IMG/VR virus record: IMGVR_UViG_3300045283_000080
Location: 1-30,784 of that record
Reading direction: 5' to 3' (one strand)
DNA: 30,784 nt
Source of the DNA: a virus
The notes below the pieces were generated by a model that ran no database searches, was not told the DNA's origin, and saw only the letters and a program-made list of their open reading frames with translations. Shown in pieces: positions 1-30,784 of the stretch. Within the stretch, counting starts at the first letter, position 1; the number at the start of each line of letters is the position of its first letter. The position numbers were made by a program, and so were the translations under genes.

Positions 1-113
1 CCTCCGCCTTCGATGAATGGCTCGCACAAGAGCCGTTTCCGCTTTACGAATCGGACGAACGGAAAATCCGGGCGATTTACACCGAAAACACACAGAAGGA
101 TTGCGACGAATGA
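1..113 (+). CDS. 3' end of an unidentified early gene (partial)
   Basis: An open frame runs from the window edge (first full codon at position 3) to a TGA at 111-113. It encodes about 36 residues of ordinary composition, including FDEWLAQEPFPLYESDER and a charged C-terminus ending in KDCDE. The TGA overlaps the ATG of the next gene (ATGA at 110-113), the coupling style used throughout this arm, which supports it as a real gene end. The start lies outside the window and the family is not recognised. Confidence 0.6.
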   Translation, partial: SAFDEWLAQEPFPLYESDERKIRAIYTENTQKDCDE

Positions 114-388
114 GCGCCGTTATCGACCGCGAAATGACCTACGAAGAAATGGCGGAGCAGGAACGCCTGCTCGCTGCGGCTGAATCCATGGAAGCGCAGG
201 CGCACGAACTGTATGCCCAGGCGCACGACGTGGAAGCGAACTCCAACCCGGAGTGGACGACTCACGCTGCGACAGAACGCAAGTTTGCCATTCACGGCCG
301 GGAACGCGCCGCCCGCCACTTTGCGAACTACCAAACCTGTTTGGCGAAGGCTGAGAAAGAAACCCAAACCGCCCAGGAGGGCATGTAA
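110..388 (+). CDS. Small charged hypothetical protein
   Basis: This is a 92-aa, Ala/Glu-rich, probably all-helical soluble protein. The frame is open back to position 17, but the ATG at 110 is preferred because it overlaps the upstream stop. The middle ([20 protein letters not shown]) reads like a coiled coil, and the C-terminal half has the charged helix [17 protein letters not shown]. No catalytic motif is seen. Its TAA overlaps the next start (TAATG at 386-390), so it is co-translated with the HNH gene. The family is not recognised. Confidence 0.65.
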
Positions 389-729
389 TGAGGCGCAGTG
401 AAGGCCAAGTGCCGTCAGGGCTTTATCTCGATCATTTGTGTCGGAACCGAAAATGCGTCAACCCCGAGCATTTGGAGCCCGTCACAGGACGGACAAACGT
501 CGTCATTCGCGGCGAAACGATAACCGCCAAGAATCACGCAAAGACCCATTGTGTGCATGGGCATTTGCTCAGCGGCAGTAACTTGCTTGTGGGCCGTAAA
601 GGCACAAAACGAATCTGCCGCGCATGCAAATCAGCTTACGAAAAGACAACGCGAAACTCAGAGATTTACCGCCAAAAACACGCTCAAGCCGAGCGCAACA
701 GGAGAGCAGCAAATGTTCAGACAAGGTGA
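388..729 (+). CDS. HNH endonuclease, short N-terminus
   Basis: This 113-aa protein has the core of the phage/intron-type HNH nucleases (HNH_3-like). [20 protein letters not shown] at about residues 14-33 supplies the His and zinc-binding residues of the beta-beta-alpha-metal fold. A second Cys/His cluster follows (HCVHGHLL ... [10 protein letters not shown], about residues 54-84), as in full-length relatives. Family members usually begin 40-50 residues earlier with a segment containing a GYG..AHR-type motif, which is missing, so the gene may be 5'-truncated or a short variant. The catalytic core appears intact. The ATG overlaps the upstream stop. The end overlaps the next gene, whose start at 713 lies inside this frame. 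It could be a free-standing homing-type nuclease or a phage DNA-processing nuclease; sequence alone does not separate these. Confidence 0.8.
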
Positions 730-1033
730 TGTGATGGTTTCCAGGGTGCGCGCGATCCCGAAGGGCGCCGTCGAAGTGAAACAGCCCAGCGACAAGATTG
801 TTTTGGCGTGGGGTGAAGTGACTGGGCATAGTCACGCGCTCGCGGTCGATGAGGCGCAGGAGTTCACTTTCGCCGACGCGGGCGGCATTGTTCGCCGCTT
901 CCTGAAAGTGTTCGACAAGGGCGCGACTGTTCGCCACGAGGAACACGCACCTATTCCGCTGCCGCCCGGTTTCTACGAAATCACGCGGCAGCGCGAGTAC
1001 ACGCCGGAGGAAATTCGCAATGTCGCAGACTGA
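713..1033 (+). CDS. Conserved protein paired with the DUF6745 gene
   Basis: This 106-aa protein starts at ATG 713, preceded by GGAG at 701-704. The frame is open further upstream, but that part overlaps the HNH gene. The start [18 protein letters not shown], the central [11 protein letters not shown] and the C-terminal [13 protein letters not shown] form a recognisable conserved small-protein pattern. From memory it occurs next to DUF6745 proteins in bacteria and phages. The function is unknown; it appears soluble and beta-rich, with conserved His residues (GHSHA, RHEEHAP) that could bind metal. It overlaps the next gene by 14 bp (1020-1033), so the two are almost certainly co-translated. I infer that they act together. 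Confidence 0.8.
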
Positions 1034-2486
1034 AGCCTTCGTTCGTCGCCCAGACTTCGTCGGTGGCGACCTCACGCCGGAAGAGAAAATCCGGATGGAC
1101 GATCATGCGCGGCTGTGGATTCGCCGCGCGTTTCGCACCGATCCAATTGACCGCTCTCGCATCGAGCCGGCGATTCTCGATCTCTACGCCGCCGCCGGAC
1201 TAAAAGCCCCGCGCGTCGTGATCGTGCCGAGCCCGCTAGTGATGGCAGTTGCCGGCGGATTCTCGGCCGCGCTGCTTCATGTCGGGGCTGCCACCGGGGC
1301 TGCCACCGGGGCTGCCACCGGGGCTGCCACCGGGGATGCCACCAGGGCTGCCACCGGGGCTGCCACCTGGGATGCCACCAGGGCTGCCACCAGGGCTGCC
1401 ACCAGGGCTGCCACCGGGGCTGCCACCAGGGCTGCCACCAGGGCTGCCACCGGGGCTGCCACCTGGGATGCCACCAGGGCTGCCACCGGGGCTGCCACCT
1501 GGGCTGCCACCGGGGATGCCACCTGGGCTGCCACCTGGGCTGCCACCGGGGCTGCCACCGGGGCTGCCACCGGGGCTGCCACCAGGGCTGCCACCGGGGC
1601 TGCCACCAGGGCTGCCACCGGGGATGCCACCGGGGCTGCCACCTGGGATGCCACCGGGGATGCCACCAGGGCTGCCACCAGGGCTGCCACCGGGGATGGA
1701 TGGGCGCAACAACTAGCGCTCGAAATCGGCGGCTCTGGCGTTGCGCCACTGATGCTCTCGTGCGCGAACAACTGGAACAACTGCACGGACTACGGAAACA
1801 TGTGGGCCGAATATCCGGCCTATCTTTCCGCCTTCCGTGACGTGCTCGGCCTGCAACTGCCGGTGCACGCGAAGTTCGCCGCGTTCGAGCAAGCCGCTAT
1901 CGAGGGCGGATTGCGGTTCATGCATCCGGATTTCTGCATGGTCTGCGACTTTCCGGAAGTGCTCCTGGTCGACGAACAGAACCGACCGCACTGTGCCGAT
2001 GGCCCGTCGCACCGCTGGCGCGACGGTTGGTCGCTCTACCACTGGCACGGCGTGCGCTTGCCGGAATACATCATCGAGCGGCCGGAGCAGATCACCGTCG
2101 CGCTGATCGAGAAAGAACCGAACGCCGAAATCCGACGCGTGATGATCGAGCGCTACGGTTCGGCACGCTACCTGCTCGACGCTGGCGCCGAGATTGTCGC
2201 CCGCGACCACATCGGCATCCTTTACCGCAAGAACGTGCCGGACGATGAGCCAATCGTCATGGTGCGGGTGTTGAACTCCACGCCCGAGCCGGATGGCGTG
2301 ATGACGCGAAAGGAAGCCATTGACACCTTCGGCGAAGCGGCAAAGGCGGCTATGAGTGCACCCGAAGGTAGTCGGTTCAAGTCCTATTTCATTCGGGTTC
2401 CGCCTAGAACCAAAACGGCACTAGAAGCCGTCGCATGGACTTTCAATATGAAGCCAAGCGACTACGCGCCCGAACTCGAAACCTAA
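1020..2486 (+). CDS. DUF6745-type protein with internal AATx tetrapeptide array
   Basis: This is a 488-aa protein. Residues 1-89 resemble the N-terminal part of DUF6745 proteins (AILDLYAAAGLKAPRVVIVP). Residues 90-225 are 34 copies of a tetrapeptide [A/D]-A-T-[G/R/W]. Residues 226-488 match the DUF6745 core as I know it: FCMVCDFPEVLLVDEQNRPH, DGWSLYHWHGVRLPEYI, PNAEIRRVMIERYG, and the end FIRVPPRTKTALEAVAWTF. The family's function is unknown; cyanobacterial and actinobacterial members have the same core. The array sits between the two family segments, so it is an in-domain expansion rather than a fused tail. Unit length is a multiple of three, so copy-number change keeps the frame. The array is open in all six frames, but flanking homology fixes this frame as coding. 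It overlaps the upstream partner by 14 bp. Confidence 0.85.
   Translation: MSQTEAFVRRPDFVGGDLTPEEKIRMDDHARLWIRRAFRTDPIDRSRIEPAILDLYAAAGLKAPRVVIVPSPLVMAVAGGFSAALLHVGAATGAATGAATGAATGDATRAATGAATWDATRAATRAATRAATGAATRAATRAATGAATWDATRAATGAATWAATGDATWAATWAATGAATGAATGAATRAATGAATRAATGDATGAATWDATGDATRAATRAATGDGWAQQLALEIGGSGVAPLMLSCANNWNNCTDYGNMWAEYPAYLSAFRDVLGLQLPVHAKFAAFEQAAIEGGLRFMHPDFCMVCDFPEVLLVDEQNRPHCADGPSHRWRDGWSLYHWHGVRLPEYIIERPEQITVALIEKEPNAEIRRVMIERYGSARYLLDAGAEIVARDHIGILYRKNVPDDEPIVMVRVLNSTPEPDGVMTRKEAIDTFGEAAKAAMSAPEGSRFKSYFIRVPPRTKTALEAVAWTFNMKPSDYAPELET
1287..1694 (+). repeat. 34-copy 12-bp tandem array, variable at two positions
   Basis: The unit is G[C/A]TGCCACC[G/A/T]GG, repeated 34 times without interruption inside the DUF6745-type gene. 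Ten of twelve positions are identical in every copy. Position 2 is C (27 copies) or A (7). Position 10 is G (17), A (11) or T (6). Every change is non-synonymous, giving Ala/Asp and Gly/Arg/Trp. All six combinations occur: AATG 15, AATR 7, AATW 5, DATR 4, DATG 2, DATW 1. C at position 10 never occurs although CGG would also encode Arg. A partial unit (gatg) follows the array. Runs of GGGG or GGG recur every 12 bases on the plus strand. Counts were made by hand from the sequence. Confidence 0.97.
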
Positions 2487-2518
2487 CCACCCTGCCGGTT
2501 AGCCGGCGAAGAGGAAAT

Positions 2519-2974
2519 ATGAATATCATCATCACGATTGGCGACAACGACCGCACCGCGCTTGTCCTGCCGGCGAATAGCGCGACAGCGCTGCTGGAGT
2601 GCCTTGCTACGGCAAAGGTGTTCAAGCGTGACGGCTACTACGCCTCTTCGGGCTGGAAGCCGTCCGCGAAAGGCGTGGCGATCACGTACAGCGACGGTGC
2701 GGAATTCCAGCCTACCGATCCTCGCGTTGCGAAGGCCGAAAAAGAAACCGAAGAGCAGCGTAGCAATTGGTACAAGGAACACACCAGGCGGGAAGCGCTC
2801 GAAAAGGAACTGGCCGAATCGAAGGCCGCGCTCGAAGCAATCAAGGCTGTGACGGTCTGCAAGACGGTTGAGCCTGAACCGCCGGTCGCAGAAAATGACA
2901 CGGGCGAGTCGGAATATGCCCGTACGGAGCGGCTGGATCATAGCGAGCCGTCCACCGATGACAGGCCATTCTAG
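2519..2974 (+). CDS. Hypothetical protein with C-terminal coiled coil
   Basis: This 151-aa protein starts at ATG 2519 (MNIIITIGDNDRTALVLP), with GAGG at 2511-2514. The frame is open back to 2435, but that part overlaps the upstream gene. Residues 1-65 look like a small beta-rich domain (LECLATAKVFKRDGYY, then GVAITYSDGAEF). Residues 70-110 are a Glu/Lys-rich coiled coil, and the tail is acidic. A short hairpin (2494-2507, GCCGG/CCGGC with a TTAG loop) lies just before the ribosome binding site. The family is not recognised. Its place before the SSB-like and exonuclease genes suggests an early DNA-metabolism gene, but no motif shows this. Confidence 0.7.
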   Translation: MNIIITIGDNDRTALVLPANSATALLECLATAKVFKRDGYYASSGWKPSAKGVAITYSDGAEFQPTDPRVAKAEKETEEQRSNWYKEHTRREALEKELAESKAALEAIKAVTVCKTVEPEPPVAENDTGESEYARTERLDHSEPSTDDRPF

Positions 2975-3048
2975 CGGCCTACTAAGGGCTAGAGCCGTCG
3001 CCTCTGCGGGTCAGGGGCACACCACACTCCCAATGAAGGACATGAACC

Positions 3049-3678
3049 ATGGCTCTGAATCTTCCCGTAGGCGGCGGTGGCGGCGACTTCAAACGCGCTC
3101 CGTCCGGTTCCCATATCTCGGTCTGCAATCTCGTTGCTGACTGCGGCTTGCAGCCTGGATCGCAGGCGTTCCCAAAACCCAAGCGCAAGCTCTACATTCG
3201 TTTCGAGATTCCGTCCGAGCGGATCGAGTACGAAAAAGACGGCAAGACGCACGAAGGTCCGATGACCATCGGCAGCTTTTACTCGGCGTCCATGAACGAA
3301 AAGGCCACGCTACGCAAGCATCTGGAAGGCTGGCGCGGCAAAGCCTTTTCCGACGAACAGGCCGAACAGTTCGACGTCTCGGCCATCGCCGGCAAAGCCT
3401 GCATGTTGTCGGTGATCGAGTCCGATAGCGGCGGCAAGACCTATTCCAACATCGCCAGCATTTCCGCGCTGCCGAAAGGGATCACTGTCCCGCAAGCGGA
3501 AAACGAACTGCTGGTCTATGTGCCGGACGATGATGGCCGCTTTTCGTCCAGCGTCTTTGCCAAGCTGCCGCAGTGGTTGCAGGAAAAGATCGACGCGCAG
3601 TTGAAGCCGGTCGCCAAGCCGCAAGCGCACGAAACGTCGGCGGACTCCGATTTCATTGATGACGATATTCCGTTCTAG
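3049..3678 (+). CDS. Probable single-stranded DNA-binding / recombination accessory protein
   Basis: This 209-aa protein starts with a Gly-rich stretch (LPVGGGGGDF). A beta-rich middle follows (KLYIRFEIPSERIEYEKDGK, then GPMTIGSFYSASMNEKATLR). It ends in an acidic tail, SDFIDDDIPF (about residues 200-209). The DDDIPF terminus is the hallmark of bacterial SSB tails that recruit partner proteins. The body resembles a phage family adjacent to RecB-like exonucleases, and the next gene here is such an exonuclease, 9 bp downstream. The ssDNA-binding role is inferred from tail and context; the body is not a clear match to classical SSB. Start at ATG 3049, with GAAGGA at 3034-3039. Confidence 0.7.
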   Translation: MALNLPVGGGGGDFKRAPSGSHISVCNLVADCGLQPGSQAFPKPKRKLYIRFEIPSERIEYEKDGKTHEGPMTIGSFYSASMNEKATLRKHLEGWRGKAFSDEQAEQFDVSAIAGKACMLSVIESDSGGKTYSNIASISALPKGITVPQAENELLVYVPDDDGRFSSSVFAKLPQWLQEKIDAQLKPVAKPQAHETSADSDFIDDDIPF

Positions 3679-3687
3679 GGGTAATTC

Positions 3688-4449
3688 ATGGGCCACTTTT
3701 ACGACCGGGACGGCACGCCGCGCTATTACGTGATCGCCAAAAATGGCAATTCACGGGATACGACGATTGCGGACGCCAGAAAGAATGGCTGGTTACCGTC
3801 CGTCACCGAGATTATCAAGGTGATCGACAAGCCCCAACTGACGAACTGGAAAATCGACCAAGCGATTCTGGCCGCGCTCACACTCCCCCGTGGCGCGGAG
3901 GAATTGGAGGCCGACTGGCTCAAGCGGGTGAAGTCCGACAGTTACGAGCAGGTGAAAGTAGCGGCAGAAGAAGGCAATCGAATCCACGAAGCCATCGAAC
4001 AGTCCTACGCCGGCACGCTTTGCCCGGACAAGTACGGCCCGCATGTCGCGGCCACCTTGCAGGAGCTGGCACGGCTGTTTCCCGGCGTGACGGACTGGGT
4101 GTCCGAGGCCAGCTTTGGTTCGGAGTTGGGATTTGGCGGGAAAGTGGACCTGCACTCCCCGTCCACCGGGATCGTGGTGGACTTCAAGGGCAAGGATGGG
4201 GATTTTACGGACGGAAAGAAATTGGCCTATGACCAGCACTGGCAACTAGCCGCTTATCAGACCGGCCTGAAGTTACCCCGGAACGTCTGCGCCAACCTGT
4301 TCGTCAGCCGGACCCATCCTGGCCGCGTAGCGAGCCACGTATGGCCCGTAGAGGACGTAGAGGAAGGATGGGGCGTGTTCTATGCCGCTTTGCGCTTGTG
4401 GGCGCGTATGCGCGGTTTTAACCCCATGTTTACCCGAGAGACGGCATGA
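3688..4449 (+). CDS. PD-(D/E)XK phage exonuclease (RecB/Cas4-like fold)
   Basis: This 253-aa nuclease has the expected motif series: GNRIHEAIE at residues 96-104, GGKVDL at 150-155 (active-site Asp), VVDFKGK at 163-169 (the D-x-K of PD-(D/E)XK), and QLAAYQ at 186-191 (motif Q-x3-Y). This is the layout of phage recombination exonucleases, which resect DNA ends for single-strand annealing or strand invasion. It lies between an SSB-like gene and NinB, forming a coherent recombination module. Its stop overlaps the NinB start (ATGA at 4446-4449). Length is near typical for the family and all motifs look intact. No Cas genes or CRISPR array are present, so a Cas4 adaptation role is unlikely. Confidence 0.85.
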   Translation: MGHFYDRDGTPRYYVIAKNGNSRDTTIADARKNGWLPSVTEIIKVIDKPQLTNWKIDQAILAALTLPRGAEELEADWLKRVKSDSYEQVKVAAEEGNRIHEAIEQSYAGTLCPDKYGPHVAATLQELARLFPGVTDWVSEASFGSELGFGGKVDLHSPSTGIVVDFKGKDGDFTDGKKLAYDQHWQLAAYQTGLKLPRNVCANLFVSRTHPGRVASHVWPVEDVEEGWGVFYAALRLWARMRGFNPMFTRETA

Positions 4450-4799
4450 AGAACGTCCGCATTACCGAAGAACAGCGCCGGACCCTGAACGCCGCGTGCG
4501 GCGACCTGAGCAAAGGCATTGTCTGGCACGGGTTCCGCCTGACCAAAGATGACTGGCGGCACCTGCTGGCCGGGACGGCGCTGGGTTGGCGGACACTGCC
4601 GGGCATCGACCAGGGCGACGGCCGGGCGGCCGGGTTAATTATGCTGGGCGGTAGCTCGCTCAAGCTGTCCAAGGATCAAGCCTCGCTGGCCCTGACGATG
4701 GCGTTTGCCATTGGCGACCACCCGGAAGGACAAGGGCTTAAGCAGGACCGTATTCAATGGAGCGAGACTGTCCAACTGGCACGAAAGGAACTTCTATGA
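4446..4799 (+). CDS. ninB: NinB-like recombination protein
   Basis: This 117-aa protein has the NinB (lambda Orf) pattern: RLTKDDWRHLLAGTALGWR in the middle, then a GIDQGDG loop, LIMLGGSSLKLS, and a helical ALTMAFAIGD end. Lambda Orf binds SSB and single-stranded DNA and helps load recombinase during phage recombination, which fits the SSB-like gene and exonuclease directly upstream. It is slightly shorter than many NinB proteins (about 140 aa), mainly at the N-terminus. Start and stop are both ATGA overlaps with neighbours. Confidence 0.75.
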   Translation: MKNVRITEEQRRTLNAACGDLSKGIVWHGFRLTKDDWRHLLAGTALGWRTLPGIDQGDGRAAGLIMLGGSSLKLSKDQASLALTMAFAIGDHPEGQGLKQDRIQWSETVQLARKELL

Positions 4800-4993
4800 T
4801 CGCGATCCGCAAACATCATCCGCAAGACCCGTCACTGGAAAAGCTGCTTTCGGACAATCGCGACCGCTACGTGGCCCAATCCGCCGCGACCAAATGCGGC
4901 CAAGTCGCCCCCTTACCGCCGATCAAGAACGCGCGGCTGTTTGTGCGGTTGGTGCGGGAGCCGTTGTTGTTGAGCTGGGAGGGGTCGAAGTGA
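4796..4993 (+). CDS. Small hypothetical protein
   Basis: This 65-aa basic protein starts at ATG 4796, which overlaps the NinB stop; AAAGGAA lies upstream. It begins IAIRKHHPQDPSLEKLLSDN and ends in a hydrophobic stretch (FVRLVREPLLLSWEG). It ends in a GTGA overlap with the next gene. No family is recognised. The case for coding rests on tight coupling at both ends. Confidence 0.6.
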   Translation: MIAIRKHHPQDPSLEKLLSDNRDRYVAQSAATKCGQVAPLPPIKNARLFVRLVREPLLLSWEGSK

Positions 4994-5190
4994 TTCGCTG
5001 GATTGCAAAGTTATTCGGTTATCGGCCTGTCTACATTCTCGACCACGATGGCGATGTAAGCAAAGCCTACGCTTTCAAAACGTCATTCGGATATGTATGC
5101 AATCACCCGATTACCGGCAGGAAGTTGCTGCTAATGGCAGACGGCAGCTATCACGGCCCGAACTATGTCAGCGCGTGGAGGCTTGCATGA
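4990..5190 (+). CDS. Small hypothetical protein, GTG start
   Basis: This 66-aa protein begins at GTG 4990, whose TG is shared with the upstream TGA (GTGA), and GGGAGGGG lies just upstream. The sequence (IRWIAKLFGYRPVYILDHDG, then AFKTSFGYVCNHPITGRKLL and NYVSAWRLA) looks like a compact beta-rich domain of a type common in small phage proteins. No function is known. An in-frame ATG at 4705 is an unlikely start because it lies inside NinB. Confidence 0.65.
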   Translation: MIRWIAKLFGYRPVYILDHDGDVSKAYAFKTSFGYVCNHPITGRKLLLMADGSYHGPNYVSAWRLA

Positions 5191-5222
5191 CCCCTATGCG
5201 CAACAGTGGGGTGGCGGGGTGA
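5187..5222 (+). other. 11-codon mini-ORF bridging two coupled genes
   Basis: ATG 5187 overlaps the stop of the upstream gene (ATGA), and the mini-ORF stop at 5220-5222 overlaps the GTG start of the next gene (GTGA at 5219-5222). It reads MTPMRNSGVAG. It could serve only to hand ribosomes to the membrane peptide gene, or be chance. There is no evidence of a functional product. Confidence 0.3.
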
Positions 5223-5374
5223 ATGCTTTTGCATGGCTCGCCGTTTTTGACATCGCCTGTATAGGTGCGGCTACCTATTTGGCCGTCAACAATCATCCTG
5301 GCTTTGCCATCTTCCTTTTCCTGATGGCAGCGACAACGACGGTTACGACAGAACGCAAGGACAAAGACACATGA
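5219..5374 (+). CDS. Small two-helix membrane protein, GTG start
   Basis: This 51-aa protein has two hydrophobic segments (AFAWLAVFDIACIGAATYLA and FAIFLFLMAATTTV, about residues 3-22 and 29-43) and a charged C-terminus (ERKDKDT). It is probably an inner-membrane peptide of the early arm. The GTG at 5219 is preferred because it follows a stop-start overlap; an earlier ATG at 5165 would overlap the previous gene. The end overlaps the next ATG (5371-5374). The role is unknown; small phage membrane proteins of early regions often act on the host envelope, but nothing here shows that. Confidence 0.6.
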   Translation: MNAFAWLAVFDIACIGAATYLAVNNHPGFAIFLFLMAATTTVTTERKDKDT

Positions 5375-5841
5375 ACACCCCCGCATTGCAGTCGAGCGAG
5401 TTGCCGACACCCGCTGAAACCGTGGAGGCTCTCAAGTGGTTACAGGACCATTTTCTTGAAGCCTTACGAATACTGGAAACTCCTGCTGGAATCGCGTTTA
5501 GAGAATCACAGGAGATGTCCGATGAAGATGTGCGAGCAACGGCACGAACCATTGGCGGAATAACTGAGGTAGCCATAAAGCAGCTAGAACGACTCGCCGC
5601 GCAGCCAGCGGAGGGGGTGAGTGGATGGCGACCGATTGAGAGCGCGCCGAGGGATGGTCACGGCGTCTGGCTGGCAACCAGTGACGGTAAAAACATGCGC
5701 CTAGGATGGTGGTCTACTGCCCGCAGCATATGGATGGATTTAGTGTCGAGTGGTCTAGTGCCAGAGACACCGCTATCTTTCCGGCCATCATTATGGCACC
5801 CAGTTCCCGCCGCCCCATCGCAGACAGAGGTGCAGGGATGA
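5371..5841 (+). CDS. DUF551-like protein
   Basis: This 156-aa protein has a helical N-terminal half (ETVEALKWLQDHFLEALRIL) and a C-terminal half with GWRPIESAPRDGHGVWLAT and spaced Trp residues (LGWWSTARSIWMD). The latter pattern, W-x-P-I-E-x-A-P-x-D-G followed by a Trp-rich segment, is typical of DUF551-type phage and prophage proteins of unknown function. Both ends are ATGA overlaps. Confidence 0.7.
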   Translation: MNTPALQSSELPTPAETVEALKWLQDHFLEALRILETPAGIAFRESQEMSDEDVRATARTIGGITEVAIKQLERLAAQPAEGVSGWRPIESAPRDGHGVWLATSDGKNMRLGWWSTARSIWMDLVSSGLVPETPLSFRPSLWHPVPAAPSQTEVQG

Positions 5842-6026
5842 ACAGGAAAACGAGAGCTTGCGTTGCGTTGTCGGTATTTGTCCTGATCGTCTTGTGGAGC
5901 GTGTTCATCGCATGGTGTTCAGGTGTTAATGGACGCGGGGAAGGTTTGGCGAATGCATTGATTTTCGGCTCTTTCATTGGAGCAGGTATAGGCGGCGCAA
6001 TTTTTGGCTCGGGAGAACTGCAATGA
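5838..6026 (+). CDS. Small membrane protein with glycine-zipper-like segment
   Basis: This 62-aa protein has a basic N-terminus (MNRKTR), a first transmembrane helix (ACVALSVFVLIVLWSVFIAW) and a second Gly-rich helix (ALIFGSFIGAGIGGAIFGSG). The GxxxG spacing in helix 2 suggests oligomerisation. It starts at an ATGA overlap (5838). The frame is open back to 5706, but that lies inside the upstream gene. A holin-like or exclusion-type role cannot be excluded, though the lysis cassette is elsewhere. Confidence 0.65.
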   Translation: MNRKTRACVALSVFVLIVLWSVFIAWCSGVNGRGEGLANALIFGSFIGAGIGGAIFGSGELQ

Positions 6027-6310
6027 ACGCGACCGAACTGATGGCGCTGAGTGAGAAGGCGACTGCTGCTGGAAAGGCTTTTGTGGCTGATCCCCATAGC
6101 TACGAACGATTGCGTGTGCGGGATATGGCCCAAGAAGATGAAAGACGTGGCGCCGTCAGCTTCATCCGCTCCCCCGAGTTTGCGGAAATGGTGAAGAACG
6201 CCGAGGCGTGGCGAGAGTTTCAGCGGCAGATTGCTGAACTGCCTAAATACGACACAACTTCAGTAGCCGCCAACCAGATAGGGGATAAGGGTGATGGCAA
6301 TCACAAGTAA
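6023..6310 (+). CDS. Small hypothetical protein
   Basis: This 95-aa protein is soluble and mostly helical (LMALSEKATAAGKAFVADPH, then MVKNAEAWREFQRQIAEL). Start and end overlap the neighbouring genes. No family is recognised and no catalytic motif is seen. Confidence 0.6.
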   Translation: MNATELMALSEKATAAGKAFVADPHSYERLRVRDMAQEDERRGAVSFIRSPEFAEMVKNAEAWREFQRQIAELPKYDTTSVAANQIGDKGDGNHK

Positions 6311-6494
6311 AACGCGGACGTTCGCACCATGCCCCTATGGTGAAGGCTACGGAATCACGCTGCGCGAATACTTCGCTGCGATGGCGATGCAGGGAATGGC
6401 TATGCGCGTTAAATCGCTGCTTGACCATGAAGTTGCAGCAGCGTCGGTTCGTTTGGCCGATGCCCTTCTTGCCGAACTGGAGAAAGTCAAATGA
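6294..6494 (+). CDS. Small conserved phage protein
   Basis: This protein is 66 aa from ATG 6294; a GTG immediately before it at 6291 could also serve, giving 67 aa. The core YGITLREYFAAMAMQGMAMR followed by a helix ending LADALLAELEKVK matches a recurrent pattern in small phage proteins (R-E-Y/H-F-A-x-x-A-M-Q-G) of unknown function. GGGGATAAGG upstream supplies the ribosome binding site. It overlaps the previous gene by 17 bp and the next by an ATGA. Confidence 0.65.
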   Translation: MAITSKTRTFAPCPYGEGYGITLREYFAAMAMQGMAMRVKSLLDHEVAAASVRLADALLAELEKVK

Positions 6495-6736
6495 ACACAC
6501 CCGAGGGGCCGGTGCTGCCTGAGTTGTTGCCGTGCGAATGTGGCCGACCGATCAACGAGAACTTTCAGATTCAGCATGTTTTCGCATCTGGCCGCGACAA
6601 CGTATTCGTTGCCCGCTGTAGCTACTGCGGACTCGTTATTAGTTTCACGGCGGATTCGGTAGAGACGATGAATGATGTCAGCGCCAAAGCTATCGCCGCA
6701 TGGAACCAACGCGCCCAGGAAGGACAAAAACCATGA
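6491..6736 (+). CDS. Lar-like restriction alleviation zinc protein
   Basis: This 81-aa protein has the zinc-ribbon layout of the Lar family: ELLPCECGRPI near residue 10, a second pair VARCSYCGLVI, and a closing AIAAWNQRAQ, the A-x3-W-N-x-R signature. Rac prophage Lar modulates type I restriction-modification in favour of the phage. Most phage proteins in the family are assigned by this ribbon alone, so the anti-restriction role is a family-level inference. Both ends are ATGA overlaps. Confidence 0.75.
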   Translation: MNTPEGPVLPELLPCECGRPINENFQIQHVFASGRDNVFVARCSYCGLVISFTADSVETMNDVSAKAIAAWNQRAQEGQKP

Positions 6737-7206
6737 GCCAGCTTCCCAACATAGGATACGTGAAAGAGCTTGAAGAACAGCTCGCCGCCTGTCAGCGGGA
6801 ACTAATCGCCATCGGCTTGCGCAAGACCGGCCACTACGCCGCCAACACAGTCATGTGTGAGCTTATGCGGCGTCTGGAGGCCATGTACGCCCAGGGCAAG
6901 GCGGAGGGCGGGGAGCCGGTGGCGTGGATGTACGACTACACCGAAGACGGCCTTGATTTGCGGGACGTATCCGCGATTCGATTCTTGGAATCGTGGGTTC
7001 ACAAGAAACGGGCAATAGAGACGCCGCTCTACGCCCACCCCGCCAAGGCCCTCGAGGTGGATGATGCGATGGTGAGCAGGATGGCAAGTGTGATCCTGAC
7101 GCAATGTGGCGAAACCAAAAAGTCGGTTGGCAAGCTCGCCTACAAGACAATCTGCGACACACAGCGCGCCGCCCTGACCGCCGCACTGGAGGCTAACAAT
7201 GGTTGA
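6733..7206 (+). CDS. Phage hypothetical protein with coiled-coil start
   Basis: This 157-aa protein starts with the coiled-coil segment VKELEEQLAACQRELIAIG, which recurs at the DNA level in the next gene. The middle GEPVAWMYDY and PLYAHP form a pattern seen in many phage hypothetical proteins. ATG 6733 overlaps the Lar-like stop. The C-terminal half is helical. Function unknown. Confidence 0.65.
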   Translation: MSQLPNIGYVKELEEQLAACQRELIAIGLRKTGHYAANTVMCELMRRLEAMYAQGKAEGGEPVAWMYDYTEDGLDLRDVSAIRFLESWVHKKRAIETPLYAHPAKALEVDDAMVSRMASVILTQCGETKKSVGKLAYKTICDTQRAALTAALEANNG

Positions 7207-7516
7207 CCGCTACTACTTAGGCGCGCATCCAGATGGCCGCAAACTGTTTCCCGGTTCCGATGGGAAATGGGTCAAGTACACCGACTATGCAGCCCTTGCC
7301 GAACAGCTCGCTGCCTGTCAGCGGGATGCGGAGCGGTATCGGTGGCTGCGGGATGTGCAAAATCAAGGTGCGCGCAGCAAAGACGGTAGCGGTCTAATTG
7401 TCTGCGCTGACCGCCCAAACGCTGAGTTCGCCCGCTACATTGGGCCAGTATTCGGCCCGAATCTGGACGCCGCCATCGACGCATCTATGACCAACGACGC
7501 CGAGGCGGGGCGGTGA
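7199..7516 (+). CDS. Phage hypothetical protein sharing a segment with its neighbour
   Basis: This 105-aa protein opens VDRYYLGAHPDGRKLFPG. It then carries LAEQLAACQRDAERYRWLRD, a coiled-coil plus RYRWLRD motif common in phage accessory proteins. The C-terminal half (GLIVCADRPNAEFARYIGP, DAAIDASM) fits that family. Twenty-six bases at 7301-7326 repeat 6775-6800 with one mismatch. Its start overlaps the previous gene by 8 bp. Confidence 0.65.
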   Translation: MVDRYYLGAHPDGRKLFPGSDGKWVKYTDYAALAEQLAACQRDAERYRWLRDVQNQGARSKDGSGLIVCADRPNAEFARYIGPVFGPNLDAAIDASMTNDAEAGR

Positions 7517-7517
7517 T

Positions 7518-7709
7518 ATGGCTAAGACACGATTGCTATATGAGGTTGTTGGTGCCGATTGGAGCAACAAGGTTATAGGCGTTTCTTTCGTGCAGCTCAT
7601 TCAAATGCGCTGCGATGATGGCTGGGAGCCAATCGGCGCAGCGATTCGCCATCCTGACCCGGAAAAACAGTTCTGGTGGCAGACGATGGTGAAGCGGGTG
7701 CGTGAGTGA
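7518..7709 (+). CDS. DUF1737-like small protein
   Basis: This 63-aa protein (LLYEVVGADWSNKVIGV, then CDDGWEPIGAAIRH and QFWWQTMVKRVRE) resembles DUF1737 proteins, which have the pattern Y-x-V-V, G-W-x-P-x-G and a closing Y/W-Q-x-M-V-K. Function unknown. It begins 2 bp after the previous stop and ends in a GTGA overlap. The assignment is from pattern memory only. Confidence 0.65.
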   Translation: MAKTRLLYEVVGADWSNKVIGVSFVQLIQMRCDDGWEPIGAAIRHPDPEKQFWWQTMVKRVRE

Positions 7710-7903
7710 CCATCTGCGCGCACTGCGGCGCTCCCAGGCCGACTGCCAAATGGCACCTGACCGCCTGCGCCGATGGTTCCCGGAAACGCACCTATCGGCT
7801 TTGTGATCGCTGCGACGTGGAGCTGAATCGCCGGAACATGAAGTTCCTGGGCGTGCCGGACGTGGCGGCCAAGATCAGGAAGTACCGGCAGCTTCGTGAT
7901 TGA
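7706..7903 (+). CDS. Small zinc-finger-like protein, GTG start
   Basis: This 65-aa protein has two Cys pairs, CAHC (residues 4-7) and CDRC, with His residues between, followed by a basic helix (NRRNMKFLGVPDVAAKIRKY). It probably binds one zinc. Similar small phage proteins carry the LCDRCDVELN signature. GTG 7706 overlaps the previous stop. It is the last plus-strand gene before the convergent junction. A nucleic-acid-binding role is plausible but unproven. Confidence 0.65.
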   Translation: MTICAHCGAPRPTAKWHLTACADGSRKRTYRLCDRCDVELNRRNMKFLGVPDVAAKIRKYRQLRD

Positions 7904-7978
7904 CAAGGAAACTTGACAGGATTAGCCTACGCGCGATCCGGCAGGGTCGGCGCGTCTCCCGATGGGCACACGGCGCGA

Positions 7979-8008
7979 GCCGGGGTGTCTCGCAAGGACA
8001 GCCCCGGC
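7979..8008. terminator. Stem-loop at the convergent gene junction
   Basis: GCCGGGG (7979-7985) pairs with CCCCGGC (8002-8008), extended by TGTC/GACA across a bulged G, with a 7-nt loop. It lies between the plus-strand end (7903) and the minus-strand end (8019). Neither side has a strong U-tract (CTCTCTT follows on the plus strand), so it may act bidirectionally but imperfectly. The rest of 7904-8018 shows nothing else. Confidence 0.5.
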
Positions 8009-8018
8009 AAACCCTCTC

Positions 8019-8180
8019 TTACTGCTGCGGAACCGCCGCTTTCAAATCAGCTAACGCCCGCTCATAGTTCGCGCTGACCTGTGCCCATTCCGCCGGATGA
8101 TCCTGCTTGATCTGGTTGAATAGGGACGTGAGCTGGGTGACGAACGGCAGAAGCTGTTCAAGCAAGATAAGCGGGTTCAT
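8019..8180 (-). CDS. Small hypothetical protein, last gene of the late operon
   Basis: This 53-aa reading frame starts at ATG 8180 (overlapping the stop of the lipoprotein gene as ATGA) and ends at TAA 8019. It reads NPLILLEQLLPFVTQLTSLF, then HPAEWAQVSANYERALADLK. The first half is an amphipathic or hydrophobic helix and the second is helical. Stop-start overlap and protein-like composition support it. Function unknown; the position is the end of the lysis region. Confidence 0.6.
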   Translation of the reverse strand: MNPLILLEQLLPFVTQLTSLFNQIKQDHPAEWAQVSANYERALADLKAAVPQQ

Positions 8181-8401
8181 GGCTTTACTCCGGGGTTACA
8201 AATCGGTTGCAGGGCTTCGGCGGCGGCAATGGCGCGATCCTGGTCGGCCTTGTTGATCTTGCCTGCCCTGACACCAGCGGTCACGATATCCATCGTCGTG
8301 GCGGAGGAATTACAGACGGTAATCAGCTTGTCCTGTTGGCCGGTAGTGGCGCAGCCGGACAGGCTGGCGGTTAGCAGTAATGCTACTAAGATAGTTTTCA
8401 T
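8177..8401 (-). CDS. Small lipoprotein of the lysis region
   Basis: This 74-aa protein begins MKTILVALLLTASLSGCATT: a lipoprotein signal peptide with lipobox L-S-G-C, so the mature form would start at Cys17 and be lipidated. The mature part has a short helical domain with two further Cys (VCNSSATTM, QPICNP). A small lipoprotein near the lysozyme raises the possibility of an outer-membrane spanin (Rz1-like), but it is not Pro-rich as Rz1 usually is, so a superinfection or envelope role is also possible. The frame is open to 8527; ATG 8401 is chosen for the signal peptide. Confidence 0.65.
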   Translation of the reverse strand: MKTILVALLLTASLSGCATTGQQDKLITVCNSSATTMDIVTAGVRAGKINKADQDRAIAAAEALQPICNPGVKP

Positions 8402-8441
8402 GATCGAACTACTCCAAAAGTAATGACCACGGCTCCGGCGA

Positions 8442-8567
8442 CTAAAAGTTTCCACCAGAAATCCGAGGACAGAAATCCGAGGACCGAGGCTCGCCCGCAA
8501 TGATGGCGAGAACGAGAAAAACCACAAAGGGAATAAGCAGTAACAAAAGCTGGGTTGAGAGGACCAT
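8442..8567 (-). CDS. Tiny single-span membrane protein
   Basis: This 41-aa frame starts at ATG 8567 with GGAG six or seven bases upstream on the minus strand. It encodes a strong hydrophobic helix (STQLLLLLIPFVVFLVLAII, residues 4-23) and a short tail. It starts 4 bp after the upstream stop. A perfect 14-bp tandem duplication lies in its 3' half, so the tail (residues about 28-37) may be a recently rearranged end. It could be a holin or antiholin-type peptide by size and place; this is inference. Confidence 0.5.
   Translation of the reverse strand: MVLSTQLLLLLIPFVVFLVLAIIAGEPRSSDFCPRISGGNF
8457..8484. repeat. Perfect 14-bp tandem duplication
   Basis: AGAAATCCGAGGAC occurs twice back to back (8457-8470 and 8471-8484), followed by a further CGAGG. 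It is inside the 3' part of the 41-aa membrane gene. Fourteen is not a multiple of three, so gain or loss of a copy would change the C-terminal frame. Confidence 0.9.
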
Positions 8568-8571
8568 AACG

Positions 8572-9060
8572 CTACTCCTTCTTAGCCGCATCGCTCAAGA
8601 CACCCTTGGCGGTATCAGCCGCATCCGATACTACGCTTCGTGCCTGAGTTTCCGCCGTCGCTACCACGTCCCTTGCGACCTGTTCAGCGAGCGTTAGTTT
8701 GGCAACGGCCGCAGCTGGACTAGTCGTGGACGCCGCGCCCTGAGCGAACCCCGCATCACCCGCCGTTTGAATCGCCTGCGAAGTCAGCCCATCCACCTTG
8801 GCGGAAATGTCCGCGCGCTCGATCTTGGCTTCTTTCTGGTGGCGCAGGATGATCCGGCCGTAGAAAATCATGACCGTGGACGCCAGCAATGCCAGCGAAG
8901 GCAGTACGGTATTGGCGCGGCTCAGGATCAGTTCCAGCGCATTGAAGCAGCGGTTGATAAAGACAATCCACGGATCGGGCGGGGCGCTAGCGTTGGCCGC
9001 TGCAAAGGCCGTGCCGACCATTGCACCGAGCAGCAGGCAGAACAGGTAGAGTTTTTTCAT
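8572..9060 (-). CDS. Membrane protein with signal-like N-terminus (lysis region)
   Basis: This 162-aa protein begins MKKLYLFCLLLGAMVGTAFA, a signal peptide or first membrane helix. A second hydrophobic segment follows at about residues 54-73 (LPSLALLASTVMIFYGRIIL). A long Ala/Asp-rich helical tail (about 75-162) contains repeated AxTA/AxDA patterns likely to form coiled coil. It overlaps the lysozyme stop (ATGA at 9057-9060). By position it could be an i-spanin-like or holin-associated factor, but family features are lacking. The fold suggests one or two spans with a helical soluble tail. Confidence 0.65.
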   Translation of the reverse strand: MKKLYLFCLLLGAMVGTAFAAANASAPPDPWIVFINRCFNALELILSRANTVLPSLALLASTVMIFYGRIILRHQKEAKIERADISAKVDGLTSQAIQTAGDAGFAQGAASTTSPAAAVAKLTLAEQVARDVVATAETQARSVVSDAADTAKGVLSDAAKKE

Positions 9061-9650
9061 GTGGGCACTCCCAAGGCTGATTTAAATTTCAACAACCAAG
9101 CCCGACGATCTTCCAGACCGTTCAGACCCCCATTTACTGCGCGCGTCACTTCTTCCAAACTATCGTGCATCGCATGCAATCCGATATTGTTTTCGATCCA
9201 GAAGTAGCCGGCCGACAGTGCGGCATTCTCAGGCAACGCCATCCGGTCCGGTTGCGCTACCAGTCGGTCATCATCGAATAGTGCCTGCGAGACGTCGGCG
9301 TAATTGCGTTTTCCGGTGATCTGGATAAACCCGGCGCCGCGGTAGTTCCAACCATCGCCGCTCAATTCGTCGCCGTTGCCTAGCCGATTCGCATACACCC
9401 GGTTAGCGATGCGTTGCGGATGATGAGCGTAATCGAGCGCTTGCGACAGCGTGAATCGATGCGGCCAAGTGCGTTGCAGTCCGACACTGCCATAGTTCAG
9501 GTTTTCCGTCAGTATCTCAAAGCCCGCGCTTTCGTGCGCGACTTGGGCAAGAAAATGCGCCTGTTCCAAGGGCGAGCCGATGCCGAAACGCTGCATCGCT
9601 GGAATCAGGGGCGCGCCATTCGGTTCCAGTAGGGTGAGTAAATCGTTCAT
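9057..9650 (-). CDS. Endolysin, GH19 chitinase-like family
   Basis: This 197-aa enzyme is from ATG 9650 (ATGA overlap with the upstream gene; an earlier ATG at 9689 lies inside that gene). The catalytic signature AHFLAQVAHESAGF has the general-acid Glu at residue 40, and a second acidic residue (ILTEN, Glu49) lies nearby. YRGAGFIQITGKRNY at 103-117 is the substrate-groove motif of phage GH19 lysozymes. These enzymes hydrolyse the glycan strands of peptidoglycan. There is no signal peptide or SAR helix, so export through a holin is expected, consistent with the neighbouring membrane genes. Length is typical. Confidence 0.9.
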   Translation of the reverse strand: MNDLLTLLEPNGAPLIPAMQRFGIGSPLEQAHFLAQVAHESAGFEILTENLNYGSVGLQRTWPHRFTLSQALDYAHHPQRIANRVYANRLGNGDELSGDGWNYRGAGFIQITGKRNYADVSQALFDDDRLVAQPDRMALPENAALSAGYFWIENNIGLHAMHDSLEEVTRAVNGGLNGLEDRRAWLLKFKSALGVPT

Positions 9651-9922
9651 TTCGGTGACCAGAAAAAGAGGGCTTTCATGATGACCCATACTGCACCCAG
9701 TGCCGCCATGAAGGCGCTGAAAGCAATGGTAACCTTCCCCACGCCACGGACGAAGGACAGCGCCGCTTTGCCGCCATTGAACAGATTCAATAGTTCAGCG
9801 TTGGAAGCATTGGACTCGGAAAGGGCATTCATGACTTCACGGTGTTTTTCGTCCATATCCTCGCGCAAGTCATCCAAGCGGCGTTCCATTTCGGCGAGTC
9901 GAAAGCGCACGTTGTCATCCAT
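9647..9922 (-). CDS. Holin-like / XhlA-like membrane protein
   Basis: This 91-aa protein has an N-terminal charged coiled coil (residues 1-45: MERRLDDLREDMDEKHREVM). One C-terminal transmembrane helix follows (VTIAFSAFMAALGAVWVIM, about 63-81), then a short tail. Coiled coil plus C-terminal anchor is the layout of XhlA-type and some holin-accessory proteins. It lies directly upstream of the endolysin and overlaps it. The ribosome binding site is AAAGGA upstream of ATG 9922. The holin role is inferred from position and topology. Confidence 0.6.
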   Translation of the reverse strand: MDDNVRFRLAEMERRLDDLREDMDEKHREVMNALSESNASNAELLNLFNGGKAALSFVRGVGKVTIAFSAFMAALGAVWVIMKALFFWSPK

Positions 9923-9931
9923 GGCCGTCCT

Positions 9932-10102
9932 TTAGGGGGCTGGGTCGGTCGGATCATTGTGATGCAGGTAAATTATCGCCAGCACAACCTTGACCAATGT
10001 CGGCACAATGGCGTTTATCTGCGCCTGCGTTGGCGTAGCGATGGCATTGAAGGTTTTAAGCGTAGCGGTCTTGCCATCAAGAAAAGCTTCTATATTGTTC
10101 AT
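9932..10102 (-). CDS. Small single-span protein between tail and lysis genes
   Basis: This 56-aa frame starts at ATG 10102 (overlapping the tail-fibre stop as ATGA) and ends at TAA 9932. It reads NNIEAFLDGKTATLKTFNAI, then a hydrophobic helix (AIVPTLVKVVLAIIYL, residues 31-46) and a polar HHNDPTDPAP tail. It is another candidate for the holin set. No family is recognised. Confidence 0.6.
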   Translation of the reverse strand: MNNIEAFLDGKTATLKTFNAIATPTQAQINAIVPTLVKVVLAIIYLHHNDPTDPAP

Positions 10103-11169
10103 GCCCACGGCCCCACGGATTCAGCGGTTGAGGTACCGACCGGCCAGATTTCAAAGAACGAACCAGCCTCGGTTTGACAGGTGCCGGTCGGGCCGGCGCT
10201 AAAGGTGATCTGCGGGATGCACGTTCCGGTGCCATTGCAGACCAGTTCGCCCTCCATCCAGATGCGAATGCCCTGCTGCGTCGTGCCGCCGTCGAGCGTG
10301 GTTGCGGTCGCCACGGCGGACCAGACGCTATATCCACCACCCGAAACGATGGCGCCCGAATTGCCACGATAAGATTGCGCGTTGTAGCTCACGCGGGAAT
10401 ACGTCGCGCCGCCGCCGAAGCTAAAGGCGTTGGTGTGCGACGTGTTGCCGTTGGTGATATGGATGTTGGCGCGGAAGCGGTACTTGATGCCCGCGGTCAG
10501 GGTAATGGCATCGGTGGCGCTCGGGAAAATGGACTGCGCGCTGACCGAACTGTTCGACAGCGAGACCGCCGATTCGCTGGAAGTCCACATGACGGCAGAC
10601 AAGGCACCCCGCGCACTGGCAATCGGGGCGGCATACAGGGCTTTGCCGTCATTTTCGAAGCCGCCTGCGGCTGCGGTTGTTTGCAGCGTGCCGGAAGGGA
10701 TAGAAATGGACGGAGCAGACGTTGTGCAGGCCGCGAATGTTTGTGTTACGGACCATCCTGTATCGACCGCTTTTGTGGCGATGGTGTCGCTGGAGTTCGG
10801 CAGCGTGAACGTCTTTTCGCTGGTCGTCGGGCCGGTGAATTTGGTGAAGCTGTTTCCGGTTCCTCCGTACAGTGAAAAGTTGCCAAGTGGCGGACGTGCT
10901 GAAAATTCGCGGTTGGTAATAACCGCCGATGAATCGTCTGGCGACGTGGATGTGGCGCTTATAACGGGGCCAAGCGCGTTCCATGCCAGCGTGATATTCG
11001 TTCCGGGCTGCACCACGTCCCGCCGCAACTCATGCCCAGCGAACGACTGCGCCTGAATCAAATTCAGCGCGTCCGCGACTTGCCCGGAAATGGACCGGCG
11101 CGAAAAAACCTGTGAACGAATCCAGTCGCCTGCGGGATCGCCTAACAAGTTTTGCGGGACGATGTGCAT
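10099..11169 (-). CDS. Tail fibre / appendage protein
   Basis: This is a 356-aa protein. After a 60-residue N-terminal part (IVPQNLLGDPAGDWIRSQVF) comes a region typical of phage fibres: STSPDDSSAVITNREFSARP and KTFTLPNSSDTIATKAVDTG (about residues 115-140), the repeat style of trimeric fibre shafts. The C-terminal half is Ser/Thr/Gly-rich beta structure with two Cys pairs near the end (LVCNGTGTCIPQ, TGTCQT). It is probably a receptor-binding or capsid-exposed beta-prism protein. It is the last of five fibre-type genes before lysis. Confidence 0.7.
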   Translation of the reverse strand: MHIVPQNLLGDPAGDWIRSQVFSRRSISGQVADALNLIQAQSFAGHELRRDVVQPGTNITLAWNALGPVISATSTSPDDSSAVITNREFSARPPLGNFSLYGGTGNSFTKFTGPTTSEKTFTLPNSSDTIATKAVDTGWSVTQTFAACTTSAPSISIPSGTLQTTAAAGGFENDGKALYAAPIASARGALSAVMWTSSESAVSLSNSSVSAQSIFPSATDAITLTAGIKYRFRANIHITNGNTSHTNAFSFGGGATYSRVSYNAQSYRGNSGAIVSGGGYSVWSAVATATTLDGGTTQQGIRIWMEGELVCNGTGTCIPQITFSAGPTGTCQTEAGSFFEIWPVGTSTAESVGPWA

Positions 11170-11170
11170 A

Positions 11171-11527
11171 TCAGGCGATGCGGTTCACATAGCCAGTGAT
11201 ATTGAGTGCGGAAGCCGTGCCGCTGAATGCGCGACAGACCAGCCCGTTATTGAGAACTTGCCCAGTGGCAATAGGAATCGGCGGACTGTTGGCGGGAATG
11301 CTGACCGCTTTAGTCAAGTGGTCGCCAGGATCGGTGACGCCGCCCCATTCGACCGTGAGTGTCGCCGCTGCGCCGGTCACATTACTCACCCACAAATAAA
11401 GTTCATCGAATGATGACGTGCCGGTGACAGCGGTATGAATCAGCGTGCCTGCTGTCGCAACCGCAACCACGGGGATAGCTCGGCCATTGGTCGAACCGCT
11501 CAGCAAAAGGCGTGAATAAGTGGCCAT
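11171..11527 (-). CDS. Small conserved virion protein (fibre cluster)
   Basis: This 118-aa beta-rich protein (ATYSRLLLSGSTNGRAIPV, then GTSSFDELYLWVSNVTGAAA and LTVEWGGVTDPGDH) matches a pattern I associate with small structural proteins that accompany tail fibres in many phages. Single-domain beta-sandwich character is evident from the alternating hydrophobic pattern. It is separated by 1 bp from the next gene and 3 bp from the previous one. Confidence 0.65.
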   Translation of the reverse strand: MATYSRLLLSGSTNGRAIPVVAVATAGTLIHTAVTGTSSFDELYLWVSNVTGAAATLTVEWGGVTDPGDHLTKAVSIPANSPPIPIATGQVLNNGLVCRAFSGTASALNITGYVNRIA

Positions 11528-11530
11528 GAT

Positions 11531-11911
11531 TCAACTCCCGAAAACTTGACTAGCTAGAATGGTCGCATCGCGTGCGCGTTGATCGGTGAAGTAAAGGTTA
11601 GTTGTTCCTTCGGAAAGATCATCGGTCGTTGCGCTTTCGGTGCCTTCGACGCGCCCGTAAATATCGCGGGTGATTTTCAATAGAGCCAGCCCAACGCCCG
11701 TATCGTTGAGCAGCGGCAGGTCGGTAGACAACGGCGGAATGTTCGCCACCGTGCCATCCGGTGAGCCGAGAATGTAGGCAATCGCGGTGATGGCTTCGGT
11801 GCCAATCGCGCCCGACAATCGCGCCGCTTCCAACTCCGTAAACCAGCGATACCATATCTGATCGTTGGGGTTCGGTGGAAACAGCGAGTGGCTGTACTTG
11901 GGCAGGCTCAT
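11531..11911 (-). CDS. Tail fibre-type structural protein
   Basis: This 126-aa protein ends with DLSEGTTNLYFTDQRARDA, a motif recurrent in phage tail fibres (L-x-E-G-x-x-N-L-Y-F-T-x-x-R-A). The N-terminal part (PKYSHSLFPPNPNDQIWYRW) may be the virion-anchoring segment. It is short for a whole fibre, so it may be an adaptor between virion and larger adhesin, or a truncated fibre. ATG 11911 overlaps the stop of the upstream gene. Confidence 0.7.
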   Translation of the reverse strand: MSLPKYSHSLFPPNPNDQIWYRWFTELEAARLSGAIGTEAITAIAYILGSPDGTVANIPPLSTDLPLLNDTGVGLALLKITRDIYGRVEGTESATTDDLSEGTTNLYFTDQRARDATILASQVFGS

Positions 11912-12438
11912 GCGAGCGTCAGCCAGTCAAAGTTCACGCGCCCGGTGAAGTGCGTGGTGTCGGCGTTGGTCGCATATAGCACCAGACCGCATTGAGTGGC
12001 CCCGACAGGCCGTGTCGCCGTGACCGTCACTAACTGCCAGCCTGACGTCGGAACCGTCACTAGCGCGCTCAGGTCGTCCGATACCATGACATTGCCGGCG
12101 TCGTACCAGCGGATGCCCGCTTTACCCCCGACCGCGCCCAGGTTCGGCTGCGGCCAGATGCGGCAGGTCATGGTCTTGGAGCCGCCTACCCCTACTGCAA
12201 AGCGGTCATCGTTGGTCATGTAACCGGAGCTGGCGTGGGTCACGAAGGCGTCAAAGGTCGCGTTCGCGTGCCCTTCAAAGGGCGACACCGAGGCGGTATG
12301 TCCCAAGGGCGGGGCGTAGGCGACCTGCCAGCAGGCGCTATCCGGCGTCCAACTGGCTAACCCCAGTTCAAACGACCAGTTATTGCCGGTCGTGCCTCCG
12401 GCAAGTTTTGGCAGCGGATAGTAGAAGGCGAGCGACAT
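11908..12438 (-). CDS. Carbohydrate-binding-module-like virion protein
   Basis: This 176-aa protein has the appearance of a CBM_4_9-type jelly roll. NNWSFELGLASWTPDS opens with the N-W-S-F-E-x-G-L-x-x-W pattern. Strands such as MTCRIWPQPNLGAVGGKAGI and GWQLVTVTATRPVGATQCGL follow, and the end is VNFDWLTLA. CBMs of this kind bind polysaccharide, which fits a role in recognising capsule or lipopolysaccharide. It sits 1 bp after the next-upstream structural gene. Confidence 0.7.
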   Translation of the reverse strand: MSLAFYYPLPKLAGGTTGNNWSFELGLASWTPDSACWQVAYAPPLGHTASVSPFEGHANATFDAFVTHASSGYMTNDDRFAVGVGGSKTMTCRIWPQPNLGAVGGKAGIRWYDAGNVMVSDDLSALVTVPTSGWQLVTVTATRPVGATQCGLVLYATNADTTHFTGRVNFDWLTLA

Positions 12439-12439
12439 G

Positions 12440-13222
12440 TCAGCTCAGGTTGAGAATGTAGGAGCCGCGCGCTTTCGCTACGCTGGGTTCAAACTTCAGG
12501 GACAGCACGTCAATCGCGCCGGTCGTCTGGGTCAGAGTCGGCACACCGCCAGGGAAGGTGGCAATCGAGGACAGGTTGGTAATCGCCCGTGCGGTGCCGG
12601 TCGCATCCTTCACGCGGGTAATGCTGACGATATACGCGGCGGTCGCGCTGGGCGGATTGGTGAACGCCAGTGTCGTGATATCGACCGCTTGATTGAGCAA
12701 GATCGCGCAACCCAGCGACAGATCAATCGTGGTTGTCGTGGCCGCAGTAACCACCTGATACAGCGTGGATGGCGAGGCCAGCAGCGTTTGCCAAAGGATC
12801 GTGGTGCCGTTGTTGGTCAGCGACTGGCCGCTATGTCCGGTCGGATCCGGGACTTGCAGGATCGCCGCCCAGCTCATTACAGCGCCGTCATTGGTCAGGA
12901 ACTCACTGGCGACCAGGGCCGGGAACGCCGTGGCATCACCGCCCGGAATTTCCACGTCATCGGCTTCCGACTGCTTGACGTCGTTGCTGTCGTACAGCTC
13001 CACGAAGTAGCTGCCCGAGCCCCAGATATCATCGACAGGACGGCCCGCAGAATCCAGGGCGATGATCGGCCCGTTGTTCGTGGTAAGACCTATCTCTCCA
13101 TACGTATCTTTGGGCGTCGTGGAGTGGGCAATGTAGAACTTGAAATAGCCGCCCGACAGGAGCTGCCCGGTCATGCCGAACTGGTTTTGCATTTTGCTGA
13201 ACAAGCGGAAGGCGGCGGCCAT
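12440..13222 (-). CDS. Structural / tail fibre protein
   Basis: This 260-aa protein begins AAAFRLFSKMQNQFGMTGQL. A beta-rich region follows (YFKFYIAHSTTPKDTYGEIG, SGSYFVELYD) that resembles fibre anchors, and then a repeat-poor tail with NNGTTILWQTLLAS. It ends RGSYILNLS. It is the first of the fibre-type genes after the ejection proteins, so it may attach the others to the tail. AGGAC precedes ATG 13222. Confidence 0.65.
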   Translation of the reverse strand: MAAAFRLFSKMQNQFGMTGQLLSGGYFKFYIAHSTTPKDTYGEIGLTTNNGPIIALDSAGRPVDDIWGSGSYFVELYDSNDVKQSEADDVEIPGGDATAFPALVASEFLTNDGAVMSWAAILQVPDPTGHSGQSLTNNGTTILWQTLLASPSTLYQVVTAATTTTIDLSLGCAILLNQAVDITTLAFTNPPSATAAYIVSITRVKDATGTARAITNLSSIATFPGGVPTLTQTTGAIDVLSLKFEPSVAKARGSYILNLS

Positions 13223-13282
13223 GTCAGAGTCCTAGGTGTATGCTAATGGCGATCATTTTTCTTCATCCGTGAAGGGTTCTGT

Positions 13283-13453
13283 ATGACATGGACGTTTGCA
13301 ATCGTGATTCTAATTACGCCTTTTCTTAGCTTTCTCTTGTGGGGCTTCGTCAAGGTAATCAATCGGCAGGTTCAACGGCTCATTCCCGATGGTGCACTAA
13401 AACGTAAACTCAACACACGTTTGTATCAAGCCCTCGGCGAACCGAAGGATTAA
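13283..13453 (+). CDS. Moron-like plus-strand membrane protein inside the late operon
   Basis: This 56-aa frame opposes all neighbouring genes. It starts at ATG 13283 with GAAGGG at 13271-13276 (6-nt spacing) and ends at TAA 13451-13453, sharing 4 bp with the end of the large minus-strand gene. It encodes one N-terminal transmembrane helix (TFAIVILITPFLSFLLWGFV, about residues 4-23) and a basic cytoplasmic tail (RLIPDGALKRKLNTRLYQA). Such isolated opposite-strand genes in late operons are commonly morons that alter host or superinfecting phage. No convincing promoter is seen in 13223-13282. Confidence 0.6.
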   Translation: MTWTFAIVILITPFLSFLLWGFVKVINRQVQRLIPDGALKRKLNTRLYQALGEPKD

Positions 13454-15525
13454 GGCGTTTTTTTCTGTTGCACTCGTGGCGGAAGCAATAGCGGTATCCC
13501 ATAGCTTGCGGCAAGCGCATTGGTGCCCGGAAGCACGACGCGCTGTGCGGCAATTTGACCCACCCGTGACTCTACCGGGGCCGATAGAGCCAATCGACGC
13601 AACGCGTTCCCGGTAAGCCCCTGTCCGCTCAAGGCGCGACGCCCCAGGTTGGCTAGTCCAATCGTTCCGAGTCCGCTAAGGGCTGCCGCTGGCAACGTGG
13701 CTCCCGCTAGCGCCGTCGCGCCACCCGATGCACCCATGACGCCGGACAGCTTCGCCAGTCGAACACCTGTTTGCGGCGTGTTATTCACATTTAGCGAGCG
13801 GTCTACGGCTGCCGCATATCGACGCAAATCGGCAATCGTTTTCAACTGCGGCAACGTGAAAATAACCTCCGCCGCGCGTCCGTGCGGAAGCGCGTTTAGG
13901 ACTGTTTTCAGGTTGACTTCGCCATCGGGCCGCTGACCTTTTGCCAGCGCTTTGTCGATCAAGCCGGTCGCATAGGCTTGCCGTCCTTCTGGCGTCATGC
14001 CCTGCATTAGTCGGCGCGCGGTTTCGTAACTGTCCGGGCTATGGTTCAGTACTGTCTGCGGATTCGCATTCGGCTTAACCAGCCCCTTCAGTTCGTTTTG
14101 TGCGCGGTAAGGAATGACCGTTTCACGGTAGAGCTTATTGGCATCGCGCAACGATTGCAGGACTTTGCCGCCCGTTTGCTGGCCCCATGCGTTCTGGTCG
14201 GCTTCCAGGGCCGCAGACAGTCGCCCATAGTGCAACGCAGCGTCTTTGGCTCCCGATACGCCATTGCGGAGTTGTGCTTGTGCTGCCGCTGACTCGCCAT
14301 TCACGGCCGAGATAATTTCCCGGCTGTCGGCAAAACTGATCGGTTTGCCAGACAGTAAGCCTTCAATCTTGGCGCGCGTAGCCGAATTGCCGATCCGGTT
14401 CAACAGTTCCGGGTATTTAACAATCGCATCTCGCAAAACGGTCGTCGCGGCGCGCGTAGCAATCGGCGGCGCGCCTTGGGAGGCTTTCTCCACGGCATCA
14501 TAAGCGAGACGAGCTGCGCCCTTGGCCGACTGTTGGGCCGTTAACGCGCTGCGCTGCATGATGTTCTGCGGCGGCTCGGGCAAGACGGGAAAACTATCGC
14601 GCAGCTTTTTAATGCCAGCCGCGACCGCTTCCCGCTGGCGCGTCATTTCCGTGATACGACCGGAGCCGGGGATGTTCTCTAAAACATTGTCTTGAACCTG
14701 CCGCGCGTGCACCGAGCCAAGATCGCCCAAGGTCATGGGTGCTGGCAATCCCGTCATTTGTGAGACGGACTTTGCGGCATCCATGTTGGCTTGCGTTTCA
14801 ACAGGCAATGCCCCAGCCGCTACGCTGGCAGTTTTATTCGCCAAGCTGCGCGTAAGGCCATAAGACACCCGCCCCAACGGGCCGGCAGCAGCGGCTGAAA
14901 ACACGCGGTTTTTCAGCGTGTTCTGACCCGTAGGAAGCGGCACGGCAAAGCCTTGCGCCGTTGCCAGCATGGCCGCTTCTCGCGGCGTACTGACTTCGGG
15001 CGCAATGGCAAACGGAACGGCTTGACCGACTACGTTTGAACTCATGCCGCCTGCCGTCTTGTTTAAAGCTGCATCGGCATTTGGGTTGTCCGGAAGCATG
15101 TTATCGACGGCGGATCGCACGTTCGGAGAGGTCCAATACGCCGGGGCGCTGACGGGCGACACCATGGCAGCCGCTTGAATAATTCCCCGTCCAGCCTTGC
15201 GCATGCCTTCGCCCAGTCCGCTGACCGAGTTCTGCCCAACGCTATCGCTATCCGCTGTTTTTCTAGCGGCATCGCCTGCCATATCGGGAGCCGGGCCAAC
15301 ATTGACGCCTTCGGCTTTGAGTCCCTTTAGCGCCTGAATAGCGGCGTCATGATCGCCCGCGCGAGTCGCTTGCCAGAATTGATCCTGCAAGGCAGAAACC
15401 GTTGGACGATAGTTGGCATCCCCTTCGTGCAGCGGGCTGTTCAATTGGGCTAGCAACGCCGGGTCCGTCACCGGCTGCGCGGCGTTTAGTTGTGCCAACA
15501 ATGCGGGATCGGTCACGGGCTTCAT
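13450..15525 (-). CDS. Putative DNA-ejection (internal virion) protein, gp16-like position
   Basis: This 691-aa, Ala-rich, mostly helical protein starts at ATG 15525, which overlaps the previous stop; a slightly earlier ATG at 15537 is less likely. The N-terminus holds a near-exact duplication of PVTDPALLAQLN (residues 3-14 and 18-29). Residues 95-260 contain Gly/Ala-rich stretches (GRGIIQAAAMVSPVSAPAYW, SVAAGALPVETQANMDAA), and the rest is helical. P22 gp16-type ejected proteins occupy this place and have this size and composition. There are no lytic motifs. Assignment is by position and composition, not sequence match. Confidence 0.6.
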   Translation of the reverse strand: MKPVTDPALLAQLNAAQPVTDPALLAQLNSPLHEGDANYRPTVSALQDQFWQATRAGDHDAAIQALKGLKAEGVNVGPAPDMAGDAARKTADSDSVGQNSVSGLGEGMRKAGRGIIQAAAMVSPVSAPAYWTSPNVRSAVDNMLPDNPNADAALNKTAGGMSSNVVGQAVPFAIAPEVSTPREAAMLATAQGFAVPLPTGQNTLKNRVFSAAAAGPLGRVSYGLTRSLANKTASVAAGALPVETQANMDAAKSVSQMTGLPAPMTLGDLGSVHARQVQDNVLENIPGSGRITEMTRQREAVAAGIKKLRDSFPVLPEPPQNIMQRSALTAQQSAKGAARLAYDAVEKASQGAPPIATRAATTVLRDAIVKYPELLNRIGNSATRAKIEGLLSGKPISFADSREIISAVNGESAAAQAQLRNGVSGAKDAALHYGRLSAALEADQNAWGQQTGGKVLQSLRDANKLYRETVIPYRAQNELKGLVKPNANPQTVLNHSPDSYETARRLMQGMTPEGRQAYATGLIDKALAKGQRPDGEVNLKTVLNALPHGRAAEVIFTLPQLKTIADLRRYAAAVDRSLNVNNTPQTGVRLAKLSGVMGASGGATALAGATLPAAALSGLGTIGLANLGRRALSGQGLTGNALRRLALSAPVESRVGQIAAQRVVLPGTNALAASYGIPLLLPPRVQQKKTP
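15439..15525 (-). repeat. Tandem 12-residue duplication at the N-terminus of the ejection protein
   Basis: The coding sequence for PVTDPALLAQLN appears twice, separated by AAQ. At the DNA level the two copies differ by several silent changes (for example AATGCGGGATC versus AACGCCGGGTC on the plus strand), so this is not a very recent duplication. Confidence 0.85.
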
Positions 15526-17084
15526 TGGTGATACCACTGGCCGTCTTTCTTGATGAAGGTTTGACCGTTGATCGTTTTCGTTTCTTCCCCACCCTGCGGC
15601 GCGGCTTTCTTGCCGATAACCGCATCGCGCTGGTCTTGAATCGCTGCCGCCAGACCCGCGTTGCGCTGCTGCATTTCGCGTTGCATTAACTGCACCACGC
15701 CCGCGTACTGCGGACCAGTCTGTGCCGTGTTAATCATTGAGTGCGCTTGGGCACGGGCTGAATCGGTCGCTGCTGCATTGCCCGCACCGATGACCTTCGC
15801 GTATTCCTCCGCGAATGTATCGCTGGCGTTGGCGAACTTCTGAACGTCCACGTCGCCCTCGATGCTCTTTCGGCCAGCGAGCAGCCATTTATTGAAGACC
15901 GGAATGCCGGTGCGGCTGACCTTGTTGGAAAGCTCAAGCGCAATTTTCGCTTGATTCTGCGCCGATGCTTCCCAGCCGCGAACGCCGGCCGCTGTTTTTT
16001 GCAGTGCCTGTAAGCCGCCCGTCGCCGTCTTGCCTTGGATCATGGCCGACACGGCGTCGTTCGGGTCAATGCCCTGCGCGACGAATTGAGCCGCCAAGTC
16101 GTTCACCGCTTTCATTTTTGCCGCCGTTCCGGCTGCGCCCATACCCATATTCGGAATGGGGAGCGTGTAGCCGTGTGACATTGCCGAGGCAAGCAACGCC
16201 TGTCCGTCTGGCGTCAGACTGTTTTCAGGTGCGCCGGCATTGCCGCCCATAACCATCTGCGTGATCTTGTCTTCGGGAACCTTATGTGCCCGCAAATAGG
16301 CAATCTTCCGATCCATCTCCGACATGGGCGCGGAACGGGGAGGAACGACCGGAATAAATCCGCCTTGTGACGGACCCGGCGCGGGATTCTGTGCTTGATC
16401 GGCTGCTGCCGCTGCACGGATGGCCGCTGCCACTTCCGGCGACGTTCCGGGAGCAATGTCGATCTGAACATTGGGCAGATTCGCCGATGGTTGACCTTGT
16501 GGCGTGGCGCTACTCGGAGGCATAACCCAGCCACCGCGCTGGCTGTCCCACGTCGGGCGCTGGGGCGAAAAGTTCGTGTTGGCGTGAATCACTTGGCCCG
16601 TCACTGGATCCACAATCTCTCCACCCGGCGAGACGTTCATCGGCGCGGATGCCCGGCCACCGGACACCATCGCCACGAACTTCTGCATGACCGGCAATTC
16701 GCTCGCGTCGTATTGCGGCTTCACCGGAAAGCCCATGCGCTGCGCGACCGGGACAATCAGGCTTTGGTGAATCTGCTGGCGCGTGGTGTCGTCCGGCGCG
16801 GCAAGTAACAATTGCGCGCCTTGGGCCAGTTGCTTGAACCCTTCCGTCCGGTCTGCACCGAGACTCTGGCTCAGCGCAAAGCCGGCATTCGGATCAATGC
16901 CCACCGCTTGCCCAATCAGACCGCGCTGTTGGTCCTGAGGGGCCGCATAGGCTTGCTGGGCGATCTTTGCCAAGCTGTTCTTGTCGCGCAGCGCCCGGCC
17001 CTGCTGGAAGCCTTGCTGGCCCAACTGGATGATATCCAGAGCATTCAGCCCCGGCGTGAGCGGTAATGGACCGAAATTAGACAT
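15522..17084 (-). CDS. Putative ejection / internal virion protein, gp20-like position
   Basis: This 520-aa protein is Ala/Gln-rich and helical at the N-terminus (LDIIQLGQQGFQQGRALRDK). Pro-rich linkers lie in the middle (SATPQGQPSANLPNVQIDIA), a helical region around 330-500, and a C-terminal GQTFIKKDGQWYHQ. Its ATG overlaps the upstream TAA (TAATG), and its TGA overlaps the next start. In P22 the equivalent slot is held by gp20, one of three proteins ejected with the DNA. There is no catalytic motif. I infer the role from order and composition. Confidence 0.6.
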   Translation of the reverse strand: MSNFGPLPLTPGLNALDIIQLGQQGFQQGRALRDKNSLAKIAQQAYAAPQDQQRGLIGQAVGIDPNAGFALSQSLGADRTEGFKQLAQGAQLLLAAPDDTTRQQIHQSLIVPVAQRMGFPVKPQYDASELPVMQKFVAMVSGGRASAPMNVSPGGEIVDPVTGQVIHANTNFSPQRPTWDSQRGGWVMPPSSATPQGQPSANLPNVQIDIAPGTSPEVAAAIRAAAAADQAQNPAPGPSQGGFIPVVPPRSAPMSEMDRKIAYLRAHKVPEDKITQMVMGGNAGAPENSLTPDGQALLASAMSHGYTLPIPNMGMGAAGTAAKMKAVNDLAAQFVAQGIDPNDAVSAMIQGKTATGGLQALQKTAAGVRGWEASAQNQAKIALELSNKVSRTGIPVFNKWLLAGRKSIEGDVDVQKFANASDTFAEEYAKVIGAGNAAATDSARAQAHSMINTAQTGPQYAGVVQLMQREMQQRNAGLAAAIQDQRDAVIGKKAAPQGGEETKTINGQTFIKKDGQWYHQ

Positions 17085-17839
17085 TAGCCGCCTCCCGGCC
17101 CAACGAGCCAGTTATTGCCGTATCCGGCCGATGCCAGGCCATTGCCTGTGCCCCAGGTATTGCCATAACCCGATCCATAGCTGCTGTTATTGGGCAGAGA
17201 CCAGTTGAAATCGGGCGCGGCCGACGTGGAATTATTGCCTAGTCCGCCGAGCAAATTCCCGGCAATGCTGGTCAAACCGCCGATCAAGTTGTTGTTGTTG
17301 TTCGCGGTTTGCTGATAGCCGCTGGCGCGCGCCTGACCCATGGACCCCATGATATCGGCGACATTGTTGCCGAGGCTGGAATACAGATTTCCGACTGAGC
17401 CGGTGGCGCTTAACCCCTGATTCGATAGCCCCGTGAGCTTGTTGTAGTAATCATTCGAGTTTTGCAGGGCCAAACCTTCGCCATAGTTGATCGCATCGCG
17501 CGTATTCCCTCCCCCAAACAAACCGCCCCTGGCCGCAGCGCGCGAGTCAATCGCGTTCAATCCCTGATCAAGCGCGTATTTGTAGCTCGGCGAATTCTCG
17601 AATCCCGACCAATCGCCGCCTAGAAATTTCTGTTGATCGGCAAGCGCGCCTGTACCGGCCGACTGATACGGCGAAAACCCTGCCGCCGCCTGCCCGTACA
17701 TCTGTTTCAGGTAGTCAATCGCCTGCTGATCGGCGCCGAGAATGGCGTTCGTGCCCTGACTGGCGGCCTTGTTGCTATTGTGATGACCGAACAATCCCCC
17801 AATGACGGGAAGCGCGGCTTGTAGAATTTCTTCCCACAT
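17084..17839 (-). CDS. DNA transfer protein, gp7-like
   Basis: This is a 251-aa protein. The N-terminus has an amphipathic or hydrophobic helix (EEILQAALPVIGGLFGHHNS). The core FENSPSYKYALDQGLNAIDS with RAAARGGLFGGGNTRDAINY (about residues 81-120) matches a signature I associate with phage DNA-transfer proteins of the P22 ejection set. The C-terminal 70 residues are Asn/Gly/Ser/Tyr-rich low complexity (SSYGSGYGNTWGTGNGLASA). AAAGGAC precedes ATG 17839. It is first of the three-gene ejection block. Confidence 0.7.
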   Translation of the reverse strand: MWEEILQAALPVIGGLFGHHNSNKAASQGTNAILGADQQAIDYLKQMYGQAAAGFSPYQSAGTGALADQQKFLGGDWSGFENSPSYKYALDQGLNAIDSRAAARGGLFGGGNTRDAINYGEGLALQNSNDYYNKLTGLSNQGLSATGSVGNLYSSLGNNVADIMGSMGQARASGYQQTANNNNNLIGGLTSIAGNLLGGLGNNSTSAAPDFNWSLPNNSSYGSGYGNTWGTGNGLASAGYGNNWLVGPGGG

Positions 17840-17861
17840 GGCTAAGTCCTTTTAACCGAAG

Positions 17862-18074
17862 TCATGACACTACTCGAATATCTGCGCCGATTATGTCCGA
17901 GGCCACCGGAGACGTATCCCGAAACTCCCACAACCGTTGGCGCGTTATCCCAAGCTGAGTCGCAGTCATTTCCGGCAGGAAGGTGCCCGTATTGCCGCCG
18001 TCCAGATCCTGCCACGACGACCAGTTCTGGCCGCCATCGTCGCTGTAGCGAACGGAGAGGGTTATATTGCTCAT
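17862..18074 (-). CDS. Detached C-terminal segment of the gp10-like stabilisation protein
   Basis: This 70-aa protein (ITLSVRYSDDGGQNWSSWQD, then GITRQRLWEFRDTSPVASDI) corresponds to the closing segment of P22 gp10-like packaged-DNA stabilisation proteins. There, a V-x-L-R-x-S-D-D-G-G-x-x-W-S stretch and R-L-G-x-x-R-x-R-V-x-E end the chain. Here it is a separate gene, coupled by ATGA (18071-18074) to the LamG-like gene. It may assemble with the gp10-like body or be a cap of the tail neck. An alternative is a small sialidase-repeat-like virion protein. Confidence 0.7.
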   Translation of the reverse strand: MSNITLSVRYSDDGGQNWSSWQDLDGGNTGTFLPEMTATQLGITRQRLWEFRDTSPVASDIIGADIRVVS

Positions 18075-18853
18075 GTCGCGTCGGCCTGAATGGCGGCCAA
18101 CGATTTTCCGGCCCCGCTACTCCAGAGATAATCAAGCTCGTTAGTCGTCAATACTGCGCTCGCGCAAAAGAAAACATCCTCCACCTTGCACGGCGTGTCA
18201 CTGCTGTCGAACTGGTTGCCTATCTGAAAATATTTGATCGTGTCGGCGCGGGGCGCAGGACGCGGCGGAATCGTGTCCACTACAAAGTCTCCATTTACCG
18301 CCAGCTTGAGCAGGTCGGCCGCCGCCCATTCAGCGACCACGAAATACCATCCCGGCAAATTACCCGCTCCGGCGCGAATGGTGATGGACTGCGGCGACAG
18401 GGCCGCATGCCCCAGGGAGTCTAGGCACCGCACGGTGAAATCATATTTCTGTCCCGCCGCATTGGGATCAAGACAGGCATACAGCGCGCCGCTATTGGCC
18501 CAAGACCCCGCCGACCATTTCCCCGAGGGGTTTGCGGCCAGCAGATAAAGGGCTTCATTAGCCCCTGCAAAGTCATAGCCTACAGAAAGAAAAGACGTGT
18601 TATTGAATGCGCCGCTGAAATAGAACCATCCGCCGAGCGTCATCCGGGTATTTACGTCAATAGTGATCGGATTGGTCAGTGTCGAATAACCCCGGCTGCC
18701 CGAGGCCAAGGCTTGCCCGGTCTTGCCAGTCGTGTAACCAGCGAAATTAGACGTGCCCAGGTTCGCAGAACCTATCCCATCTAGTCCATTGCCGTCCAAT
18801 CCGTAGTAGTGCGTGAACTTCGCCAACACGGAAACCGCCAAGGGATTGCTCAT
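18071..18853 (-). CDS. LamG / concanavalin-like lectin-fold virion protein
   Basis: This 260-aa protein reads as a LamG-type jelly roll: a strand pattern from FTHYYGLDGNGLDGIGSANL, the core TRMTLGGWFYFSGAFNNTSF, GWYFVVAEWAAADLLKLAVN (the W-x-x-V x6 L-x-V-N strand of the family), and a closing VEDVFFCASAVLTTNELDYL. Such domains bind sugars or other surface ligands. It lies between the two parts of the gp10-like protein, overlapping both by 4 bp, so it is part of an inserted module. Cys at four positions may form disulfides. Confidence 0.75.
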   Translation of the reverse strand: MSNPLAVSVLAKFTHYYGLDGNGLDGIGSANLGTSNFAGYTTGKTGQALASGSRGYSTLTNPITIDVNTRMTLGGWFYFSGAFNNTSFLSVGYDFAGANEALYLLAANPSGKWSAGSWANSGALYACLDPNAAGQKYDFTVRCLDSLGHAALSPQSITIRAGAGNLPGWYFVVAEWAAADLLKLAVNGDFVVDTIPPRPAPRADTIKYFQIGNQFDSSDTPCKVEDVFFCASAVLTTNELDYLWSSGAGKSLAAIQADAT

Positions 18854-20451
18854 GCGGGCGTCCCGCTAACCGTGATCGTGGCGATAGATAGCGAAATCGA
18901 CAGGCCGGGAGGCAATGCTCCCGAGGAAATCGTGCAACCGCTATACGGCGGAACACCTTGGCTCACTGTCAATGTGTGCGAGTAAGCCGAACCAACTACG
19001 CCATCGGGCAGCGTGCCGGTGATAATCAGCGCCGGAACGACGGTGCAAGTATCGTCCAGCGTCGATGATCCGTAAACGTCGGTCACGGTGACGGCCCATG
19101 CAAACGCACCTGCTGCCGACATCGTTCCGGTAATAACGCCATCTGCACCCATGCTCAGGCCGGTGGGCAGCGCGCCGGCCGTGATCGTGCAGACGGGCGA
19201 ACAGCCCACAATCACATACGAATAGTCTATCTCGTCGCCAGTTTCTCCAGCGGGCAGATCGCCGGAAATTAGGGGCGCTCCCGGAGTGCTTACCACGCCT
19301 CCTGTTGCCAACATGACGCGCAATCCGGCCACCGAAATGCGGTTTCCGTTGTTGTGAATAACCCCGGTACGAATGCGCCGGGGCAATAATTCGCAACCCT
19401 CCAGCGCGTAGCGCCAATCGAGCCGATACAAGCGCCCGTCCGAGTAATCGCCACCGTACCAGTCGTTGTTCCACTTGAGCAGGGTATTCAAGCGCCAGCG
19501 GTCCAGTCCAAACGACTCGCGACGGTGCCATTGCTGGTTGGTGACATCGAAACCCCAGGTCTGGCCGTCCTGAAAGGTCAGGTAGTAAATGACGTAGCCG
19601 TTGTCCTCATAGGTGAAGGCAAAGGCTTTATCGGGATTGCTGGCGGCAAAGACTTCGGTCAGGGCTTTGGGCGAGACCGGAATCGGCGTGTAGCCTTGCA
19701 GCTTGTAGACGATATAATCGTTGCCGAGGAAATAAAGCGTATTGTCGAGCCGGCAAATCGTGTTCGCGTTCGCGCAGCCTTTTTCGATGACCGTGCCGCG
19801 CTGGGGAAAGGCCGAGGTATCGTTCGGGTTGTTCGGCCAGACCTCAATCGTGCGACCGCCGAACACGAGCCATTCCGACTGCGATACCTTGCCGCCCACA
19901 ATGCGATCCGGGGAGGATTCGGCGTCCTCGTTGTCCAGATCATTCCAACTGGTGCCCGACGCAAGGCCCGAATAGCGCCAGAACCGGCGCAGGGGGTCCA
20001 CGCCGAGGAACCGCTGATTCAGGAAGTCCACCGAGAACAGGGCAATGCCGGTATTGGTCAGCACGCCCGTCACAGTGTTGTAGACGTAGGACGTGCTGAA
20101 GGTGCCGATCAACAGTTCATTGCCGCCGTCGATCTGGTTATGGGTCATCGACACGAAGCCCGTGCCGGGGATAGTCCCAATGACGGTCGCGGTGCCGGTC
20201 ACGCCAATCTGATACAGGACGGTGCCCGAGACAACAAACAGCTTGCCTTCCACATCCTCCGCGCCCCGGTGAGGGCCGGTGCCAACGCGGACGAACAGGT
20301 TCAAGCCAGGCACACAGGCGTACTTTATCGCCGTGCGGGTGCCGCTACGCTCCGCCTTGGTCGGCAGGTAGTTGACGATATCCTGATCGGTCCATTCCCG
20401 CGTGTGGTCCGCGTAGGAGCCGTCCGGCAAGGGGAAAGGGGTCCAATCCAT
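18850..20451 (-). CDS. gp10-like packaged-DNA stabilisation protein with C-terminal Ig-like domains
   Basis: This is a 533-aa protein. Residues 1-385 follow P22 gp10-type stabilisation proteins: a QDIVNYLPTKAE start, GVDPLRRFWRYSGLASGTSW, EDAESSPDRIVGGKVSQSEW, NTLYFLGNDYIVYKLQGYTP, and QTWGFDVTNQQWHRRESFG. The family then normally continues into its own C-terminal strand region. Here the chain switches at about residue 390 to two Ig-like repeats of the putative-Ig (He_PIG) type: GALPTGLSMGADGVITGTMS and GALPPGLSISLSIATITVSG. P22 gp10 is a tail accessory factor plugging the portal. The Ig-like end is not a standard part of the family. Confidence 0.8.
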   Translation of the reverse strand: MDWTPFPLPDGSYADHTREWTDQDIVNYLPTKAERSGTRTAIKYACVPGLNLFVRVGTGPHRGAEDVEGKLFVVSGTVLYQIGVTGTATVIGTIPGTGFVSMTHNQIDGGNELLIGTFSTSYVYNTVTGVLTNTGIALFSVDFLNQRFLGVDPLRRFWRYSGLASGTSWNDLDNEDAESSPDRIVGGKVSQSEWLVFGGRTIEVWPNNPNDTSAFPQRGTVIEKGCANANTICRLDNTLYFLGNDYIVYKLQGYTPIPVSPKALTEVFAASNPDKAFAFTYEDNGYVIYYLTFQDGQTWGFDVTNQQWHRRESFGLDRWRLNTLLKWNNDWYGGDYSDGRLYRLDWRYALEGCELLPRRIRTGVIHNNGNRISVAGLRVMLATGGVVSTPGAPLISGDLPAGETGDEIDYSYVIVGCSPVCTITAGALPTGLSMGADGVITGTMSAAGAFAWAVTVTDVYGSSTLDDTCTVVPALIITGTLPDGVVGSAYSHTLTVSQGVPPYSGCTISSGALPPGLSISLSIATITVSGTPA

Positions 20452-20861
20452 CAGTAGGAATCACTGTAGAAATAACCATATCGGCGCGAATTGCTGCCGA
20501 GCGGCAAATCGTAATCGAGGCGAGCCGCGTCACACGCAGCCACATCGGCCATCACGCAGGCTTTGCCATCGCGGGCAAAGGCCACCAAAACGGGGTTCAG
20601 CGGCAGCCCATAGCGCGGCTGCAAAAGGACGGCGAGATTATGCTGGATCGCTTGTTCGGCTTCGGGAGGCACGGGAAGCGTGTCCGCAGGCGCGGCCACA
20701 TCGGCCCAGCCCAAGGCAATCCCGTCGGCTTCCCAACGCCGCATCATGAGATTGAGCGCGCGAATGGCGTCTTCCGAGTCCTGCGCCTTGACGGCTTGGG
20801 TCGGGTCCAGCACCAGCGCATCCAACAACGCGCCCCGGATAATCGCGGATACCTGCGTCAT
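20451..20861 (-). CDS. P22 gp4-like head completion / tail accessory factor
   Basis: This 136-aa protein starts at ATG 20861 (AAAGGAG upstream; a further ATG at 20879 is less likely). The helix ALNLMMRRWEADGIALGWAD is followed by LPVPPEAEQAIQHNLAVLLQ, RYGLPLNPVLVA and YDLPLG. This matches the conserved pattern of phage gp4-like proteins that bind the portal after packaging. It lies between the coat gene and the gp10-like gene, as in P22. P22 gp4 also has muralytic activity; no active-site claim can be made here. Confidence 0.8.
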   Translation of the reverse strand: MTQVSAIIRGALLDALVLDPTQAVKAQDSEDAIRALNLMMRRWEADGIALGWADVAAPADTLPVPPEAEQAIQHNLAVLLQPRYGLPLNPVLVAFARDGKACVMADVAACDAARLDYDLPLGSNSRRYGYFYSDSY

Positions 20862-20933
20862 AACCGCTCCTTTAGGCAAAACTCAACACAGTCGCCGTTT
20901 TTCTAGCCAGAGTGTTGATTGACAGAATTCCTT

Positions 20934-20963
20934 GTCTGGGGCAGCCCGAAGGCCACCCCAGAC
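20934..20963. terminator. Stem-loop downstream of the coat gene
   Basis: GTCTGGGG (20934-20941) pairs perfectly with CCCCAGAC (20956-20963) around a 14-nt loop that contains a smaller GCC/GGC stem. It begins 8 bp after the coat stop on the minus strand. No U-tract follows, so it may stabilise or partly attenuate the late transcript rather than end it. The surrounding 20862-20970 gap holds nothing else beyond the gp4-like ribosome binding site. Confidence 0.5.
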
Positions 20964-20970
20964 GGTGGAC

Positions 20971-22170
20971 TCACTGTGTGACGAGAACAGAATGGTCGGG
21001 ACGCACGGCAATCTCACCGTACAGCACGTCAATTCGGGTGTTCTCGGTGTCGGTCAAGCCGTTACCGAAGGTCATCACACGGACACTGATGCCCTTGACG
21101 GTGGCGGTGTACCCTTCGCAGCTCGCCAGCACCGGGAGCGGTGCGAACGCGGCGGCAAAGGCGTTCTTGTGGAAGCCGATGTTCTGCAACTTCGACTGGC
21201 TCAGGGTGCCGAAGAACGTGATCGCGGCACCATCCGCCGGGGACGCGGTCACGGTACCAATCACGGTGGAGGTCGTCGGCGTGATGGCCGGGTAAATCGC
21301 CATCGTGCCGGCACCGCCCGCGTAATCGGCGGTCAGGATGAACTGACGCAGGACGCCCGTGGAAACACCGGTAATCGGCTGCACCGCGTAAACACCCGCA
21401 ATGGTGAAAATCTGCCCCTTCTTGCCCGCGCCCGCGCCGGTCTTGACAACCAAGCTGGAGCCGGTTTGCGAGGCACCATCGACCACATACGCAGTGTTGG
21501 CCGCGCCATTGACCCGAAGGGCCAAGGACTGTTGCTCGTAGAACGTGAAGCCGGCAAAGCCGCCGACGGCGTTCTCATCGAACTCTGCTTGTAGTTCCTT
21601 GGCGGTATGGAACAAGGTGGCATTCGCTTCCGCCAGCGCACTGTTGGCCGCACTGGAGAAGTGAAAGCTGCGCATGTCCGATGGGGCCAGATGGGTGTTG
21701 AGCAGCGCCGAGGCATCGCGGTAAATCTGCCGAGTGGACGGCACCGCGCCCCAGGTACCGATCTGGTTGGTGGTCTGGTTGGTCATCTTCGTCAGCAGGT
21801 CGTAGTTGACCCCGGACGACAGCGAATTCATGGCCGGCCGCAGGAAGCGTTCCTTGAAGTCGGTCAGATCGAGTTTCTTTTCCTTGGCGGTGAAGGTGAT
21901 GGCGACGTGCTTTTGCGTGTCCAACTGAAGCGACACGTAGGTTTCGTTCATCGCCGGGGCGGAACCGCCGCCAGCAAAGGTCGCGCCGTCAAAGACGACC
22001 GGCACCGGAGGCACCATGATCTTGACGGTATCGCCTTTCTTGTAGCCGTTGACCTCTTCGCCGAATTCGACGGAGCGGTTGGTATTGATGTTTTTGACAA
22101 CAGTGTTTTCTTCGACCAGCATGGCTGCGGCTTCTCGCGCAATCATCTGGTGAGTGAGGGCCTGACCCAT
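20971..22170 (-). CDS. Major capsid (coat) protein, P22 gp5-like
   Basis: This 399-aa protein starts ALTHQMIAREAAAMLVEENT and continues through FGEEVNGYKKGDTVKIMVPP, AITFTAKEKKLDLTDFKERF and IYRDASALLNTHLAPSDMRS. That is the pattern of the P22 coat family (HK97 fold with an I-domain insertion). P22 gp5 is about 430 aa, so the length fits. It is preceded by the scaffold gene and followed by the gp4-like gene, as in P22. AAGGAC lies upstream of ATG 22170. It forms the icosahedral shell. Confidence 0.88.
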   Translation of the reverse strand: MGQALTHQMIAREAAAMLVEENTVVKNINTNRSVEFGEEVNGYKKGDTVKIMVPPVPVVFDGATFAGGGSAPAMNETYVSLQLDTQKHVAITFTAKEKKLDLTDFKERFLRPAMNSLSSGVNYDLLTKMTNQTTNQIGTWGAVPSTRQIYRDASALLNTHLAPSDMRSFHFSSAANSALAEANATLFHTAKELQAEFDENAVGGFAGFTFYEQQSLALRVNGAANTAYVVDGASQTGSSLVVKTGAGAGKKGQIFTIAGVYAVQPITGVSTGVLRQFILTADYAGGAGTMAIYPAITPTTSTVIGTVTASPADGAAITFFGTLSQSKLQNIGFHKNAFAAAFAPLPVLASCEGYTATVKGISVRVMTFGNGLTDTENTRIDVLYGEIAVRPDHSVLVTQ

Positions 22171-22195
22171 AAATAACGTCCTTGTTTAGTGCGGC

Positions 22196-23074
22196 CTATC
22201 GCTTGCGCTGCTGTTCCTTGCGGCGGGCGTACCAGTCGTCGTCGGTCAGCTTTTCAGCGGAGACGGGAGAAGGGGAGCGCCCGCCCACGGTCGGCACCGG
22301 AGGCGGAGCCTGGGTGAGTGACTTGGGTGGGGTGGGTGCGATTACAGGCGGCGTGTTTCCAGCCTGCGGCGCGGCACTCAAGCGCAAAGCGATGCGGTTC
22401 ACGGCGGCAGGCAGGAGGTCTGCCCGAATCGACGCCAGATGAAACAACGCTTCGTCATCATTCGCCAGTTGATAGGCGATCTCCGGTCCTCGCGCATGGC
22501 TCATGACGGCCAGTTGCAAATCGGGAGTCAGAAAATGGGGGTCAATCGAACCGACCGCTTCCAGAAAGTCCGGGTGCTGGTCGGTGAATTCGGCGGCCCG
22601 CTGTTCGTAGGTCGTCAGAATGGTTTGCTGCTGTCGAACGTAATCCTGTTGCTGTTGCGACTGCTGAAACTGCCGGGTCGTCTGTTCGATGAGCCAGCGG
22701 TCCCGCGCTTGTTGGTGCGCGTTGACATCATAGCCGAATTCTTCCAGCGTGGGGCCAGTGTCCTCAACGCCTTGACGCTGGCGGGGATCGGCCGGCTGGG
22801 ACCAATTCGGGGTGCGCTGGGGAGCCTGCTGGGCGGCTTCCAATGCAGCGGCGCGTTGCCGGAGTTCGGCATTCTCCCGGTTGATCCGGTTGATGTAATC
22901 GCGGGTCCGGTTTTTCTTCTTTTCCTCGCCTTCGGCGGCTTTCGCCTTTTCTTCCGGTGTCGGTTCGGTGACAACCGGCGCTAACGCCACCTGCTGCTGG
23001 GCTTCGGCGTCGTTTTTCGGGGCCGGTGCGTTAGTCGGCGCTTCAGTGATTGGGGCTTGAACTTCCGTGTTCAT
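22196..23074 (-). CDS. Scaffolding protein
   Basis: This 292-aa, highly charged, Gln/Ala/Pro-rich protein has predicted coiled coils (INRENAELRQRAAALEAAQQ, TTRQFQQSQQQQDYVRQQQ). It ends in a short basic helix, DDDWYARRKEQQRKR, like the basic C-terminal coat-binding helix-turn-helix of P22 gp8 (303 aa). It lies immediately upstream of the coat gene on the same strand. It guides coat assembly and leaves the head before DNA packaging. The ribosome binding site is AAAGGA before ATG 23074. Confidence 0.8.
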   Translation of the reverse strand: MNTEVQAPITEAPTNAPAPKNDAEAQQQVALAPVVTEPTPEEKAKAAEGEEKKKNRTRDYINRINRENAELRQRAAALEAAQQAPQRTPNWSQPADPRQRQGVEDTGPTLEEFGYDVNAHQQARDRWLIEQTTRQFQQSQQQQDYVRQQQTILTTYEQRAAEFTDQHPDFLEAVGSIDPHFLTPDLQLAVMSHARGPEIAYQLANDDEALFHLASIRADLLPAAVNRIALRLSAAPQAGNTPPVIAPTPPKSLTQAPPPVPTVGGRSPSPVSAEKLTDDDWYARRKEQQRKR

Positions 23075-23133
23075 GGTTCATCCTTTCGGGGTTCGGCCAA
23101 ACCGGGCCGATGCGGGCAGGCGGAGCCTGTGAA

Positions 23134-24093
23134 TCAGTAGCTCGGATACCACTTTGCCGTGGTGTGGTCATAAAAAAGCGTCATCGGCTTACTGACGACG
23201 GCGGTCGAGGCAATGGCGATATTTCCGTCGTTGGTTGTGTGCCAGATGCCGGTGGGAATCAGGGTGATCTGACCGCCACCAGCGGCGAATGCGGCCGGGG
23301 CGGTGATGTTGACGATGTCGGTCGTGCCGGAGACAAAGCTGATGGCTTTCGTCGGCGCAATGGTCGTTCCACTGGAAAGTGTAGGAGCAGCCGCCGAGGT
23401 CGCCATCTGTCCGACCCAAACCAGCGTGCCGTCGTCTTTGATGCGACCCGCTTCGACAGAGCCGCCGACGCTGCCGCCCATGGAAATAACCATGTCAGTC
23501 GGAATAACGCCAGCCGAAACTGCGCCAGTAACCACCGCTTCGATTATGGCCGGATTTTGGATCGCCGAGCCGTCATACCCTCCCCAATAAAGACCGCCGA
23601 TAGCGTCGCCCGACTGGAGCGCGGCAGGGGCTGCTGCCGTGCCGCGCGTTTTATTGAGAAATAATCCCGGCCCCGTCGCGCCATTGCTGAAATCTACTGC
23701 AAAAAAACTGCTGCCGCCGCCATTACCGTTGTTGCCTAACGCGACAAACCCTTGCACACCTGTAGGCGCGAAAGTTTCCCAATCGGCAATCGACACGGGC
23801 CCCTGAATCACCGCATTCATTGCAGTGTTGTTGGTCTTTAGCAGAAGATTGTAGGTGCCAAGATCGACCGTCGTATCCGCGCTCAGCGAACTTCCAATCG
23901 CCAAGCTGCTGCTGCTGATTGCGCCGTTTTTATCGACCGAAAACAAAGGTGTGCCATTGCGACTTATTTTGATAAATGTCGAATCATCGGCAGACCCGGT
24001 GTCGCGAATATCGATATCAATCGCAGATTGGGTAACGGTGGCGTCGTCCCATGTGTCATCCATGAGAACGATGGCGTTGGCATTGGGTTTCAT
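23134..24093 (-). CDS. Fibre-like virion protein between portal and scaffold
   Basis: This is a 319-aa beta-rich protein. N-terminal segments (FIKISRNGTPLFSVDKNGAI, SADTTVDLGTYNLLLKTNN), then ALQSGDAIGGLYWGGYDGSA with PAIIEAVVTGAVSAG, and RIKDDGTLVWVGQM are the vocabulary of phage fibre and chaperone-bearing appendage proteins. The ATG overlaps the portal stop. In P22 nothing sits between portal and scaffold, so this is an inserted gene, probably a head-exposed or portal-vertex fibre. No C-terminal autoproteolytic Ser-Lys dyad is obvious. Confidence 0.65.
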   Translation of the reverse strand: MKPNANAIVLMDDTWDDATVTQSAIDIDIRDTGSADDSTFIKISRNGTPLFSVDKNGAISSSSLAIGSSLSADTTVDLGTYNLLLKTNNTAMNAVIQGPVSIADWETFAPTGVQGFVALGNNGNGGGSSFFAVDFSNGATGPGLFLNKTRGTAAAPAALQSGDAIGGLYWGGYDGSAIQNPAIIEAVVTGAVSAGVIPTDMVISMGGSVGGSVEAGRIKDDGTLVWVGQMATSAAAPTLSSGTTIAPTKAISFVSGTTDIVNITAPAAFAAGGGQITLIPTGIWHTTNDGNIAIASTAVVSKPMTLFYDHTTAKWYPSY

Positions 24094-26171
24094 TGCGGCG
24101 GTCCTTGGGGTTGAGGTTGCGTCTGTTGCATGGTGAATTCATGGGCTTGCTGCATGGCTTGCTGTTGCATCGCCTGCTGACGGTCAAAATGGCCCTGCAT
24201 CATGTCGAATAGCTGTTGAGCCGCCGCCTGTTGAATGCCGGCGACATCGACTTTTGCGCCTTCAATGGCCGCAATACGGCGGGTTTCGGCGTCGAACCAG
24301 GCAATTTCCTGCTCGGTCTTTTGCTTGTCGGCTTGCAACATGGCATCCGCCTGCATCTTCTGCGCCTGCGCCTGCTTGTATTCGAGGTCGGCCTGGATGC
24401 GAGGATCAGGCGGTTGTGGCTGCGGAGGCGGCTCGCCATCCTTGGGCGGCAACAAGCCCTGAGCTACTAAGCCCTTGCGCATGGCCGATATCACTTCCTC
24501 GCTGCCCGGAACATCGCGATTCTTGATGACCTCGTAAGCCAGCAACAAGCCAATCTGCGGCGCGCTGGAGCCGATCTGTCCGGCCATTTCCGTGAAGCTC
24601 GCCGCCGCTTCCATGCGTTGCGTGGCAAAGGACGGCCCGACCGTGATCGACACGTCGTACTTGCCCTTGCCGATGTCGTTGATGACGTGCTGTTCGCCCG
24701 TCTGTGGATCGACCACCGTCTGATAAAGCTGCTTCCACTTCTCGCCACCATCCACGCCCAAAATACGAACCACCCTCGGGGTGTCGTAGACCCTCGGGAT
24801 CATATCTACGAGGATTTCATAGCTGAAATGGATCGCGTAACCGAGATTGTCGATGTAGTTGAACGTGGACGTTTGGCCTTGCTGCTTCTGCGAATTGAGC
24901 GCCACGCCTGACGTAACGTTGCTCCGATTGCCCAAACTCGGATCGAACATGCCCGTCGCGGCCTTCATGTCGTCGTTGTCCATCTGGGCCAACTGGATCA
25001 ACGCTTCGGGCACCTGCGCCTGTTCGGTGCGCTGCGGTGGGCCTTTCCCGCCCGCGTCATTGTAAAGCAGGTACGGGAAGTCCTCGGCGTTGGCCGCTTT
25101 CCACATCGGCTCATAACTCGCGATCTGTTCGGGAGTCAGCACGAACGGAGCTTTCGGAGCCTTGGCGACCGCTTCGACCAACGCGGTTCGATGCGCGTTG
25201 TGCAGCCGCTGGCCGTCCTTGCCGTCTCTGACTGCACCCGACCAGTAATCCTGGCCGTCGATGTTCTCGATGTTGCCCCACACCGGGATGATCGGAATGT
25301 ACTTGCAGGGGAATTCGTAGGGTTCGGTCAACCACTCGCTGCCATTGGTCAGCCGCATGTAGACCTTGTGGCTGTCCACGTCCCGGCGTTGCGTCACAGT
25401 GACGCCGACGCTGTTCAGTTCTTCCTCGGTCAGCCCGGCCTCATCCGAGAAAACCTCCGCGCCCGACGATAGCGCCCACAACTGCCGGATCATCGGCGTC
25501 TTGTACCAATACTCGGCAATCCGAATCTGCTTCGCATCGCGCCACGGCTGAATGTCCCGATCCGTCTCGAAATCGGTCACATTGGCTTTCGGGTACTTGC
25601 GCTCAAACTCGGACTTCGGAATCAGTTCCTCGACAAAGCAGAACAGGCCGTCCCGGCGGTCAATCTCCACAGCGGCCGGATCGAACTTGACGGTGAACGG
25701 GTTACGGATCGGCTTGATCCGAATGTCCTGCTCGAAGTCGTCATCGTTCAGGTAATCGGTACAGATGCGGAACGCGCCGAAACCGCCTTTCACCGACTTC
25801 TCAAACGCAATGTCGTAGGTCTGGTCGGCGTTGCTCAGGCTTTCGATGTTCCGGCACAGCCCTTCCATGATTTCAGCCAGCCCCGCATCCGACTCTTCCG
25901 TGCCGCGCACCTTGCCTTGCGGTCGCGACTGGCGCATTTCGTTGATGATCTGCCGCACCTGCCCCTTGAGCTTGGGGAACTCATAGGTCGGGCGATTCTT
26001 GCGCCGGGCCTTCAGGGCTTTGTCCCACTGATTACCAGGCACCGTCACAAACTTGATGTCTTCCTGCGCCTGCTCGTACAGCTCCGCGCAGTATTCCGAC
26101 GCCAAGTCGTACCGCTTGCGCATTTCGGTCAGTGCGTCGTCCTTGGGCAGTTCGGGGGCGGTGCGCTTCAT
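24090..26171 (-). CDS. Portal protein, P22 gp1-like
   Basis: This 693-aa protein has the P22 portal pattern: an N-terminal MRKRYDLASEYCAELYEQAQ, GNQWDKALKARRKNRPTYEF, RQIINEMRQSRPQGKVRGTE, then KSVKGGFGAFRICTDYLNDD. The C-terminal region is Gln/Ala-rich coiled coil ending QQTQPQPQGPPQ (the barrel of P22 gp1). P22 gp1 is 725 aa. The dodecameric portal is the DNA channel and packaging motor dock. The gene overlaps TerL by 4 bp upstream and the fibre-like gene downstream. Confidence 0.92.
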   Translation of the reverse strand: MKRTAPELPKDDALTEMRKRYDLASEYCAELYEQAQEDIKFVTVPGNQWDKALKARRKNRPTYEFPKLKGQVRQIINEMRQSRPQGKVRGTEESDAGLAEIMEGLCRNIESLSNADQTYDIAFEKSVKGGFGAFRICTDYLNDDDFEQDIRIKPIRNPFTVKFDPAAVEIDRRDGLFCFVEELIPKSEFERKYPKANVTDFETDRDIQPWRDAKQIRIAEYWYKTPMIRQLWALSSGAEVFSDEAGLTEEELNSVGVTVTQRRDVDSHKVYMRLTNGSEWLTEPYEFPCKYIPIIPVWGNIENIDGQDYWSGAVRDGKDGQRLHNAHRTALVEAVAKAPKAPFVLTPEQIASYEPMWKAANAEDFPYLLYNDAGGKGPPQRTEQAQVPEALIQLAQMDNDDMKAATGMFDPSLGNRSNVTSGVALNSQKQQGQTSTFNYIDNLGYAIHFSYEILVDMIPRVYDTPRVVRILGVDGGEKWKQLYQTVVDPQTGEQHVINDIGKGKYDVSITVGPSFATQRMEAAASFTEMAGQIGSSAPQIGLLLAYEVIKNRDVPGSEEVISAMRKGLVAQGLLPPKDGEPPPQPQPPDPRIQADLEYKQAQAQKMQADAMLQADKQKTEQEIAWFDAETRRIAAIEGAKVDVAGIQQAAAQQLFDMMQGHFDRQQAMQQQAMQQAHEFTMQQTQPQPQGPPQ

Positions 26172-27427
26172 GCGTAGTCCACGTCGTACTCGTAAGCATT
26201 CATGCTTTCGGCCTCATTGCTCATGCGCTCGGCGACCATCGCCATGTAGCGGAAGGCGTCCGCACCGTGGCTCCATTCATCGTGGACAGGCTCCGACGCT
26301 TCGCCGGTCGTGCTGGGCACGTTGCGGCGGTAACGCTTCAGACACTCCACCAAGCGCCCCGCTTTGGTCTTGTCGATATAGGTCTGCGCAAAGGCCATGC
26401 GTGCGGCCCGGATGCCGGTTTCTATCGGCTGGCGGGGTAGCACTTCCACGGTCCATTCCATCGCCTTCATGAGCTGCTGAGCGCTCTTGCCGGTCTTGAA
26501 GTCGCCATGGGCGCCGTCATGCGGCAGCCACAAGCGCCCCCAGTTCAGGTTCTTTTTCTTGAGTTCGGCCGACCACCAATCTAGGGTTTTGTGCGTGTCT
26601 TCCAGGTACTCAATGACTCGGAGCGTCGATAAGTGACGCTGCACCAGAATCAGGCTCATGGCGTCGTTCCAGCCCAAGTCCCAGACTACATGGACCTTTA
26701 GTGCTGGGTCATAAGCGACATCGCAGATACGGCCCGAAGCAATAGCGGCCCCGACTTCCTCCGCGTAGATCGCACCCGTGACCGCCGGCTTGCACTTGCC
26801 TTCCCAAATGTTCTCATAATCGGCCTTGGACATCGTGAGCTGCGCGTGTAGGCGCTCGCGTTCCAAGACCTCGGGAAACCAGGGGTTGTCGGAATAGTTG
26901 ATCTGCGCAACAGCGGCATCGGGAGGCGGATTGGCAATCAGCCGCGTGTAGCTTTCGTCCGTGTCCAGTTCAGGATTCAGGCTCGCCCAAATTTCAGATT
27001 CAGGCTTGCGAATGGTCGGGATGAGAATGTCCCAGCTGCGCTTACTGACCCGCTGCGCCTCCTCGACCCAAGCTCGGTCCAAGCCTTCATAGGACTTGAT
27101 CGAATCGACGGTATGATCCTGCAAGCCGGCGAACAGGAGTTCCGTCCCGTTCTTGCCCTTGATGACCGCCTGCTGCACGTCGTAGAAGTGCGACAGGCCC
27201 AAGGCGTTGATCCGGTCACCCAGCAGCTTATGCACCGAATCCCGGATGGACTTCTGAATCTCGCGGAAGCAGCCAATGCGCAGCGGTGATTGCAGCCCCT
27301 GAATCAGTAAAGCGTCGGCAAAGGCCCAAGACTTTCCGCCGCCCCGGCCACCGTGAGCGACCTTGTAGCGATAGGGTTCAAACAAGAACCCCAGCTTGGC
27401 CGGTATCTCAGCGTTGAGCGTGGACAA
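26168..27427 (-). CDS. terL: Terminase large subunit
   Basis: This 419-aa packaging ATPase-nuclease is of the PBSX/terminase_3 type. The Walker A variant GGRGGGKS is at residues 26-33 and Walker B AWVEEAQ at 119-125. The coupling motif SLNPE is at 149-153. RNase H-like nuclease acidic sites are DLGWND (Asp250), HDGAHGD (303-309) and HDEWSHGADAFRY (382-394). It cuts concatemers and drives DNA into the procapsid through the portal. It overlaps the small subunit gene by 20 bp and the portal by 4 bp. All motifs look intact. Confidence 0.95.
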   Translation of the reverse strand: MSTLNAEIPAKLGFLFEPYRYKVAHGGRGGGKSWAFADALLIQGLQSPLRIGCFREIQKSIRDSVHKLLGDRINALGLSHFYDVQQAVIKGKNGTELLFAGLQDHTVDSIKSYEGLDRAWVEEAQRVSKRSWDILIPTIRKPESEIWASLNPELDTDESYTRLIANPPPDAAVAQINYSDNPWFPEVLERERLHAQLTMSKADYENIWEGKCKPAVTGAIYAEEVGAAIASGRICDVAYDPALKVHVVWDLGWNDAMSLILVQRHLSTLRVIEYLEDTHKTLDWWSAELKKKNLNWGRLWLPHDGAHGDFKTGKSAQQLMKAMEWTVEVLPRQPIETGIRAARMAFAQTYIDKTKAGRLVECLKRYRRNVPSTTGEASEPVHDEWSHGADAFRYMAMVAERMSNEAESMNAYEYDVDYA

Positions 27428-27677
27428 GCGTCACCGTCACGTTGCCGATAAGGGGAGCGTCGGGATTGCCGTCTACCTGAACAGGCAACAATCGCGGGAA
27501 GACCTGAACCCAAAACGCCCGCTCATTGGCGGGGTCTTCTTTGGCCCATTCAGCCAACCGATTCATGCCGCCCAGCTTGCCGGCGACACCGGCAATGACT
27601 TCCTTGGCGTCGGCACTGAGCAGGTTCAGCGCGCCTTTGGTCCGTCCGCCTGTTTTTGGCTTTCCTTTACCGGCCAT
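27408..27677 (-). CDS. terS: Terminase small subunit (probable)
   Basis: This 89-aa basic protein starts GKGKPKTGGRTKGALNLLSA, the G-R-x-K-G-x-x-N-x-L start common to small terminase subunits of this kind. A helical DAKEVIAGVAGKLGGMNRLA and a C-terminal FPRLLPVQVDG follow. Position directly before TerL with a 20-bp overlap supports it. TerS recognises the packaging site and recruits TerL. It is short compared with P22 gp3 (162 aa). No clear ribosome binding site precedes ATG 27677. Confidence 0.75.
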   Translation of the reverse strand: MAGKGKPKTGGRTKGALNLLSADAKEVIAGVAGKLGGMNRLAEWAKEDPANERAFWVQVFPRLLPVQVDGNPDAPLIGNVTVTLVHAQR

Positions 27678-27690
27678 GATCTATTTTATG

Positions 27691-27711
27691 TGTTTCACGG
27701 AAATGTTTCAC
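27691..27711. repeat. Direct repeat GTGAAACA upstream of terS
   Basis: Read on the minus strand, GTGAAACA occurs at 27711-27704 and again at 27698-27691, with five bases between. The pair lies just before the terS start and overlaps the stop of the previous gene. It could be a binding site for TerS (pac region) or a regulator, or the leader of terS; it replaces an obvious Shine-Dalgarno. Confidence 0.5.
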
Positions 27712-28031
27712 GCGGGAAGTCCGCTGATATTCACCACGAACCGCTGCACGATGATCGACCCATCAGCGAAGGTGGCGTTGCATTGGAAGCGGGCGAAGCC
27801 GACGACGTTGGCGGTCAGGCTGGCGTTGGCGATGGTGTCGGTATGCGAACCAGCGGCCAGCGTCACAAAGGCATCGCCGCCCCATTTGGTTTGCCAGGTC
27901 ACGGAACTGATCGTGCTGCTGCTGGCCCCGGTGAAGTTGGCACTGATCGCCCGTTTTTCGGTCAAGATCATGCTCAGCTCGACTTCTCTCGGCTGGTATT
28001 GACTGACGTAAGCGGTGGCTTGTCGGGACAT
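27708..28031 (-). CDS. Small beta-rich conserved phage protein
   Basis: This 107-aa protein (RQATAYVSQYQPREVELSMI, then ISSVTWQTKWGGDAFVTLA and VGFARFQCNATFADGSIIVQ) reads as an Ig-like beta-sandwich. I associate this pattern with small phage proteins in the packaging region, but no function is known. Its start at 28031 has the Shine-Dalgarno AAGGAA in a hairpin loop. The last codons hold one copy of the GTGAAACA repeat. Confidence 0.65.
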   Translation of the reverse strand: MSRQATAYVSQYQPREVELSMILTEKRAISANFTGASSSTISSVTWQTKWGGDAFVTLAAGSHTDTIANASLTANVVGFARFQCNATFADGSIIVQRFVVNISGLPA

Positions 28032-28035
28032 AAGT

Positions 28036-28051
28036 GGCTCTTCCTTGAGCC
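28036..28051 (-). promoter_or_regulatory. Shine-Dalgarno presented in a hairpin loop
   Basis: On the minus strand GGCTC-AAGGAA-GAGCC forms a perfect 5-bp stem with the whole Shine-Dalgarno in the 6-nt loop, about ten bases before ATG 28031. It may tune translation of that gene. The gap 28032-28081 shows nothing else. Confidence 0.45.
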
Positions 28052-28081
28052 GGGTTACTTCCGTGTGATTAGGTTACACGC

Positions 28082-28591
28082 TTATTGGGCTTTCATCCGC
28101 ATGAGCCGGTCGGCCGCGTTGGCGGTGCCTAGATTGAATCCACCCCGGTCCCAAGCGTCGGCGGCCCAGCGGGCATCGGCCTCGGCAAAGTGCGGGTTGG
28201 CGTTCGTCTGTCCGCCCGTGCTGGCGAGTTGGTTCGGGGGTGGTGGGCTGGCCTGCCCGAAGTTGACAGGATTGGTCGGCAGCCCGAACTGATCGGTGCC
28301 GCCACTATTGCCTGCGGCTAGCCCATTACCAAATCCCAAGCCGGTTCCGTAACTCAGGTTTCCCGTGGAACCATACCCGCCCGCATTGAGTCCGTATCCG
28401 CCACCCGTTCCACCGTAAGGATTACCCGGACTGAACCCGAAGCCGGGAGCGCCGACCGTGTAGCCGTTGCCGGAATGATTGTGATCGTACATCCCTGTCC
28501 CCACCCGCCAGCCTAGGCCCAACAGGGGGTTTATCAGGCCCAGCCCTCGGCTGATCCAGGGCGAATCCCGCCAGTGAGAATTGCCGGGCAT
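28082..28591 (-). CDS. Gly/Asn/Tyr-rich virion-type protein
   Basis: This 169-aa protein opens with an ordered part (HWRDSPWISRGLGLINPLLG). A long low-complexity Gly/Asn/Tyr/Ser region then runs from about 40 to 105 (GGTGGGYGLNAGGYGSTGNL). The C-terminus is helical (FAEADARWAADAWDRGGF, ADRLMRMKAQ). The low-complexity part resembles that of the gp7-like protein. It is probably a structural or packaging-associated protein; the family is not recognised. Confidence 0.6.
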   Translation of the reverse strand: MPGNSHWRDSPWISRGLGLINPLLGLGWRVGTGMYDHNHSGNGYTVGAPGFGFSPGNPYGGTGGGYGLNAGGYGSTGNLSYGTGLGFGNGLAAGNSGGTDQFGLPTNPVNFGQASPPPPNQLASTGGQTNANPHFAEADARWAADAWDRGGFNLGTANAADRLMRMKAQ

Positions 28592-28592
28592 A

Positions 28593-28955
28593 TCAGCGAG
28601 GCGCCATCCACCAAGGAAGCGAATCGCCCCATGGCGTCATGGCACGGCCTCCGAAGTCATGGCGTCCAGGGAAATGAGGGGGAGCGGCAGGCGGCGCAAA
28701 GCTCGCCAAATGATTCGCATCCCCGAATCCCCATTGCCCCGGAGGGCGTGCCATGCCCGGCGGCATCACGCCGGTATTGTAATTGGGTTGAGGCAGCGGC
28801 CCCTGCTCCGGCGGCGCATAGCCGTTGACCGGAGGTGACTGCATCGGCGGACCCTCGGGAGGCGCATAACCGCCCGTGAGCAGGTTGCCGCTTTGGTGCC
28901 GAAAGACCGGCTGCGGGCGTCTGGCGGCGGCTTGCATCATCGGGTTTTGGTACAT
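28593..28955 (-). CDS. Pro/Gly-rich protein, first gene of the late operon
   Basis: This 120-aa protein is from ATG 28955 with AAGGA upstream; the frame is open to 29036 but that start lacks a ribosome binding site. It is rich in Pro/Gly with repeated GYAPPE motifs (GGYAPPEGPP, NGYAPPEQGP) and ends WGDSLPWWMAPR. It lacks predicted secondary structure. Function unknown. It is adjacent to the other low-complexity gene, 1 bp apart. Confidence 0.6.
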   Translation of the reverse strand: MYQNPMMQAAARRPQPVFRHQSGNLLTGGYAPPEGPPMQSPPVNGYAPPEQGPLPQPNYNTGVMPPGMARPPGQWGFGDANHLASFAPPAAPPHFPGRHDFGGRAMTPWGDSLPWWMAPR

Positions 28956-29188
28956 GGTGCGTCCTTGCGTAAATGAATTGGCGCATTTCCCTATTTCAAG
29001 CGACTCGTTGATGGTGGCCGGGAAAAGAACGGTCACTCACTGCGAACAGTGTGCGCCAAATTGGTCTGATCCTCGTTCAGGCGCGTCCGTGTGATCGAGG
29101 GAACACCAAGGGGATTAGGAGTTTGTCACGGGCAGGCCGGCGCGATGCGAACTCGGGCTTACACGGGCCATTCAGCGTGGCAGGAACC

Positions 29189-29219
29189 AAAAGAACAAAA
29201 TCGGCGCTTCTAGTCGCCG
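29189..29219 (-). terminator. Second minus-strand intrinsic terminator
   Basis: On the minus strand CGGCG (29219-29215) pairs with CGCCG (29206-29202) over an 8-nt loop and is followed by ATTTTGTTCTTTT. It is weaker than the first terminator but lies directly after it. Confidence 0.6.
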
Positions 29220-29236
29220 GCTGCCATTTCGACAGC

Positions 29237-29259
29237 AAAAACCGCCCTCGCGGACGGTT
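29237..29259 (-). terminator. Strong minus-strand intrinsic terminator
   Basis: On the minus strand AACCGTCC-GCGA-GGGCGGTT forms an 8-bp stem with one G-U pair and a GNRA tetraloop, running into TTTTTG. It ends the right-hand gene cluster (29313-30735) before the late operon. Confidence 0.8.
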
Positions 29260-29312
29260 GTAGGTCAATTCGGGGAATCGGTCAAAGGCTGTCTCCGACA
29301 GTCGTTTTCGCA

Positions 29313-29498
29313 TCATCGGCGCGAAAGGGCGCGGCTGTCAAGGGCGCGCTTCTTCAAGGCGCTGGCGATGACCAGAATCGCATATCCCCGCACCAGCAAG
29401 TCCGAATGTGCCTGCCATTCTTCCATGGTCGCAAAGGGCCAGAAGTCGGGGAGGGTTTGTTCGCCTCGGCGTTCCCGGAGAAGTTCATAGTCGGTCAC
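29313..29498 (-). CDS. Small hypothetical protein
   Basis: This 61-aa protein (TDYELLRERRGEQTLPDFWP, then a hydrophobic helix LLVRGYAILVIASALKKR) may be a small amphipathic or membrane-associated protein. Start 29498 overlaps the previous stop by ATGA. It is the last gene before the terminators. The family is not recognised. Confidence 0.6.
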   Translation of the reverse strand: MTDYELLRERRGEQTLPDFWPFATMEEWQAHSDLLVRGYAILVIASALKKRALDSRALSRR

Positions 29499-29701
29499 TT
29501 GACCACCCCGCCAGCATCCTCGGCCAGCCTGCGGTCGCGCAAATCAATAAACTGCTGCATGGCTGCCAGCGCGTCGTCAATCTCATGATCGACATCGGCG
29601 CAGCGGTGCCAGCCAAGGGTCGCCTTATCCGCAAGCTCTAGCAGCAGCGGAATGTCGCGTTCGTCCCGGTATCGGAGGTCGCAGGAATTCATCTTGCTCA
29701 T
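29495..29701 (-). CDS. Small hypothetical protein
   Basis: This 68-aa protein is from ATG 29701, which overlaps the upstream stop; other ATGs at 29737 and 29716 lie inside the previous gene. It is acidic and helical (YRDERDIPLLLELADKATLG, DHEIDDALAAMQQFIDLRDR). No family is recognised. Confidence 0.55.
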   Translation of the reverse strand: MSKMNSCDLRYRDERDIPLLLELADKATLGWHRCADVDHEIDDALAAMQQFIDLRDRRLAEDAGGVVK

Positions 29702-29937
29702 GACAATCTCGTGCATGGGCCTTGAAACTGCTTGCACGCCGCAAGCCAGCCAGCTTTGTCGCCGGTTTCCAGAAACGGGGCGGCTGCCTGCAATACATTA
29801 AATCCGTCGTTCTCGAAAGACAGCCCCCAGCGATTATCCGGGTCCATGCTTTCTGCCAAAGCGCGGAACTCGGGCTCGCTAATGGCGCGCAATACTTCGG
29901 CGCCGCGCGCAAAGATTGAATCAAGATCGTAGTTCAT
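29698..29937 (-). CDS. Small hypothetical protein
   Basis: This 79-aa protein (NYDLDSIFARGAEVLRAISE, then NDGFNVLQAAAPFLETGDKA) is soluble and helical. ATGA overlaps with both neighbours support it. No function can be assigned. Confidence 0.6.
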   Translation of the reverse strand: MNYDLDSIFARGAEVLRAISEPEFRALAESMDPDNRWGLSFENDGFNVLQAAAPFLETGDKAGWLAACKQFQGPCTRLS

Positions 29938-30215
29938 GCCACCTCCCGTAAAACTGCGTCAATCGCTTCCTGTGGGGTTTTGACCGTGGCCCGCTGCCCT
30001 CGCCAGGACTGATTCCATTTGGCCTGCGCTAGCGTCACTCGCGAGCCTTTAGGCCGCTTCACTTCTAGCAAAATATTCCGATTTCGGAACCCGCACAAAA
30101 GGTCGCAGGGCTGGTGCATGATCCAGACATCGCAGCCGATCTGTTCCAGCGCCTTCACAATCTCGGATTGGTTGGCGTCTTTCCGTTGGGCGTATTGGGG
30201 AGGGCGTCCGCTCAT
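29934..30215 (-). CDS. VRR-NUC-like PD-(D/E)XK nuclease
   Basis: This 93-aa protein begins SGRPPQYAQRKDANQSEIVK, with KxDANQ (residues 12-16), followed by GCDVWIMHQPCDLLCGFR (catalytic Asp38) and ILLEVKRPKG (Glu51-x-Lys53). This arrangement fits small VRR-NUC or related restriction-fold nucleases of phages. The active-site D...E-x-K is present. VRR-NUC proteins include Holliday-junction or flap nucleases. It lies next to the Ref-like nuclease. The alternative is a generic PD-(D/E)XK hypothetical. Confidence 0.65.
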   Translation of the reverse strand: MSGRPPQYAQRKDANQSEIVKALEQIGCDVWIMHQPCDLLCGFRNRNILLEVKRPKGSRVTLAQAKWNQSWRGQRATVKTPQEAIDAVLREVA

Positions 30216-30538
30216 GCTTCCACCCCGATCAGTTTGTTAACCAGCGCCAGAAGCTCAGCATCGCTGCCATATTTAGCACGAAAGGCGCGGCGATGCTGGT
30301 GGAAACTTGGACCGATTAGCGCCAACATAACCACGCCGCTTTTGCCAGAATTAGCGGTCCCGCGATGGCACCATGTGCATAACGGAATGGTGGCTTCGTG
30401 ACCGATACGCTTGTTGCCGCTGAGGTAATGATGGATTTCGATATTAATGTGCCGGCCACAAGCCACGCAGCCCAAGTCATACAACAGCGCGAAGCGGCGT
30501 ATATCGGCTTTCGATGGCGGCGGCGTTGAGTGCTTCAA
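30212..30538 (-). CDS. Ref-like HNH nuclease, TTG start
   Basis: This 108-aa protein is from TTG 30538, which overlaps the upstream stop (TTGA) and has GGGAG about 8 bases before; the ATG at 30589 would lie inside the previous gene. A CVAC pair (Cys24, Cys27), IEIHHYLSG (His36, His37), KRIGHEATIPLC (His47, Cys54) and WCHRG (Cys57, His58) are followed by GPSFHQHRRAFRAKYGSDAE. This is the signature of Ref-type recombination-enhancement nucleases (phage P1 Ref cuts DNA at RecA-bound D-loops). It probably acts with host RecA. Length is shorter than P1 Ref, which carries an extra N-terminal part. Confidence 0.75.
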   Translation of the reverse strand: MKHSTPPPSKADIRRFALLYDLGCVACGRHINIEIHHYLSGNKRIGHEATIPLCTWCHRGTANSGKSGVVMLALIGPSFHQHRRAFRAKYGSDAELLALVNKLIGVEA

Positions 30539-30735
30539 AGTCCAAGCTCCCGACGCTTGGCATGGAAGGCGGGGCGAAGTTCTGTCCAAAGTTTCTTTGC
30601 CACGTAACTGCGCGGAATCGGCACGCCGATATCAGTCCTAAAATCAAGTCCTAGTTCTGCCCGAATCGCCCGGATTGGGCGCGCTGGCGTTGTTCCTTCG
30701 CGTAGCAAAACCAGCTTTCCGTCATGGGTTGCCAT
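30535..30735 (-). CDS. Small hypothetical protein, possibly extending past the window
   Basis: This is 66 aa from ATG 30735 (ATHDGKLVLLREGTTPARPI, then YVAKKLWTELRPAFHAKRRE). The same frame stays open to the window edge (DWLRYTIFVYAGPGLH before the ATG), so the true start may lie outside. It is basic and could bind nucleic acid. Its stop overlaps the TTG start of the Ref-like gene. The family is not recognised. Confidence 0.5.
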   Translation of the reverse strand: MATHDGKLVLLREGTTPARPIRAIRAELGLDFRTDIGVPIPRSYVAKKLWTELRPAFHAKRRELGL

Positions 30736-30784
30736 GTGCAGTCCCGGACCAGCGTAGACGAATATCGTGTAGCGGAGCCAGTCC

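Follow-up and report, generated by a model that had tools for sequence, protein, structure and literature searches.

A P22-type gp10 gene apparently split in trans around Ig-like and LamG-like modules at a recurrent platform loop

Why should a phage encode as separate proteins what its relatives make as a single chain, and what would hold the pieces together? Gp10 of phage P22 (Hc3), the 'packaged DNA stabilisation' protein, forms a hexamer at the tail hub and seals the DNA. In the stretch of viral DNA analysed here (the window, 30,784 nucleotides long), the material of such a protein is distributed over the minus strand. Gene 1 (18850-20451, 533 aa) carries a gp10/Hc3 body with an Ig-like extension; gene 2 (18071-18853, 260 aa) is a separate ORF of LamG/concanavalin-like type; gene 3 (17862-18074, 70 aa), again a separate ORF, is the gp10 C-terminal segment (CTD). 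Successive genes share 4-bp ATGA overlaps, at 18850-18853 and 18071-18074. An earlier note on this DNA, whose coordinates, strand, lengths and overlaps were all correct, had read the arrangement as a gp10-like gene split into separately translated parts around adhesion domains. This reading is supported by the recurrence of the split at the same loop in other loci.

The genomic place of the three genes is that of P22 gp10, between the gp4 adaptor and the ejection genes. The minus strand of the window bears a P22-like morphogenesis module in the order terminase, portal, scaffold, coat, gp4, the three genes, ejection gene, which is the gene order of P22 (portal, coat, gp4, gp10, ejection genes). 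Profile searches recover the P22 portal (E=2e-183) and the P22 coat (E=1.7e-32). As in P22, the upstream partner of gp10 is a gp4-like head-tail adaptor gene (Ad3; 20451-20879, minus strand; P22_Tail-4 of Pfam, E=7.6e-8; phrog_637, E=3.1e-27), and a phrog_598 DNA-ejection gene follows gene 3. Between portal and scaffold, an odd location, a gene at 23134-24093 weakly matches a tail-fibre family (phrog_9942, E=1.7e-6). Elsewhere the window codes for a GH19-like endolysin (9057-9689; phrog_181, E=5e-65) and, on the plus strand, for a DUF6745 protein (1020-2486; E=2.8e-48).

The homology of the parts is directly established. Residues 1-387 of gene 1 (19291-20451, minus strand), comprising N-terminal platform strands and a beta-propeller, match the phrog_578 'head closure Hc3' profile over positions 1-400 of 486 (E=4.7e-88), as well as PDB entries 9vyg (Pan3 stabilisation protein, 5e-22) and 7eeq (Pam1 needle head protein, 1e-19). 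Gene 3 matches the stretch of the same profile directly next to that of the body, positions 409-469 of 486 (E=8.7e-4), and shares 48% identity with the CTD at the N-terminus of a circularly permuted relative (L002). In tblastn searches it matches only gp10 C-termini, among them those of intact 'stabilization proteins', where the match lies directly behind the body. Both identifications made from the letters alone, of the body in gene 1 and of the normal gp10 C-terminal segment in the 70-aa gene, are borne out, and when alignments of the small protein elsewhere were sought, it aligned over its full length only with the gp10 C-terminus. Matches to Pfam BNR and to sialidases in the PDB were rejected as an Asp-box-like 'SDDGG.W' similarity, because they span about 10-30 residues, whereas the match to gp10 profiles takes in almost all of the 70 aa. 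Comparison of the junctions of intact, split and permuted loci puts the break point in a '..GLRVMLATG' loop (19280-19302, minus strand). Intact relatives bridge the distance from this loop to the SDDGG segment with 6-14 aa; in Vibrio phage 1.211.A, for example, body and CTD lie in one CDS with 14 aa between them. P22 gp10 and the GenBank phage records that we found likewise have body and CTD in one chain, without an adhesin module, whereas in the window they are two proteins separated by Ig and LamG-like material. The C-terminal segment of phrog_578 is present, as gene 3, yet since body and CTD stand on separate ORFs rather than in a single polypeptide, the gp10 of the window is a variant and not a standard member of the family.

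The material that separates the two gp10 pieces begins with a complete He_PIG Ig-like domain (19030-19287, minus strand; PF05345, E=1.6e-9), at the new C-terminus of the body; it scores 38.5 bits against a Pfam cut-off of 24 and 65.5 bits with an Ig profile built in this analysis. Half a second Ig-like domain follows (18865-19029, minus strand; profile positions 7-59 of 103), and gene 1 then stops at ..SGTPA. Where two Ig-like repeats had been announced, the first is thus a full He_PIG domain while only about half of the second is present, making about one and a half repeats. Searched against Pfam as a whole (E cut-off 0.1), neither gene 1 nor gene 2 gave a match. The LamG type that had been attributed to gene 2 is a weak label that comes by way of a homologue, the equivalent gene of locus L015 (30% identity, 2e-32), whose match to Laminin_G_3 (PF13385; E=1.8e-4, 22.1 bits) is itself below the cut-off of 27.6; gene 2 has no Pfam match of its own. 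No relatives of gene 2 were found in solved structures or in the phage collection, and its product is a separate protein without visible anchor to that of gene 1. L015 has the same three-gene layout as the window, and the gp10 tree places the two in separate clades. The sole Ig domain of L015 is cut about half way, ending at the same position as the second Ig domain of the window, and the LamG-like genes of both (in L015, 16252-17028) weakly match the missing Ig half, with 9.2 bits in the window and 7.3 bits in L015. This half-Ig pattern could be a second trans-split, within the Ig fold, or chance.

Is the window a singular case? Scans of viral contigs and of genome contigs, each locus being read by profile, yielded 133 loci, with counts that depend on similarity searching and should not be read as unbiased frequencies; in the genome contigs, query A3 gave matches and query A1 none. 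Intact genes account for 78 loci (77 distinct records, among which an in-frame insert, L075, is counted) and split ones for 37 (32 distinct records, window included). Five are circularly permuted (L002, L018, L020, L021 and L079, the last cut by its contig end), ten are truncated by contig ends, and three, fetched by their portal, do not reach gp10. The CTD is thereby found in four layouts, intact, split in trans, permuted or behind an in-frame insertion, all of them at the same '..DTG' loop: the break point is conserved and it recurs. Every split locus has exactly one CTD, and Ig, propeller or lectin-like material is nearly always attached to the body. In the permuted loci the CTD sits at the N-terminus, linked through a few residues to the body, which closes at that loop with an Ig and a variable domain; the window, with its CTD in a distinct downstream ORF, does not have this single-ORF layout. 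In-frame insertion occurs in two cases, L075, with 156 aa inserted within the loop, and a bacterial genome, G303, where a GTA_TIM barrel (PF13547, E=1.2e-112) lies in frame in the loop and the CTD occupies residues 929-990. The gp10 of G303 is 997 aa long (L156; G303:C2, 358-3348), and the same contig holds a second copy, L158, about 37 kb away. The longest gap seen between body and CTD, about 1.6 kb, is in L082 (6569-8195), where at least two extra ORFs intervene. Small genes between gp10 and the ejection genes look, by eye only, like aspartyl/asparaginyl hydroxylases in L002 (3134-3682) and L021 (7944-8480), and like acetyltransferases in L019 (7939-8388) and L013 (18011-18460). As to whether gp10 relatives devoid of the C-terminal segment are common, a body without a CTD was found at none of the 133 surveyed loci wherever downstream sequence sufficed. 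With a split-type CTD as query, the GenBank phage collection returned 31 records, all overlapping a gp10-type gene and/or a 'hypothetical protein' at the same place; no split gp10 was recognised among these 31.

A split gene of this kind might be thought to result from decay, or from an error of assembly or sequencing, the CTD being then a non-functional remnant. The window is, after all, a metagenomic virus record, and in one contig (L036, 5832-8339) the gp10 body is broken over two frames, which may be a sequencing error. However, the split is also present in bacterial genomes, cultured strains included: [Pseudomonas] hibiscicola ATCC 19867, Stenotrophomonas sp. BIGb0135 and S. koreensis DSM 17805. 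Searching whole genomes in the family to which ATCC 19867 (G001) belongs, 395 in all, found a full gp10 in 17 of them, nine split, seven intact and one with an in-frame insertion, and no body without a CTD among these 17. Moreover, purifying selection acts on the CTD where it is a separate gene, with a median dN/dS of 0.13 over 43 non-independent pairs. Together with the single CTD of every split locus and its tight co-variation with the body, described below, this makes decay or artefact extremely improbable.

Another way to deny a real split would be to suppose that programmed frameshifting joins the three ORFs into one gp10-Ig-LamG-CTD polyprotein. The overlaps are short, each step in the window goes to the -1 frame, and the second Ig domain is cut exactly at the stop of gene 1, so that a shift could repair it. 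By contrast, no slippery heptamer is visible by eye at the two junctions of the window, and the position and relative frame of the CTD start vary over 36 split loci. Mostly this start lies at -8 to +24 nt of the body stop, in differing frames; the full range is -41 to +104 nt without an intervening gene, and 769-1616 nt with intervening genes. Even in a near-identical pair, L029/L030, the CTD starts at -8 and +1 nt, respectively. Many split loci have junctions of the form TGATG, TAATG or TGACATG. That the CTD start shifts in distance and in frame relative to the body stop favours restart of translation over frameshifting, and we consider the polyprotein very unlikely. For a gene that is really split, the downstream border would offer an advantage: with a stop and a restart there, a new cassette has to be in frame at its upstream border alone, and this would make exchange easier.

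The history of the locus is consistent with such exchange. In a maximum-likelihood tree of 71 bodies, at least seven changes among the intact, split and permuted layouts are required. The sister of the window is a permuted locus, L018 (support 99/86), and an intact one, L019, belongs to the same four-row clade (support 100/99). Body and CTD are co-inherited: over the split loci, pairwise BLAST identities of body and CTD correlate with a Spearman coefficient of 0.88, against 0.14 for body and distal module. The distal module is replaced: in split pairs with bodies 90-100% identical, mean identity is 92% for the CTD and 9% for the distal module, which gives no BLAST match at all in 8 of the 10 pairs. 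At the DNA level, similarity ends within about 60 nt past the body in five of seven close pairs (L024/L025 and L014/L062, which share more of the distal module, are the exceptions) and in six of the seven it returns no more than about 20 nt from the CTD start. Similarity that stops past the body and returns at the CTD, for instance in L053/L058 and L029/L030, is as expected of cassette exchange.

The same data bear on the possibility that the 70-aa protein acts on its own, as an adaptor or a tailspike-docking protein for example, the body managing without a CTD. The protein does have its own ORF, separated from the body in the window by an entire gene. It has nevertheless kept the gp10 sequence pattern and, as just seen, it varies with the body; relatives that are permuted or carry an in-frame insertion hold it in the same chain as the body, always in one copy, and the search for a body lacking it was fruitless. 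A stand-alone role is, in our opinion, unlikely. We prefer to think of a CTD that reassociates with its body.

Can the gp10 fold accommodate a chain opened at this loop? The AlphaFold2 model of the intact relative of the window, L019 (pLDDT 92, pTM 0.90), shows the propeller and platform of Hc3, and it superposes over its full length on gp10 of P22, Sf6, Pam1 and Pan3 with TM scores of 0.82-0.86 (PDB 8eap and 8u10 for P22, at 0.85; 7sg7 for Sf6; 7eeq for Pam1; 9vyg for Pan3), proteins to whose family the gp10 of the window belongs by profile. In the model of permuted L018 (pLDDT 88, pTM 0.84), the CTD displays a comparable strand run. The Foldseek TM score of this model to P22 gp10 is 0.54, with an aligner that follows sequence order and with an extra Ig domain in the model; such a value is what permutation and the additional Ig would give, and it is compatible with a CTD placed either as in P22 or elsewhere. 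Two related machines can be compared. In the T7 gp12 nozzle, the N-terminal 45 residues and the C-terminal domain together make up the platform jelly-roll, and the authors of that work suggested that a circular permutation had taken place in the past (PMC6702177); the SU10 nozzle has a beta-propeller and a platform of N- and C-terminal parts that touches two adaptor subunits (PMC9509320), and in both phages it is this composite platform that contacts the adaptor (PMC6702177, PMC9509320). A platform built from both termini would explain tolerance of permutation and splitting. T7 gp12, however, is one chain, whereas the gp10 relatives considered here mix several topologies, trans-splitting included, among close relatives.

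There is then the question of what the modules do. Over the split loci, He_PIG is present in 20 of 30 distal modules, followed by BNR or WD40-like propellers, Laminin_G_3 and DUF7483. It might be that gp10 is split as we propose and that the modules are structural, stiffening the tail or contacting the capsid, rather than binding a receptor or a matrix. He_PIG domains frequently serve as spacers, and the inserted Ig-like domains of SU10 nozzle proteins have a structural use (PMC9509320). The Ig domains of SU10 lie within the propeller of a single-chain protein and make up the tail tip, while those of the window are at the platform loop of a split protein. More to the point, phages with 97% identical bodies have had the distal part exchanged as a whole, and the fold class of this part changes (BNR or WD40-like propeller, Laminin_G_3, GTA_TIM); this fits recognition more readily than an unchanging structural role. 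A purely structural function is thus the less probable choice, while keeping appreciable weight. Gut phages have been reported to carry modular Ig-like adhesins (PMC13370021). Virion proteins of tailed phages bear adhesins in which He_PIG-type Ig domains go together with lectin or propeller heads, much like the modules of the window; unlike them, the module of the window is anchored on the tail hub and tied to the splitting or permutation of the hub protein.

It seems to us quite likely, all in all, that the gp10 of the window has been opened at the platform loop, that its CTD reassociates non-covalently, and that the new C-terminus displays exchangeable adhesin-like modules at the neck. The scenario would run as follows. 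A P22-type gp10 gene (tail hub/Hc3) would have been opened at one surface loop of the platform domain, with the body now ending in Ig-like domains, a LamG-like gene coming next, and the last 65 or so gp10 residues becoming a small separate protein. The three genes are probably translated in a coupled manner. The strands of the CTD would re-enter the gp10 platform fold without covalent link, and from the freed C-terminus of the body the modules would reach outward where head and tail meet, in presumably six copies per virion; this placement at the tail neck is inferred by analogy with the solved homologues. There, to judge from their fold class and variability, the modules may bind sugars of the host surface or of the matrix. 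Since splitting, permutation and insertion all fall at one place in the relatives, the platform loop resembles a natural docking port at which surface modules can be swapped. Whether this is general, with the tail hub carrying exchangeable binding modules and a frame-free border that speeds their exchange as an evolvability device, is a proposition to which we give even chances.

The family and its fold are already known, and a fixed permutation has already been suggested for T7. Of the openly available published papers that we searched, none was found to describe a trans-split gp10, an actively switching gp10 topology or this port for modules. For annotators there is a warning here, in that gp10 C-termini can appear as orphan 70-aa genes; for engineers, a natural split-protein site that could serve for display on phage particles. 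For phage biology, the interest is that many wild phages appear to rely on two separately produced pieces of a protein that is essential to the virion and belongs to a well-studied machine; with permutation, insertion and splitting all using one spot, the tolerance of the hub to chain breaks becomes testable. This spot is also a possible carrier site for host-recognition or sugar-binding modules, to our knowledge a new one. If the docking-port reading is true, an evolvability device would sit at the neck of these phages, not at the tip of their tail.
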